From Gemmatimonadaceae bacterium (lineage in GTDB: Bacteria; Gemmatimonadota; Gemmatimonadetes; Gemmatimonadales; Gemmatimonadaceae), in contig JANWIF010000147.1 of assembly GCA_025450035.1 (NCBI GenBank), positions 1-64,000 of the forward strand: 64,000 nt of DNA, in the 5' to 3' direction. Positions within the stretch are counted from its first letter, which is position 1, and each line of letters begins with the position of its first letter. The translations under genes and the position numbers were made by a program. The notes below the pieces were generated by a model. It was given only the letters and a program-made list of their open reading frames with translations. It did no database searches and was not told the origin of the DNA. Shown one piece after another: positions 1-64,000 of the stretch.

Positions 1-228
1 GAGGACGTGCGGATGCTGCAGATGCGCGGTGAGTTCGATTTCCTGCTTGAATCGCGCGGCGCTCACCGAACTCGCCTGTTCAGGCGGAAGCAGCTTGATG
101 GCGACCCGCCGCTTCAGGGACGCTTCGACGGCCACGAAAACGCGACTCATCCCACCGCCGCCGAGCTCACGCTCGATGAGGTACGCGTCGCCAAGGGCCT
201 GCTGCAGTTGGGCCTGGGATGAGTCCAC
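1..228 (-). CDS. Serine/threonine protein kinase, N-terminal part (truncated by window edge)
   Basis: Reverse-strand translation from GTG at 228: VDSSQAQLQQALGDAYLIERELGGGGMSRVFVAVEASLKRRVAIKLLPPEQ...FKQEIELTAHLQHPHVL; glycine-rich loop and VAIK motif of Hanks-type kinases. Confidence 0.85.
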   Translation of the reverse strand, partial: MDSSQAQLQQALGDAYLIERELGGGGMSRVFVAVEASLKRRVAIKLLPPEQASSVSAARFKQEIELTAHLQHPHVL

Positions 229-300
229 TACGGCCGCGGATCGAGTGAGAGATCTGGCAATATGGGACGCGAGAGAGGGGGCTGAAAGGGCGGACGTCCC

Positions 301-1467
301 TTATCGCAGCACGTGCGCCACCCACTCTCCCACGTAATATCCCGTGACGGCAACGCCGAGTCCGACAACAAACATGTCGAGGCCGGAGCGAATCACACTG
401 CGGCCCGTGAACACGGAGCGAGCGGCGCCGACCAGAAAGTGCGACAGCATGGCGACGGCAAACGATGCAATCATCGCACTGACACCGTGCATCACCAGAA
501 ATGGAAAGACGGGGATGAACGCGCCGACCGCGGTGGCGATGCCCGTCAGCCACCCTTCGCGGAACGGGGACGCGCTCTGATCGCCGATCTTGAGCTCCTC
601 CTGCACCTGTTCGTCGAGCATACGCTTGGGGTCGCTCATCACCGACGTCGCCAGTTGCTGCGCGCTGTCGCGGTCCATTCCCTTGGCTTCGTAGATGAGC
701 GCCAGTTCGTCGCGCTCTACTTCGGGCATGAGCTCGACTTCGGTACGCTCCATCGCGATCTCGTGCTCGTACACTTCCTGCTCGCTCTTGGCCGCGAGAT
801 AGCCGCTCGCACCCATGGAAAGGGCATCGGCAATCAGGCCCGCGATGCCGGCCAACACCACCGTCTCGTGCGCTTGCGCGGCCGTGGCGCCGATCATGCC
901 GGCCACGAGTCCGAAGTTGGCCGTTAGGCCATCGTTGAACCCGTATACCACACTGCGCAGGAATCCGCCCGACTCCGCGCGGTGCCACGGCTCACCGATC
1001 CGGCCCGCCATCGCGCCGAGCGTGGTGGCGTGTTCGGCGGACTCGCGGGCGAGGAGGAGCGCCTCTCCTTTTCCCGCGACTCCGGTTGGCATGGTGCGGT
1101 GCATGGCCAGGTATCCGCGCACTTCGCGCCCTTCTTCGGCGAGAAGCATGGGGAGCAGGAAGCGCGGTCCGAACGTGCGGCCGAGAAGCGCCAGGATGCG
1201 CGCGCGCATGGTGGGCGAGAACTGTTTGGGCGGCCGCCCTCCGCGCGTGAGCAGGTCCGACCAGATCGATACGTGTCGATCCTCGACCTCGGCCAAGCGG
1301 CGATAGAGGTCCTGCTTCTTTGCGTCGGGCTCCGCCGCGGCCAGCCTGCGGTAGAGGAACGCCGCGTCTGCCTCATCGCGCCAATGGTGCTCAAAACTCT
1401 CCAGGTCCACACCTTGGGGAAGCGGCGGCGGCGGCGGCGAGGGTGTGAGATCGGGGGTGGTAGCCAT
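301..1467 (-). CDS. Rubrerythrin-like domain fused to VIT1/CCC1 family iron/manganese transporter
   Basis: N-terminal ferritin-like EHHWRDEADAAFLYRRLA...EDRHVSIW, then VIT1-type membrane domain (YGFNDGLTANFGLVAGMIGA); start at ATG 1467. Confidence 0.85.
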   Translation of the reverse strand: MATTPDLTPSPPPPPLPQGVDLESFEHHWRDEADAAFLYRRLAAAEPDAKKQDLYRRLAEVEDRHVSIWSDLLTRGGRPPKQFSPTMRARILALLGRTFGPRFLLPMLLAEEGREVRGYLAMHRTMPTGVAGKGEALLLARESAEHATTLGAMAGRIGEPWHRAESGGFLRSVVYGFNDGLTANFGLVAGMIGATAAQAHETVVLAGIAGLIADALSMGASGYLAAKSEQEVYEHEIAMERTEVELMPEVERDELALIYEAKGMDRDSAQQLATSVMSDPKRMLDEQVQEELKIGDQSASPFREGWLTGIATAVGAFIPVFPFLVMHGVSAMIASFAVAMLSHFLVGAARSVFTGRSVIRSGLDMFVVGLGVAVTGYYVGEWVAHVLR

Positions 1468-1596
1468 AGAACGAAATATCGCAATCCAGGTCCGGACTGG
1501 ATACGGGGGGCAACCTCCGAGGCAACCTTGGGTCAGCGGTCGGTGACTCATCCGTTGCACGGTTCACGACCCCACGGCACCCAGGAGCCTTGTCTT

Positions 1597-3048
1597 ATGC
1601 GTCCCTCTTCCATCGTACTCGGCGCCGCTTTGATATCGGCCGGCGTCGCTCCACTTCTTGCGCAGGACTATACTCCGCGCTCCGCGAACACGGTGATGCG
1701 AGTCGTCGGCGGCGATGGAGACCGTGCGGCGTTGGGCGTGGCTACCGGCTCGACCGGAAGGCGTGACACGCTCGGCCTGTTGATCGAGCGGGTTACGCCT
1801 GGCAGCCCTGCCGACAAGGCCGGGTTGGAGGAGGGTTATCGGATTGCGTCGATCAACGGGCAGAACCTGAAGGTGGCGCCGGCTGACGCCGGGGAGCCCG
1901 ACATGGATGGGCTCATGACGCGTCGGTTGTCGCGCGAGTTGGGCAAAGTGAAGGCGGGGGACGAGGTGACGCTGGAGGTCTACGCCGACGGCGTGTCCAA
2001 GACGATGAAAGTGAAAACAGCGGCGCTCCAGGATATCGGGGAGCGTCGCGTGGTGTACTCGAGCGACGATTTTGCCAACCGCGCGACGCTCGGGTTAGGC
2101 CTTGACGGCGGCGGCAGCCGGCGGGACACACTCGGGTTGCTGGTGACGTCGGTTGCGAACGATGGGCCCGCCGACAAGGCGGGAATCGAAGAGGGGAACC
2201 GCATCGCGCGCATCGACAGCATCGATCTGCGCGTGCCGGCGAGCGAGGCAGTGGGCGGCGCATTGCTCGGCGCGAAGGAGCAGCGGTTCACGCGCGCGTT
2301 GTCGCACCTGAAGGCTGGCGATGTGGCAACGCTCCAGGTCTGGGCGGACGGCGCTATGAAGACTGTCAAGGTGACGACGGCGCGCGCGACTGACGTGTAC
2401 CCGCGGAGCGGCTTCCGGCGGTTCCAGATCGACATCGGGGACGGTCAGAACATGATTGCCCCCATGGCCCCGATGCCCCCGATGCCCCCGATGCCCCCGA
2501 TGCCCCCGATGTCTCCGATGTCTCCGATGCCGCGGGTTCGCGTGTTCGATGAAGGTTCTGACAACGTCGACTTCCCCGAGGCGCGCGTCGAGCTCCAGGA
2601 TATGGAACGCACGATTCGAGATGCATCGCGGACCGCGTCACGGCGGGCGATGCAGCAGTCACAACTGGCGTTGGAGGAAGCGCGGGTGGCGGTGCAACGC
2701 GCCCGTATGGCGCCGGGGATGTGGAGCGGTTCGGACTGGTCGTCGGACGGCGGCCCGCTGGCGACGAGCAGTACCGGCGGGATGCTTGTGTTAGGCGGGC
2801 TGCGTGTTGCGCCGGTGAGCGATGGGCTGAGCAGCTATTTCGGGAAAGGGAGTGAGAACGGGCTGCTCGTGCTGGACGTGAACGACAGCTGGATGCCCCT
2901 CCGTGCGGGTGATGTGATTCTGTCGGTGAACGGAACGCCGGTGCGGGACGGCGAGCGCACGAGCCTGTCATTGGACAGCGATCGAGATAACCGCTTCGTC
3001 GTGCTGCGCAAGGGCGCCAAGGTCACCGTGGACGTGAAGGGGCACTGA
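1597..3048 (+). CDS. Secreted multi-PDZ-domain protein
   Basis: Signal peptide MRPSSIVLGAALISAGVAPLLAQ; two similar PDZ copies (RRDTLGLLIERVTPGSPADKAGLEEG / RRDTLGLLVTSVANDGPADKAGIEEG) plus a C-terminal PDZ-like segment; AGGAG upstream of ATG. Confidence 0.8.
   Translation: MRPSSIVLGAALISAGVAPLLAQDYTPRSANTVMRVVGGDGDRAALGVATGSTGRRDTLGLLIERVTPGSPADKAGLEEGYRIASINGQNLKVAPADAGEPDMDGLMTRRLSRELGKVKAGDEVTLEVYADGVSKTMKVKTAALQDIGERRVVYSSDDFANRATLGLGLDGGGSRRDTLGLLVTSVANDGPADKAGIEEGNRIARIDSIDLRVPASEAVGGALLGAKEQRFTRALSHLKAGDVATLQVWADGAMKTVKVTTARATDVYPRSGFRRFQIDIGDGQNMIAPMAPMPPMPPMPPMPPMSPMSPMPRVRVFDEGSDNVDFPEARVELQDMERTIRDASRTASRRAMQQSQLALEEARVAVQRARMAPGMWSGSDWSSDGGPLATSSTGGMLVLGGLRVAPVSDGLSSYFGKGSENGLLVLDVNDSWMPLRAGDVILSVNGTPVRDGERTSLSLDSDRDNRFVVLRKGAKVTVDVKGH
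2471..2533 (+). repeat. 9-bp tandem repeat (CGATGCCCC)n, about 7 units, encoding Met-Pro-Pro/Met-Ser-Pro
   Basis: Four CGATGCCCC units, two CGATGTCTC, then CGATGCCGC inside the PDZ-protein CDS. Confidence 0.9.
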
Positions 3049-3877
3049 CCGACGTGCCGCGCGAGCGCGCGGCGCGCGACGACCAGAGCTGGCCGATGTT
3101 CCAAGTCCCACCCGCGTAGACGGCGCGAGGCTGGGGGCCGCGAATGGGGACGATGGCGCCCAGGTCGCAGGCCAGCCACCGCCTAACGGAAAGCGTGGGG
3201 CCGGCGAGCAGCGCAACGATCGGCGCGCTGCCGCCGGCGCCCCCGGTTCCGGGATAGCCGTAGACTTCGGCGGTCCATCCAAACGGGCCCGCCACGGGCA
3301 CGCCGCCGGAGACGGTCCAGAGTGTCCCATTGCGCGGCACGTGGGCCGCGCTGCTGCGACGCGTGTACCCGGCGTTGATGTCGAGCTCCACGGGACCGAG
3401 TTGATTACTCGAGATCAGCGTGATGCGCGCGTCGGTGGTGCCCGTTCCGGTCCCCTGCCTCAGGCTTCCGGTCGGGAACTTGATGGCCGGCAGAATGGCA
3501 AACGAACCGATGACCGGCAGGTGATCCGCGAGTCGCCATTTCACTCCCAGCGACAGATCGCCGCCGCCGTCGCGCGCCGGTCCAACATCGGTATTGCGCA
3601 CCCACGCATCCTGGAGCTCGACCTGGACGCGCGGTGCGACGCCGATCTTGAGTGCGAGCGGCGTGCTCGCCGCATGCACACCGGCGTCGAAGCGATCGAG
3701 CTCGAAGCCGGCCTCGAGCTCCACCCATCCCGGCCACACCGTGTAGGCGTGCGTCGCGACCGTTGGGCGTTCGGGCTGCACCTGGTGCGGGTCGTCCGTT
3801 TCCTGCGCCGCGAGTGAGCGAGGAATCCACACCGCGAGCGAAGCGGCGATGAGGCACCACCGCGCGCAGCGCCGCAT
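3023..3877 (-). CDS. Putative outer-membrane beta-barrel/transporter-like protein
   Basis: Signal peptide and barrel-like alternating pattern (FAILPAIKFPTGS, LDINAGYTRR); overlaps the PDZ gene end by 26 bp, convergent. Confidence 0.6.
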   Translation of the reverse strand: MRRCARWCLIAASLAVWIPRSLAAQETDDPHQVQPERPTVATHAYTVWPGWVELEAGFELDRFDAGVHAASTPLALKIGVAPRVQVELQDAWVRNTDVGPARDGGGDLSLGVKWRLADHLPVIGSFAILPAIKFPTGSLRQGTGTGTTDARITLISSNQLGPVELDINAGYTRRSSAAHVPRNGTLWTVSGGVPVAGPFGWTAEVYGYPGTGGAGGSAPIVALLAGPTLSVRRWLACDLGAIVPIRGPQPRAVYAGGTWNIGQLWSSRAARSRGTSVSAPSRPR

Positions 3878-5871
3878 CAGAACTCGATCTGCGCTCCCAA
3901 CTCGACGACGCGATTTGGTGGAAGGCCAAAGAACTGCGTTGCCGCGCGCGCATTACGCCCCATGAACACGAACAACTTTTTGCGCCAGCGGGCCATGGGG
4001 GTGTTTCCGGTGGGAATCAGTTCCTCGCGTCCGAGGTAGAACGAGGTGTCCCCGGGCCGCACGCGCAACCCGAACGGCTCGCAGCGCGAGAGAATCTCGC
4101 GCACGCTCGGCGTCTGCATGAACCCGAAGTGCGCCGTGGCCCGGTAAAATCCCTCGCCTAACGCTTCGAGGTGCACGCGCTCGGATACCGGCACCTCGGG
4201 CACGTCGGCCGTCAGAATCGAGAGCAGAATCACCTGCTCGTGCAGCACCTTGTTGTGCTTGAGGTGGTGCAGGAGCACCACCGGCGCGCCGGTGGTGTCC
4301 GAGGTCATGAACACGGCCGTGCCGGGCACGCGCGGCGGCTTGCGGCGCTTGACGTCTTCGAGGAAAAGGTCCATCGGCAAACTGGCGCTGCGGAGCAGAT
4401 CCTGGAGCAGCGTGCGGCCGCGCTTCCAGGTGGACATCATGACGTACAGCCCAATGGCGACGACGAGTGGGAACCACCCGCCGCTTTCCACCTTGATCGC
4501 GTTCGCCACGAGGAAGGCGAGGTCGATGATGAGAAAGAAGGCGAGGAAGGCGCCGGAGCGCAGCAGCGTCCATTTCCACTCATCGTGCGCGATGAAGAAG
4601 AACAGCAGCGTGGTGATGACCATCGTGCCTGTCACGGCGATGCCGTAAGCGGCGGCGAGAGCGCTCGCCGAGCCAAAGCCGATCACGAGCCCAATGCTCC
4701 CGATCATCAATGCCTTGTTGACCTGCGAGATGTAGATCTGTCCGGCCTCGTGCTTGGAGGTGTGCGTGATCGTGACGCGCGGCGAGTAGCCGAGCTGCAT
4801 GGCTTGCTGTGTGAGTGAGAACGCCCCGGAAATGAGCGCCTGCGAGGCGATCACGGCTGCCACCGTGGCGAGCACCACCATGGGGTACAGCATCGCGGCG
4901 GGAACGAGTCGGAAGAACGGATTCGCGGCCGCGGACGCGTCGCGGAGCAGCAACGCGCCCTGGCCGAAGTAATTGAGCAGCAACGCAGGGAAGACGAGGA
5001 TGAACCACGCGGCGCGAATCGGACGGCGCCCGAAATGGCCCATGTCGGCGTACAGCGCTTCGGCGCCGGTGAGCACGAGGACCACTGCGCCTAACAGGAA
5101 GAAGCCGTGCCAACCGTTGTGCTGGAAGAACCGGACGCCGTACATGGGATCGACGGCGCGCAGGATGGCCGGTTCCCGAATGATCTCCGCGACGCCCAAC
5201 GCGCCGATGGTGATGAACCAGACCAGCATGACGGGGCCGAACACCTTGCCGATGCGATCCGTGCCGTGGCGCTGGAACAGGAAGAGAAGGAACAGCACGA
5301 TGACGCTGATGGGTACCACCAGTCTGGCGAACACCGGCGTTGCCAGCTGGAGTCCTTCCACCGCGCCCAGCACGGTGATGGCGGGTGTGATCACGCCGTC
5401 GCCATACAGGAGCGCGGCGCCGAACAGGCCGAGCGTGATGAGCACCGAGACCGGTACGATTCCCACGCGCCCCCGGAGGCCGCGTTGAATGAGTGCCAGC
5501 AGGGCCAGGATTCCGCCCTCGCCCCGGTTGTCAGCGCGCATAATGAACGACAGATACTTCACGCTCACGACGAGCGTCAGCGCCCAGACCACGAGCGACA
5601 GCGCGCCGTACACGTTGGCAGGTGTCGGGAGGACGCCGCCTCCGGGTTGGAAACACTCTTTGATGGAGTACAGCGGACTCGTTCCAATGTCGCCGTAGAC
5701 AACGCCCAACGCGGTCAGCGAGAGGATGCCGAGGCGGCGTCCGGTGGGACGCTCCTCGACGCGCTCGCGATCGGGGCGAGCTAGAAACGCCCCGGCGAAA
5801 GATCCCGAATTGGTTGAAGCAGCCCCGGCATTGGGTGCGGGTGCACCCGAGCGGACCGGTTCAGCGGCCAT
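3877..5871 (-). CDS. kup: KUP-family potassium uptake protein
   Basis: GILSLTALGVVYGDIGTSPLYSIKECF and full-length Kup topology. Confidence 0.95.
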   Translation of the reverse strand: MAAEPVRSGAPAPNAGAASTNSGSFAGAFLARPDRERVEERPTGRRLGILSLTALGVVYGDIGTSPLYSIKECFQPGGGVLPTPANVYGALSLVVWALTLVVSVKYLSFIMRADNRGEGGILALLALIQRGLRGRVGIVPVSVLITLGLFGAALLYGDGVITPAITVLGAVEGLQLATPVFARLVVPISVIVLFLLFLFQRHGTDRIGKVFGPVMLVWFITIGALGVAEIIREPAILRAVDPMYGVRFFQHNGWHGFFLLGAVVLVLTGAEALYADMGHFGRRPIRAAWFILVFPALLLNYFGQGALLLRDASAAANPFFRLVPAAMLYPMVVLATVAAVIASQALISGAFSLTQQAMQLGYSPRVTITHTSKHEAGQIYISQVNKALMIGSIGLVIGFGSASALAAAYGIAVTGTMVITTLLFFFIAHDEWKWTLLRSGAFLAFFLIIDLAFLVANAIKVESGGWFPLVVAIGLYVMMSTWKRGRTLLQDLLRSASLPMDLFLEDVKRRKPPRVPGTAVFMTSDTTGAPVVLLHHLKHNKVLHEQVILLSILTADVPEVPVSERVHLEALGEGFYRATAHFGFMQTPSVREILSRCEPFGLRVRPGDTSFYLGREELIPTGNTPMARWRKKLFVFMGRNARAATQFFGLPPNRVVELGAQIEF

Positions 5872-5946
5872 GAGTCGACGGTAGCGGGGACATATACCCC
5901 TGAGTCGCGCGTCCCGAGACGAAAGCTCGCCACAGCGAGCCGCGCG

Positions 5947-5978
5947 AAAAAAGCGGGCCGCGGATCAATCCGCGACCC
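5947..5978 (-). terminator. Intrinsic terminator downstream of the padR gene
   Basis: On the - strand: GGGTCGCGGA-TTGA-TCCGCGGCCC (10-bp stem with one G-T wobble) followed by GCTTTTTT. Confidence 0.8.
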
Positions 5979-6038
5979 GGAGCCCACATTGAACTTAGCG
6001 CATCCGGCGGCGCAGTCCAGCGCAGCCGATCCGCGCGG

Positions 6039-6626
6039 TTACTTGACGAGCTCTGCTATTTCTTTCGTCGCCCGTTCGAGCACCTCTCGAATGCCGCGCA
6101 GCCGTTCCTGATCGCCGGACAGCCTGGGAGCAGAGAGATAGACGGATCGCGCAAGGTCTTTGAACGCGCGGTTGACCTCCATCATCGGCGCGCCGAACAA
6201 ACTGGCACCGAACTGGGAGATGCGCTCGAAGATGTCCTCGACGGTGGACTTGTTCTCGGCAAGATAGGCGCGACCTTCATCCGTGATCTGGTAGATGCGC
6301 TTGCCTCCCTCCTCCTGCGACGCGCGAGCGTAGCCGAGGTCCTCGAGCATGGTGAGGGTCGGATACACGGTGCCGGGGCTGGGCGAATACGCCCCGCGGA
6401 AGCGGTCTTCCAGCTCCTTGATGATCTCGTACCCGTGGCGCGGCTTCTCTTCGAGGAGCTTGAGGATGACATACTTGAGGTCGCCCTGCTCGAACATCCT
6501 TCCACCCCTGAAAGGTCCGCCGCGGCGCCCTTGGCGTCCGCCCCAGAACCAACCTCCCATGACTCCTGGATCGAACGCCCTTCCTGCGCCGGCCCAATTG
6601 CGGGGCCCGTGGCAGTCGTGACTCAT
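6039..6626 (-). CDS. PadR-family transcriptional regulator with Gly/Arg-rich N-terminal extension
   Basis: LKYVILKLLEEKPRHGYEIIKELEDRFRGAYSPSPGTVYPTLTMLEDLGYA; start ATG 6626. Confidence 0.9.
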   Translation of the reverse strand: MSHDCHGPRNWAGAGRAFDPGVMGGWFWGGRQGRRGGPFRGGRMFEQGDLKYVILKLLEEKPRHGYEIIKELEDRFRGAYSPSPGTVYPTLTMLEDLGYARASQEEGGKRIYQITDEGRAYLAENKSTVEDIFERISQFGASLFGAPMMEVNRAFKDLARSVYLSAPRLSGDQERLRGIREVLERATKEIAELVK

Positions 6627-6639
6627 ATTGCCTCCAGAA

Positions 6640-6692
6640 AGATATGTCTTGTGATATATCGGCAAGGCTAAGATATGTCGGGCGATATATCT
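6640..6692 (-). promoter_or_regulatory. Two tandem palindromic operators upstream of padR
   Basis: AGATATGTCTTGTGATATATC (6640-6660) and AGATATGTCGGGCGATATATCT (6671-6692), same half-sites, directly upstream of the padR start. Confidence 0.7.
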
Positions 6693-6726
6693 TGGCAAGT
6701 GGGCAAAACAGGTAAGGGGGGAGAGG

Positions 6727-6793
6727 TAAGAGGGGAGAGTGGGGGCGGGTAGGATCAAGAAACCATTGCCACTCCTACTGTCCCCTCTTACGT
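6727..6793. repeat. Intergenic inverted repeat
   Basis: Arms GTAAGAGGGGA and TCCCCTCTTAC are perfect reverse complements (11 bp), with inner TAGGA/TCCTA. Confidence 0.6.
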
Positions 6794-7789
6794 CCCGCCT
6801 CGTACATCTCCCTTGATCTCTTCCAGCGCCTTCCCCCCGTACACCCGCACCATTTCCTTCCGCCACGCCAGCGTAAAGTCCGTGTTGTCCATCGGCTGGG
6901 CGGGACGGAAGGCGGCATCGGCGGCGTCGGCGATCGAGGCGGCGTCGAGAGGGCGGCCGACGAGCGCGTCGGCCGCGGCGGGAACCAGCATCGGGTACGA
7001 GGCAATGGCGCCGAGCACGATGCGGGCGGCGCGCACGGTGCCATCGGGGTGAAAATCCACGCGGGCGGCGACGCCGAGTACAGGGAAATCGAACGAGCCG
7101 CGGCGGCGCAGCTTCACGTACGTCGCCCGCCAGCCGCCAATCGCAGGGAGAATGTAGCCGACGAGCAGCTCGTCGGGCCGCTTGGTGAGGTACTGGATGC
7201 CGTCGTTGTAGTACAAGTCTTGGGCTGGAACGCGGCGCACGCCCGTCGCGCTGGCCAGGATGACCGACGCGCCTAACGCAACGGCTACCGGCGCGCCGTC
7301 CGACGACTGCACGGCCCAACAGCGCGGACTGGACGGCGCGACCCAGCAGATCTCCCCATCCTTCTTCATACAGAAGTCGATCGCCTTCCGCCATTCGTAC
7401 GTCTGATCGTAGTAGTTGCAGCGGGTGTCGAGCAGCAGATTGCCGCCGATGGTGCCCATGTTTCGCAGGGGCGGTGTGGACACGAGTCCCGCGGCACGGG
7501 CCACGGCAGGATAGTGCTCGTTGATCAGGGGATCCGACGCCAGGTGTGACAGGGTGACGCCAGCGCCGATGCGCAGACCGAGCTCGGGGGAGCTGTGGAT
7601 CTCGCGCATCGTGGGGATCCCGGCTAGCGAGATCACGGTGCGCGGCGTCTGCTGGCGGCGTTTCATGTTCGGATACAGGTCGGTGCCACCGGCGACGTAC
7701 ATGGCATCGGTGCCGTGCGCGGCGCGCGCCGCGAGCGCATCTTCGACGGTAGTCGGCGCGACGAAGTCGAATCGTGGGAGGCGCAGCAT
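6788..7789 (-). CDS. Molybdenum hydroxylase FAD-binding subunit, 4-hydroxybenzoyl-CoA reductase beta-type (extra Cys loop)
   Basis: MLRLPRFDFVAPTTVEDALA...GGTDLYPNMKRR; insertion RCNYYDQTYEWRKAIDFCMKKDGEICWVAPSSPRC with four Cys. Confidence 0.85.
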   Translation of the reverse strand: MLRLPRFDFVAPTTVEDALAARAAHGTDAMYVAGGTDLYPNMKRRQQTPRTVISLAGIPTMREIHSSPELGLRIGAGVTLSHLASDPLINEHYPAVARAAGLVSTPPLRNMGTIGGNLLLDTRCNYYDQTYEWRKAIDFCMKKDGEICWVAPSSPRCWAVQSSDGAPVAVALGASVILASATGVRRVPAQDLYYNDGIQYLTKRPDELLVGYILPAIGGWRATYVKLRRRGSFDFPVLGVAARVDFHPDGTVRAARIVLGAIASYPMLVPAAADALVGRPLDAASIADAADAAFRPAQPMDNTDFTLAWRKEMVRVYGGKALEEIKGDVRGGT

Positions 7790-10302
7790 CAGCGCTTTTC
7801 CTGCGGCGGCGCGCCGGCGGTAGACACGCCGGCGGTGGACACGCCGGCGGTGCTCTCCCGATTTTCGCCGACCTCGTCGTGCGGCCGGCCGTTGGCCTCG
7901 CGCCCATCGCCGCCCTGTGCCGGAGTGCGCACCAGCGACGCCTCGGGGAAGTTGTAGTCGGGCACCCGGGTCGGTCCGTAGCGCCCGTCTTTCCCCTTCA
8001 TCTTGTCGCGTAGGGCGCGCAGCACGGCGTGCGGTGCGCATGGCACCTGGTCGATGCGTACGCCGACGGCGTCGTAAACGGCGTTGGCGACCGCCGGCGG
8101 AATGGGGAGCAGGGGTCCCTGTCCCACCTCCTTCGCGCCGAACGGACCGCCGGGTTCGGCTTCCTCGATGAGAAACGATTCGACGTCGCACATTTCCAGC
8201 GTCGTGGGCGTTTTGTACTCAAGCATGCTCGGGTGATGGTGTACCATGCGTCGTTCGGCGTCGCGGTAGGTCATTTCCTCCATGAGCGCTTCGCCTAACC
8301 CCATGTACACCGAGCCTTCCACCTGGCCTAACGCGAGGAGCGGGTTGATGGCCTGTCCGATGTCGTGCGCGATCCAGACCTTGGGCACGCGCACGATCCC
8401 GGTCGACGGTTCGACCTCCACCTCGGCCACCGCGCACGAATACGAGTAGGCGGGCGACGGGCCCACGCCGGCGCCCTTGTACCGGCCCGGAGAGCGCGGC
8501 GGCGTGTACGACCCGACCGTGCCCACGGCGCCCTGTCCCGATTCGGCGATCTGCACGGCTTCCGCGAACGACACGCTGCGTCGTGGATCCTCGGCGTCGA
8601 ATACGCGGCGTCCCGCGACCGTGAGCCGGTCGCCCGCGACGCCCAGCTTCGCGGCCACCGCGAGGGCGAGCACGTCGCGCGCCCGCACGGCTGCTTGAAT
8701 GGCGGCGTGGCCGGTCATCATCGTCACGCGCGACGAGTAAGATCCCAGATCCACCGGCGCGAGGTCCGTGTCGCCGGTGACCACGCGAATGTCGATCGGT
8801 TCGATGCCTAACACTTCGGCCACGCAGAACGCGAGCACCGAGTCCGATCCCTGACCGATGTCTGTACTGCCGCAGAATGCCGCGACGCCGCCGGAGCGGT
8901 CGAGCTTGAGCTGCACCGACGAGTGCGGCATGTTGTTCCAATAGATCGGCAGGCCGGCCCCGGAGATGTACGACGAGCACGCGATGCCCACGCCGTGGCC
9001 GAAGGGAAGCTGCCTGAACTTCTGCGCCCAACCGCTCGCCTGCACGACCGTCGAGATGCAGTGGCCAAGCGCCATCGACCCGATGCGCAGCCAGTTGGCG
9101 GTCACGCTGTTGGGCGGCTGCAGGATGCGCTGCCGCCATTCCGCTGGATCTACGCCTAACTGCTCGGCGATCTTGTCGAGGTGGCACTCCAGCGCGAAAC
9201 GCGGCTGTGGCGTGCCGTGTCCGCGCTTGGGGCCGCATGGCGGCTTGTTGGTGAACACACGCACGCCGCGGAATCGATAGGCCGGCACCTGGTAGGTGAC
9301 GGTCTGCAGGGCGCCCGTGTAATACGTGCTCGCGACGCCGTACGATCCGTACGCTCCGCCGTCGAGGAACGACGTGAAGTCCATGGCGAGGATGCGGCCG
9401 TCGCGCGTGAGACCCGTTTTGATTTTCATCAACGTCGGGTGGCGGCCCCGATGGCAGTAGAATACCTCCTCGCGGGTGAGGCAGATCTTCACCGGCCGTC
9501 CCGTGCGCCGGGCCAGCTCGGCGACCACGATCTCATGGCCGAACGGGTCCGATTTGCCGCCGAATCCGCCACCGTTCGGCGTGGCGATCACACGCACGTG
9601 GGCAGGGTCGAGCTCCAGTACTTTGCTCAGCGCGCGGTGCACATAGTGCGGCGTCTGCGTGCTCGACCACAGGGTGAGCCGCCCATCGGCCGACCACTCG
9701 GCGAGCGCGGCGTGCTGCTCCATCGCGAGGTGCGTGTTGCCCTCGTAGAAGAAGACGTCCTCGCGCACGACATCGGCGCCCTGCATCGCGTCATCCACGC
9801 CGCCGAAATCGAGCGCGACTCGCTTGTGGACGTTTGCGTCGTCACCGTAGTCGTGGAGCGCCGGCTCACGCGTCGCAAGCGCGTCCTCGATGGACGCAAT
9901 CGCGCGCAACGGTTCGTACTCGACGTCGATCAACTCGCAGGCGGCCAGGGCCGTGTCTTCGTCAACTGCCGCGACCGCCGCCACCCCATCTCCAACGAAA
10001 CGCACGCGCTCGATGCAGAGCGCGTGTTCATCCTGCGAGACGGGCAGGATGCCGAACGGCACCGGCAGGTCACGCCCAGTGAGCACCGCCGCGACGCCCG
10101 GCAGCACGGCCGCTCGAGTGGTGTCGATGCCCACGATGAGAGCATGTGGGTGCGGCGCGCGCAGCAGCTTGCAGTGCAGCATACGCGGCCGCACGAGGTC
10201 GTCGGCGAAGAGCAGCGCGCCCGTGACCTTCGCCACTGCGTCGATCTTGGGACGGGGTGTGCCGATGACGCGGAAGGGAGACTCATTCGTGCCCATGTTC
10301 AC
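7789..10302 (-). CDS. Molybdenum hydroxylase large (Mo-binding) subunit, HcrA/xanthine dehydrogenase-like
   Basis: FGILPVSQDE, GGGFGGKSDPFGHE, GSTDIGQGSDS, GPFGAKEVGQGPLLPIPPAVANAVYDA. Confidence 0.9.
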   Translation of the reverse strand: MNMGTNESPFRVIGTPRPKIDAVAKVTGALLFADDLVRPRMLHCKLLRAPHPHALIVGIDTTRAAVLPGVAAVLTGRDLPVPFGILPVSQDEHALCIERVRFVGDGVAAVAAVDEDTALAACELIDVEYEPLRAIASIEDALATREPALHDYGDDANVHKRVALDFGGVDDAMQGADVVREDVFFYEGNTHLAMEQHAALAEWSADGRLTLWSSTQTPHYVHRALSKVLELDPAHVRVIATPNGGGFGGKSDPFGHEIVVAELARRTGRPVKICLTREEVFYCHRGRHPTLMKIKTGLTRDGRILAMDFTSFLDGGAYGSYGVASTYYTGALQTVTYQVPAYRFRGVRVFTNKPPCGPKRGHGTPQPRFALECHLDKIAEQLGVDPAEWRQRILQPPNSVTANWLRIGSMALGHCISTVVQASGWAQKFRQLPFGHGVGIACSSYISGAGLPIYWNNMPHSSVQLKLDRSGGVAAFCGSTDIGQGSDSVLAFCVAEVLGIEPIDIRVVTGDTDLAPVDLGSYSSRVTMMTGHAAIQAAVRARDVLALAVAAKLGVAGDRLTVAGRRVFDAEDPRRSVSFAEAVQIAESGQGAVGTVGSYTPPRSPGRYKGAGVGPSPAYSYSCAVAEVEVEPSTGIVRVPKVWIAHDIGQAINPLLALGQVEGSVYMGLGEALMEEMTYRDAERRMVHHHPSMLEYKTPTTLEMCDVESFLIEEAEPGGPFGAKEVGQGPLLPIPPAVANAVYDAVGVRIDQVPCAPHAVLRALRDKMKGKDGRYGPTRVPDYNFPEASLVRTPAQGGDGREANGRPHDEVGENRESTAGVSTAGVSTAGAPPQEKR
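7812..7856 (-). repeat. 15-bp tandem repeat x3 in the C-terminal coding region of the Mo subunit
   Basis: CGCCGGCGGTAGACA / CGCCGGCGGTGGACA / CGCCGGCGGTGCTCT, encodes STAGV-STAGV-STAGA. Confidence 0.9.
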
Positions 10303-10819
10303 CCCCTTCCGGATTCCCGCTCCCCACCTCCGCAGCTCGTTCCACGGCTTCGAAAATCTTGAGATACCCGGTGCAGCGGCAGAGCGTACCGCTCAGCGCT
10401 TCGCGAATCGCGTCGCGCGTCGGGTGCGGGTTCTTCTCGAGCAACGCGCGCGCGGTGAGGAGCATTGCGGGCGTACAGTACCCGCATTGCGCGGCGCCGA
10501 GCTCGGCGAAGGCGCGTTGGAGGGAGTCCAGCTCGGGGCCGTGCGCCAAGCCTTCCACCGTCGTAATCGCGCGGTCGGTATAGGCGAGCCCGAGCGCGAG
10601 ACAGGAAAGCACGGGCTCACCATCCACCAGCACCGTACACATCCCGCACTCGCCCAACTCGCAGCCATGCTTGGTACCGGTGAGCGCGAGGTCTTCGCGA
10701 ATCACCTCGAGCAGGGTCTTCTGTGGAGCGAACGCGACCTCGAGCCGCTCGCCGTTGACGATAAACGTGGCGTGCGCCTTGGTGCGCGCGGGTGGTTCGA
10801 TAGTGACGGGAATGGACAC
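10283..10819 (-). CDS. Molybdenum hydroxylase [2Fe-2S] small subunit
   Basis: CELGECGMCTVLVDGEPVLSCL ... CGYCTPAMLLTARALL ... LCRCTGYLKI. Confidence 0.95.
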   Translation of the reverse strand: MSIPVTIEPPARTKAHATFIVNGERLEVAFAPQKTLLEVIREDLALTGTKHGCELGECGMCTVLVDGEPVLSCLALGLAYTDRAITTVEGLAHGPELDSLQRAFAELGAAQCGYCTPAMLLTARALLEKNPHPTRDAIREALSGTLCRCTGYLKIFEAVERAAEVGSGNPEGGEHGHE

Positions 10820-11047
10820 GACAGAGAGGCCAGAGGGGAGGCAGATGACCGCGGGTGCGGAGCGCTCAATTCTTCACGATGCGCCATGTCGAGCGAGTCA
10901 CGCAAGTGACGGCCGCGCAATCCCTTCGAGCTTCAATAGTCTGCGGGGCACGACGCTTGCGACGTGACCCCTCCTGAGGGTGGGCCCCCGGCCCGCGCGG
11001 CGCGGGTGGGGTTGCGGCCCGGGCCGTGGTCTGTCGAAGCACCGGCG

Positions 11048-12268
11048 CTACTCGTATCGCAGCGCGACGATCGGGTCGAGCGTCGCCGCGCGCCGGGCCG
11101 GCCACACGCCGAACACGACGCCCACCATTGCCGAGAAGAAGAACGCGAGCAACACCGATCCCATCGAGACGTCGGTATTCCAGTGCATCACGCGATGCAG
11201 CACCGAGGCGCCGCCGGCGCCTAACATGACGCCGATCAAACCGCCGAGCAGGCAGAGCACAACGGCCTCGATCAGGAACTGCAGCAGGATGTTGAGCCGC
11301 GTGGCGCCCAGCGCTTTCCGGATCCCCACCTCCCGCGTGCGCTCGGTGACGGACACGAGCATGATGTTCATGATGCCGATGCCGCCGACGAGAAGTGAAA
11401 CGGACGCGATCCCGGCGAGCAGCAGGCCGAACACCTGCGTGGTCTCCTGGAAGGCGTTAATGAAGTCGGCCTGATTGCGAATTTCGAAATCATCCGGCTT
11501 GTCGGCGGTGAGGCGATGGGCGCGCCGCAGGATATGCTGGATCTCGGCCATCGTCTGCGGGATCTCCGCCTCGGTTCGCGCGAGCACGTTGATGGAGCGG
11601 ATATACTTGGTGTCCATCACGCGAAAGCGGGCGGTATTGATCGGTATGACGACCTGATCATCGGGGTCGTTGAAACCCGACGCGCCGCCTTTGGGGGCAA
11701 ACACGCCGATCACCTGAAACTCCATCCCGCTGATGCGAATGTTCTCGCCGATGAGTGAGTTGCCGTTGCCGGGACTCAGGTTGTCGGCTGTCGTGGCGCC
11801 CAGCACGGCGACGCGTTTGCGTCCGTCGTCGTCCGCGTGGGTGAACATGTGGCCCACACCAATCGTGTACTTGCGCACGTCAAGATAGTTAGGCGTGGCG
11901 CCGATGACGTTGGTGGACGGAGTCGTGTTGCGCCAGTGCACCTGGAGTTGGCGCGGCATCTCCGGCTCGACGCCGGCAAACTTGGTCCCTTGCTGCTCCA
12001 GCGCGTCGGCATCGCTGACCTGAAGCCGGGCGCGATCGGTGGACGAGGCGACGCCACCCTGGAAGACCTGTCCCGGCACGACGGTGAGCATCGTGGTGCC
12101 GAGGGCGTTGATCCGATCGTTGATGGCGAGCGCGGCGCCGCGGCCTAACGCCACCATGGCGATGACCGCGGCGACGCCGATGACGATGCCGAGCATCGTG
12201 AGCAGCGACCGAAGCTTGTTCGCGCGCAGCGCGCCCAACGCGACGCCGAGGATTTCGCCGAGGAGCAT
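11048..12268 (-). CDS. MacB-like ABC transporter permease (FtsX domain, no fused ATPase)
   Basis: RANKLRSLLTMLGIVIGVAAVIAMVALGRG ... GGIGIMNIMLVSVTERTREVGIRKALGA. Confidence 0.92.
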   Translation of the reverse strand: MLLGEILGVALGALRANKLRSLLTMLGIVIGVAAVIAMVALGRGAALAINDRINALGTTMLTVVPGQVFQGGVASSTDRARLQVSDADALEQQGTKFAGVEPEMPRQLQVHWRNTTPSTNVIGATPNYLDVRKYTIGVGHMFTHADDDGRKRVAVLGATTADNLSPGNGNSLIGENIRISGMEFQVIGVFAPKGGASGFNDPDDQVVIPINTARFRVMDTKYIRSINVLARTEAEIPQTMAEIQHILRRAHRLTADKPDDFEIRNQADFINAFQETTQVFGLLLAGIASVSLLVGGIGIMNIMLVSVTERTREVGIRKALGATRLNILLQFLIEAVVLCLLGGLIGVMLGAGGASVLHRVMHWNTDVSMGSVLLAFFFSAMVGVVFGVWPARRAATLDPIVALRYE

Positions 12269-12269
12269 A

Positions 12270-13784
12270 CTATGGCCGTCCTCCGCCCGCGCGGCTTCCT
12301 CCGCTCGGGCGCTTGGCGGGTTGCTGGGAGTTCATCCCCGGGAGCGCCGTGAAGCTCTTGATGCGCTGCTGCCGTTCGTCTTGCGCCTGCAGCAGCATGG
12401 CCGTGGTGACGAGGGCCACTTGATCTCCCTGCTGCAATCCGCTGTGCACCTCGGTGACGTCGTAGTTTCCGGTGCCGAGCATCACGACGCGCGGCACGAA
12501 GGTGCCGTTTTGCGCGAGGAAGACGAGACCAGGGTGGGCGCGTGAGGCAGCGTAGACGTCGCCGGATCCGCCCTGACCGGCCCGCGCGCCGAAGCGGCCG
12601 CCGCCGGCTCCGCCCGTACGCCGCCGTGCACCCGCCGCGGGACCTTGGTCCGCTCCTATTCCGGACCCGCCCTGGACACCCGACCCTCCGCCTGTCGAGT
12701 CGCGCCCGGCGATCATCCGCGCGCCGGCGGCCGTGTCGCCCACTGCGTTAGGCGCAGAATGGGGTGCGCCTCCCGAGCTCGCACTCGCCAGCTGCGTCTT
12801 GACATCCTCGGTCACCTTGTCGGGATCGAGTCCTAACGCCCTGGCCACCGCCGCGCCCTCGCGCGGGGTGCGGACCGCGTCGTTCGGCACGGTGAGCACG
12901 TTGGTGCGTTGCTGTATGAGGACCGACACGTCGCTGTTCATCCCGGGCATCAACGCGCCGTCCTTGTTGTCGAGGCGGATGAGCACGGGGAACATGGTCA
13001 CGCTCTGCTGCACCGTGGCCTGGGGGGCAATCTTTTCCACGGTGCCGAGGAACGACCGGTTGGGATACGCATCCACCTTCACCGTGGCGCGCTGGCCGGG
13101 CTTCACGTTGCCGATGTCGCTCTCGCTCACCAGCGTGCTGTCCATTACCTCGCTCAGGTCGGCCATCTGCAGGAGCAACGTTCCGCCGCCGGCGTTGCTC
13201 GTGGCCGAGCTGATAACCTGGCCTAACGAGACATCTTTCTCGATCACCACGCCCGTGATCGGCGCGACGATGTGCGCATCCTCGAGGGCGATCTGCGCGT
13301 TGTCGAGGTTGGTGTGTCCGGCGGCCAGCTGCGACTGGGCGTTGGCGTAGTTGAGTTGCGCCGTCTCGAGGTCGGGCGCGGTGAGGACACCGGCCGTCAC
13401 GAGGCCCTGCGTGCGGTCGAGCTGCGTCTTGGTGACCGCCAGGTTGGCCTGCGCCGCCTGCAGCGCCGCCTTGGCCTGATTGTAGTTGTTCGTCACCTGG
13501 CGAGGGTCGACCTGGACGAGCAGGTCACCGGGCTTCACGCGCGAGCCCAGTTCCACCGGCATCTTCATGATCTGTCCGGAGGCCTTCGATCGCACCTGCA
13601 CGGCGTTGATCGGCTGGATCACGCCAGTCGCTTCAACGTCCACGATGAGGTCTTGCTTTGTAACGGCAGCCACCTGAATGGCGCCCGTAGGATCTACGGC
13701 TTTCTTGGAGCAGCCTGCCACCACCAGCAATGCGGCACCAAGCGCGATAACTGATCTCACGAATCGGTCTCCTGGTCGCGCCAC
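12270..13784 (-). CDS. Efflux periplasmic adaptor (MacA/HlyD-like) lipoprotein
   Basis: GAALLVVAGCSKKA lipobox; VRSKASGQIMKMPVELGSRVKPGDLLVQVDPRQ; IVAPITGVVIEKDVSLGQVI. Confidence 0.9.
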   Translation of the reverse strand: MARPGDRFVRSVIALGAALLVVAGCSKKAVDPTGAIQVAAVTKQDLIVDVEATGVIQPINAVQVRSKASGQIMKMPVELGSRVKPGDLLVQVDPRQVTNNYNQAKAALQAAQANLAVTKTQLDRTQGLVTAGVLTAPDLETAQLNYANAQSQLAAGHTNLDNAQIALEDAHIVAPITGVVIEKDVSLGQVISSATSNAGGGTLLLQMADLSEVMDSTLVSESDIGNVKPGQRATVKVDAYPNRSFLGTVEKIAPQATVQQSVTMFPVLIRLDNKDGALMPGMNSDVSVLIQQRTNVLTVPNDAVRTPREGAAVARALGLDPDKVTEDVKTQLASASSGGAPHSAPNAVGDTAAGARMIAGRDSTGGGSGVQGGSGIGADQGPAAGARRRTGGAGGGRFGARAGQGGSGDVYAASRAHPGLVFLAQNGTFVPRVVMLGTGNYDVTEVHSGLQQGDQVALVTTAMLLQAQDERQQRIKSFTALPGMNSQQPAKRPSGGSRAGGGRP

Positions 13785-13787
13785 GGT

Positions 13788-15140
13788 CTAGAGATTCCGG
13801 CCGACGAGCGCTTCGAGTTGCGCCTTCGCGACGCGATAGTTGTAGCGAGCCTGTATGAGGGCGGCACGCGCCGAGATCAGCGCGGCCTCCGATGTCAACA
13901 CATCGAGCAGCGTCGAGGCTCCGAATTGATAGCGCTGCTGTTGCACACGGAGATCCTCGTCAGCCGCCGCAACGGACGTCTGGTTGATCTCAACTTGCGC
14001 CTGGCCGGTGCGAAGCGCGCCCAGGTATTGCACGAAGTTCTGCTGCGCGGCGAGTTGGGTGTCGCGGAGCGTGGCCGCGGCATTGCGCGCCGCGACGTCG
14101 GACAGCACGATCGACTGTTCGCGTTGGAACTGATTGAACAGCGGATAGCTCAAGCCGATGCTGAACTGATTCTGATACGCGTACCGGCCAGCGGCCAACG
14201 CAAAACTGTTGGTGCTGCCGTTGCCGTTCATGCTCCAGCTGGCGCTCAGCGTCGGGAGATACGGTGCGCGGGCTGCTTTGGACGAAGCGCGGGCGGCGAC
14301 ATCGGAGGCTTGCGCCTGCTCCACGGCCGGTCCGGACTGGGCGAGGGCGTGAAGTGCCGCACTATCCACTTCGGCGAAACTGAACCCGAGCGTATCGACA
14401 GGACTGGCGGTGATGTTATACGGCGTACCTACCAACCGTGTGAGCGCGGCACTCGCGTTGTCGATGTCGTAGCGTGCCGTGAGCAGGGCCAGTTGCGCGT
14501 TTCCCACTTGAATCACTGCTCGGAGCGAGTCCGATTTGGTGGCCTCGCGCGCATGGATCTTGGCCAGCGACTGTTTGAGTTGCTCGTTCGCTTCTGCCAA
14601 CTGGGACTCCGCCGCCGACTCCGCTTCCCGCGCGGCGAGCACCGCGAAGAACTGTTGCTTTACTGCAAGGGCGATCGCGTATTGCTGTTCCACTTCATTG
14701 GCAGACGCGGCCGTCACCTGCGCTTTGTACGCGTGGATGTTGAAAATGCGTGAGCCGCCGTCGAACAGGTTGACGTTCAGCGAGAGGCCCTGGCCATATT
14801 GCCACGCGTTCCCGGTGAACGGGACCAGATTTCCCTGCGGATCGAAGCGGTCGCCGCCCTGGCGTGAGGCGGACGCGTTGAGCAGGACGCTAGGAATGAA
14901 CGCTGCATAGGCGGCGCGGACCTGCCCTTGGGTAGCCTGAATTTGGCCGCGGGCCTGGACGGCAAGCGGCGAGTTCACCTGCGCGAGGCTCACTGCCTCG
15001 TCGAGTCGAATGGGACGCGCGGTGGTATCCGCGGGGCGCAGGGTGGTCGTATCAGTTAGGCGCCGGCCCGTGGAGTCGACACCCTGCTGGGCTGCCAGTG
15101 CCACCGGCAGCGCCAGCGCGAGCACAATCACTTTCATCAA
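13788..15140 (-). CDS. TolC-family outer membrane efflux protein
   Basis: Signal peptide; RLDEAVSLAQVNSPLAVQARGQI; repeated coiled-coil helices (VQQQRYQFGASTLLDVLTSEAALISARAAL). Confidence 0.9.
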   Translation of the reverse strand: MMKVIVLALALPVALAAQQGVDSTGRRLTDTTTLRPADTTARPIRLDEAVSLAQVNSPLAVQARGQIQATQGQVRAAYAAFIPSVLLNASASRQGGDRFDPQGNLVPFTGNAWQYGQGLSLNVNLFDGGSRIFNIHAYKAQVTAASANEVEQQYAIALAVKQQFFAVLAAREAESAAESQLAEANEQLKQSLAKIHAREATKSDSLRAVIQVGNAQLALLTARYDIDNASAALTRLVGTPYNITASPVDTLGFSFAEVDSAALHALAQSGPAVEQAQASDVAARASSKAARAPYLPTLSASWSMNGNGSTNSFALAAGRYAYQNQFSIGLSYPLFNQFQREQSIVLSDVAARNAAATLRDTQLAAQQNFVQYLGALRTGQAQVEINQTSVAAADEDLRVQQQRYQFGASTLLDVLTSEAALISARAALIQARYNYRVAKAQLEALVGRNL

Positions 15141-15496
15141 CGATGTTTCTCCTCGTCGCGCTGCGATTCGTCGATCATCTGTTGGAATCGTGCGTGCTGT
15201 GTCGTATCGAGCAGTTTGAAAATTTCGGCGCGCGCCGCGAGGCGAATCGAATCGAGTTGCGGGCGCACCGGAGTGAGCGCCGCGTTGAGATCGCGGTGCC
15301 GCTTATCGAGAATGCTGTCCACCGCCGTTCGCTGTCCCGAAGACAAGGCCAGGCGATCGGCGAGGATGTCTACGTTGCGGCGACCGGCTGTGGTACACGA
15401 ATCGTGAACGAGCCGATCGAGTGTGAAGCCCACCGCACCGCCTACGACGAGCATTCCGATGAGGGCGATGAGGGCGAGCGCTTTGGAGCGCTGCAT
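15137..15496 (-). CDS. Small membrane-anchored periplasmic heavy-metal-resistance/sensor-like protein (Spy/CnrR-like)
   Basis: One TM then LADRLALSSGQRTAVDSILDKRHRDLNAALTPVRPQLDSIRLAARAEI. Confidence 0.6.
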   Translation of the reverse strand: MQRSKALALIALIGMLVVGGAVGFTLDRLVHDSCTTAGRRNVDILADRLALSSGQRTAVDSILDKRHRDLNAALTPVRPQLDSIRLAARAEIFKLLDTTQHARFQQMIDESQRDEEKHR

Positions 15497-15508
15497 GTGC
15501 GGCTCCCG

Positions 15509-15886
15509 TCAGGGTGAGATGACGTACCGGAGCGTCGCGTCGCGCGTCGAGCTCGCCGAGCCGTCGGTCGCCAACTGGAGCGACGCGCCCTGGGGTGTTT
15601 CGAGAACGCCGTCGTACGCGATGGCCGTTTCGCGCTCCGCGTCGTGCGACAGCGCGAGCCGCGCCGCCACGAGTGCAACCGCGGCCGCGATCAGCCCAAC
15701 CCGCGCCCATCGGGCCAAGGGCTGCCACCACAGTTCCACCGCGGTATCGCCGGAAATGCGCGCCATGACGCGGGTCGCGAGCGCGATCCAGTACGCGTCG
15801 CCCGCCGGCGCGGCGTACAACGTGCGCAGGGTGCGGGTCAGGTCGTCATCCCGCCCGTGCGGTCCGATGCGAGGTTCGAGGCTCAT
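15509..15886 (-). CDS. Single-pass membrane protein, candidate anti-sigma factor
   Basis: Overlaps the sigma-factor stop by 4 nt; cytoplasmic N-terminus, one TM (ARVGLIAAAVALVAARLAL). Confidence 0.45.
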   Translation of the reverse strand: MSLEPRIGPHGRDDDLTRTLRTLYAAPAGDAYWIALATRVMARISGDTAVELWWQPLARWARVGLIAAAVALVAARLALSHDAERETAIAYDGVLETPQGASLQLATDGSASSTRDATLRYVISP

Positions 15887-16500
15887 CGTTGACTCCAGAG
15901 ATCTCCTAACGTACGACGCAGGGCGGCTCGTGCGTGATGGAGGTCCGATCGGGCCGTGCCCTCCGGAATTCCTAACATGCCGCCGATTTCGCCGTGCGTG
16001 AATCCTTCGACGTCGTGCAAGACGATTACCGCGCGCTGCCGTTGCGACAACTCGTCCAAGCCCGCGGCGAGCCGCCGCCGGAGCTCATCCTGTTCCGCCG
16101 GATCGCGAAACGGGAGGGCCACCGAATCGGACAGCGCGTCGGCATCCCGCACCCGCCGCCGCCGCCCGATGTCCAACGCCGCGTTAGCCACAATCCGATG
16201 CAGCCACGCGCCGAACGCCTGCTCCGGCCGAAACCGGTCGAGTGCGCGATACGCGTGAAGGAAACCTTCCTGCACCGCGTCCTCGGCGTCCTCGTGCGTG
16301 GCGGTGATGGCCCGCGCGACCGCATACGCGCGGCGCTGATGCAGTCGCACCAGCTCCGCGAACGCGTCCCGATCGCCGCGCTGCGCCGCAAGAATGATCT
16401 CCCGCTCGCGCGTGCGACCCGGCCAGTCAGCCGGCGGTTCGGGCACGGGCAAAACGGAATGAAGGTGCAACGCTGCGTGCATGCTCGTCCCAGGAAGCAA
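15883..16500 (-). CDS. ECF-type RNA polymerase sigma factor
   Basis: LVRLHQRRAYAVARAITATHEDAEDAVQEGFLHAYRALDRF ... RQRAVIVLHDVEGFTHGEIGGMLGIPEGTARSDLHHARAALRR. Confidence 0.95.
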   Translation of the reverse strand: MLPGTSMHAALHLHSVLPVPEPPADWPGRTREREIILAAQRGDRDAFAELVRLHQRRAYAVARAITATHEDAEDAVQEGFLHAYRALDRFRPEQAFGAWLHRIVANAALDIGRRRRVRDADALSDSVALPFRDPAEQDELRRRLAAGLDELSQRQRAVIVLHDVEGFTHGEIGGMLGIPEGTARSDLHHARAALRRTLGDLWSQR

Positions 16501-16545
16501 TCATCCTGATAACGCGCGCGGCGCGGGAACCGTTGAGCCGGGACA

Positions 16546-17145
16546 TCAACTCCCGCTGGGCGCCCCCGCCAGCCCGAGCGACTCGGCCGATGCACGCATC
16601 GCGTCGATCACAAACTGGATGTGCGTGTCCAAATCGACCTGGAGTTCCTCCGCCCCGCGAATGACATCCTCGCGACTCACGCCCCGCGCGAACGCCTTGT
16701 CCTTCATTTTCTTTCGCACCGAACGCGCGTCGACCTCGTGCACGCTTCGCGACGGTTTCACGAGCGCGGTGGCCGTGATGAGGCCGGTGAGCTCGTCCAC
16801 CGCGAACAGCGCGCGGGCCATGGCCGTGATACGCGGGACGCCGGTGTACGTGGCGTGGCCCAGGATGGCCTCTACGATGTCCGCCGGGTATCCGCGCGCG
16901 CGCAGCAGGCGTGCGCCTTCCGCCGGGTGCTCCGCGTCGGCGGCGTGGGCCGCGTTGGGGTATCGCTCGTAATCGAAGTCGTGCATGAGGCCGGTGAGCC
17001 CCCACCGATCGACATCGTCTCCAAAATGGGCGGCATAGCCGCGCATGGCGGATTCCACGGAGAGCATGTGCTTGCGTAACGATTCGCTCGCCGTGTACTC
17101 CTGCATGAGAGCGAGCGCGTCCGCGCGCGTGGGCAGATCGGTCAT
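16546..17145 (-). CDS. HD-domain phosphohydrolase
   Basis: HMLSVESAMRGYAAHFGDDVDRWGLTGLMHDFDYERYP...AEHPAEGARLLRARG. Confidence 0.85.
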   Translation of the reverse strand: MTDLPTRADALALMQEYTASESLRKHMLSVESAMRGYAAHFGDDVDRWGLTGLMHDFDYERYPNAAHAADAEHPAEGARLLRARGYPADIVEAILGHATYTGVPRITAMARALFAVDELTGLITATALVKPSRSVHEVDARSVRKKMKDKAFARGVSREDVIRGAEELQVDLDTHIQFVIDAMRASAESLGLAGAPSGS

Positions 17146-17242
17146 GGTCGTCGGCGGTGGACAGGGTGGATGCGCCCGTGATGCCGTGCGCATCGAAACT
17201 TACGAGCGGCGGGTGTCCAGACCAAGCCGATACTGCCGTGGG

Positions 17243-18091
17243 TCAGTGTACCGGACCCATCGATCCGCGCCCCTTTCCGGTCTTGAAGAGCAGCAGCAGC
17301 GGGAGCGCCGCGCAGAGGAGCAGCCCGCTCAGCACATAGATGCGCGAGAAGGCGAGCACGGAGGCCCGGGCGGTCACCTGACCGTCCAGCAGGGCCAGCG
17401 CCTGTTGGTGGGCGGCGATCGTGTTCATGCCCTTGCCGATCAGCCCGTGCGTGAGGGTCGTTATGCGGGTCATCGTCGCCGGGTCGCCGGACACGACGTG
17501 CTCCACCAGCGAGGCGCGATGCTGCGCCGTGTACCGCGTGAGCAGCGTCGCCATGGTGGCAATGCCTAACGAGCCGCCGAGCTGGCGGGTGAGGTTGAAC
17601 ATCCCCGTCCCCGGCGCCAGGTGCGCGTCGTCGAGCTCGGCCATCGTGGCGTTGGTCAGCGGCACGAAAATCAATCCGAGGCCCACGCCGCGGGCCACGA
17701 GTGGCCAGAACATGTCCTGTGCGCCCGCGTCCATCGACAGGCGCGACAACATCCACATCGACAACAGGAAGAGCAGCGTGCCGCCGGCGACGGTGAGCCG
17801 CGCGTCGAGTCGGTTGGCGTTCCGCCCAACGACGGCCATGGTGACCGCGGACGCGAGCGCGCCCGGCAAGATGCTCCTGCCCGTCTGCCATGCGGTCATA
17901 CCGTGCAGGGACTGCAGAAAGATGGGGAGCACGAACACCGACCCGTACAGCGCTACGCCCAGGAGCGCAGCGACCGGCACTCGCCGGTCCGCGCACGCCT
18001 CCGGCGACGGGTGCGAGGGTCGCTGCCATGGAACGCGCCAGTGAGAAGGTGAGAGAGTTAGGCGATGAGGACAGCGGGGGGGGGCCGGCAC
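17243..18091 (-). pseudogene. EmrB/QacA-like MFS transporter, N-terminal half missing
   Basis: Recognisable from VAALLGVALYGSVFVLPIFLQSLHGMTAWQTG to the C-terminus; no N-terminal MFS half between it and the emrA-like stop at 18104. Confidence 0.65.
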
Positions 18092-18103
18092 GGACCCCGC
18101 CGC

Positions 18104-19237
18104 TCACCCCGTCTTCACGTGCGCGACCACGGACAGGCCCGGCCGCAGCGGACGCTGCACGCCGCAGCCCTTGGTAATCTCCACGCGCACCGGGACGCGC
18201 TGCACGACCTTGGTGAAGTTGCCGGTCGCGTTGTCCGGCGGCAGCAGCGCAAACTTGGCACCGGTGGCGGCGCTCAAACTCTGCACGCGTCCTTCGGCGG
18301 TGCACCCGGGGTACGCGTCGATGTCGATCGTGACCGGCTGCCCAACGCGCATGTCGGCCAGCTGCGTTTCCTTGAAGTTGGCCGTGACCCACGCGCCCGT
18401 GTCGGCCACCACGGACATCAACATCTGACCCGGCTGTAGCAGCTGACCGAGTTCGACGAGCTTCTTCGACACCGTACCGCTCACCGGCGCGGTGATGGTC
18501 GTGTAGCTGAGCTGCAGTTTGGCGTCCTCGAGCACCGCTTGCGCGCCTTCCATGCGTGCCTGGGCCATGCCCACACCCGCGACCGCGCTGGTGACCCCAG
18601 CACCGGCCGCCGCCGCTTGTCGCACAACGGCCTCGAGGTCCGCGCTCGCCGCGTCGGCCGCCGTCTGCGCCGCGTCGAGTTGCTGCTGCGAAGCGATCTG
18701 CTTGGCCACCAACTCCTTCATGCGGGTCAGATCTGAAAGCGCTTGCTCCTGGCGCGCGCGCGCGCCAGCAATCTGTGCATCCTGCGCCGCGTGCTGGCTC
18801 GTGGCCGTGACCACCGCAGCGCTCGCCTGTCCCGGGACCCGCACCGAGCCGGCCGCAAACCGGGTCGCCGAAAGGTTCGCCTCGGCCTGCGCCACGCGCA
18901 CCTTGTACTCGTCGGCGTCGATCGTGGCGAGCGTCTGGCCACCCTTAACCGAATCGTTGTCCTGGACGAGGACAGCGTTCACGTACCCGCCGACTTTGGC
19001 GAGCACCGGAATGATGTGTCCGTCCACCTGAGCGTCGTCGGTGCTCTCGTGGACGCGCGAGTACAAGTATGTCTTGACGCCCCACACGAGCGCCGCCAGC
19101 ACCGCCAGCCCGACGATCGGGATCACGAACTTGCGTCGTGAGTTCGCGGCGCCTTCCCCGCCCGCCGGATTGTCGGGTGTGCCGGACTCGTCAGCCGCCT
19201 GCGGTTCGGTCACTTCATCAGCCATCGTAGTAGCCAT
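18104..19237 (-). CDS. EmrA/HlyD-family membrane fusion protein
   Basis: KTYLYSRVHESTDDAQVDGHIIPVLAKVGGYV ... ITAPVSGTVSKKLVELGQLLQPGQMLMSVV. Confidence 0.92.
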   Translation of the reverse strand: MATTMADEVTEPQAADESGTPDNPAGGEGAANSRRKFVIPIVGLAVLAALVWGVKTYLYSRVHESTDDAQVDGHIIPVLAKVGGYVNAVLVQDNDSVKGGQTLATIDADEYKVRVAQAEANLSATRFAAGSVRVPGQASAAVVTATSQHAAQDAQIAGARARQEQALSDLTRMKELVAKQIASQQQLDAAQTAADAASADLEAVVRQAAAAGAGVTSAVAGVGMAQARMEGAQAVLEDAKLQLSYTTITAPVSGTVSKKLVELGQLLQPGQMLMSVVADTGAWVTANFKETQLADMRVGQPVTIDIDAYPGCTAEGRVQSLSAATGAKFALLPPDNATGNFTKVVQRVPVRVEITKGCGVQRPLRPGLSVVAHVKTG

Positions 19238-19303
19238 GATCAGTTTCCTCGAATATCCAGTACGAAATCCGTGCGTTGTCGGGTGGTGTACGTGCGGACA
19301 TGG

Positions 19304-20674
19304 TCACGGCAGGGATGTGACCGCGCCCAGCGCGCGCGCGAGCCCTACGCGGGCTGATTGATACGATGCGAGCGCGTCCACCAGCTGCGTGCGTGCACTG
19401 TTGAGCGTGAGTGAGGCAGTGATGACGTCCAGATTCCCCGACACACCGGCGCGGAAGCGATCTCGTGCTTGTGCCACTTCCTGTTCGATGAGCCGGAGCT
19501 GCTCGCGCGCCGCGTCCACCGCCTCGTGTGACGAAGTGAGGTCGAGGAGCGCGCCGCGCACTTCGATCGCCGTCTGCTGGCGCAAGTCGCGCAGCCGGAC
19601 GTCGATCTCGCGCACGCGCGCCTGCTGCTCATCGACGCGCCCCTCGCGGCGCAGACCATCGAACACCGGGACGCTCACCTGCACGCCCCATTGATAGGTA
19701 TTGAGTTTGTTGCCGCCGTTGGTCCCGAGAAATCCTTCATCGCCGAAGGCCGTGAGGGACGGGAGCCGCTCGGCGCGAATGGCGTTTGCCGTTTGTCGTG
19801 CGGCGAGCAACTGCTGCTCGGCCGCGCGGAGGTCCGGCCGCTGTTCGAGCGCGCGGGCGATGGCTTCCTGCTCGTTAGGCAGGGTGTCCGTCATGGCGAG
19901 CGCACTCAACGAGTCCGCGAGCCGCACATGGGCATCGAGGGGCAAGCCGAGAGCGCGAAGGAGGTCCAGGCGCGCCCGGTCGCGCTCGGCGCGCGCCGCG
20001 ATGAGCTGCGCGCGGACGGCCGCCACCTGCGCCTCGGCCCGCGTCACGTCCAGCGCCACACCCACACCAGCGGTCAGTTGGTCGCGAGCGATGCCGAGCA
20101 GCGAATCGGCGAGCACCGAGTCTGCCGTGCGCGCGCTCAGCTGCGCGTCGGCGCGTTGCGCCCGCAGGTACGCCAGCGCCGCCACCGACGCCGCTTGCTC
20201 CGCCGCATCGTTGGCTACCGCCGAGCCCGCCACCGCTGCCGTGCGGGCGCTTCTCACGCGGCTCAGCGCTGCCCAGTCGAAGATGGTCTGGGACAACCTC
20301 GCGCGCGCATCGATGGTGTTCACGGGGCCGAGGAGCTGCCCGCCGGGATCAAACCCGGGGAGGCTGAACCCGAAGGTCGCGGTGTTGATGACGGTGCCGT
20401 GCTCCTGCACGTATGCCGACGCGTTAGGCAGCAGGTCGCTGCGCGCTTGGATGATGCGGGCCGTGGCCTGATCGGCCTCGTACCGCGCTTCCTGCGCTGC
20501 CGCGTTGCCGTGCGCCGCGAGGCGAGCGGCGTCGCCCAGCGTGAGCGGACGGGCGAGCATCGTATCGAGGGCATCCTGCGCACCGGCTGCGCAGGCTGAC
20601 GTGGCGGCTGCGACGCCGAGGCCTACGATGAACACGGCGCTACGGCGCCGAAGCAAACGATGGTGCACGATCAT
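19304..20674 (-). CDS. TolC-family outer membrane protein
   Basis: MLARPLTLGDAARLAAHGNAAAQEARYEADQ ... YQWGVQVSVPVFDGLRREGRV. Confidence 0.9.
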   Translation of the reverse strand: MIVHHRLLRRRSAVFIVGLGVAAATSACAAGAQDALDTMLARPLTLGDAARLAAHGNAAAQEARYEADQATARIIQARSDLLPNASAYVQEHGTVINTATFGFSLPGFDPGGQLLGPVNTIDARARLSQTIFDWAALSRVRSARTAAVAGSAVANDAAEQAASVAALAYLRAQRADAQLSARTADSVLADSLLGIARDQLTAGVGVALDVTRAEAQVAAVRAQLIAARAERDRARLDLLRALGLPLDAHVRLADSLSALAMTDTLPNEQEAIARALEQRPDLRAAEQQLLAARQTANAIRAERLPSLTAFGDEGFLGTNGGNKLNTYQWGVQVSVPVFDGLRREGRVDEQQARVREIDVRLRDLRQQTAIEVRGALLDLTSSHEAVDAAREQLRLIEQEVAQARDRFRAGVSGNLDVITASLTLNSARTQLVDALASYQSARVGLARALGAVTSLP

Positions 20675-21357
20675 TCCTGCGCTCCCGCGGTGGAGTCGAG
20701 TGGCCGGGGCCGGGGAGCTGTCTCCTTGCGCACCGCACCGAAGAAAAAATCGAGGATCTGCGCAAGCACATCCTCGTCCGTCAGATGCGCGACGAACGGA
20801 ATCCGTTCCCGTTGTGCGCACCACACGCCATGATTCAGGATGATCGCCTGGAACATGCGGGCGGCGACGTCCTCGTCCATTTCACGAAATTCGCCAGTGG
20901 CGACGCCATCACGAAGAATGCCGGCGACGACGTTCATGTTCCGAATTGGCACTTCTTGTACGAAGAACTGCATCAAGGCTGGGAAATTGTGCAGCTCGCC
21001 CATGGCCAAGCGGTGGAGCTTCCCGAACATCGGGGAGCGTATGTAACGCCAGACCGAGAGCGCGTAATCGCGGAGCTGATCGGTGGCTGATGAGCTCGTT
21101 GCTGTGGCCTGCGCCTGCGCTTGGACGATGGTTTCGCCGACCAGCTGGCGGATCATCTCGCAGAACAACGCTTCCTTGTTGGGGAAGTAGAGGTAGATGG
21201 TGCCTTTGGAGACACCGGCGCGTTTGGCAATGTCTTCGAGTCGAGCGGCAGCGAGTCCGCGTTCGCCGAAGACATCGGCCGCCGCATCAATGATTTGGCG
21301 CGGGCGTTCCTCTGGCAGGCGGCGCCAGCGCGGCTCGTCGGAGGTTGGGTTGATCAT
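20671..21357 (-). CDS. TetR/AcrR-family transcriptional regulator
   Basis: RQIIDAAADVFGERGLAAARLEDIAKRAGVSKGTIYLYFPNKEALF. Confidence 0.95.
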   Translation of the reverse strand: MINPTSDEPRWRRLPEERPRQIIDAAADVFGERGLAAARLEDIAKRAGVSKGTIYLYFPNKEALFCEMIRQLVGETIVQAQAQATATSSSATDQLRDYALSVWRYIRSPMFGKLHRLAMGELHNFPALMQFFVQEVPIRNMNVVAGILRDGVATGEFREMDEDVAARMFQAIILNHGVWCAQRERIPFVAHLTDEDVLAQILDFFFGAVRKETAPRPRPLDSTAGAQE

Positions 21358-21373
21358 AGGGCGACCACGCTAA

Positions 21374-21453
21374 ATAAACGGCCGGTCGGTTATATAGTTT
21401 CAAGCGAGAAAAAACGGCACCAAAGGCGCCGGTAATAACTGAACGGTCAGTAA
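21374..21453. promoter_or_regulatory. Putative TetR operators upstream of the efflux operon
   Basis: AAACGGCCGGTCGGTT and ACTGAACGGTCAGT, two dyad-symmetric blocks between the divergent tetR and the + strand membrane-protein gene. Confidence 0.5.
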
Positions 21454-21650
21454 TATTGTTGAAATGTCTGTTGAAGTCAATGGCCGCCGCGGTCGAGGCA
21501 AAGCTCGTTCGCGAAGCTGATGCCGGCGGGGGAGGGTCGGCCGCGTGTCTTGCCGACGCAATCGTCGTCCTGCATCATAGCCCGCGCGTTAGTCAAGACC
21601 CCGCCCTCCTGTCCGCTGCCCAACGCCGCTTCGACCAGAGTCCCTTGCGA

Positions 21651-22442
21651 ATGTCGACACCAGCGCTTCGTGCCCGAACGGCGTTCGAGATCATTGATGC
21701 TGCCATCCAGCTGTTCCGCCAGCACTACGCCACGTTTGTGATGCTCGGTGCCGTGGGCGGCGTGCCACTCTGGATCCTGCTATGGACCAGTGGGTTTCTG
21801 AATATGGTGGGCAGCTTTCAACCCGGCGCGACACCAACCTTGGCGGCGTTGAATCTCAACTTCGTCACATTCTTTCTCTTGTTCCTCGGGGGCTACATCT
21901 GGTCGTATCTGGTAAACTGCGCATTCGTGGTCGCGGCATCGGACGCGTATCTGGTCGGCACTGTAGACTCGGTCCGGGCGCTTCGTATCGCATTCGCCCA
22001 CGGGTTGACACTGATCCTGGCCCTCGTTCTTTGGTCTGTCGCGACGGTAATTGGTGCCTGCTTGCTGTTCTTTCCAATGTTCTATGTGCTGGCCCGCTAC
22101 TTCGGCGTCCTTCCTGCCATCGTCTTGGAGGGTAAGGGGCCCGTCGAATCATTTCATCGATCGCGGGACCTGTCGAAAGACTACAAGTGGCGCATCCTTG
22201 GCACGGTCGTGCTTGCGTTCCTGATGTTCGCGATCGTCATCGGCACGCTTCAGGCGTTGGTGGGTCTCCTTCCCGTGCCGCAGACGGCGAGGTTGCTCCT
22301 GAACGCGGTCGCGCAGCTCTTTGTTCAGCCGATCGTGACCATTGTGCTGACGCTGCTCTATTACGACCAACGCATTCGTAAAGAGGGCTTCGACCTGGAA
22401 CTGCTGGCGCAGAATCTCACGCCGGCGCCGGCGCCCGGCTAA
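21651..22442 (+). CDS. Polytopic membrane protein of unknown function
   Basis: Start ATG 21651; FEIIDAAIQLFRQHYATFVMLGAVGGVPLWIL and several further TM segments. Confidence 0.65.
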   Translation: MSTPALRARTAFEIIDAAIQLFRQHYATFVMLGAVGGVPLWILLWTSGFLNMVGSFQPGATPTLAALNLNFVTFFLLFLGGYIWSYLVNCAFVVAASDAYLVGTVDSVRALRIAFAHGLTLILALVLWSVATVIGACLLFFPMFYVLARYFGVLPAIVLEGKGPVESFHRSRDLSKDYKWRILGTVVLAFLMFAIVIGTLQALVGLLPVPQTARLLLNAVAQLFVQPIVTIVLTLLYYDQRIRKEGFDLELLAQNLTPAPAPG

Positions 22443-22478
22443 CGCCACGACCGAACGGCGGCCCGGCTCTGGGGGACA

Positions 22479-22517
22479 CGACGAGGGAGCGCGGCATCAT
22501 GCCGCGCTCCCTCGTCG
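22479..22517. terminator. 18-bp perfect hairpin between convergent genes (candidate bidirectional terminator)
   Basis: CGACGAGGGAGCGCGGCA-TCA-TGCCGCGCTCCCTCGTCG; no obvious T tract. Confidence 0.65.
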
Positions 22518-22576
22518 CGTCAGTCTACCGTCCTTCTACCGTTAGGCCGTGGGACAGCGGCGCCCGCCGCCGCAAC

Positions 22577-22729
22577 TCACTGCGTGGCGGTTGCGGTCGC
22601 GTCGGCCTTGCCGGCGTAGTGATGATTGGTCAGCAACACGATGCCGTACAGCACACACGCCAGCACGATTGCGCCGACGATCAGGCCGGTGAATCCTGCT
22701 CTCTTGTCTCCGGGGAGTGGGGCTGCCAT
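22577..22729 (-). CDS. Small single-TM membrane protein
   Basis: MAAPLPGDKRAGFTGLIVGAIVLACVLYGIVLLTNHHYAGKADATATATQ. Confidence 0.55.
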   Translation of the reverse strand: MAAPLPGDKRAGFTGLIVGAIVLACVLYGIVLLTNHHYAGKADATATATQ

Positions 22730-22812
22730 GCTCTGGTCTCCAAGTGATGGACATGTAGGACCGCAGGTTCGCTCCGGTATTCGCGGTGCCGGCACGTCCT
22801 CGTACGCTTCGG

Positions 22813-23274
22813 TTAGTGCACGCGCACACTCGTCATCGTGTCGTTCGGCTGGATCTGCTTCATCACGTCAAGTCCGCGCGTGATCTTGCCGAACACCGTA
22901 TGGACGCCGTTCAAGTGCTTCGTGCTCTGCTCACTCAACACCATGAAGAACTGGCTGCCACCGGTGTCCTTGCCCGCATGCGCCATCGAGAGCGAGCCCA
23001 CCTCGTGCGTTCGCGGGTTGCCTCGTGTCTCGCACTTGATGGTCCAGCCGGGCCCGCCGGTACCGATGCGCCGATCCCCAACGGGCAGGTCGCGCGACAG
23101 CGGATCGCCGCCCTGCACCACGAAATCGGGGATCACCCGGTGAAACTTCACGCCATCATAGAACTTGCTGTTCGCCAACTTCTCGAAATTCGCCACGGTG
23201 CCCGGTGCCTCCGCGTCAAACAACTCGGCGACAATGGTTCCCCGATTCGTTTCTATAGTCGCAGTCTTGGACAT
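22813..23274 (-). CDS. Cyclophilin-type peptidyl-prolyl cis-trans isomerase
   Basis: [30 protein letters not shown] ... [19 protein letters not shown]. Confidence 0.95.
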
Positions 23275-23376
23275 GCTTGGCTGGTGGTTGGTATTGGTTC
23301 TTGATAGTTGGTTATTGGCAGTTGGTCGCCTATCGCTACATCCGCTCAGCCACCGACCACCAACCACCAGCTAACC
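23274..23376. repeat. Intergenic TTGG-rich inverted-repeat element, copy 1
   Basis: Left arm GCTTGGCTGGTGGTTGGTATTGGTT..., right arm ...ACCGACCACCAACCACCAGC. Confidence 0.6.
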
Positions 23377-23398
23377 ATAGTACGGCTCCCCCTCCGGC

Positions 23399-23878
23399 TC
23401 AATCACTCGTCGCAATTCGATTAACTATCTCCCACTCGGGTTCGGTCACGGGCTGGACCGACAGCCGGCTGCCGCGTTTCAGCAGGACCATCTGCGCCAA
23501 GCCACGCTCGGCGCGCAGGCGCTCAAGCGTCAGCGGGTGAGGGAACGGCTTCACGGCGCGAATGTCCACCATGTACCAGGTCGGCTTCTTCAGGTCGCTT
23601 TTCGGATCGAAGTGGTGCGAATGCGAGTCGAACGCCGTGTCGTCGGGGTAGCCTGCCCGCACGATCTCGCACACGCCCATGATGGCTGTTGGGTCGGCGC
23701 TCGAGTGGTAGAAGAACGCGAGATCGCTCGTGCGCATGTCGTCGCGCATGAAATTTCTGGCCTGAAAATTCCGGACACCATCCCAGGACGTCGTGCGCTT
23801 GGGTGCGGTCCAGAGATCGTTCCACGAGAAGGCTGACGGCTCCGACTTGAGGAGCCAGTATCGACGGTGAGCGGTCAT
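23399..23878 (-). CDS. EVE domain-containing protein
   Basis: RRYWLLKSEPSAFSWNDL...TSWDGVRNFQARNFMRDDMRTSDLAFFYHS. Confidence 0.95.
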   Translation of the reverse strand: MTAHRRYWLLKSEPSAFSWNDLWTAPKRTTSWDGVRNFQARNFMRDDMRTSDLAFFYHSSADPTAIMGVCEIVRAGYPDDTAFDSHSHHFDPKSDLKKPTWYMVDIRAVKPFPHPLTLERLRAERGLAQMVLLKRGSRLSVQPVTEPEWEIVNRIATSD

Positions 23879-24600
23879 ACGCGTGATGATGGGCAGAGGT
23901 CGTTGAGTATGCAACGTTCGCATTTCGGCACGCGCGCCACGCACACGCGGCGCCCGTGTTCGATGAGCAGGTGCGACAGCATGGTCCACCGTTCGCGCGG
24001 GAAGAGGGGCATCAGGTCGCGCTCGATCTTCACGGCATCGGTCTCTCGCGTTAGGCCCAGGAGCTTGGACAATCGCGCCACGTGAGTGTCCACCACGATG
24101 CCGTCGTTGGTGTCGAAGGCGTTGCCGAGGACCACGTTCGCCGTCTTTCGCCCAACGCCGGGCAGGGCGGTGAGCTCCTCCATCGTGCGCGGCACGCCGC
24201 CATGGTGCCGCTCGACGAGTGCCGCGGCCATGCCGAGGAGGTTCTTCGCTTTGCTGCGGAAGAATCCCGTGCTCCTGATGAGCGACTCGAGCGTGTCGCG
24301 ATCGGCCGCCGCCAGCGCGGCGGCGTTCGGATATTTCGCAAACAACGACGGCGTGACCATGTTCACTCGGACGTCGGTGCACTGCGCGCTCAGGATGGTC
24401 GCGACGAGCAGCTCGTACGCGTTGCGGAAATTGAGCGCGCAGCGGGCGCCGGGGTATTCTTCCGCCAGCCGGCGATAGTATTCCGCCGCCACTTCCGGGG
24501 TTGCACGACGCGCCGGGCGACGCGATGTCGCGGCGCGCGGTTGCTTTGCCGCGCCTCGAACGGGCGTCGCGCGCTTGCGGGCTCCGTTAGGCTTTGGCAA
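23875..24600 (-). CDS. nth: Endonuclease III
   Basis: LLVATILSAQCTDVRVN ... LPGVGRKTANVVLGNAFDTNDGIVVDTHVARLSKLLGL ... C-terminal 4-Cys cluster. Confidence 0.97.
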   Translation of the reverse strand: MPKPNGARKRATPVRGAAKQPRAATSRRPARRATPEVAAEYYRRLAEEYPGARCALNFRNAYELLVATILSAQCTDVRVNMVTPSLFAKYPNAAALAAADRDTLESLIRSTGFFRSKAKNLLGMAAALVERHHGGVPRTMEELTALPGVGRKTANVVLGNAFDTNDGIVVDTHVARLSKLLGLTRETDAVKIERDLMPLFPRERWTMLSHLLIEHGRRVCVARVPKCERCILNDLCPSSRV

Positions 24601-26329
24601 CGGTGCCTCGCCGCCAGCGCGCGCGCGCGAGCACCTGCTCTGCGGCCCGCGTGTTCAGCACATCGTCGCGCTCCAGCCAGCCCTTGCGCGCGATGCCTAC
24701 GCCGAATGCCATGTTGTCGAGTCCATGCGGAGAATGTGCATCGGGGCCGATCTCGATCATGCAGTGACGCGCCTTGGCGGCACGGCAGTACCGCCAGTCG
24801 AGATCGAGCCGGTGCGGATCGGCGTTCAGCTCGACGGCCACCCCCGTCTCCGCCGCCTTGGTGAGCACGGCGTCGACATCGAGCGCGTACGGCTCCCGCG
24901 TGAGCAGCAGCCGCCCGGTCGGATGACCGAGGATGGTCACGTGCGGGTCGTCCAGAGCGCGCAGCACCCGCTCGGTCATGGCCGCCTGATCCAGACTGAA
25001 ACGAGAGTGCACCGACGCGATGACATAATCAAATTGGTCGAGCACATCGGTATCGTAATCGACGCGTCCATCCACCAGGATGTCGGCCTCGATCCCCTTG
25101 AGGACGCGGATGCCGGTGAGGCTCTCGTTCACGCGATCGATCTCCTCGTGCTGCTCGTGTATCGCACCAGTGGTGAGGCCGCCCGCGTAGAACGCCGACT
25201 GCGAGTGGTCGGAAATGCCGATGTACGACCATCCACGGGCCAGCGCGCCGGCCGCCATCTCGGCAACGGTTGCGGTGCCATCGGAGTAGCGCGAATGACA
25301 GTGGAGCGCGCCGCGAATGTCAGACTGCTCGATCAGCAACGGCAGCGCGCCCTGAGCGGCGGCATCCACTTCACCGTTGCCTTCGCGCAATTCGGGCTCG
25401 ATGTATGGGAGCCCGACCGCCCGGTACAGCGTTTCCTCGTCAGGGATGTGGAGCGCGCGGCCGCTCCTGTCGCGCACTTGATTGTCGATAATCGTTAGTC
25501 CGCGGGCCGCGGCGCGCATATGAATCTCGCGCTCGTGCGACGCGCTTCCGGTGGCGCGCCACCACGCCACGGCGAATTCGTCGGACGTGGTACAGTATGC
25601 GTCCACCCGTGCGCCGTCCACCAGCCGTAACGACACGTCCGACCCGCCCGCGCCCACCGCGTCTCGCACGGCGGATCCTCGTGCCAGCGCCGCCGCGACC
25701 GTGGTCGGCGCGTCGCGGCAGGCCACGACAAGGTCCACGTCGCGCACGATTTCACACCGCCGACGGATGGAGCCGGCAATCTCGACCCGCGCAACTCCCG
25801 GCTGGCGCGCCACCGCGGCCCGCAGTCGTTCCGCATCGGCGCGCGCTTCGGCGAACAGCACGAACGCGTTCCTCTCCCGCAGGTATGCAACGCCGCGTTG
25901 GACCTTCTCGGCGGTCTTGGCGCCGAAGCGTGGCAGTGCGGCCAGTCGGCCGTCGCGCGCCGCCTGCTCCAGATCGTGCACCGTCTCCACGCCAAGCCCT
26001 TCGTGAATCGCATGGATCTTGGACGGGCCGAGCCCCGGGATGCGGAGCATCTCGACCAGCCCATCAGGCGTGTCTTCGCGCAGCTGCTCAAGGAACGACG
26101 ACTCGCCGGTCTCCACGAGCTCGGTGATCACGCCGAGTGTCGCTGGCCCGATCCCATTCACCTTGGTGAGCTCGCCATCACGCAGCAGCCGATCGATGTC
26201 GTCGGTGTCGAGTGCGGAGACGGCGCGCGCCGCGTTGCGGTAGGCGGCGATACGAAACCGGTCCTGCCCGCGGAGCTCGAGCAGATCGGCAATCTGCTGA
26301 AACACATGAGCGACCGCACGCGGATGCAT
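24587..26329 (-). CDS. polX: DNA polymerase/3'-5' exonuclease PolX (Pol beta domain plus PHP)
   Basis: FQQIADLLELRGQDRFRIAAYRNAARA; IAGSIRRRCEIVRDVDLVVAC; PHP motif GALHCHSRYSDG. Confidence 0.95.
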   Translation of the reverse strand: MHPRAVAHVFQQIADLLELRGQDRFRIAAYRNAARAVSALDTDDIDRLLRDGELTKVNGIGPATLGVITELVETGESSFLEQLREDTPDGLVEMLRIPGLGPSKIHAIHEGLGVETVHDLEQAARDGRLAALPRFGAKTAEKVQRGVAYLRERNAFVLFAEARADAERLRAAVARQPGVARVEIAGSIRRRCEIVRDVDLVVACRDAPTTVAAALARGSAVRDAVGAGGSDVSLRLVDGARVDAYCTTSDEFAVAWWRATGSASHEREIHMRAAARGLTIIDNQVRDRSGRALHIPDEETLYRAVGLPYIEPELREGNGEVDAAAQGALPLLIEQSDIRGALHCHSRYSDGTATVAEMAAGALARGWSYIGISDHSQSAFYAGGLTTGAIHEQHEEIDRVNESLTGIRVLKGIEADILVDGRVDYDTDVLDQFDYVIASVHSRFSLDQAAMTERVLRALDDPHVTILGHPTGRLLLTREPYALDVDAVLTKAAETGVAVELNADPHRLDLDWRYCRAAKARHCMIEIGPDAHSPHGLDNMAFGVGIARKGWLERDDVLNTRAAEQVLARARWRRGTVAKA

Positions 26330-26379
26330 TGGTGCAACATATTCACACGTGATGCAGCGTGGAATGAGCGCTGATGGCG

Positions 26380-27216
26380 TCAGAGCGACGGCAGCTCCGC
26401 GTACACATCCACGTGCGGCAGTCGCGATTCCCCCGGAGTTGCGGACCCACCCGGCCGCGGCACCAGCACACGCGGCTGCGTATCGAGCACGTGAAGCGCG
26501 CGCAGCACCAGTGCTTCCAGTTCCCCTTCGGTGATGAGAGTTCGCAACCCTTTTCGTTCACCGCCCGGCATCGTGTTGGCAAACGCGTTCCCACTGTCGC
26601 GCCACGGCGCGCGCGCCAGCCGCGGCGCGTCGCCCGGGTCGAGCTCGACACGATGGAGCACGAGCGACACGCCAGGCCGGTCGGCGCGGAGTCCGAGGAC
26701 GAGCAACAATCGGAGCTCGGTGGGCTCGCCGTGCGAGACCAACTCCGCGTTGGACGCGACGAAGCATCCGTCTACCGGCTCGTACGGCGCGTCGGGGACG
26801 ACGCGAGTCCACACGCGCTGATAGGGGAATTGCAGATATGCGGCCGGCGGCGCGGCGAGTTCCCACTGGCCGAGATCGCGTTGCGGCGCCGTGAGACGCT
26901 CGGTGATCATTTCGTCAAACGCATAGATGCGACGCCCGGTACTCCAGAATCGAAAGCCTTGCCAGAGCAACTCGCCGTACTGATCCAACGCTTCGGGCGG
27001 CGCGTCGTCGGCGATCATCGACGCCAACGTGGCGCCAACGAGGCCGAGGAGCATGAAGTCGTCGTGATTTCGTGGATCGCGTCCGCGCTGCTCCGCCTCG
27101 GCGCGAATGGCGGGGAAGGCGTCGTGCTCGAACGATTCGAGAATCATCTCGTACGGCGTGACTCGGGCGCTCACTGGCAGCAAGACGATGCCGTCACGCC
27201 TCGACGCGCTGTTCAA
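26380..27216 (-). CDS. Conserved hypothetical protein
   Basis: 278-aa ORF in the operon reading direction; no family recognised. Confidence 0.55.
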   Translation of the reverse strand: MNSASRRDGIVLLPVSARVTPYEMILESFEHDAFPAIRAEAEQRGRDPRNHDDFMLLGLVGATLASMIADDAPPEALDQYGELLWQGFRFWSTGRRIYAFDEMITERLTAPQRDLGQWELAAPPAAYLQFPYQRVWTRVVPDAPYEPVDGCFVASNAELVSHGEPTELRLLLVLGLRADRPGVSLVLHRVELDPGDAPRLARAPWRDSGNAFANTMPGGERKGLRTLITEGELEALVLRALHVLDTQPRVLVPRPGGSATPGESRLPHVDVYAELPSL

Positions 27217-27661
27217 TGCCAGCGACCTCGCGGAACTGGCGTACGAGTTCGTGCAGCTGGTGCTCAGTGTAGTCGATCTCCTGCGCGGCGCCTTCGGTGT
27301 CGATCAGGCCGGCTCGCATGGAAATCGCAACCTGATTCAAATAGCGAACCTTCCCCAAGAACTCTTCCGTGACCGTGCGCAGCGCGACGAAGCGTCTGCG
27401 ATTGGCGGCCGCGCGTCGATAGCGGGCTACCATCTCGTCCTCGGACAGTCGTCGGGCCATTTGCTCCACCTCGTCACGGCTGCGGCCAGGAATGGTACCT
27501 CGGTCGGGGATTCCCTCATCGTCCCACTCGGTTTCGAAAAACCAGAGTCGTCCCCCATATTCGATGCCGTCGTAGGAGATGAGGACGGAGACATCGAGTC
27601 GGCGTCCTCCGACTTCGATCGTTGCAAGGTACGGCTGGACCGTCTCGTCAGATTCGCTCAT
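27194..27661 (-). CDS. Hypothetical protein
   Basis: 155-aa ORF overlapping its neighbour by 23 nt; no family recognised. Confidence 0.6.
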   Translation of the reverse strand: MSESDETVQPYLATIEVGGRRLDVSVLISYDGIEYGGRLWFFETEWDDEGIPDRGTIPGRSRDEVEQMARRLSEDEMVARYRRAAANRRRFVALRTVTEEFLGKVRYLNQVAISMRAGLIDTEGAAQEIDYTEHQLHELVRQFREVAGIEQRVEA

Positions 27662-27667
27662 GTGGCC

Positions 27668-28531
27668 TCAGGCGGTGGTGACGGACGCGGTGTCGTCGAG
27701 AAATCGCCGGATGGCTGCGAACAACATGCGGGGTGCTTCAACGTAAGGTACGTGACCGCTGTCGTCGAGCACCACCAGCCGTGCCTCTGGAAGCGATCGA
27801 GCCAGAGCTTCGGACGAGGCGAGGGGGATGGGATCCTGGCGACCGTGAACGATGAGCGTTGGGCAGCGCACACCGGCCAGTGCGGATCGGAGATCGAAAT
27901 CGCCAAGGCTGGCCCAGACGGATGCTTGCACGCGACCAATGACGCGAAACGGAGTGAGGTCGCGCGCGCGGTCAGGGTGCGCGAAGTATCCGGCGACGCT
28001 GAGTTCGAACGCGCGCCGCCGGTACCCTTCAGGGTCGCGTTCGCGCAGGCCCGACGCGGCGAGCTCATCGCGCAAGTGCCGAATGCGTGGGGAGCTCTGC
28101 CGGCGCGCCAGTTCGGCATCGAATGCGTCGCGATGCTCGCGGGTGATGGGCGCCGGGTCGATGAGGACCATGCGCGTTGGACGCAGCGCCGCATCTTCGC
28201 CGGCAGAAATGGCGTAGAGCAGAGCCAACAGTCCCCCCCATGAATAGCCGATAATCGAAAGCGGTTGGAGTGACAACTCTCGCACCAGAACCGCCATGTC
28301 CTCCACGTGCGTCCTCCACGTGATGGGCGAGGGATCGTTTGTTCGCGACTGCCCGCCGCCGCGTTGGTCATAAAAGACGAGCTCGTACTTGTCTGCGAGC
28401 TCGAGCATTTGCGGAAGCAAGTAGTCGTGCTGCGCACCAGGTCCACCGTGCAGCACCAAGAGGCGCGGCGCGCCCGCCGGACCGTCCGAAGTGAAGTAGA
28501 GCGGAACGGCGGTGCTGGTCGTGTAGGGCAT
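27668..28531 (-). CDS. Alpha/beta hydrolase, proline iminopeptidase-like
   Basis: LLVLHGGPGAQHDYLLPQML...FYDQRGGGQS ... IGYSWGGLLALLYA ... DSGHVPYVEAP. Confidence 0.92.
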   Translation of the reverse strand: MPYTTSTAVPLYFTSDGPAGAPRLLVLHGGPGAQHDYLLPQMLELADKYELVFYDQRGGGQSRTNDPSPITWRTHVEDMAVLVRELSLQPLSIIGYSWGGLLALLYAISAGEDAALRPTRMVLIDPAPITREHRDAFDAELARRQSSPRIRHLRDELAASGLRERDPEGYRRRAFELSVAGYFAHPDRARDLTPFRVIGRVQASVWASLGDFDLRSALAGVRCPTLIVHGRQDPIPLASSEALARSLPEARLVVLDDSGHVPYVEAPRMLFAAIRRFLDDTASVTTA

Positions 28532-28537
28532 GGTGCT

Positions 28538-28635
28538 GGTTGTTGGTTGGTTGTTGGTTGTTGGTTGTTGGTACCTGGCTACCCGACCCGTCGCAGTTGC
28601 AGTTCACCAACTACCAACTACCAACCACCAACCAC
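28538..28635. repeat. Intergenic TTGG-rich inverted-repeat element, copy 2
   Basis: GGTTGTTGGTTGGTTGTTGGTTGTTGGTTGTTGG ... CACCAACTACCAACTACCAACCACCAACCACC. Confidence 0.7.
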
Positions 28636-28640
28636 CGTCG

Positions 28641-30053
28641 TTACTCCCGTTTCCCCAATGTCGCGGTCAGCACCACGGGCGCACCATCGCGGAGAACTTT
28701 GAACTGAACGACATCTCCCGGTTGATGCGAGTAGAGGGCGTCGGTGTAGGCGTAGAGATCCTTGACTGGCTTGCCCCCGAACTCCACGATGATGTCGCCC
28801 TGTTTTGCACCGGCCTTATCGGCCGGACTGTTAGGCGTGACGCCTGCGAGACGCACACCGGCGACATCGGTGGCACCCATGTCGGGGACGGATCCGAACC
28901 ACACGTTGCGTCCGCTGGTGGCGGCCATGGGTGCAGGGCTCGCGCTGCGCACGTACGTGAGGCGCGCGGATCGGTCGGCGAGGGCGCGCGCGATGCGACC
29001 GGCATACTCGACGACCCGTGCTTCATCACCGACGTCGATCTTCGATGCGACATCGGTGGCGCGATGGTAGTCCTCGTGCTCACCGGTGAAGAAGAAGAGC
29101 ACCGGGATGTTCTTTTCGTAAAATGAACTCTGATCCGACGGCCCGAACCCGTCGCCGATCTTTGCGATCTGGAATTGTGGCGCCACGTTGGCGCTGTCTA
29201 CGATACCGGGCAGCTCTGTGGCCGTCGCGGCGCCATATACAATGAGCTTGTCGTTCTGCATCCGGCCCACCATGTCGAAGTTGAGCATGGCGAACACGTG
29301 GTCGAGCGGCACGGGCGAATGGTCCACGAAGTACTGGGAGCCGAGCAGTCCGAGTTCTTCGCCGCTGAAATTCACGAAGATCAGCGACCGGCGGGGCGGG
29401 TGGTGCGCGAAGAGGCGAGCGAGCTCCATCACCGCGGCGGTGCCGGAGGCGTTGTCGTCGGCGCCATGGCGAATCGCGTTGCCGGCCGCGGGGTCGAGGG
29501 CGTTGAACGCAGAGCGCCCCAGGTGATCGAAATGCGCGCCGATCACCACGAATTCATTGCGCAGCGCGGGATCGCTGCCCGGGAGCAGCGCGACGACGTT
29601 CTGCGTTGGGAGTGCCGCGGGCAGGCCGGCGTGCGCCGCCGCGACCGATTTGGCGGTGAACGGCTGCAGATACGGTGACGAGCAGGCAATACCTTGCCGA
29701 TCAGTTAGGCGAATGGAGTTGCCCGTCCGGGCCTCGATCGTTTGCCGCAGCGCGCTCACCGACACGCAGCGGTTGTCGTGCAGGCCGGCGAGCGTGTCCA
29801 GTTGCAGCAGCGCGTAGCGCCGCGCGATGTACGCTGCAGCGCTGTCGTTCCCGGGCGTGCCGGTGAGCCGTCCCTCGAGTGCGTCGCTGGCCAGGTACGT
29901 GATGTCCCGCCTGAGGAGCGCCGTGTCGGCGCCGCGCTGTGCGCTCAGTGGCATGGCGCCCGTGGCGGGGCCGTGATGGCACGCAACGGCGGACATCGCG
30001 GCCGTGGCAAAGGCGAGTAGTCGGACGCGACGTATTGTGCGGAACAACTCCAT
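28641..30053 (-). CDS. M28-family Zn peptidase with C-terminal PDZ domain
   Basis: VVIGAHFDHLGR...IRHGADDNASGTAAVMELARLFA ... FVNFSGEELGLLGSQYFVDH; PDZ NSPADKAGAKQGDIIVEFGG. Confidence 0.92.
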   Translation of the reverse strand: MELFRTIRRVRLLAFATAAMSAVACHHGPATGAMPLSAQRGADTALLRRDITYLASDALEGRLTGTPGNDSAAAYIARRYALLQLDTLAGLHDNRCVSVSALRQTIEARTGNSIRLTDRQGIACSSPYLQPFTAKSVAAAHAGLPAALPTQNVVALLPGSDPALRNEFVVIGAHFDHLGRSAFNALDPAAGNAIRHGADDNASGTAAVMELARLFAHHPPRRSLIFVNFSGEELGLLGSQYFVDHSPVPLDHVFAMLNFDMVGRMQNDKLIVYGAATATELPGIVDSANVAPQFQIAKIGDGFGPSDQSSFYEKNIPVLFFFTGEHEDYHRATDVASKIDVGDEARVVEYAGRIARALADRSARLTYVRSASPAPMAATSGRNVWFGSVPDMGATDVAGVRLAGVTPNSPADKAGAKQGDIIVEFGGKPVKDLYAYTDALYSHQPGDVVQFKVLRDGAPVVLTATLGKRE

Positions 30054-30108
30054 GCGGCGGACCCCGGATGTGGTGGGATTGGGTCGGGCCTTCGTATGTT
30101 ATGTCGCC

Positions 30109-30693
30109 GTGCGCACCAGTTCCAGCCATTCACTCCCGACGCTTGCCCTCGCGCTCATCCCGCGCGCCGTGGCGCTGAACCTTGCCCTCGGCGCCTTGGC
30201 CGCGGCGCTCAAGCTGCCCGTGTACCTCGATTCGGTGGGCACGATTTTCGTCGCTGTCCTCGCCGGTCCGGTGGCGGGGATGCTCACGGGTGCCGTATCG
30301 AACGCGGTCCTCGGAATCTTGTATAGTCCACAGCTGTTCGCGTTCATTCCGGTTGCTGTGGTTATCGGTGCGCTCGCTGGTTGGGCCGCGCGCCTTGGCG
30401 CGTTCCGGTCGGTGGTCGGTGCCGCGATCGCAGGTGTTGCGATCGGTCTGGCGGCGGCGCTCACGTCGGTGCCGATCGTGATCCACCTGTTCGGTGGCCT
30501 GACGCCGAGTGGCACGGGGATCATCACCATCGCGCTTCGCATGGTGTTCGGGATGTCGTTGACGCACGCGGCGCAGGTAGCGGCCTTGTCGACTGACGTC
30601 ATCGACAAGCCGCTGTCGTGCGTGTTGGTGGCATTGCTCATCACCCGGCTTCCTGCGCGACTCACGGAACGCTTGCGGACATCGCCCGCGTGA
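30109..30693 (+). CDS. ECF transporter S (substrate-binding) component
   Basis: ALNLALGALAAALKLPVYLDSVGTIFVAVLAGPVAGMLTGAVSNAVLG; followed by T and A components. Confidence 0.8.
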   Translation: MRTSSSHSLPTLALALIPRAVALNLALGALAAALKLPVYLDSVGTIFVAVLAGPVAGMLTGAVSNAVLGILYSPQLFAFIPVAVVIGALAGWAARLGAFRSVVGAAIAGVAIGLAAALTSVPIVIHLFGGLTPSGTGIITIALRMVFGMSLTHAAQVAALSTDVIDKPLSCVLVALLITRLPARLTERLRTSPA

Positions 30694-31457
30694 GCGCGCT
30701 CGAGCATTGGAACCCGCTTACTCCGCTCGCGGCGGCCACGTTCCTGGTCGTCGCGGCATACGCGGCGCCGCAACCAGCCGGCGCCATCGCATCGTTCGCC
30801 GTAGCGCTCGGCGGCGCTTGGGTGCTCGGCGTTGGCCGGCGGGTGAGCGCGCTTGCGTTGGCCGTTGCACTGCCGACGTCAGCGCTCCTGCTCACCATGG
30901 ATGCGCTCGTTCCCGGCGCGCCAGGTATTGCGACACACATCCTTGCCCTGGGTCCGGTGCGTCTCGATGTCACCGCCGTGAGAGTCGCGATGCTGATCGC
31001 CGCGCAGCTCGGGGCCGCGATCGCCGCGATGGGCTGGGTCGTCGTGGGGGTCGCGCCGCGTCGCCTAACGCGAGCGCTTGCCGCGCGCGGGTTGCCGGCG
31101 TGGGCGGCATATGTGCTCGTGGCCTCGCTCGAAGCCGTGCCTGAAGCACGGCGACACGCGGTGGAAGTGATGGACGCCCAACGCTGCCGCGGGCTGAATA
31201 CCGGAGGAGGCATCGTCGGGCGGGTGCGCGCGCTGCTGCCGCTTGCCGGGCCGCTATCGGTGTCGCTCGTGTCGGAGTCGGAAGAACGCGCGCTGGCGTT
31301 GGACGCGCGCGGGTTTCGTCCACGATCGCGTCGTGGTACGCTGACGCCGATCGCCGATCCGCGCGCCGAGCGTGTCACGCGCGCGTTGCTCTGGTGGTCG
31401 TCGGCGGCGGTACTCGCGTGGCGCATCGCGGTTGCCTGGCGTGGTTCGGCGTCGTGA
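30690..31457 (+). CDS. ECF transporter T (transmembrane) component
   Basis: NPLTPLAAATFLVVAAYA ... EAVPEARRHAVEVMDAQRCRGLN ... SEERALALDARGF. Confidence 0.85.
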   Translation: MSALEHWNPLTPLAAATFLVVAAYAAPQPAGAIASFAVALGGAWVLGVGRRVSALALAVALPTSALLLTMDALVPGAPGIATHILALGPVRLDVTAVRVAMLIAAQLGAAIAAMGWVVVGVAPRRLTRALAARGLPAWAAYVLVASLEAVPEARRHAVEVMDAQRCRGLNTGGGIVGRVRALLPLAGPLSVSLVSESEERALALDARGFRPRSRRGTLTPIADPRAERVTRALLWWSSAAVLAWRIAVAWRGSAS

Positions 31458-32920
31458 CTGGCGCCCTCTCGCCGGAGCCGGTCGTATCGTTGCGCCTCGA
31501 TCGCATCCAGTACGGCGCGCACACCGCGCTGCACGACGTCGTGCTCGACGTGCGCCCGGGGGAAATCGTCGGCGTCGCGGGTCACGTGGGCGCCGGCAAG
31601 ACCACGCTCGCGCTGGCCGCGGCGGGCTTGCTCGGCGGCGCGGTGCCGGCGCGTATCACCGGAACCGTTCGCTTCAGCGCGCGCGGCTGGCCTCCCGCGT
31701 CGTTCGTGTTCGCGAGCCCATGGACCCAACTCACTGAGTTAGGCGGCACGGTCGAGGAAGAAGTTGCCGTCGGTCCGGAGAATCAGGGGCTGACCAGCGG
31801 CATCATTCGCGCCCGCGTGGACGGCGCGATGGGCGCCGCCGGAGCATCGCCGCTCGCGACCCGTGTCCCGCGGACGTTGTCCGGTGGAGAGATGCAACGC
31901 GTGGCGCTCGCATCGGCACTGGCGCTCGACGCTCCGCTGGTCGTGCTCGATGAACCCACCGCACAGCTCGATCCATCGTCTGCGCGCCGGATAGCCGCAT
32001 CGATTCGCGCGCTTGCCGCGTCGGGTCGCGCGATCATACTCGTGGAGCAGAATCTCGATCTGCTCGCCGAGCTGGCCTCGCGTGTGGTCGTATTGGCCGA
32101 TGGTGCGCCGTTGGCCACCGGGGATCCGCGCGCACTGCTCGAGCGGTGGCCGCCACTGGATGCGCGCCTCGGCACGACGACGGCGGTCGCCGAGCGCAAC
32201 GCGCCCACGTATCGCGCACCGTTGGTGGTGACGGACGACGCACCCGGCCTCGTGATCGAAGGGCTCGTGGCCGGATATGCGGGGCGCGATGTGCTCCTGG
32301 GTGTGGATACCGTGGTGCCGCGCGGCGCCGTGTGTGCATGGCTCGGCGAGAATGGGGCGGGGAAAACCACACTCGCGCGGGCCGTGGTGGGACTCGTGCC
32401 CACGCACGCGGGCACGATGCGCGTGGCCGGTGCCGTGCTCGACGGACTCCCTGTCGAACTACGCGCACGCTTGGTCGGCCTGGTGTTCCAGGATCCTTCG
32501 CGTCAATTGTTCGCACGCCGCGTGATCGATGAAGCCGCCTTCGGCCCCCGTGCGTTAGGCGAATCGCGAACGGGAGCGCTGGCGATGGCGCGCGAGGCGC
32601 TGGCCATCGTCGGGCTGGAGGGGCTGCACCAGGTGAATCCTGGCGATCTGGTCCCACAGCTGCAGCGACGGCTGGCGATCGCCGCCGCGATGGCCGCGCG
32701 TCCGCCGCTGTTGATTCTCGATGAGCCCACGGCCGGCCAGGACGCCGCAGGCCGCGCTTGGATCGTTCGGGCGCTCGAACAGCAGCGATCCCGCGGCGCC
32801 GGGGTGGTCATCACGCATGATCTCACGTTCGCCGGTCGCGTGTGCGATTTCGCCGTTACGATCGCGCGTGGCCGGGTGTCCCTGAGTAGATCGGACGTGC
32901 CGTTTGGCGCAGCGGACTAG
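31454..32920 (+). CDS. ECF transporter fused dual ATPase (A1-A2)
   Basis: Two ABC domains: GHVGAGKTTL/LSGGEMQRVALASALALDAPLVVLDEPTAQLDP and GENGAGKTTL/LVPQLQRRLAIAAAMAARPPLLILDEPTAGQD. Confidence 0.95.
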   Translation: MTGALSPEPVVSLRLDRIQYGAHTALHDVVLDVRPGEIVGVAGHVGAGKTTLALAAAGLLGGAVPARITGTVRFSARGWPPASFVFASPWTQLTELGGTVEEEVAVGPENQGLTSGIIRARVDGAMGAAGASPLATRVPRTLSGGEMQRVALASALALDAPLVVLDEPTAQLDPSSARRIAASIRALAASGRAIILVEQNLDLLAELASRVVVLADGAPLATGDPRALLERWPPLDARLGTTTAVAERNAPTYRAPLVVTDDAPGLVIEGLVAGYAGRDVLLGVDTVVPRGAVCAWLGENGAGKTTLARAVVGLVPTHAGTMRVAGAVLDGLPVELRARLVGLVFQDPSRQLFARRVIDEAAFGPRALGESRTGALAMAREALAIVGLEGLHQVNPGDLVPQLQRRLAIAAAMAARPPLLILDEPTAGQDAAGRAWIVRALEQQRSRGAGVVITHDLTFAGRVCDFAVTIARGRVSLSRSDVPFGAAD

Positions 32921-33010
32921 CGGCTTGGGCGGGCGGTTCGGCCGTGCGATGCGTGCACCGCGCGCGGCCGCGCTTCGATGCGCGCCACTCTTCAGGGAGC
33001 TTCCTTCGCT

Positions 33011-34618
33011 ATGGATCATGCACCGAGTTTCGCGCGGCACCTCGCCCGGCTCGTCTGGCAACTGCTCAACCAGAGCGACGCGTACGATGTGCAGCTCGCC
33101 TCGCTGCAACTTCTCGTTGGCGCTTCGCGCGTCGGACCGGTCGGGATGGGGGTTCATGACGGAACGTTTCGTATCAACGGCGCACCAGTGTCGGACGCGG
33201 GTCCTGAGATGCAGGAGTTGGCGGCCCAACTCGTCGGCCACTCCATAGAGGAGCTGGCCTTTGATCGCGCCTCGTCGCCGGCCGATCTGCTGCTCATGGC
33301 GCGGATTCTCGCGACGGCGCCCGTTCCCCTTGATGGCGGCCGCGGCGTGTTGGCGCGCATTCACGCGCTCGATGCGCGAGCGGTCACGGTCCGCGTAACG
33401 TCGCCGCCCGCTCTCCCTCCGATCGCGCGTCCGGGCCCCACGGACCTCATGACGCTGCAAGTAGTTCCCGACATCGCGGACTTCGCGCCCGATGCCGCGT
33501 CGAGCGTTGCCGGATCGGATGACGATGGCCTCATCACCACGGCCCGACTCGATGAAATGTTCGAGGTCTTCTCGTCCAATGATGCGACGCGACTTCCACC
33601 CGACAGGCTGTTTCTGCATCTCGATGCGGCTATCACGCCCAGAGCCGCGGCGCGGGAATTGGATGCGCTGCTCAAGGTGGTTGCGGAAGCCACGGCGCGC
33701 GCGCGGCACGAGGTGGTGGCCGACCTGCTGCACGGGATCGTGACGCGTGAGGCCGCGCTGGAGGATGACGCGATGCGCCGGCAGTACGGCATCATACTGC
33801 GTCGGGCGGCCGTGCCCCCGATCCTGCGCAGCTTGACGCTGCTCCTTCCGCGCAACCGCGAGCGTCACGACGTCTACATGACAGTACTGGCGCGCTGCGA
33901 AGACGCGGGCGCCGAGGCGTTGGCGGAAGCGCTCATCGCGGCGCCGTCCATCGGCGACCGGCGCGTGTATTACGACGCGTTGATCCGCATGCGGAGCGGG
34001 ATTCGCACGGTCATGCACATGTTGGGCGACACGCGATGGTTCGTTGCGCGGAACGCGGCCGAGCTGTTAGGCGAACTGAAGGTCACCGAAGCCGAGGCGG
34101 AGTTGACGCCGCTGCTCGAGCACGCCGACGATCGCGTTCGCTCGGCCGCCGCCGTCGCACTGGCGCGCATCGGGTCATCGCGGCGGGGTCGGGGGCGCCT
34201 GTCCCGCACGCCGGTGCCGGCGGCCGCGCCCGATGACGCCGGGAACGGCAACGGTCAGGGCAATGGTCACGGGAACGGGCATGCGGCCGGACCCGGCTCG
34301 CGCTCGGTGCACTCGCTCATCAAGGCGCTGGAGAAGGAAGCGGACAGCCGCGTGCAGGTGGCATTGATCGCCGCGCTTGGCCAACTCGGCACCCAACAAG
34401 CCGTGGACAAGCTGGTCGAGATCGCGCGCACCGAGCGCGGCCTCCTCGCCCGCCAACGACCCACGCCGCTCCGCGTCGCCGCGGTCCACGCTCTGGGCCA
34501 AGCGAGAGCAGCCAACGCCCAGCCCGCGCTGCAGGCGTTGCTGCGCGACAAGTCGGCGGCCATTCGCGGCGCGGCGTCGTGGGTGATTCTGGGGCGCCGC
34601 GAACCGGTAGCGGTGTAG
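33011..34618 (+). CDS. HEAT-repeat protein
   Basis: Repeated units such as LGDTRWFVARNAAELLGELKVTEAEAELTPLLEHADDRVRSAAAVALARIG. Confidence 0.8.
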   Translation: MDHAPSFARHLARLVWQLLNQSDAYDVQLASLQLLVGASRVGPVGMGVHDGTFRINGAPVSDAGPEMQELAAQLVGHSIEELAFDRASSPADLLLMARILATAPVPLDGGRGVLARIHALDARAVTVRVTSPPALPPIARPGPTDLMTLQVVPDIADFAPDAASSVAGSDDDGLITTARLDEMFEVFSSNDATRLPPDRLFLHLDAAITPRAAARELDALLKVVAEATARARHEVVADLLHGIVTREAALEDDAMRRQYGIILRRAAVPPILRSLTLLLPRNRERHDVYMTVLARCEDAGAEALAEALIAAPSIGDRRVYYDALIRMRSGIRTVMHMLGDTRWFVARNAAELLGELKVTEAEAELTPLLEHADDRVRSAAAVALARIGSSRRGRGRLSRTPVPAAAPDDAGNGNGQGNGHGNGHAAGPGSRSVHSLIKALEKEADSRVQVALIAALGQLGTQQAVDKLVEIARTERGLLARQRPTPLRVAAVHALGQARAANAQPALQALLRDKSAAIRGAASWVILGRREPVAV

Positions 34619-34640
34619 CGGCACCCCTGCCCTCGCGCGG

Positions 34641-35708
34641 TCAGCGATCCGTGAAATCGATCTCCGTTCCCACGCGGCGGCACGTTTCAGCGATCAATGT
34701 CGCGGCGCGGTCCACGTCGTCCAGGCTGACCAACTCGTTAGGCGAATGCATGTAGCGATTGGGGATCGAGACGAGTGCCGTGGCGATGCCTTCGCGCGCG
34801 ATGTGAATCGCGTCGGCGTCGGTACCGGTGTCGCGTCCTGCGGCGTGGAGCGTGTAGGGAATCGACAGCGCATCGGCCGTGGAACGGAGAAGACGCAAGG
34901 CGACCGGTGAGATGATCGATCCCCGCGTGAGCACCGGACCGCTGCCGATGGGATGATGCCCCAATTCCTTCTTCTCGATGCCCGGATGGTCGGTGGCGAA
35001 GGTGACGTCGACGACGATCGCCATCCGCGCGCCGATCGCCGTCGCGCTCACGGCGGCGCCGCCGCCATGCCACGCGATTTCCTCCTGCGTCGTGGCCGTG
35101 GCCACGACGCGGGCCGCTCCGGGTTGAGCGGCGTAGCGTCGCAGCGCCTCCAGCACCACGAAGGCGCCGATCCGATCGTCGATCGAGCGCGAGACGATGC
35201 GGTTGTTGGGGAAGTCGAGCGTGTGCGAATCGATCACGCCCGGGTCCCCGACGCTCAGCCGCGCGCCGGCCTCGGCCGCGTTCGCGGCGCCGATGTCGAC
35301 CCACAGATCCGTCAGCTTCGAGGCTTTCTCGCGGTCGTCCGGGCGCAGCAGGTGAATCGGCTTCTTGCCCACCACGCCAAACACATCGCCCTGCGCCCCC
35401 AGGAATCGCAGGCGCTGCCCAACCAGCACCTGCACATCCCAGCCCCCGATCGGCGCGATGTAGACGTATCCCTCGTCGTCGATGTGCTGCACGATGACGC
35501 CGATCTCGTCGATGTGGCCGGCGAGCATGATCGTCGGTTCGCCCGCGCCGGCCACCACGGCCATGCTGTTGCCGTGCACATCGCCGCGCACATTGGCGAA
35601 GTGCGCCGCTTCCTCGCGCCACACGCGCGCGGGTGCCGACTCGAAACCCGACGGTCCGGGGGTGTCTAACAGGCGCTTGAGAAACGCGAGCGAAGAAGCG
35701 GAAAGCAT
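34641..35708 (-). CDS. M42-family metallopeptidase
   Basis: LAGHIDEIGVIVQHID ... DDRIGAFVVLEAL ... ATTQEEIAWHGGGAA ... GRDTGTDADAIHIAREGIATALVSIPNRYMHSP. Confidence 0.93.
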   Translation of the reverse strand: MLSASSLAFLKRLLDTPGPSGFESAPARVWREEAAHFANVRGDVHGNSMAVVAGAGEPTIMLAGHIDEIGVIVQHIDDEGYVYIAPIGGWDVQVLVGQRLRFLGAQGDVFGVVGKKPIHLLRPDDREKASKLTDLWVDIGAANAAEAGARLSVGDPGVIDSHTLDFPNNRIVSRSIDDRIGAFVVLEALRRYAAQPGAARVVATATTQEEIAWHGGGAAVSATAIGARMAIVVDVTFATDHPGIEKKELGHHPIGSGPVLTRGSIISPVALRLLRSTADALSIPYTLHAAGRDTGTDADAIHIAREGIATALVSIPNRYMHSPNELVSLDDVDRAATLIAETCRRVGTEIDFTDR

Positions 35709-35861
35709 GGCGAGAAGCGTGAAGGCCGAGGTGCACCCGGCGGCTGCCGGAGAGAGTGTGTAAGAGACCACAACCAATGCGCGCCGTCCAGGGGTGGCGA
35801 CCCGCATCGCATTTCCGTTGGGCGAACGCCGGGGCAGTCCGCGCCCGGCACTGGCGCGGAG

Positions 35862-37562
35862 TCAGCGTGATGGCGTGCCGCCGGGGCCGCGCTCGTACAC
35901 CGCGTTGCCGCCGATGAACGTCGCCACCACGTGCGTGCCGAGAATCTCCTCCGCCGGCGCGCGCATGATGTCCTGATCGAGCACCACAAAATCGGCGTAC
36001 TTGCCGGGCGTGAGCGAGCCCATGTCGCCTTCCTCGAAGGCGGCGTAGGCCGGCCAGATGGTCATCGACTTCAGCGCTTCATCGCGCGTCATGCGTTGCT
36101 CGGGATGCCAGCCACCGGGCGGCCAGTCGTGCTCATCCTGGCGGCTGATTGCCGAATGGAAGGTCCGCATCGGATTCACCGCTTCCACGGGGAAGTCGGT
36201 GCCGTTCGGAACCACGACGCCGGTCTGCAGCAAAGATCTCCAGGCGTAGGCACCGTACAGCCTCCCGCCGCCTAACCGCTGTTCGGCCCAGTACATGTCA
36301 CTGGTCTGATGAGTCGACTGCATGGATGGGATCACGCCTAACTCCGCAAAGCGCGGGATGTCGGCGAAGTTCAGCACCTGTGCGTGCTCGATGCGGAACC
36401 GGGGGTCGGCCGCCGGAATCTCCGCCAACGCGGCCTGGTAGGCATCCAGCACCATGCGGTTGCCGCGGTCGCCGATCGCGTGTGTGCACACCTGAAAACC
36501 GTGCTTGAGCGCTTCCACCGCCACCTGGCGGATGTGCGCGGGCGTCGAGACGAGGAGTCCGTAGTTGCCGGGATCGTCACTGTAGGGATCCAGCAGCGCG
36601 GCGCCGCGCGAGCCCAACGCGCCGTCGGCGTAGAGCTTGATACTGCGGATCGAGAGGTGCCCATCGTAGAGCATGCTCTGCGGCCCGCGGGCAAAATAGT
36701 GCGCGATGGCCGCGGAGTCGTCACTGATCATCGCGTACACTCGAAGCGTGAGCTGTCCCGAGCGCGCCAACTCCTCGAGCACGCCAAGCGTCTGTTCACC
36801 CTCCCCCGGATCGTGCACCGACACCAACCCCCAGCGGTTCGCGTCCGTAGCGGCGGCGATGAGCGCGCTCTTGATCTCGTCACGCGTCGGACTCGGCACC
36901 ACGCGATCGATCAGCCCTTGCGCGTTGTCGACAAACACTCCGGACGGCGAGCCGTCGGCGAGCCGGACGATGCGGCCCCCCCCGCCCGCGGGGTCCTTGG
37001 TGGCGCGCGTAATCCCCGCCAGCGTCATCGCCCGCGCGTTGACCAGCAGCGCGTGCCCGTCGACGCGCGAGAGCACCACCGGATGATCCGGTACCGCGCG
37101 CGACAGCGCCTCCTGCGTGGGGAAGCGCGTGTCGCCCCAACGATTCTGGTCCCATCCGTGTCCCTGGATCCAGGTACCGGGCGGTGCCGTCTTCGCCCGC
37201 GCCACGACGCGTGCGATCACCTCGTCGTACGATTTCGCGCCCGTGAGGTCGACTTCGCGCAGCGACAGCCCGAGGCCGAGCAGGTGCCCATGCGCGTCGG
37301 CCAGGCCGGGAACGATCGTGCGCCCCGGAAAATCCAGCACCCGCGTGGCCGGTCCGGTGAGTGCCCGCGCGCCTAACCGAGGGCCCGCGAACACGATCCG
37401 GCCACCGCGCACGGCGAGCGCCTGCACCAATGGCCGGGACTGGTCCACTGTGTAGATCCGATCGGCCGTGACGACCAGATCGGCCGGCGCCTGCGCCTGC
37501 GCTCCGGCGCGCGCGGCCAGGGCACACGCGAAAAGCAATGTCACCAGCACAAAGCGGCTCAT
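35862..37562 (-). CDS. Secreted amidohydrolase (YtcJ-like)
   Basis: TRVLDFPGRTIVPGLADAHGHLLGLGLSLREVDLTG ... HAIGDRGNRMVLDAY. Confidence 0.93.
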   Translation of the reverse strand: MSRFVLVTLLFACALAARAGAQAQAPADLVVTADRIYTVDQSRPLVQALAVRGGRIVFAGPRLGARALTGPATRVLDFPGRTIVPGLADAHGHLLGLGLSLREVDLTGAKSYDEVIARVVARAKTAPPGTWIQGHGWDQNRWGDTRFPTQEALSRAVPDHPVVLSRVDGHALLVNARAMTLAGITRATKDPAGGGGRIVRLADGSPSGVFVDNAQGLIDRVVPSPTRDEIKSALIAAATDANRWGLVSVHDPGEGEQTLGVLEELARSGQLTLRVYAMISDDSAAIAHYFARGPQSMLYDGHLSIRSIKLYADGALGSRGAALLDPYSDDPGNYGLLVSTPAHIRQVAVEALKHGFQVCTHAIGDRGNRMVLDAYQAALAEIPAADPRFRIEHAQVLNFADIPRFAELGVIPSMQSTHQTSDMYWAEQRLGGGRLYGAYAWRSLLQTGVVVPNGTDFPVEAVNPMRTFHSAISRQDEHDWPPGGWHPEQRMTRDEALKSMTIWPAYAAFEEGDMGSLTPGKYADFVVLDQDIMRAPAEEILGTHVVATFIGGNAVYERGPGGTPSR

Positions 37563-37788
37563 AGCGTGACAGATGGGAAGGTTGTTAGGCGAAGACCGCT
37601 CGCGGCGCGAGATCATGGTTTGGCGCAGCACGCCGGACAAGCGGGACACTGGCCGGCGAGCTCCACTGATCCCGCAATATGTGACCCGGCGTGCGCGAAC
37701 CGATAGACCGTCGTACGCCGGAACACCGGCGCTCTTTCTCGCCGGCCCGGCAGCGACGATATTGCGGCCTTCCGTCAACGAACCGCTC

Positions 37789-39630
37789 ATGACCCGCGTC
37801 GTGTTCTCGTTGTTGCTGCTCGTGCTCGCCGCACTCTTGAGCGGCGCGCCTGCCGTAGCGGCACAAAGCGTCACCGGCGCACCGCCGGTGCCCCTCGCCT
37901 CGGCGCCAATCACCGACGTGTCGTACCTCGTCTCGTTCGACTCGGCCAATGCACGGCAGCGGAAGCTTCACGTCGAGATGTCGTTCAGCGTTCCGGGGAG
38001 CGGCGCCCCTGTGCTGCTCTCCCTCCCTGCGTGGACGCCGGGTGCGTATGAGATCGCTTACTTCTCCCGCGCGGTGATCGGCTTTGCGGCCGTGAGCAAC
38101 GGCCACCCGCTCTCGTGGGACAAGCTCGACTACGACACTTGGCGCATTCGGCCCGGCGCCGGTGGTGCGCGGCCGGTCACCGTGTCGTTCGATTATCTCG
38201 CCGACACGTTGGACAACGCGGCGACGTGGTCTCGTTCCGACTTCGTCATGTTCAATGGCACCAATGTTTTTCTCTACCCCGAGGGGCGCAGTTTCGATTT
38301 CCCATCCACGGTGACCATCCGCACGCAGCCAACGTGGCGCGTCGCCACGGGCATGACCCCGGCATCCGCACCGCGCACGTTCAGCGCGACGAATTATCAC
38401 GATGTAGTGGACATGCCGTTTTTCGTAGGTCGATTCGATCTGGACAGCGTACGTGCCGGCGCCGTCTGGTTGCGATTCGCGTCGTATCCGGCGGGGAGCA
38501 TGCCGCAGGCGACGATGTCCTCGACCTTCGCGCAGCTGAGCAAGATCATCCCGGTCGAAGGCGCGGTGTTCGGCGAGATTCCGTTCACGACGTACACGGT
38601 CATGCAGATTGCCGACTCGAGCTACGGTGGCATTTCGGGGCTCGAGCATCAGAACTCGCACGTCGACGTCACGACGCCGCTGGCGATCGGCGAGCCCATC
38701 GAGATGTCGATTTACGCACACGAAATCTTTCACGCCTGGAACGTGAAGCGTCTGCGCCCCGCCGACCTGTGGCCGTACCAGTACGCGCGTGAGCAACCCA
38801 CCGAATGGCTCTGGGTGAGCGAGGGAATCACCGACTACTACGCTGACCTTTCCGAAGTGCGCTCGGGCGTTACCGATTCGGCGGCGTTCCTTGAGGTCAC
38901 GGCTGGGAAGATGGCCGAGGTGGCGAACGCACCGCCCGTGGCCCTCACCGACGCATCGCTCACCACCTGGGTGCACCCTGAGGATGGGACGGAGGACATC
39001 TACTACCCGAAAGGCTCGCTGGCCGGCTTGATGCTCGACATCATGATCCGCGATGCGAGCGACAACGGCGCCTCGCTCGACGACGTGATGCGCACGCTCT
39101 ATCGCGAGTGCTACCGTCGAGGCACTGGGTTCACCGGTGCGCAATGGTGGAACGCGGTGAGTGCGGCCGCGGGCGGCACGTCATTCGCGGATTTTGCGTC
39201 TCGCTATGTCGACGGCCGCGATCCATATCCGTGGAGCACCGTCCTGCCATTGGCCGGACTGCGCGCCACATTCGACACGGTGCGCACTCCTACCCTAGGC
39301 GTATCGGCCACGACGGATTCGGCGGGCACGCGCGTGACGCACGTGCTGCCCGGCTCGGCGGCCGACGAAGCGGGCGTGCGCGCGGGAGACTACCTCCTGT
39401 CGGTGGCGGGTGTGCCGGTGACCGATCGTGGATTCGTGGCGCACGTGCGCGACAAACTGGGTGCGCACGCCGGCGCGCCGGTCGCCTTCAAGGTCCAACG
39501 CGACGACGACATGCTCTCGCTCACCGGCACGCTCCATCTGGACGAGAAGATCACGGTGCAACTGTCCGCCGATTCACGCGCACCGGCGAAGGCGGTGCGC
39601 ATCAGGTCGGGCATTCTCCGGGGACGCTGA
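37789..39630 (+). CDS. M61-family glycyl aminopeptidase-like protease with PDZ domain
   Basis: MSIYAHEIFHAWNVKRLRPADLWPY ... LWVSEGITDYYADL; C-terminal PDZ PGSAADEAGVRAGDYLLSVAG. Confidence 0.93.
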   Translation: MTRVVFSLLLLVLAALLSGAPAVAAQSVTGAPPVPLASAPITDVSYLVSFDSANARQRKLHVEMSFSVPGSGAPVLLSLPAWTPGAYEIAYFSRAVIGFAAVSNGHPLSWDKLDYDTWRIRPGAGGARPVTVSFDYLADTLDNAATWSRSDFVMFNGTNVFLYPEGRSFDFPSTVTIRTQPTWRVATGMTPASAPRTFSATNYHDVVDMPFFVGRFDLDSVRAGAVWLRFASYPAGSMPQATMSSTFAQLSKIIPVEGAVFGEIPFTTYTVMQIADSSYGGISGLEHQNSHVDVTTPLAIGEPIEMSIYAHEIFHAWNVKRLRPADLWPYQYAREQPTEWLWVSEGITDYYADLSEVRSGVTDSAAFLEVTAGKMAEVANAPPVALTDASLTTWVHPEDGTEDIYYPKGSLAGLMLDIMIRDASDNGASLDDVMRTLYRECYRRGTGFTGAQWWNAVSAAAGGTSFADFASRYVDGRDPYPWSTVLPLAGLRATFDTVRTPTLGVSATTDSAGTRVTHVLPGSAADEAGVRAGDYLLSVAGVPVTDRGFVAHVRDKLGAHAGAPVAFKVQRDDDMLSLTGTLHLDEKITVQLSADSRAPAKAVRIRSGILRGR

Positions 39631-39721
39631 CAACCGCCGACCTGCCGGGCCGCCGGTCTTGTGAGGCGCCGGCCGGCGCGCGAAGTTGTAAGGCCGGACG
39701 ACCCCCAATTCGGAGATGCAC

Positions 39722-40444
39722 ATGGCCGCCCCCGCCGTTCCCCAGAAGACCCCGTCGGTATGGGAAGACTTCATCGACATTTTCGTGTCGCCGAGCGCCG
39801 TGTTCGCGCGACGCGAGAAGGCGAATTTCTTTCTGCCGATGGTGGTCGTGACGATCGTGATCACGCTGCTGTACCTCGGGACCAAGTCGCTCATGCAGCC
39901 GGTCTTCGACGCGGAATTCTCGCGGCAGATGGCGAAAGTGATGCAAGCGAATCCGCAGGTGACCTCCGATCAAATGGAAAAGGGTCGAGCGATTGCTGAG
40001 AATTTCGGATTCCTGTTCGTGCTGATCGGCTTGCCGATCGCGATCATTTTCACCGGCATGCTCCTGTGGTTGGTCGGCAAGCTGTTCGACGCGACCCTGG
40101 CCTTCGGCGCGGCGCTACTTATCGCCGCGTATGCGGCGTTCCCCAGAATTCTGCAGACTGTCGCACAGTCGGTCATCGCCTATTTCACCGATCCGTCGAA
40201 GCTCGACGCGATGGCCAAGGTGACCGCCAGTCCCGCGCACTTTCTCAGCACGAGTACCACGTCGCCTCTTGTCGTCGCGCTGGTGCAGCGCTTGGACGTT
40301 TTCACTATCTGGTGCACGATACTCTTGGGCATCGGGCTGGCGGTGATCGGCAAGATCCCGCGGTCGCGCGCCTTCGCGGCGGCTGCGATCGTGTGGGTCC
40401 TTGCGACCGTCTATCCGGTGTACCAGGCGCTGAGACTCATGTAG
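39722..40444 (+). CDS. Polytopic membrane protein (Yip1-like)
   Basis: VWEDFIDIFVSPSAVFARREKANFFLPMVVVTIVI and about 5 TM segments. Confidence 0.7.
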   Translation: MAAPAVPQKTPSVWEDFIDIFVSPSAVFARREKANFFLPMVVVTIVITLLYLGTKSLMQPVFDAEFSRQMAKVMQANPQVTSDQMEKGRAIAENFGFLFVLIGLPIAIIFTGMLLWLVGKLFDATLAFGAALLIAAYAAFPRILQTVAQSVIAYFTDPSKLDAMAKVTASPAHFLSTSTTSPLVVALVQRLDVFTIWCTILLGIGLAVIGKIPRSRAFAAAAIVWVLATVYPVYQALRLM

Positions 40445-40455
40445 TTCGCACGCCG

Positions 40456-41445
40456 ATGCGCGCGATGGTGTTGGAGCAGCCGCGCACGCCGCTCCAGATG
40501 CGTGATGTCCGGGATCCTGTTGCAGGTCCGGGACAGTTGCTCCTTCGCGTGCGCGCGTGCGCGGTATGCCGCACCGATCTGCACGTGATCGACGGCGAGC
40601 TCCCGCATCCCGCGCTGCCGCTCATCATCGGGCACGAGATCGTGGGCACTGTCGAGGCGCGGGGCGAGGGCGCGCGCCGATTCGAGATCGGCGCGCGCGT
40701 GGGCGTGCCGTGGCTGGGATGGACGTGCGGCGTGTGCGAGTATTGTCGTACGGGGCGCGAGAATCTGTGCATCCGCGCGCGCTTCACGGGCTACGACATC
40801 AGTGGCGGCTATGCAGAGCGCACGGTGGCCGACGAGCGGTTCTGCTTCCCGATCCCCGACGTGTACGACGATGTGAGTGCCGCGCCGCTGTTGTGCGCGG
40901 GGCTGATCGGCTACCGCGCGCTGCGCGCGACCGGCGATGCGAAGCGGTTAGGCCTGTACGGGTTCGGCGCCGCGGCGCATCTCATTGCCCAGGTGGCGCT
41001 GTGGCAGGGCCGGCGGGTATTCGCGTTCACGCGCGAAGGCGACGCCGCCGCGCAGGGGTTCGCGCGCGGGCTCGGCGCCGAGTGGGCCTCGGGCTCGGAC
41101 CAGCGGCCTCCCGAGGAGCTGGACGCCGCCATCATTTTCGCCCCGGTCGGGGCGCTGGTTCCCATGGCGCTTCGCGCGATCGCGCGGGGCGGGACCGTGG
41201 TGTGCGCCGGCATCCACATGAGCGACATCCCATCGTTCCCCTATGAGATTCTCTGGGGCGAGCGCACCGTGCGTTCGGTGGCTAACCTCACGCGCCGCGA
41301 CGGCGACGAGTTTCTGTCGCTGGCGCCCGGGGTTCCGGTGCGCACGACGGTTGAGCCCATGCCGCTGGAGTTGGCGAACGAGGCCCTCGACCGCCTGCGG
41401 TCCGGGACGTTGCGCGGCGAGGCGGTGCTCACGATGATTGCCTAA
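40456..41445 (+). CDS. Zinc-dependent alcohol dehydrogenase
   Basis: CAVCRTDLHVIDGELPHPALPLIIGHEIVG ... CGVCEYCRTGRENLC. Confidence 0.95.
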   Translation: MRAMVLEQPRTPLQMRDVRDPVAGPGQLLLRVRACAVCRTDLHVIDGELPHPALPLIIGHEIVGTVEARGEGARRFEIGARVGVPWLGWTCGVCEYCRTGRENLCIRARFTGYDISGGYAERTVADERFCFPIPDVYDDVSAAPLLCAGLIGYRALRATGDAKRLGLYGFGAAAHLIAQVALWQGRRVFAFTREGDAAAQGFARGLGAEWASGSDQRPPEELDAAIIFAPVGALVPMALRAIARGGTVVCAGIHMSDIPSFPYEILWGERTVRSVANLTRRDGDEFLSLAPGVPVRTTVEPMPLELANEALDRLRSGTLRGEAVLTMIA

Positions 41446-41589
41446 CGCGCGTCCCGCGCGCCGCACCCGTCCCGCGCCCCGGACCATCCGTCTTTTTCCG
41501 CCTTATCCGCTCCAACAGGTCGTTGTCACTCTCCTCGGCGCACCAACGGGCACTGCCGCACCTCCCCGAAGCCGAGCAACGCCCCCATG

Positions 41590-42759
41590 CTATTCGCGAA
41601 GTAGCTGCTTGGCGATAGTCTGCAACTGCATGTTCGACGTGCCTTCGTAGATCGTGCCGATCTTCGCGTCGCGATAAAACTTTTCCACGGGGTAGTCCTT
41701 CGTGTAGCCGTAGCCGCCGTGCAGCTCCACGCACAACGACGTCACGCGCTCGCCTACCTGAGATGAGAACAACTTGGCCATCGCCGCTTCCTGCGCGAAC
41801 GCGCGGCCGGCGTCCTTCAGGCGCGCCGCGTTGTACACCATGAGACGCGCCGCCTCGAGCTCCGTGGCCGCCTGCGCGAGCTGGAACTGCACCCCCTGAA
41901 ATTGGGCGATGGGTTTGCCGAACTGCGTGCGCTCGCGCACGTACTGCACCGTGGTGTCGAGCGCGCCGCGCGCGATGCCGATCATCTGGGCGCCGATCCC
42001 CACACGTCCCTCGTTCAACGTCTCGATCGCGATCTTGTATCCTTGGCCAACAGGGCCCAACACATTCGTCGCAGGAACCCGACACCCATCGAGGATGAGC
42101 TCCGTGGTGCTCGATGCGCGTATGCCCATCTTGTCCTCTTTCTTTCCGACCGCGAATCCGGCGAAGCCGCGCTCGACGACGAACGCCGTGATGCCGCGGT
42201 AGCCCGCCGACGGATCCACCGTTGCGAAGATGACGAAAATCTCTGCTTCGGCGCCGTTGGTGATCCAGAGCTTGCGTCCCGTCAGCACCCAGTCGTTGCC
42301 CTGACGCTCGGCGCGCGTGGAGAGCCCGAATGCGTCGGAGCCCGATCCCGGCTCGGAGAGCGCGTAGGCCCCCACCGTATTCGCGGTTAGGCGCGCGAGA
42401 TATCGCTCGTGCTGCGCATCGTTCCCGTAGCGGGTGATGGGCGAATTGACCAGCGTGTTCTGCACATCCATGAGGATCGCCGCCGACGCGTCCACGCGGC
42501 TGACGGCCTCGACCGCCAGCGTGACCATCATGAGTGAGCCGCCGGCGCCACCGTAGCGCTCGGGGACCGCGATTCCCATGAGACCCAGCTCGAAAAATGC
42601 AGGGATCAACTGCGGGTCGAGCTTGCCCGCCCGCTCCATGTCCTGCACGCGAGGTCGAACGTGCTCGTCCGCGAACGACGCCACCGCGTCGCGAAACATG
42701 CCTTCTTCTTCGGAGAGCACGGTGAGCGGCGCGTGGCCGCTGTCGAGGTCGGTCGTCAT
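41590..42759 (-). CDS. Acyl-CoA dehydrogenase
   Basis: VGAYALSEPGSGSDAFGLSTRAERQG ... QMIGIARGALDTTVQYVRERTQFGKPIAQFQ ... GGYGYTKDYPVEKFYRDAKIGTIYEGTSNMQ. Confidence 0.97.
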   Translation of the reverse strand: MTTDLDSGHAPLTVLSEEEGMFRDAVASFADEHVRPRVQDMERAGKLDPQLIPAFFELGLMGIAVPERYGGAGGSLMMVTLAVEAVSRVDASAAILMDVQNTLVNSPITRYGNDAQHERYLARLTANTVGAYALSEPGSGSDAFGLSTRAERQGNDWVLTGRKLWITNGAEAEIFVIFATVDPSAGYRGITAFVVERGFAGFAVGKKEDKMGIRASSTTELILDGCRVPATNVLGPVGQGYKIAIETLNEGRVGIGAQMIGIARGALDTTVQYVRERTQFGKPIAQFQGVQFQLAQAATELEAARLMVYNAARLKDAGRAFAQEAAMAKLFSSQVGERVTSLCVELHGGYGYTKDYPVEKFYRDAKIGTIYEGTSNMQLQTIAKQLLRE

Positions 42760-42822
42760 GCGGTCCAATGTATGTCGACGCTCAGCGTTTCGTAAACGGC
42801 ACCGAGCCGCTGGGAATTCGGA

Positions 42823-43299
42823 TCAGTGCGAGGCCGACACCGGGACTGCGCCCTCGCGGCATGCGTCGCCGCACCAGCGTTCCGGCGCGCCCTCGGGACG
42901 CACGCATATGCACGCCGGCGGCGCGCTCGCCGACACTACTCCTACGCCCGCTCGCTCGAGGACAACTTCGGCCAGCTTGTCGTGCACGCCGAACGCGGGC
43001 GTCACCGTGACGCTCACCAGCGGAAACGCAGCAGCCGCCTCGGCCGACAGGCGCGGAATGTCGCGCGTGGAGTGCTTTCCGGGCGACAGCATGTAGGGGA
43101 ACACCACCACTTCGGTCGCTCCCGCTTCCACGCACGCCGCCAGTCCCTCGGCGATCGTTGGGCGGGCGAGTTCCATGTGAGCGACGCGCACGATGACACC
43201 ATCACCAGCGCGCGCCTGCGTGAGCTGCCCTACGCACTCGATCATGTGGTTCGCGGCATCGCGCACCGAGCCGTGGTCCACGAGCAGAATGGCCTTCAT
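42823..43299 (-). CDS. CbiX/SirB-like cobalt/iron chelatase
   Basis: MKAILLVDHGSVRDAAN ... VVVFPYMLSPGKHSTRDIPRL. Confidence 0.85.
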   Translation of the reverse strand: MKAILLVDHGSVRDAANHMIECVGQLTQARAGDGVIVRVAHMELARPTIAEGLAACVEAGATEVVVFPYMLSPGKHSTRDIPRLSAEAAAAFPLVSVTVTPAFGVHDKLAEVVLERAGVGVVSASAPPACICVRPEGAPERWCGDACREGAVPVSASH

Positions 43300-43361
43300 G
43301 TCACGTATCTCGCTGCCGAAGTCCCGATTCCAGTGTGCTGGCCATAAGTTAACGCCGCGCG

Positions 43362-45263
43362 CTACGGTGCGTCGTGGCCGAATACCTGCAGGGCCAGTTC
43401 CACCCGTCCAAACGGTGCCGACACCTGTACGCCTTGCACCGTGCTCCGCACTTGTTCCAGCATCTCGCGGGCGAGCGCCATTCCTTCCGCCAGCGCATGC
43501 TCCTTGGATTTCTCGCTCGCCTGGCGCATGCGTTGGATCACCGATTCGGGCACTACCACGCCGGGCACCTCGTTAGCCAGGAACTCCGCGTTGCGCGCCG
43601 AGACCAGCGGCCAGATGCCCGCCACCACTGGAATGCGCACGTGCGCGATCGAGGTCAGAAACCGTTCGAGCTGTTCGACGTCAAACACCGGTTGGGTGAT
43701 GGCGAACTCCGCGCCCGCGTTCACCTTCCACTCGAATCGTCGCAACTCATAGGTCGGATCGATCGCCGCCGGATTCACGCCCACACCGATCGCGAATCGC
43801 GTCGGCGTGCCGATAGCGTGACCGCCGGGGTCCAGGCCGCGGTTGAGCCGGCTCACCAGATTCGTGAGGCCGATGGAATCGATGTCGAATACCGCCGTGG
43901 CATCGGGATACGGCCCCATCTTCGGCGGGTCGCCAGTGATGATGAGCAGATTGCGCAATCCCATCGCCGATGCGCCTAACAGATCGCTCAACATGCCGAG
44001 CAGGTTGCGATCACGGCAGCAATAGTGGGTGACGGTCTCAATGCCCACCTGCTGCTCGATGAGCAGGCTCGTCATCAACGCGCCCATGCGGCTCTGGGCG
44101 CGCGGCCCATCGGGTACGTTCACCGCATCCACGCCCGCCGCGCGCAGCGAGCGCACGCCGTCCAGCATTCGGGATGCATCGACGCCGCGCGGTGGTACGA
44201 TCTCGACCGAGGTCACGAACTCGCGGCGCGCGATCTTGGTGGCCCACTGTGAGCGCTCGGCGAACGGCGTCGCCGGTTGTCCGGCGCTGTCGTCTCGACG
44301 GTCGTCGCCGCCGGCGGGCGTGACATCGTCCGTGTGCGGCAGCTGGTAGCGCACCGACGCGCGCCATTGCTGCCGCGGGACGAGTGGGCGAATCCCTTCC
44401 ACCACCGCCTTGATGTGCTCGGGAGTGGTACCGCAGCAGCCGCCCACGACTTTGGCCCCGGCCTGGATGAGATGCCGGGCGTAGTTGGCCATATACTCCG
44501 GGCTGGCCATGTACATCGTCCGGCCGCCCACGTCGCGCGGCATTCCAGCGTTCGGCTGGGCGCTCAGTTTGCGCGACGTGACCGCTGCCATGCGCTCAAC
44601 GGCCTCAAGAATCGCCTGTGGTCCCACCGAGCAGTTGAGCCCGACGATATCGGCGCCCCAGCCATCCAGCGCGCGAGCCACGTCTTCCGGCGTGGCGCCG
44701 AACGGCGTCAGTCCATCCTGCCCGATGGTCATCTGCGCGATGAGCGGCACTGTGGCGTCGACGTCGCGCGCGGCCAGGATCGCCTGCTCGATCTCGTCGA
44801 GGTCGGCGAACGTTTCGAGGAGAAACAAGTCCGCGCCGCCCTCCTGCAGCGCGGCCAGCTGCTCGCGAAAGATAGCGCGGGCTTCGCCGCGGCTCGTGGG
44901 GCCGAACGGCTCGATGCGAATGCCTAACGGACCGACCGCGCCGGCCACCAGCACGTGCGCGCCGGCGGCTTCGCGAGCCAGGCGCGCAGCCTGGCAGTTG
45001 AGCTCCGCCACCTGTCCCTCGAGTCCGTGCGGCGCCAGCTTCACCCGGTTGGCGCCGAAGCTGTTGGTCTCCAGCACCTCGGCGCCCGCCTTCACGTATT
45101 CTCGGTGAACGTCCCGCACCAGATCGGGCGCGCGGGCGTTCAACTCGTCGTAGCATTGGTTGATGAACACGCCGCGCGCGTACAGCATCGTCCCCATCGC
45201 ACCGTCGAACACCACGATGCGATCGGGTTCGAGCAGCTCGCGCGCGTCGCGGCGCTCGCTCAC
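43362..45263 (-). CDS. Bifunctional homocysteine S-methyltransferase / 5,10-methylenetetrahydrofolate reductase
   Basis: N-terminal VVFDGAMGTMLYARGVFINQCYDELN...[20 protein letters not shown]-terminal FVTSVEIVPPRGVD ... LLIITGDPPKMG ... ITQPVFD. Confidence 0.95.
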   Translation of the reverse strand: MSERRDARELLEPDRIVVFDGAMGTMLYARGVFINQCYDELNARAPDLVRDVHREYVKAGAEVLETNSFGANRVKLAPHGLEGQVAELNCQAARLAREAAGAHVLVAGAVGPLGIRIEPFGPTSRGEARAIFREQLAALQEGGADLFLLETFADLDEIEQAILAARDVDATVPLIAQMTIGQDGLTPFGATPEDVARALDGWGADIVGLNCSVGPQAILEAVERMAAVTSRKLSAQPNAGMPRDVGGRTMYMASPEYMANYARHLIQAGAKVVGGCCGTTPEHIKAVVEGIRPLVPRQQWRASVRYQLPHTDDVTPAGGDDRRDDSAGQPATPFAERSQWATKIARREFVTSVEIVPPRGVDASRMLDGVRSLRAAGVDAVNVPDGPRAQSRMGALMTSLLIEQQVGIETVTHYCCRDRNLLGMLSDLLGASAMGLRNLLIITGDPPKMGPYPDATAVFDIDSIGLTNLVSRLNRGLDPGGHAIGTPTRFAIGVGVNPAAIDPTYELRRFEWKVNAGAEFAITQPVFDVEQLERFLTSIAHVRIPVVAGIWPLVSARNAEFLANEVPGVVVPESVIQRMRQASEKSKEHALAEGMALAREMLEQVRSTVQGVQVSAPFGRVELALQVFGHDAP

Positions 45264-48200
45264 TTGGGCTCCGCGGTCGCCGCGCCGGCTGCAGTCGTTA
45301 GGCCGAGGTCGCGTTCGCCCCCCGAGCGCACGGCATAGTACTTCGCCGCTGGGTGGTGCACGACAATCGCTGCCGTCGATTGCTCGGGTATCAGTTGGAA
45401 CGACGAGGTGAGCGACATCCCAAGCGACTCGCCGGCCGGGAGCAGGCGGAAGACCGTCGCGTGATCATCGAGGTCGGGACATGCCGGGTACCCCCACGAG
45501 TAGCGCTTTCCTTGGGCTTCGGAAATCCCCAGCCCGCGGCGAATGGTGCCGTGCATCCACTCGGCCAGCGCTTCCGCTGTTTCCACCGCAAGTCCGTGGA
45601 CGTAGAGCGCTTCGGCGTATTCGCCCCGCGCCTGCAACTCATCGAATCGCACGCTCGCCGCATCGCCGACCGTGACGATCTGCAACCCCACCACGTCCAC
45701 GTCCCCCGATTCCACCGAGCGAAAGTAATCCGCCAGACAGAGCCGTTCGCGTCCGTCCTGCCGCGGGAACGTGAAGCGCGCGATCTCGCGCAGCGCACTG
45801 CCGTCGCTGCCATACGCCGCCGGATCGTACACCAGCAGCGAGTTCCCCTGCGACTGCGCCGGGAAGAGCCCGTATGCCGCGCGGGGCGTGAGCCATCCTT
45901 CGCGCTTCGCGCTCGCGGTGAGCCGTTGGAGCGTTGGGCGGAACTCCTCGCGCACCATCGCGTCGAAGGCTGGCCCCGATCCACGACCGCCCCACTGCAA
46001 TCGGAACAGCTCGTCCAGGTCGAGCAGCGCCAGCACCTCGTCGAGCGGAATGTCGTGAAGCACGCGAGTGCCGAAGAACGGCGGTTCGGCTACGGGATTG
46101 TTGGCTGCCACATCGGAGCGCCCGGTCGCATCGGTCCCCGCGGCAACATCCTTCCCGACGCGCGTGTTCAGGAACGTGTCGTTGCGCGCGTCCTCGAGAT
46201 TCCTGGCGACAAAGGCGTCGTGCCGCGCAGCATCCATCAGCGCTTCCACCGAGTCCAGTCCCTCGAATGCATCCTTGCAGTAGAACACGCCTGCCGCGTA
46301 CGGCCGCTCGCCTTCCACGAACAGCGCCCGGCGTCCGAACCGCCGGTTGATGGCCGCGCCTCCAATCAGCACCGGCATCGTTAGGCCCCGCCGGTCCAGC
46401 TCCTGCACGCAGATCGGCATCTGCTTGGACGTCGAGACCAACAGCGCCGACAGCCCGATCGCATCCGCCCCGACCTCGACCGCCTTCTCGATGATCGTGT
46501 TCACCGGCACCTGCTTTCCCAGGTCGTACACCGTATACCCGTTATTGGAGAGAATGGTGTTGACTAACGACTTGCCAATGTCATGTACGTCGCCGTACAC
46601 GGTCGCCAGCACCACTTTCCCCTTCGTGTACCCGTCCGCGCGATCGAGAAATTGTTCGAGATGTTTGACGGCGCGCTTCATCACTTCCGCGCTCTGGAGC
46701 ACGAACGGAAGAATGAGCTCGCCGGCGCCGAACTTGTCGCCCACGTCTTTCATGGCCGGCAGCAGGACTTCGTTGAGCACGCGCACTGGCTGTTCGCGCA
46801 CGCCCGCCGCGTCGAGCGCGTCCTCGATCCCATCTTTCTTGCGATGCAGGATCTGCCAGTGCACCCGAGCATCGGGACTCGCGAATTGGGCCTCGGCCCC
46901 CGCCGCGCCCTCTGCCGTGTCCCGGGCGCCGAGCCCCGAATCCTGATGTCCCTGTTCGATGAACCGCTGCAGTGCGTCGGGGCGGCGATTGAACACCAGA
47001 TCGTCCGCCAGGTCGCGCTCGGATTGCGAAAGCTCCACGTACGGACGGATGTGCGCCGGATTGACGATCGCCATGTCCAACCCCGCCTGCACGCAGTGGT
47101 GCACGAACACGGAGTTGAGCACCGCGCGCGCGTCGGGGGCGAGCCCGAAGCTCACGTTGCTGACGCCGAGCGACGTGAGCACGCCCGGCAGCTCGCGCTT
47201 GATGAGCCGGATGCCTTCGATGGTTTCCGCCGCGCTGTCTATCCATTCCGCTTCGCCGGTGGCGAGTGTGAACGTGAGGTCGTCGAAGATCAGGTCTTCG
47301 CTGGCCAGTCCAAACTCGCCGAGCGCAATGTCGTGAATCCGGCGCGCGATTTCGAGCTTCCGATCGCGCGTCTTCGCCATGCCGACTTCATCGATCGTGA
47401 GGGCGACGACCGCCGCGCCGTGCCGCTTGACGAGCGGGAGTACCGCATCGATGCGTTTGCGTCCGTTCTCCATGTTGATCGAATTCACGATCGCCCGGCC
47501 CGGCACGTGCTCCAACGCGCGCGCGATGACCTCGGCCTCCGTGGAATCGATCATGAGAGGTGCTTCGACGCTCATCGAGAGCAGCTTGACCACCTGCGAC
47601 ATCTGCAACGCTTCATCGGCGCGCTCCGTGAGGGCGACGCAGACATCCAAGACGTGCGCGCCCGAATCCACTTGCTGTCGCGCGATGCCGACGATCCCCT
47701 CGTAGTCGTCGGTGAGCAGGAACTGCTTCACCTTTCGCGATCCCTGCGAATTGACGCGTTCGCCGATGAGCAGCGGCGGCGGATCCTGGTGCAGCGTGAG
47801 CGCGCGCATTGCCGAGGAGACGCGGGGTACATGCGGCGCGGTGTGATGCGACGGGGCGTGTTTCAGTCCGCGGACCGCTCGCACCACCGCCGCCAGATGC
47901 TCCGGCGTCGTCCCGCAGCACCCGCCTACCACGCGCACGCCAAAATCGCGGACGAATTCGGACAGCGCCATCGCCAGCGGCTCGGGCTCCAGCGGATAGA
48001 CCGCCTCACCCACACCCGTGTTGAGCGGCAGTCCCGCGTTCGGGATGCACGAGACCGGCCGGCTGGCGTGCTCGGCGAGCCACCGGATCGGTTCGCGCAT
48101 GTGCTCCGGCCCGGTGGAACAGTTCAGCCCCAACACGTCTACGCCTAACGCTTCGAGCGTCGTCATCGCGCTCGCGATGTCGGTGCCCAGCAGCATGCGG

Positions 48201-48835
48201 CCGCTCGTGTCCAGCGTGACCTGCGTCTGCACCGCCACGCGCCGCCCGATTTCGGCGAACAGCCGCTCGAATCCCGCCAGCGCAGCCTTCACTTCGAGGA
48301 TATCCTGCGCCGTCTCGACCAACAGCACGTCCACGCCGCCTTCAACGAGGGCCTTCGCCTGCTGGTAGAAATCGTCCTCGAGCTCGGCGAACGTCACCGC
48401 CGAGAGCGTCGGGTCGCTGCTCGACGGCAGCATCCCCGTTGGGCCAATCGATCCCGCCACGAAGCGCGGCCGACCATCGGTCGCGAACGCGCCGCACGCC
48501 GCACGTGCGAGCTGCGCGGCGCGGACGTTGAGCTCGTGCATGCGGTCGCCCAACCCCCATTCGCGGAGGCGGCGCGGCGTGCTCTGGAACGTGCACGTCT
48601 CGACCACATCGCAGCCCACCGCCAGGAACGACTCGTGGATGCCGCGGATCACGTCGGGTCGCGTGAGCACGAGCTAGTCGTTGCATCCTTCGTAGGCCGC
48701 GCCGCCGAAATCAGCCGCGGTGAGCGCGTGGCGCTGGATGTTCGTTCCCATCGCCCCGTCGTATATCAGAACGCGGCGCGACAACTCGTCAATGTACGGC
48801 GAGGCAGAAGATGGAACGGAGGCGGTATCGCTCAT
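45260..48835 (-). CDS. metH: Cobalamin-dependent methionine synthase, interrupted by an in-frame TAG at 48674-48676
   Basis: Reading through TAG gives [69 protein letters not shown]...; Hcy-, pterin-, B12-binding and activation domains all present downstream. Confidence 0.93.
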
Positions 48836-48880
48836 GAAGTCATCCGATGCGAAAAAGGCCGGGCGCGCACAGGCACCAGG

Positions 48881-48935
48881 CCGGCGCTTTAGCGGAATGT
48901 TTAACGTGGCCGCAAGTTGCCGTAAATCGCCACGA
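48881..48935 (-). ncRNA. SAM-II-like riboswitch aptamer upstream of metH
   Basis: - strand UCGUGGCGAUUUACGGCAACUUGCGGCCACGUUAAACAUUCCGCUAAAGCGCCGG: P1 CGUGGC/GCCACG, GAUUUA, UUAAA, CGCUAAA, pseudoknot CGGC/GCCG; located 46 nt upstream of the metH ATG. Confidence 0.75.
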
Positions 48936-49175
48936 TAGGTTGTCTCGTCTGCGTTGTAGCATAACGCGCGCTGGAGAGTGGGGCAAGGCGCAGGCCTTTA
49001 CAACGTCGCGCAAGCGCGCCCGAAAATCCCCTCACCCGTCCGGGTATCCTCGGCATTCTCCTTGCCCTAATCTTCACACCTTGCCATCGAACGCCTCGAT
49101 CACGCAAACGGCCGGCCGCACTTCAGTTCGCTCGTCGCCCATCCACGCGGTTCGATTCAATTCGCCTCACTGGAG

Positions 49176-50900
49176 ATGTTTGTGTGGATTCGTCGAATTC
49201 GGAAGAAGATAGTTACCACGCGGGTGATGCTGCCGATCTACCGCGACAAGGGCTACACGGGGGTCACACGATCTGTATCGCTCGCTACCAGGGGCGTCAC
49301 GCGCAAAGTGCTGATGACCGCGGTCGCCGTGACGCTTACGATCGTTCTCACTGTGTTGGGGCACCCCGTCATCGCCGTCCTCGTTGCGTTCCTCGCTCTC
49401 GGGCCAGGGTCCCTGTACGCGGTCCGCGCGGTGCGTCGGAAATCGCGAGTGAAACGCCTCGCGAACATTGGATGGTCTGGCATCGAAGGACTGCCGCCTG
49501 CACGGCAAACGCTGCTCGAGTTGGGCATCGCCGAAGCAACGGTTGATCGCGTTGCCCTCGCGTCGCAGGCCGCCGCGGTGCGGATCGCCACGTTCGATCA
49601 GGACAATCGAGTCCTTAGTGATATCGGACCCATCCCCTTCTTCGCAGACGTGCTGACCACACCACAGGAGTTCCGCAAGCGCGCTAGAAATGTCCTCGAA
49701 CTCGTGACCTACAAGGACGTTGTCTGCATAAGGAAGACATACGGGAATCGCTCGAACTTCGAGCAGGAAGTGCTCGCTCTGCATGCCCTCACGGGAGTTC
49801 CCGGCGTTCCCCGCTTGCTCGCAGTTCAGCACACCCCGCCTGCCATCTATGAATCCTTCGTCATGGGGCGCAGCATCGGCAGCCTGATGACGTCTCGCGG
49901 AGCGTCCGTTAGCGTGCAATATCGGGTCAGTACCTCCTTTGACGCTCCCGATCGTTGGAATCCAGGTACCATGGCACAGGCGCGCGACGTCGCGGTACAG
50001 GCGCTTCGGGCTTCGGCGGAACGCGATGTGATCGCGAAGGCTGCGGACTTGATAGATCGGATACACCTGCACGGAGTGACCATCGGCGACGTGAAATACG
50101 GAAACGTGCTGGTGGTGGACGGCCTGCCCTACATTTGCGACTTCGAAGGTGCCGAAGTGCACAGCCGCAACGATTGGCGATTCGTCAACGACCGTGCGAC
50201 CGATCGCGAAAAGTTCAACTACTTCTTCGATGGCGACGTGCTCTCCGAGCGGGCCTTTCGTGGAACCGTTGCCCTCCTCGCTCGCGAGAAACCTGACCTG
50301 TTCTACGCGCCCATTTACTACGGGCACGGATACGAAAGCCGAGCCCCTGGCTCGATTGAATTGGGTTCTGGGAAATGGCACTTCATCCGGCCGTACCTGC
50401 CCGACCTCGTAGGGAAGAGCATCGTCGACCTTGGTTGCAATAATGCACTGCTCCCGCTTGAAATGCTTCGGGCGGGTGCTCGACGGGTAACGGGCTATGA
50501 GCTCAACCCCACGGTCGCGCGCTACGCCCGCCTCAACCATCACTGGTTCGAGTTCGTCGACAACAAGCGATACCTCGGGTTCCAACTGATCGAGGGACAC
50601 ATGCACGAGGCGTGTGACCGAGACTGGTCTGGCTACGACGTGGCGACTGCCTTCTGCAGTTTGTACTACGAGGAGCCGGAAGAAATAGCTCGCATTGTGC
50701 GCACGTTTAGCAAGGCGATCGATTGTTTTGTCGTGCAGGCGAATGAGAACCGCGATGAGCATGCTGGTGTTCTACTCGAGCGCTCGTCCCTCCGCTTTCT
50801 GCGCGATGTACTCGGCGCCAACGGATATCCGGATCAGACCGTCATTGAGTTCCCATATTATGACCGGCCCCTGGTGATTGGTAGGCGATCAAAACGTTGA
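49176..50900 (+). CDS. Membrane-anchored kinase-like domain fused to class I SAM methyltransferase
   Basis: N-terminal hydrophobic hairpin; kinase loop HLHGVTIGDVKYGNVLVVDGLPYICDFEGAE; methyltransferase motif I GKSIVDLGCNNALLPLEMLRAGARRVTGYELNP. Confidence 0.85.
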   Translation: MFVWIRRIRKKIVTTRVMLPIYRDKGYTGVTRSVSLATRGVTRKVLMTAVAVTLTIVLTVLGHPVIAVLVAFLALGPGSLYAVRAVRRKSRVKRLANIGWSGIEGLPPARQTLLELGIAEATVDRVALASQAAAVRIATFDQDNRVLSDIGPIPFFADVLTTPQEFRKRARNVLELVTYKDVVCIRKTYGNRSNFEQEVLALHALTGVPGVPRLLAVQHTPPAIYESFVMGRSIGSLMTSRGASVSVQYRVSTSFDAPDRWNPGTMAQARDVAVQALRASAERDVIAKAADLIDRIHLHGVTIGDVKYGNVLVVDGLPYICDFEGAEVHSRNDWRFVNDRATDREKFNYFFDGDVLSERAFRGTVALLAREKPDLFYAPIYYGHGYESRAPGSIELGSGKWHFIRPYLPDLVGKSIVDLGCNNALLPLEMLRAGARRVTGYELNPTVARYARLNHHWFEFVDNKRYLGFQLIEGHMHEACDRDWSGYDVATAFCSLYYEEPEEIARIVRTFSKAIDCFVVQANENRDEHAGVLLERSSLRFLRDVLGANGYPDQTVIEFPYYDRPLVIGRRSKR

Positions 50901-50989
50901 TGCAGGGAGGAGGGGCGCACAAATCTTTCCCATTGGCGTGAGGCACCCGCTGTGAGGTGCGTGACCCATGCCGCGAGGAGTCCCAGCGC

Positions 50990-52435
50990 ATGCGTGCAAT
51001 TCAGGTAGTCGTTCTTGTCGCGGTAACCATCGGCACGGCCATCGGCGCGAATCGGATTTCGGCTACCAAGAGCGCAGCACCCGCCACGGTGCGCGACCCC
51101 GCGTTTGTCTCGAGCACCGGCACGCCTGCACAGGCGTCCAAACCCTACAGCCCCACCTCGCCGCACTGGTCGCACATTCGCACGATGGTCACGGACTTCC
51201 GAATTGGCTATGTCTCCAACGTCGCCCAACGGAACGCCGAGCGATCGTGGACCGCCGGTCATTTCGACTACGTGATGTCTGGTGATGCCAGTGCGTACAA
51301 GGCAATCAACTCGACGATCCGCATCCTTCCGTACGCCCTGGACTGGGATGTCATCCAGCCCGGCCAGGAGAAGTCGTCCGCCCTCGGCTCGACGTACTAT
51401 CCCGACATGCAGCAGTGGTTCGCGAACCATCCGCAATTTGCGCTCGAAAACGCGTTCGTGCACGTCGCGGGGCAACCGAAGTCCGAAAGCACGCGATTGC
51501 AGTTCGTCTCGTGGGGCTCGCGAAAGTGGGTGATCAATCCAGGCGATTCGGGAGCACGAGCCTACGTCGTCGACCGGATTCGCCGCGTAGTGCAGGATGC
51601 GGACGGCGTGTTCTTCGATTCGCACAGCTCCGGGGACGTCGGGACAGCGTTAGGCAAACAACAGATGCTGGAGTACTCGGATCGCAAATTGTACGAGCAT
51701 GACATGGTCGAGTATGTGCGCACAATTTCGGCCGCGGTTGCGCCGAAAGTCATCATGATCAACACGTCGGAATACATGCGGCCGTTCGACTATGCGATGA
51801 TCACCGCGGCTGGCGCCGTCCACCTCGAGCGCATGAACAATCCGTTGAACAGTGGCATGCCCGAGCGGTGGCGTTGGGCGGACTCGCTGCTGGCGCACAA
51901 TGTGACCGTCGAACTGGTCCCGTTGAACAGTTGGAACGAAGCCAACACCGCGCGGGGCGTCTTTTCGACATTCACTCCAGGAGATTACTCGTCCAAGGGT
52001 GAACGCCTGAAAATGTTCGAGCTCGCCAGCTACTACATGGTGGTGCCGGCGACGCCTGACCAGCTGTTACTGGACCTCGAAAATTCCTGGAAGGTCCCAT
52101 TCGAAACAGTGTGGCTCAAGGCACAAGAGTACGATGTGGGACACCCGCGCGGGGCGCGGCGCGCACTCCAGACCGGTCGGGATCCGATGGGGAATGGTTT
52201 TACCGTTTGGGCGCGTGACTTCGACCGCGCGCTGATCCTCGCGCGCCCGTCCAGCAGCTGGCGGGTGAAGATTTTCGGCGACACCACGGCTGTGTCGGTG
52301 CCATTGCCAAATGGCCAGGCGCTGCGACCGCTGCGCGGCGATGGAACTCTGGGACCGCCGGTTACTTCGATCACGCTTCGCAACGCAGAGGCGGCAATCT
52401 TGATCAAGTCTTCTGCAGATAGTACGGGCGCATGA
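50990..52435 (+). CDS. Exported putative glycosidase-like protein (paralogue of the 60.4-62.4 kb protein)
   Basis: Signal-like N-terminus; SPHWSHIRTMVTDFRIGY ... DADGVFFDSHSS ... ELASYYMVVPATPDQLLLDLENSWKVPF ... ARDFDRALILARP. Confidence 0.75.
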   Translation: MRAIQVVVLVAVTIGTAIGANRISATKSAAPATVRDPAFVSSTGTPAQASKPYSPTSPHWSHIRTMVTDFRIGYVSNVAQRNAERSWTAGHFDYVMSGDASAYKAINSTIRILPYALDWDVIQPGQEKSSALGSTYYPDMQQWFANHPQFALENAFVHVAGQPKSESTRLQFVSWGSRKWVINPGDSGARAYVVDRIRRVVQDADGVFFDSHSSGDVGTALGKQQMLEYSDRKLYEHDMVEYVRTISAAVAPKVIMINTSEYMRPFDYAMITAAGAVHLERMNNPLNSGMPERWRWADSLLAHNVTVELVPLNSWNEANTARGVFSTFTPGDYSSKGERLKMFELASYYMVVPATPDQLLLDLENSWKVPFETVWLKAQEYDVGHPRGARRALQTGRDPMGNGFTVWARDFDRALILARPSSSWRVKIFGDTTAVSVPLPNGQALRPLRGDGTLGPPVTSITLRNAEAAILIKSSADSTGA

Positions 52436-52449
52436 GCAACCGCCGGCGC

Positions 52450-52854
52450 TCACGACGCCCGATGATCCGGTGAGCGGTCCTCGCCACGCCCAGTAGCCCG
52501 GAGGCGCTCCTCCACCCGTTGCACAAGCGTGATCAGGCGGTGCCGCTCGAGCGGCAATGTGAGTTCTGCCATAACGAACCGCTGGAGCGACGGCGGCAGT
52601 GATACCGCGGTGCTGGCCCCGCCGTGATAGACAAGCAAGGCGCCCCCGCTCTCTAGCGGCAAGCGCGCCACTTCCGGATGCGCAACTGCCTCGTCGCGGT
52701 CCACGATCGCGACCAGCGGATGCTCCGCCGCCGCGATCTCGACAGCTTCGAGCGTCGTGGGCGCGGTGTGCGGAGCGTGTCCGGCGTGCGCCAGCATTTG
52801 CGCGAGACCTTCCAGCAGCGCGTCGTCCCGACCGATCAAGAGAATGCTCGCCAT
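52450..52854 (-). CDS. Response-regulator receiver-like protein, degenerate
   Basis: MASILLIGRDDALLEGLAQMLAHAGHAPHTAPTTLEAVEIAAAEHPLVAIVDRDEA. Confidence 0.55.
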   Translation of the reverse strand: MASILLIGRDDALLEGLAQMLAHAGHAPHTAPTTLEAVEIAAAEHPLVAIVDRDEAVAHPEVARLPLESGGALLVYHGGASTAVSLPPSLQRFVMAELTLPLERHRLITLVQRVEERLRATGRGEDRSPDHRAS

Positions 52855-52877
52855 TGCAATTCGTATAAGGTTACCGT

Positions 52878-53168
52878 TCAATCGCCGAGCGACCGCACTC
52901 GCGCAACGCCCACACCGCGCACCTCCACTACCTTTGCACGGGTAGTCGCGCCGCTAACGATGCGCACATCGCGCGCCGGTACGCCCAGCCGATCCGCGAG
53001 CAACTTCACTAGCGCTGCATTCGCCGCACCGTCCACTGGAGGCGCCCTGACTTTCACCTTGAGCGCACCTGCGTGCACCCCTACCACCGCATCCCGCGTG
53101 GATCGTGGCTGGACGCGCACGCTGAACCGCACCGCGTCGTCACGATGGTGCACCAATAGATCGCTCAC
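52878..53168 (-). CDS. DUF167 (YggU-like) protein
   Basis: RFSVRVQPRSTRDAVVGVHAGALKVKVRAPPVDGAANAALVKLLADRLGVPARDVRIVSGATTRAKVVEV. Confidence 0.95.
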   Translation of the reverse strand: MSDLLVHHRDDAVRFSVRVQPRSTRDAVVGVHAGALKVKVRAPPVDGAANAALVKLLADRLGVPARDVRIVSGATTRAKVVEVRGVGVARVRSLGD

Positions 53169-53812
53169 GCAACGCCGATTGAGTGCATGAACGATTCCAG
53201 CAGCACAAGGATCACATAAGCGACCAGCGGTGACACGTCAAACATCCCGAACGGAGGAATGATCGATCGCAGCGGTCGAAGCAGCCACTCGGTGAGCGAC
53301 ACGGACCACCGAATCCACACCTGGTATGGATTGATGCGCAGCCACGACGCGACGATTCGCACGATGAGGGCGAGCTCCAGAATCCCGAACGTCCAGCTGA
53401 CCAGCAAGTCGTAGAAGCCGCGCGGTCCGCGGTCGGCAGAGATCGCCGCCGTCACGATAATCTTGCGCACGAACTGGAGCGCCAGAATGAGCAGGATGCC
53501 GCCAACGACCACTGCGACGAGTGCCCACCACGGAGCGCTGGTCGGCATGCCGCCCGCACGGACGATGCGCCGCTCGATGGGGGCCAACGGTGGGTCCACC
53601 ACACGGCGAAAGAACCGCGCTACAGGACCAAACGGGCTGATGCGCCGGGTGCGGACGAGCCAGTCGAGCGCAAACACCACGAGCAAAACCGCGGCGAGCA
53701 CCAACAGCGCCCATCGAATCCCGAGAAGCACAGCGTCGAAGCCGACGAGAAAAGCGATCACAACGCGAAGAATGAGCCGCGCAATGGCGTCGATCAAGTG
53801 CGGCCAAGCCAC
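53165..53812 (-). CDS. YggT-family membrane protein
   Basis: ALIVRIVASWLRINPYQVWIRWSVSLTEWLLRPLRSIIPPFGMFDVSPLVAYVIL; start assignment approximate. Confidence 0.85.
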   Translation of the reverse strand: MAWPHLIDAIARLILRVVIAFLVGFDAVLLGIRWALLVLAAVLLVVFALDWLVRTRRISPFGPVARFFRRVVDPPLAPIERRIVRAGGMPTSAPWWALVAVVVGGILLILALQFVRKIIVTAAISADRGPRGFYDLLVSWTFGILELALIVRIVASWLRINPYQVWIRWSVSLTEWLLRPLRSIIPPFGMFDVSPLVAYVILVLLESFMHSIGVA

Positions 53813-53823
53813 GCGTGCCCGAA

Positions 53824-54468
53824 TTACGGCACGCGTGAGCTCGTGACTCCCACCGTGTTGTGCGCGCTCGGAATCTGCCGAACCACGCGCGCGGGGTTTC
53901 CCGCGATGATCGCGTTGGCAGGGTAGTCGCCGGAGCAGACGGCGCCAAACCCGACGACGGAGTTCGCACCGATCGTCGTGCCGGGTAGAATCCCCGCGCT
54001 GCCCGCGATCCACACGTTTTCATCCAACCGCACCGGTGACACACGCACCTGCGCGGTTGGATCGTGGCGATCAACGTGCGTGCTGTGGAAGTTGGTGTCC
54101 ATGATGCGCGCCTGCGCGAGAATCGCACGCGGACCGACCGTGATCTCTTGCTGGCAACCGAAACGTGTGCCGTTTACGTACGAGTCGCTGCCGATCGAGA
54201 TCACCGCATCGACGTCATACGTCCACGGCGTCACCTCGCCGTCAATGTGCACGTTGTCGCCGATCACCACCCGTCCCGGCCCCCGCAGTCGGATGCGCCC
54301 CGAAACGCGAAAGTTTTTCCCCGCTGAGAACCGCACTCCGAGGAGCCCGTACCACGTCTTGTATCGCCATCCCCGCAGCAACACGATCAATACGCTGAGA
54401 CCCTTGCGTGGGTCGCGAAGGCCCTTGGCGATCCGTGACGACATGGTGCTCACTCTCTCCGGGTTCAT
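53824..54468 (-). CDS. Left-handed beta-helix acyltransferase (WbbJ-like)
   Basis: Hexapeptide repeats; VRLDENVWIAGSAGILPGTTIGANSVVGFGAVCSGDYPANAIIAGNPARVVRQI. Confidence 0.92.
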   Translation of the reverse strand: MNPERVSTMSSRIAKGLRDPRKGLSVLIVLLRGWRYKTWYGLLGVRFSAGKNFRVSGRIRLRGPGRVVIGDNVHIDGEVTPWTYDVDAVISIGSDSYVNGTRFGCQQEITVGPRAILAQARIMDTNFHSTHVDRHDPTAQVRVSPVRLDENVWIAGSAGILPGTTIGANSVVGFGAVCSGDYPANAIIAGNPARVVRQIPSAHNTVGVTSSRVP

Positions 54469-54482
54469 AGCGCTCCGTTCCG

Positions 54483-55769
54483 TCACGCCGCGCCGTCGGG
54501 CGACGAGATCAGGCGCAGCGCACGCCACCGCGCACCGGCGCGCTCGCCCAACGCGGCGACGCCCATTCCCACGGCGGCTCCCGCTGCCACGCCGAACCAA
54601 TCTGACCACGATGCGGCCGTACCATGTAGCACTAGCGGCGAAGCCACCAGCCCAAGGACCACTGCGCCGCACAGGATGGCGAACCTCTCATCACGCCGCC
54701 CCGAACGACTGCTCCAGTACACCAAGGGAAAGAACAACCCGCCCAACCAAAGCATCGAGAGAAACGGCGTTTCGGCGCCGAAGGCGTATCCCCAGGGGAT
54801 AAAGAAACTCCAGCCGAGCCCAGGACTCAACGGCACTCGCCGCTCGCGTACTCCGTGCACATCGCTGGCTTGCACCACGAGCGATCCCGCGACAACGCCG
54901 CCGGCCACCCGCACGGTATCCCGACGCTCGACCCCAACTGGCGCGGCAACCGGAAACACATCGTCGAGTTCGATGACCGGGTCACGCAGCAGGGAGCGTC
55001 CAGCGTTAGTGCGCATCGAGAACTGCAACGCACGCCCCCGTTGTCCAAGTAGAAAAATCTGCGTCTTTTGCCAGTCATAGATACCAAGAATTGGTGCCAC
55101 CCGCTGAGTGGGCGATCCGGGAATCACCGAGGCGCGAACGAGTACGCTGTCCGACACCAATCGATGGCGGAAGGTGCTGTCGCTTCCAAACGCGCCGGGC
55201 GGAAACGGAAAGCCTGCGGCATTCGCGTTCAGCACCGTCCCCGAAAAACGATCGAAGTGCAGCAGCTCGGGCTCCCACTGCCCCCACATCGTCGTCGGCG
55301 GAAGGGCTCTCTGCAGTCCCCACACCGACGCTGCGAGAACTCCCACCCAGATCACGGCACCGCCCCACATCAGCCGACGCGCTTGTCTCGCGGTAGGCAG
55401 CACCCACAGCCTCCATGAGTCAGCCAACGACACGCCGAGCGCGCCGCCCAACGTGTTGGTGATCACGTCGCCCAGGCTCGAATCGCGGCCCGCAATGATG
55501 TGCATCTGCAGGAGCTCGACGGTGATCGTCGTGCACGCCGCGATCACGATGGCGCGCCGCCGCCCGAATCCGGCCAACCGCATGCCGAGACCGAACGGGA
55601 CGAACAAAATCACGTTGAGCAGGATATCTTGCACCGCTGCATCGCCGCAGAGAATGCAAAGGCTCGGCGTATACGTTGACGGCCCGGGTTGTGGGGTCAG
55701 CGTCATGCTCGCGATGAACGCGAAGCCCAACAAGGCGACAATTCGTCCGGTAGCGCGTTGTGGTGTCAA
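54483..55769 (-). CDS. VanZ-family membrane protein
   Basis: LCILCGDAAVQDILLNVILFVPFGLGMRLAGFGRRRAIVIAACTTITVELLQMHIIAGRDSSLGDVITNTLGGALG. Confidence 0.92.
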   Translation of the reverse strand: MTPQRATGRIVALLGFAFIASMTLTPQPGPSTYTPSLCILCGDAAVQDILLNVILFVPFGLGMRLAGFGRRRAIVIAACTTITVELLQMHIIAGRDSSLGDVITNTLGGALGVSLADSWRLWVLPTARQARRLMWGGAVIWVGVLAASVWGLQRALPPTTMWGQWEPELLHFDRFSGTVLNANAAGFPFPPGAFGSDSTFRHRLVSDSVLVRASVIPGSPTQRVAPILGIYDWQKTQIFLLGQRGRALQFSMRTNAGRSLLRDPVIELDDVFPVAAPVGVERRDTVRVAGGVVAGSLVVQASDVHGVRERRVPLSPGLGWSFFIPWGYAFGAETPFLSMLWLGGLFFPLVYWSSRSGRRDERFAILCGAVVLGLVASPLVLHGTAASWSDWFGVAAGAAVGMGVAALGERAGARWRALRLISSPDGAA

Positions 55770-55917
55770 TGCAACATCTCGTGTGGTTGGTCGGTAGCGC
55801 GCCGAACTGTTCGACGGACTGCTCGCGTGGCGTCTCAGAGTGGCACCCTACCTGCAGCAGCGCAGCGCTTGCGTGGCTGCGCTGCAGACGCGTTTTCGTC
55901 GTTCGTATCTCACGACC

Positions 55918-56814
55918 ATGACTTCTGTGCGCGCTCCGGTGGAACATATCTTTACGGTAGACGTGGAGGAGTATTTTCACGTCGGCGCGTTCGAAAGCGT
56001 TGTCTCCCGCAAGGATTGGAGCAGTTATCCCAGCCGCATCGACGGCAGCATTGACCTGCTCCTCGACCTGCTCGCTCGACACGGGGCGACTGGCACGTTC
56101 TTCACGCTCGGCTGGGTGGCCGATCACCATCCGCGCGTGGTGCGGCGTATCGCACAGGCGGGTCACGAAATCGCGTCTCACGGATACTGGCACCGGCGGG
56201 TCGATTCGCTCGCGCCGGAGGAATTTCGGCAGGATCTCCGTGCGTCCAAAGCGGTGCTCGAAGATGTGTGCGGGGCTCGCGTTTCGGGGTTTCGTGCGCC
56301 GAACTTCTCCATTCGTCCTGGGTGCGAGTGGGCGTTTGACGTCTTACTCGAGGAAGGATTCCACTACGATTCGAGCCTGTTTCCCATCCGTCGTCCGGGC
56401 TACGGCTATCGGGCCGCGCCAGTGGTGCCGCACATTATACGCCGCGCGTCGGGCGCGCTCTGCGAACTACCGCTGGCCACGACAGGGTGGCACGGAGCAC
56501 GCATTCCAGCAGCCGGTGGAGCGTATCTTCGTCACTTTCCCTTCAGCATCATCCGCCGCTGCCTCCGTGAGCACACCGATTCTGGAATTCCCGCCACGTT
56601 CTACTTGCATCCGTGGGAACTGGATCCGGACCAACCCCGGCTCCCCGTGGGATGGGTTACGAGAGCACGACACTACGGCGGACTCGCACGCACGCGTCCG
56701 CGCCTGGAACAGCTGCTCGCCGAGTTCCGCTTCACGTCGGCCGCGCGATGTCTGAAACTACCGAGCCCGGCCCCCCGAACGCTGAGCGCGAGGGTCTCGA
56801 ACGCGGACGACTGA
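55918..56814 (+). CDS. Polysaccharide deacetylase with DUF3473-type C-terminus
   Basis: IFTVDVEEYFHVGAF ... GTFFTLGWVADHHPRVVRRIAQAGHEIASHGYWHRRV ... FYLHPWELDPDQPRLP. Confidence 0.95.
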   Translation: MTSVRAPVEHIFTVDVEEYFHVGAFESVVSRKDWSSYPSRIDGSIDLLLDLLARHGATGTFFTLGWVADHHPRVVRRIAQAGHEIASHGYWHRRVDSLAPEEFRQDLRASKAVLEDVCGARVSGFRAPNFSIRPGCEWAFDVLLEEGFHYDSSLFPIRRPGYGYRAAPVVPHIIRRASGALCELPLATTGWHGARIPAAGGAYLRHFPFSIIRRCLREHTDSGIPATFYLHPWELDPDQPRLPVGWVTRARHYGGLARTRPRLEQLLAEFRFTSAARCLKLPSPAPRTLSARVSNADD

Positions 56815-57836
56815 GTGCGCATGTCGCTCCGTTCACGGGCACGCCGGCCGAGTGGGACGGCTTCGTGCGCACTGCGCTGGGTTGGACACATTTCCATCTG
56901 CATGGGTGGAAGACCGTAATCGAGCGCGCCATGGGACACGAGTGCATTTATCTCGCGGCTCGCGACGACGCCGGACGCCTTAGCGGTATACTGCCACTGG
57001 TGCGAGTCCGGAGCCGCGTGTTCGGACATTACCTAGTGTCGATGCCCTTTCTCAACTACGGCGGCCCGTTAGGCGATGACGATGCTGTGCGCGCCCTGGC
57101 CGGCGCGGCGGATCGGATCGCGCAGCATGACCACGTGACACTGCTCGAGTTGCGCAGCCGGCGCGCGCTGCCGCTGTCCTTGCCGGTGTCGCATCGCAAG
57201 ATCACGGTGCTTCTCGACCTGCCGTCCACCGCGCCAGAGTTGTGGAGCCGACTTCCGGCCAAGGTGCGCAGCCAGGTGCGGCGTCCACAGAAAGATGGCG
57301 TAACAGTGCTGTTTGGCGCCGACCAGGTCGCGCCGTTCTTCACTGTGTTTGCACGTCACATGCGCGAGCTTGGCACTCCCACTCAGCCGCGCCGCCTGTT
57401 CGACATTATCTCAGAAGTTTTCGGCGATGATGTGTGGTTCGGCTGCGCCTACTTGAGCACGCATCCCGTTGCCGCCGGGTGCGCGTTTCGCTGGGGCGGC
57501 GAGGTCGAAATGACCTGGGCGTCCTCGCTCGCCTCACACAATCGCGTCGCGCCCAACATGATGCTCTATTGGAGCTTCATGGAGCGGGCGATCGATGCCG
57601 GACTCAGCACGTTCAATTTCGGGCGCTGTACCCCGGAGTCGGGGACTCATCGGTTTAAGCGACAGTGGGGCACGCGCGATGAGATCTTGTGGTGGTACGG
57701 TCGCGCAGCGCGCGAGGGCGCTAAGACGCCTTCGCCAGATGATCCAGGCTATGCGTGGGGTCCACGTCTCTGGAAGCGGCTTCCGACGCGCGTCGCCACG
57801 GCCCTCGGCCCGCGCATCGCCCGATTCATCCCGTGA
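56748..57836 (+). CDS. FemAB-like GNAT-fold transferase of exopolysaccharide loci
   Basis: WDGFVRTALGWTHFHLHGWKTVIERAMGHECIYLAARD ... NFGRCTPESGTHRFKRQWG. Confidence 0.92.
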   Translation: MSETTEPGPPNAEREGLERGRLSAHVAPFTGTPAEWDGFVRTALGWTHFHLHGWKTVIERAMGHECIYLAARDDAGRLSGILPLVRVRSRVFGHYLVSMPFLNYGGPLGDDDAVRALAGAADRIAQHDHVTLLELRSRRALPLSLPVSHRKITVLLDLPSTAPELWSRLPAKVRSQVRRPQKDGVTVLFGADQVAPFFTVFARHMRELGTPTQPRRLFDIISEVFGDDVWFGCAYLSTHPVAAGCAFRWGGEVEMTWASSLASHNRVAPNMMLYWSFMERAIDAGLSTFNFGRCTPESGTHRFKRQWGTRDEILWWYGRAAREGAKTPSPDDPGYAWGPRLWKRLPTRVATALGPRIARFIP

Positions 57837-57838
57837 GC

Positions 57839-59041
57839 ATGCGCCGGCAGTTACCCGTCTCCTCGCCGCTCGCGTTCTCATCGCTCGCGGCAGCGCTCTG
57901 GCCCGCTGTCTCGCGCGATGCCGGCGGGTTGCTCGACGTTGCCGCGGCGCTGCGCGAGTCGTATCACGCCGCACGTGTCGCACTGACTGACAGCGGCACA
58001 TCAGCACTCGTGCTCGCGCTCCGGCTCGCGGTCGGGGAAGGAGGCACCGTGGCGTTCCCCGGATACGCCTGTGTCGATCTCGCCGCCGCCGCGCGCTTCG
58101 CGCGGGTGCGCGTGAGACTGTACGACATCGATCCGCGTACGCTCACCCCCGATCTGGACTCGCTCACCGGCGCGGTCGGCCGTGGTGTGCGAGCCATCGT
58201 CGTTGCTCCTTTGTATGGGTTCCCGCCCGACCTTCCGGCCGTGGAGGAGATTGCCACGCGGTTCGGCGTTCCAGTCATCGAGGACGCGGCACAGGGGGGC
58301 GGGGGCGCACTGCACGGCAGACCGTTAGGCTCGTTTGGAGCGCTCTCCGTGCTGAGCTTCGGGCGTGGCAAAGGAATCACCGGCGGCCACGGCGGCGCGC
58401 TCCTCGGACACGATCCCGCGTTCGACGACGCGTTCGCGGGCGAAATGGCTGCCCTTGGCGCGCCGGCGCGCGGGTGGACGGACCTTGGCGCCGTTGGGGC
58501 GCAATGGGTGTTGGGACGGCCCGCCCTCTATGCGATCCCGTCAGCGATCCCCGGCTTACGGTTAGGCGAGATGGTCTATCATCCTGCGCACACACCACGT
58601 TCACTCTCCGCGGCGGCGGCGGCGCTGGTCGCCCGAGCCCTGCGCGCGGCGCCGGCTGAGGTGGCCACTCGCCGCCGCAATGCCGCCGCGCTCACCATAG
58701 CGGCCGACGAAGGAGGGGACGTGGAATCGATCGCTCTCCTGCCCGGCGCCGTGAGTGGCATGCTGCGCTTTCCCGTGCGCGACACAGGCGCGCGTCCGCA
58801 ACGCCCCGAGCTCGGCGTGCTCCGGGGGTATCCGCAAACGCTTCACGAGCAATCGGCGCTGCGCGACTGCCTCCAAGCCGGTGAGCCCGCTACACCCGGA
58901 GCCGCTGAACTTCGCCGCACGCTTTTCACGCTGCCCACGCACAGCCGGGTTACGCGGCACGATCTCGAGATGATGATCGAGTGGCTGCGCGTACCGATGA
59001 CCGTGCTGGCTCCAGTGCTCGCCACGGCGCGTCGGGCATGA
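57839..59041 (+). CDS. DegT/DnrJ/EryC1-family PLP aminotransferase
   Basis: ALTDSGTSALVLALRLAVGEGGTVAFPGYACVDLAAAARFA ... VPVIEDAAQGGGGALHGRPLGSFGALSVLSFGRGKGITGGHGG. Confidence 0.92.
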   Translation: MRRQLPVSSPLAFSSLAAALWPAVSRDAGGLLDVAAALRESYHAARVALTDSGTSALVLALRLAVGEGGTVAFPGYACVDLAAAARFARVRVRLYDIDPRTLTPDLDSLTGAVGRGVRAIVVAPLYGFPPDLPAVEEIATRFGVPVIEDAAQGGGGALHGRPLGSFGALSVLSFGRGKGITGGHGGALLGHDPAFDDAFAGEMAALGAPARGWTDLGAVGAQWVLGRPALYAIPSAIPGLRLGEMVYHPAHTPRSLSAAAAALVARALRAAPAEVATRRRNAAALTIAADEGGDVESIALLPGAVSGMLRFPVRDTGARPQRPELGVLRGYPQTLHEQSALRDCLQAGEPATPGAAELRRTLFTLPTHSRVTRHDLEMMIEWLRVPMTVLAPVLATARRA

Positions 59042-60333
59042 CGACGTTCGAGACGCCCGCTCGGTCGCCGGACCTGCTCGGTCCAGCCGTCGGCGAGTAT
59101 AGCGCCCCTCTCGCCGCACACCGGCTGAGCGTGATCTATCTGTCGGATGCGGACTATCCGTGGGATGTGCGTACGGAGAAGATCTGCGCCACGCTCACGA
59201 GCGCCGGACACGACGTGCACATCGTGGCCCGCAACCGCGCGTGGAGTGTCACCACGGAGCGCCTTCCCGAAGGCACTGTGCATCGGATGAAGCCCTGGCG
59301 TTGGATCGGGCAGCGCGCCGACGAGCTCCTGGGGTTCCCGGCGTTCTTCAGTCCTCGCTGGCGGCGGGTGCTCGACGAGACGGTTCTCCGCGTACACGCG
59401 GACGTGATCGTCGCTCGTGACCTTCCGCTGGCGCCAACCGCGATCTCCATTGGCCAGCGCCGGCACGTGCCGGTAGTACTCGACATCGCCGAGAACTATC
59501 CGGCGATGATGCAGATGATCTTCAACGCAGGCCGACAGAAGCTTGTGGACTATGTCGTGCGCAACCCTGCCGCCGTCGTGGCGGTCGAGCGATACAGTCT
59601 CCTCCGCGCGGACCGCGTCCTCGTCGTGATCGAAGAAATGGCTGACCGGTTGGCGACGTTCCGCGTGCCGCGCGAGCGGATTGACCTTGTCTCCAATACG
59701 CCGCCGCGGTCGCGCGCCGAGCACGCAGTCGAGCGGCCACACAAGCCCGCAGACGAACCAATCACTCTCGTCTATCTGGGCTTGCTTGAGGTGCCACGCG
59801 GACTCATGGAGCTCATCGATGCGGTGGCTCTCCTGCGCGACGACGGCGTGCCGGTGCGGTGCGTCGTGGTCGGCAAGGGACGCGATGCCGCGCTGTTCCA
59901 CGAGCGCGCCCGCAGTCTCGCGTTGGGACCCGATCACGTGTCCTTCCTCGGGTACGTGGATCGAGAAACAGCGATGGCCGCTGTTCGCGACGCGGATGTC
60001 GGGATGCTCACGCACCATCTCAACGATGCATGGAACACGACGATTCCCAATAAACTTTTCGACTACATGGCCGAAGCTCTGCCCGTCATCACATCGAGCG
60101 TGGCGCCGTTCGCTCGCATCGTTCGTGAAACCGGAGCCGGCGAGGTATTCGACGCGGGAGACGCTCGCTCGCTCGCCGGCGCCGTGCGGCGGTTGCGCAG
60201 CGACGCCGCGCGCCGCGCATGCGGAGCCGCCGGTCGTCGCGCTGTACTCGAGCGCTACCATTGGGAACGCGACGCCGTTGTGCTGCTCCGTGCGCTCGAG
60301 CTGACCGCTCGATCAGCAACGCGCGCGCGTTGA
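59038..60333 (+). CDS. Glycosyltransferase family 4
   Basis: SDADYPWDVRTEKICATLTSAGHDVHIVARN ... PNKLFDYMAEALPVITSSVAPFARIVRETGAGEVFDAGDARSLA. Confidence 0.92.
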   Translation: MTTFETPARSPDLLGPAVGEYSAPLAAHRLSVIYLSDADYPWDVRTEKICATLTSAGHDVHIVARNRAWSVTTERLPEGTVHRMKPWRWIGQRADELLGFPAFFSPRWRRVLDETVLRVHADVIVARDLPLAPTAISIGQRRHVPVVLDIAENYPAMMQMIFNAGRQKLVDYVVRNPAAVVAVERYSLLRADRVLVVIEEMADRLATFRVPRERIDLVSNTPPRSRAEHAVERPHKPADEPITLVYLGLLEVPRGLMELIDAVALLRDDGVPVRCVVVGKGRDAALFHERARSLALGPDHVSFLGYVDRETAMAAVRDADVGMLTHHLNDAWNTTIPNKLFDYMAEALPVITSSVAPFARIVRETGAGEVFDAGDARSLAGAVRRLRSDAARRACGAAGRRAVLERYHWERDAVVLLRALELTARSATRAR

Positions 60334-60401
60334 TGCAGTTCGTTGCAACGATCAGGCGATTGGACCGACGCATGCGTTAGGATTCTCACAGCATAGGCCG
60401 C

Positions 60402-60417
60402 CGCATGACGTCATGCG
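60402..60417. promoter_or_regulatory. 16-bp perfect palindrome upstream of the Big2-glycosidase-like lipoprotein gene
   Basis: CGCATGACGTCATGCG. Confidence 0.4.
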
Positions 60418-60423
60418 CGCCCT

Positions 60424-62430
60424 ATGGAAACGACGCTCTGTACTGACTCGTCCCGGATACGCACCCGACATTCCGGAGGAGCAGTGAGCATCGCGCATCA
60501 TCGATTCATCCGCGCTGGCGCGCTGATGACCATCGTCGTCATTCTCGCGTCGTGTGTGGAGAGCTCGGCGCTCACCGATCTTCCCGAGAATCCGGTGTCA
60601 CCGGTGAAATGGGTGCTGATCGATCCGGCGAGCGCGCAGATCGCGCCGGGCAAGAACGTTGCGCTCCAAGTGGAGCTGCAAGACGGTGCTGGCCGCGATC
60701 TGAACGGACAGCCGGTCGCCTGGAGTAGTTCAGACAGCAACGTGGCAACGGTCGACAGCACCGGACTCGTGACCGCGAAGAAAACGGGCTCCGCCAACAT
60801 CATTGCCGCCTCGGGTCAGACCTCCGCGTACGCCGTGGTGAGCGTCTCCACTGCGCCGCCACCTACGTTGTTTGTGTCGCTCACTCCTGCCACGGTTACC
60901 ATACCCGTGCAAGGCGCGGCGCAGATTTTCGCGACCGTCAAGGACGCATCGGGCAACGTGGTGACCAACACGAAGATCACGTGGGCCACGAGCAATGCAT
61001 CGGTGGTCACGGTAGACGCGTCGGGTGAGATCGCAGGCGGGAATCCGGGAACGGCGGTAATCAGGGCTACCGCAGGAACGGGAACTTCCAGCGCGACCGT
61101 CAACGTGACCAACGTCGCGACGCCACCAACGTCTCCGCCGCCGCCGCCGCCGCCGCCTCCCCCGACACAGCTCGTGTCGCTGTTCGACGACTATAGTGCC
61201 GTCTCACCGCATTGGCGCCACATCCGCACGATGATGACGGACTTCTACTACAACTGGACCGCGACCGAGCGTGCGTGGGCCGGCGCGCACTATGATCTCG
61301 CCATGTCGGGCGACGGATCTGCTTGGCTCGCCGCCAATTCGATGGTCAGACACTTGCCATACGCAATTGAATGGGAGACCGAGATCGACGACGGCAATCC
61401 TGGCATCTCCGTACAGGTCTACGTCGACATGCAAGCGTGGTATGCGGCGCACTCGCAGTACCGTATCGAGACAGCCTTTCTCCACGCAGCAGGTGAGCCG
61501 GCGGACTCCGCGCACCGGTTGGTGAACTACTCATGGGGAACGAACAAGTGGGTGTTCAACCCCGCAGACCCTGGATTGCGCGCTTACCAGGTGGATCGCT
61601 TTACTCGTCTTGCGAACGGTCACGGCGGCGTTTTTCTCGACACGGAGAATTCGAGCGCGCTCATGTCGGTGGTCACGCTATCCAGCGAGTACCCGGTCGC
61701 GGATGCGTTCAAGAGCCCACACACCTCCCTGTTGGCGGCGATCAAGACCGCACTCGGCAACAAGCTGCTCATGATCAACACCGCGCAGTACACCACCGAC
61801 TTCGATTTGGCGAACGCAAAGGCGGCCGGCGCAGTACATCTCGAGAAGATGAATAGCCCGCTCTTTTCCGAGAGTTATCTGCGGTGGCAATGGTGCGAGA
61901 CGCTCATGGCTAACGGTGTCTTCGTTGACCTCGTAAGTAGTCTGTCGAGTGGAGAGGATGCATCGCTATCGACGGTGCCACCGGGGAACTCGGCGACCAC
62001 CGCACAGCGCATGAAGTTGTGGGAGCTGGCGAGCTACTACATGGTCGTCCCACAGACACCCGACCTTATCGCGCTGCAGCTCGAGAACATGTGGAATCTG
62101 CCGTATTCATCCATTTGGACCCGGGCGCAGGAAGCGGACATTGGGCATCCGACCGGCACACGCACTATTCTCTCGCGCGGCACGGACCCGCTCGGCCAGG
62201 GGTACACCATTTACACGCGAGACTTCGATCGGGCGCTCGTCGTGCTGCGTCACCAGAGCGGGTGGGGCACCCAGATTTATACGAACGCCAGCGCGATCAG
62301 CATCCCCCTCCCTGCCGGCGAGACCTGGCTGCCTCTGCACGCCGACGGCACAGTCGGCTCCGCGGTGACGAGCATTTTGCTTCGAAACTCCGAGGCGGCG
62401 ATTCTCATCAAGAAAAGCAAAGTTCAGTGA
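60424..62430 (+). CDS. Lipoprotein with BIG2-like Ig domains, Pro-rich linker and C-terminal glycosidase-like domain
   Basis: Lipobox ILASC; Big2 pattern AWSSSDSNVATVDSTGLVTAKKTGSANIIA; PPPPPPPPPP linker; C-terminus aligns with the 50.9-52.4 kb protein. Confidence 0.85.
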   Translation: METTLCTDSSRIRTRHSGGAVSIAHHRFIRAGALMTIVVILASCVESSALTDLPENPVSPVKWVLIDPASAQIAPGKNVALQVELQDGAGRDLNGQPVAWSSSDSNVATVDSTGLVTAKKTGSANIIAASGQTSAYAVVSVSTAPPPTLFVSLTPATVTIPVQGAAQIFATVKDASGNVVTNTKITWATSNASVVTVDASGEIAGGNPGTAVIRATAGTGTSSATVNVTNVATPPTSPPPPPPPPPPTQLVSLFDDYSAVSPHWRHIRTMMTDFYYNWTATERAWAGAHYDLAMSGDGSAWLAANSMVRHLPYAIEWETEIDDGNPGISVQVYVDMQAWYAAHSQYRIETAFLHAAGEPADSAHRLVNYSWGTNKWVFNPADPGLRAYQVDRFTRLANGHGGVFLDTENSSALMSVVTLSSEYPVADAFKSPHTSLLAAIKTALGNKLLMINTAQYTTDFDLANAKAAGAVHLEKMNSPLFSESYLRWQWCETLMANGVFVDLVSSLSSGEDASLSTVPPGNSATTAQRMKLWELASYYMVVPQTPDLIALQLENMWNLPYSSIWTRAQEADIGHPTGTRTILSRGTDPLGQGYTIYTRDFDRALVVLRHQSGWGTQIYTNASAISIPLPAGETWLPLHADGTVGSAVTSILLRNSEAAILIKKSKVQ

Positions 62431-62686
62431 CCGGCCCAGCCGCCGCCGGTCCGCGGCCATCGCCCACGTAGGCGCTGCTTAGGGCCACCCCTCTAGAGGC
62501 GGCAGCGCTTGGAGGCGCAGCCCTGACTAGACTAGGCGGCTTGGTCGGCGAGATGTGGTGCCGGAGCCACACCAGGTCTCGATTTCTTCGCCACGAGGCT
62601 ATCCTTAGCCTTGGCATTGTATTGGCAGCAGGAGCTGGCGACTGGGGCGCGCGCCACTGCCGCGCCTCTGGACCCAAGCGACAGCC

Positions 62687-64000
62687 ATGGCCCATCCGCA
62701 GACCACAATTCCGATCGATCAGACGCCGTCGCGGTATCCGGCGATGATACCTCCTGACTCGCCGTGGGCCGAGTTGCGTGCCGATCGCCTCATGAAGGCG
62801 ATCGGCTGGATGATTTTCGCGTATATCTGGCGGATTCAGGACGTGCTGCCAATTCTCGGCAAGGTTCAGCTGCCGATCTTGGTCGGCGCGATCTCGGTTG
62901 GATTCTACGCGACATCGCGTCATCCAGCTCGGCGAGCCCGCCTCCTGAAATCGCCGCTCACGTCGCTGACTCTGCTTCTGTGGGGAATCATGCTGGTTGG
63001 TGTCCCTACCAGCCTCTGGGCAGGACACAGCCTGAGCTTCGCACTCAAGAGCCAATTGCTGAACATCCTGTTCATGGGGCTGGTCGCGTTGAGCATTCGC
63101 AGCGTGCGCGACGTCGAATGGTTTGCGCGCGTGAACCTGTACGGTGCGATGTTCTACGCCACGATCGTGAACATTTTCTTCAGTGTGGGCTCCGACGGTC
63201 GACTGTCGAATCTTGTGTTCTACGATTCCAACGATTTCGCTTTGGTGATGGTGACGACAATTCCATTCGCCCTATTCTTCTTGCGACCCGGCAACAGCTC
63301 GCGGCGCCGGGCGATCGCCCTGGCTGCCCTCGCCATGTTGCTCATTGGCATTGTGAAGAGTGGATCGCGGGGCGGCTTCATTGGCCTCATCGTAGTGCTG
63401 CTCTACGTTCTGGTGCGCTATCGCTCGATTCCCAGCCGCGTGCGCATGTTTGCGGCTCTCGGTGGCATCGTACTGGTGGCTGCGTTGGGCTCGGACAAAT
63501 ATTGGACGCAGATCAGCACGATCGCGCATCCAGAAGGCGACTACAACTGGACCGACCCGGTCGGCCGCAAAGCAGTGTGGGAGCGTGGGCTGGGGTACGT
63601 GGAGCAACACCCGCTGGTGGGTGTTGGTGTCAAGGCGTATCCGATCGCGGAAGGCACGTTGTCCGACATCGGACGCTCGTTATCCGCGCAAGGGAAGGGA
63701 TTCAAGTGGTCGGTGGCGCACAACTCGTTTCTGGAGACAGCCGCAGAGTTGGGCATCCCCGGCCTCATTGTGTTCGTGGCGTTCTTCGTCGTCGCCATTC
63801 GCACGCTCATGCGCGTGAAACCGGGACGCCGATACGGGCCATGGATCTCGACACGCGAGACAGCCATCGCGCAGATGCTCGTGGGCGCCCTCGTGGGATT
63901 TGCCGTTGCTGGCATCTTCGTCTCGGCGGAGTATTTCTCATATCTGTATTTTCTACTCGGGCTCGTTATCGGCTTCGACAAGATTCTCCGCCTGCGTCGA
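62687..64000 (+). CDS. O-antigen ligase/polymerase-like membrane protein, partial at window end
   Basis: Open frame from ATG 62687 to the edge: MAHPQTTIPIDQTPSRYPAMIPPDSPWAEL ... SGSRGGFIGLIVVLLYVLVRYRS ... VAHNSFLETAAELGIPGLIVFVAFF. Confidence 0.9.
   Translation, partial: MAHPQTTIPIDQTPSRYPAMIPPDSPWAELRADRLMKAIGWMIFAYIWRIQDVLPILGKVQLPILVGAISVGFYATSRHPARRARLLKSPLTSLTLLLWGIMLVGVPTSLWAGHSLSFALKSQLLNILFMGLVALSIRSVRDVEWFARVNLYGAMFYATIVNIFFSVGSDGRLSNLVFYDSNDFALVMVTTIPFALFFLRPGNSSRRRAIALAALAMLLIGIVKSGSRGGFIGLIVVLLYVLVRYRSIPSRVRMFAALGGIVLVAALGSDKYWTQISTIAHPEGDYNWTDPVGRKAVWERGLGYVEQHPLVGVGVKAYPIAEGTLSDIGRSLSAQGKGFKWSVAHNSFLETAAELGIPGLIVFVAFFVVAIRTLMRVKPGRRYGPWISTRETAIAQMLVGALVGFAVAGIFVSAEYFSYLYFLLGLVIGFDKILRLRR

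Follow-up and report, generated by a model that had tools for sequence, protein, structure and literature searches.

A putative membrane-anchored kinase–methyltransferase-like protein at an exchangeable position of a Gemmatimonadota exopolysaccharide locus

WbdD, a methyltransferase–kinase, acts in ABC-transporter-dependent systems together with a coiled-coil ruler (PMC3482155, PMC11231755). The N-terminal methyltransferase–kinase of Klebsiella O7 ORF6 is a second known methyl-phosphate terminator (PMC11231755), showing that methyltransferase–kinase pairs arise repeatedly. The NoeA/Lani_1194 kinase–methyltransferase family comprises about two thousand homologues, 94% of them with the methyltransferase domain; it has been set apart from the WbdD-like group in a survey and is proposed to decorate secreted glycans, NoeA itself being encoded in a Nod-factor decoration operon (nodL-noeA-noeB in Sinorhizobium; PMC9758233).

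We analysed a window (the whole 64,000-nucleotide stretch of DNA, from a Gemmatimonadaceae bacterium) encoding a protein, here termed KM, that a first-pass annotation had described as resembling WbdD and as a possible glycan chain-length terminator. The fusion of a kinase with a methyltransferase domain in one protein was borne out by homologues and by profile and fold matches; the terminator role fared less well. The features discussed are collected in Table 1.

Table 1 Coordinates of KM, its domains and neighbouring features in the window.
Feature	Position	Strand	Basis or remark
KM (574-aa membrane kinase–methyltransferase-like protein)	49176..50900	+	ORF and homologues
Hydrophobic hairpin, aa 40–86	49293..49433	+	Hydrophobic segment, long enough for two helices
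Kinase-fold domain, about aa 135–345	49578..50210	+	Conserved residues, profile and fold matches
Class I methyltransferase-like domain, aa 386–574	50331..50897	+	Pfam, NCBIfam, profile, Foldseek
SAM loop VDLGCNNALLP, aa 417–427	50424..50456	+	Three-sequence alignment
GHL15-like (weak, E 0.024) secreted-type protein	50957..52435	+	56 bp 3' of KM
Exopolysaccharide genes	53824..60333		Domain matches
Wzy_C O-antigen polymerase/ligase gene	62687..64000	+	Runs past window end
Exchangeable interval, metH to GHL15-like gene	48671..50956		KM here; sulfotransferase in congeners

The KM protein and its kinase domain

KM is encoded by a single uninterrupted frame in which GC content rises at third positions, supporting its coding status; a GTG at 49182, with a Shine–Dalgarno-like GGAG six bases upstream, may be where translation really starts. 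A search of 399 genomes from the same phylum gave two full-length homologues at 32–35% identity, in genomes G159 (33%, E 3e-85) and G184 (35%, E 6e-81), so the frame is not a chance one. Those other first-scan matches in the phylum that were examined proved to be typical Ser/Thr kinases or methyltransferases (ordinary TIGR04290-type or other), and no relatives were found among the plasmids and viral contigs searched. Window KM and the two homologues are the known sequences of the KM family in the phylum.

The N-terminus is strongly basic (10 Lys/Arg against one Asp/Glu in the first 40 residues) and precedes a hydrophobic stretch that is kept in kind in all three members but hardly in sequence, the N-terminal region of the homologues being ~20% identical to that of window KM. 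This agrees with the membrane hairpin proposed earlier, and the catalytic domains would be expected on the cytoplasmic side.

The kinase-like domain, first proposed from a Lys, a Glu, a catalytic loop and a DF motif, also stood. Residues K187, E198, D305, K307, N310 and D322–F323 are invariant in all three members and include the set expected of an active kinase (β3 Lys K187, αC Glu E198, catalytic D305/N310 and the metal-binding Asp D322). A profile built from the three sequences matched kinases in the PDB at E 4.2e-5 and solved methyltransferases at 6e-4, on separate, adjacent stretches, and one homologue matched Pfam Pkinase at 5.5e-4, under the family cut-off. AlphaFold models made from only three sequences were poor (pLDDT 49.5 for the full length and 54.7 for the kinase domain, the latter confident in the N-lobe only) and give weak fold support. 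The top 50 Foldseek matches listed for the kinase-domain model were protein kinases, the pseudokinase MLKL or APH-type phosphotransferases, and 49 of the 50 listed for the low-confidence full-length model were class I methyltransferases; we take these lists as support for both folds, not as proof. Profile and Foldseek matches together point to a kinase fold in the N-terminal half.

Glycan loci and an exchangeable position

KM lies at the edge of an exopolysaccharide locus, in keeping with the position first assigned to it. The exopolysaccharide genes of Table 1 encode a hexapeptide acetyltransferase (−), VanZ (−), an XrtA-type polysaccharide deacetylase (+), FemAB (+), a DegT aminotransferase (+) and GT4 (+). 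A Big_2 protein is encoded between GT4 and Wzy_C, and past the window the contig continues with a deacetylase, GT4, GT2, Bac_transf (an initiating sugar transferase), Wza-like and Wzz/AAA (tyrosine-kinase-like) proteins. Judged by its gene content, the locus is a Wzy-dependent exopolysaccharide pathway. The XrtA/PEP-CTERM-type deacetylase (TIGR03006) and FemAB (TIGR03019), at 55840–57836, score above curated cut-offs. The Big_2 protein (60424–62430) carries in its C-terminal part (residues 257–663) a domain ~42% identical to a congener's GHL15-like protein, which makes two paralogous GHL15-like domains in this locus (60424–62430 and 50957–52435).

All three KM members lie in or adjoining glycan loci, and the phyletic pattern is to that extent linked to polysaccharide synthesis. 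KM of G184 sits inside a related exopolysaccharide locus that has about eleven gene matches in common with the window, including GT4a (48% identity), GT4b (44%), a deacetylase directly 3' of KM (47%), Bac_transf (54%), FemAB, DegT and VanZ; that of G159 lies near GT4, VanZ and a match to the XrtA-type deacetylase. An obligatory pairing of KM with the GHL15-like protein was considered and rejected, since the regions retrieved around KM in G159 and G184 lack the latter.

Two congeners (G201 and G366) have the same locus order as the window, with neighbours 60–84% identical and GHL15-like orthologues 62% identical. Between metH and the GHL15-like gene, both carry a sulfotransferase (Sulfotransfer_3, E 2.8e-25 and 8e-25, respectively). 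In a third congener (G230), metH directly abuts RR/yggU/yggT, with KM, the sulfotransferase and the GHL15-like gene all absent there, and metH is likewise next to RR in the more distant G071. The sulfotransferase or empty site in congeners places KM in an exchangeable slot, and the sulfotransferase/KM swap, observed at a single position of a single genus, is new here. No match to the congener sulfotransferase was found in the window's own genome, which is 81% complete. The G366 sulfotransferase match (L062 3527–4504) crosses a single in-frame TAG close to the C terminus.

At 59.2%, the GC content of KM is below the 66.4% of the window's first 45 kb. The gene is also rare: 2 of 180 family genomes and 3 of 397 genomes from the class carry it. 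Low GC and rarity fit an acquired accessory gene, and KM is most simply read as a tailoring gene of this kind at a position open to exchange. KM and the GHL15-like gene point the same way, but the sulfotransferase gene is oriented against its GHL15-like neighbour, so the functions of the two occupants need not be equivalent.

Proposed function and the methyltransferase-like domain

The exchange with a sulfotransferase points to KM as an accessory tailoring enzyme adding phosphate, perhaps methyl-phosphate. We propose, with confidence evenly balanced for and against, that it serves the Wzy-type exopolysaccharide pathway, its kinase phosphorylating a sugar within the lipid-linked repeat unit. 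The N-terminal hairpin would anchor KM to the inner membrane and leave the two catalytic domains on the cytoplasmic side, and the kinase domain would move phosphate from ATP to that sugar. The C-terminal domain, of class I methyltransferase descent, would then methylate the phosphate or a nearby hydroxyl or, alternatively, with catalysis lost, would only position the substrate. Since the slot in close relatives holds a sulfotransferase, the anionic group may be phosphate here instead of sulfate. Extending this more tentatively, the position could be an exchangeable anionic-decoration slot of Gemmatimonadota exopolysaccharide loci, in which sulfation is swapped for (methyl-)phosphorylation by a hitherto undescribed membrane-anchored kinase–methyltransferase family. 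If true, bacteria change from sulfate to phosphate on a given surface polysaccharide by exchanging a single gene, and a simple swap of genes would be tied to altered surface-charge chemistry.

Of the functions proposed for KM, methylation is the least certain. That the C-terminal domain is of the class I SAM methyltransferase type, as first annotated, was upheld by the Foldseek list and by sub-cut-off matches to Pfam Methyltransf_9 (5.4e-5, just under the cut-off) and NCBIfam TIGR04290 (9.8e-7, far below it). TIGR04290 and CmoB-like (Methyltransf_9) methyltransferases are the closest named sequence families, but their loop ends in GCNAGFY where KM has GCNNALL. The loop had been read as a SAM motif and proved not to be canonical: it runs VDLGCNNA in the window, VDLGSGQP in G159 and VDLGTRDP in G184, with the third Gly of GxGxG being Ala in window KM and Pro in both homologues, and the E/DxGxGxG loop of active class I SAM methyltransferases is absent from all three members.

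KM might, on this evidence, be a phosphate-only enzyme, its kinase active and its methyltransferase domain a non-catalytic relic or scaffold throughout the family; we hold this to be a serious possibility, although one we would lean against. The acidic residue at the end of β2 is Glu in the window and G159 and Gln in G184, where the domain has 141 residues as against 189 in the window, ~47 being missing from the second half, and this second half has the lowest identity among the catalytic regions of KM. The kinase active site is without erosion such as the SAM loop shows. Because the loop is eroded in all three members and the domain truncated in one, methylation by KM is doubtful, and the terminal methyl-phosphate suggested in the first pass is weakened accordingly. 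Pulling the other way, window KM has a full-length domain that keeps E442 and the NP after it, Ala at the third-Gly position may still permit SAM binding, and the first half of the domain is conserved as well as the kinase.

A kinase fold alone does not tell sugar from protein substrates, and a membrane-bound protein kinase could regulate the exopolysaccharide machinery, for example a Wzz-type tyrosine kinase or a glycosyltransferase. The best sequence matches of KM among solved structures are protein Ser/Thr kinases, but they span only the catalytic loop, which is common to all kinase-like folds, and one homologue matches the APH and Kdo kinase families about equally well. We regard such a regulator as unlikely; the fused methyltransferase-like domain and the replacement of a sulfotransferase better suit a small-molecule or glycan substrate.

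A WbdD-like terminator would phosphorylate and methylate the non-reducing end of the growing glycan and so stop polymerization. KM does have both activities by fold, a predicted membrane association and a place beside polysaccharide genes, but the locus is of Wzy/Wzz/Wza type and the SAM loop is eroded. No Wzt_C was found near KM, the only one in its own genome being on another contig, and none was found in the G159 and G184 genomes; KM also ends with its methyltransferase domain, leaving no C-terminal coiled-coil segment, and similarity of its kinase to that of WbdD is undetectable (hhalign probability 0.1%). In Wzy systems it is the Wzz-type proteins that determine chain length. For this reason, and because the structural features with which WbdD measures and stops chains are missing, the chain-length terminator of the first-pass annotation is very improbable, and KM probably decorates the polysaccharide rather than caps its length. 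The Wzt_C-type ABC exporter domain elsewhere in the genome lies at a contig end (C42:286–591), so a second, ABC-type glycan locus is probably present there. We rejected an anti-phage defence role, to which we attach next to no weight, since the weak PADLOC matches behind it (PD-T4-6 at 5e-6 for one homologue; mad2 of Mads at 9e-4 for window KM) cover only 40–50 residues around a generic kinase catalytic loop or SAM loop, and all three KM loci are exopolysaccharide loci.

Comparison with WbdD, the Klebsiella O7 enzyme and NoeA

Like WbdD of Escherichia coli O9/O9a and Klebsiella O3, KM joins a kinase to a class I methyltransferase, is probably membrane-associated and belongs with polysaccharide genes. 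The order in WbdD is methyltransferase, kinase, coiled coil, whereas in KM the kinase comes first; WbdD has a C-terminal amphipathic helix in place of an N-terminal hairpin, its pathway is of ABC-transporter type (wzm/wzt, Wzt_C) rather than Wzy_C, Wzz and Wza, and it ends in a coiled-coil ruler that KM, judged from domain layout, lacks. Profile comparison (hhalign) with the WbdD annotated in the O9 cluster of E. coli HS gave P 0.75 for the kinase and P 0.079 for the methyltransferase, and P 0.019 over the full length through the methyltransferase only, suggesting generic methyltransferase similarity and no detectable kinase likeness. Membership of the WbdD group was rejected on domain order, coiled coil, Wzt_C and homology alike. 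In Klebsiella O7 ORF6, compared by description, the methyltransferase again comes first, followed by an AmiN-like kinase and then by coiled coil and GT modules, in an ABC pathway.

The order of KM, which had seemed notable as an inversion of WbdD, is already that of the NoeA/Lani_1194 family, with the kinase N-terminal and the class I methyltransferase C-terminal (PMC9758233). Both families occur in Gemmatimonadota, NoeA-family proteins being present in 13 of 201 genomes (L046–L058). These homologues are far from legume symbiosis; that of Gemmatirosa is on NZ_CP007130. We located noeA on S. meliloti pSymA, as confirmed by records annotated noeA, and aligned 16 NoeA-family proteins as a profile. 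Against it, the three-row KM profile gave an hhalign alignment of 191 columns (P 1.3e-5, probability 81%, score 50.4; 60 column-shuffled targets, 17.0±2.9 with a maximum of 26.4; reversed, 11.5) that is collinear from the kinase catalytic region across the linker to methyltransferase motif I. The methyltransferase part alone scored 46.6 against a shuffled maximum of 18.9, and the kinase part alone 30.9 against 29.2 (P 0.001).

NoeA is the kinase–methyltransferase that aligns best with KM, and a remote common origin is plausible from these profiles, more strongly for the methyltransferase half; full-length pairwise similarity was not detectable by BLAST-level search. NoeA has no identified ion-pair Glu, and Arg replaces Lys (PMC9758233). 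Its aligned members are without the membrane hairpin of KM, and its SAM loop is intact (GCNTG) where that of KM is eroded. NoeA also has a partner, NoeB, with an alkaline-phosphatase/sulfatase fold, and no NoeB-type gene was found among the KM neighbours examined at the three loci. KM would add a membrane-anchored branch to the kinase–methyltransferase fusions represented so far by NoeA, WbdD and Klebsiella O7, and would point to a role for such fusions in decoration within the pathway as well as in chain termination.
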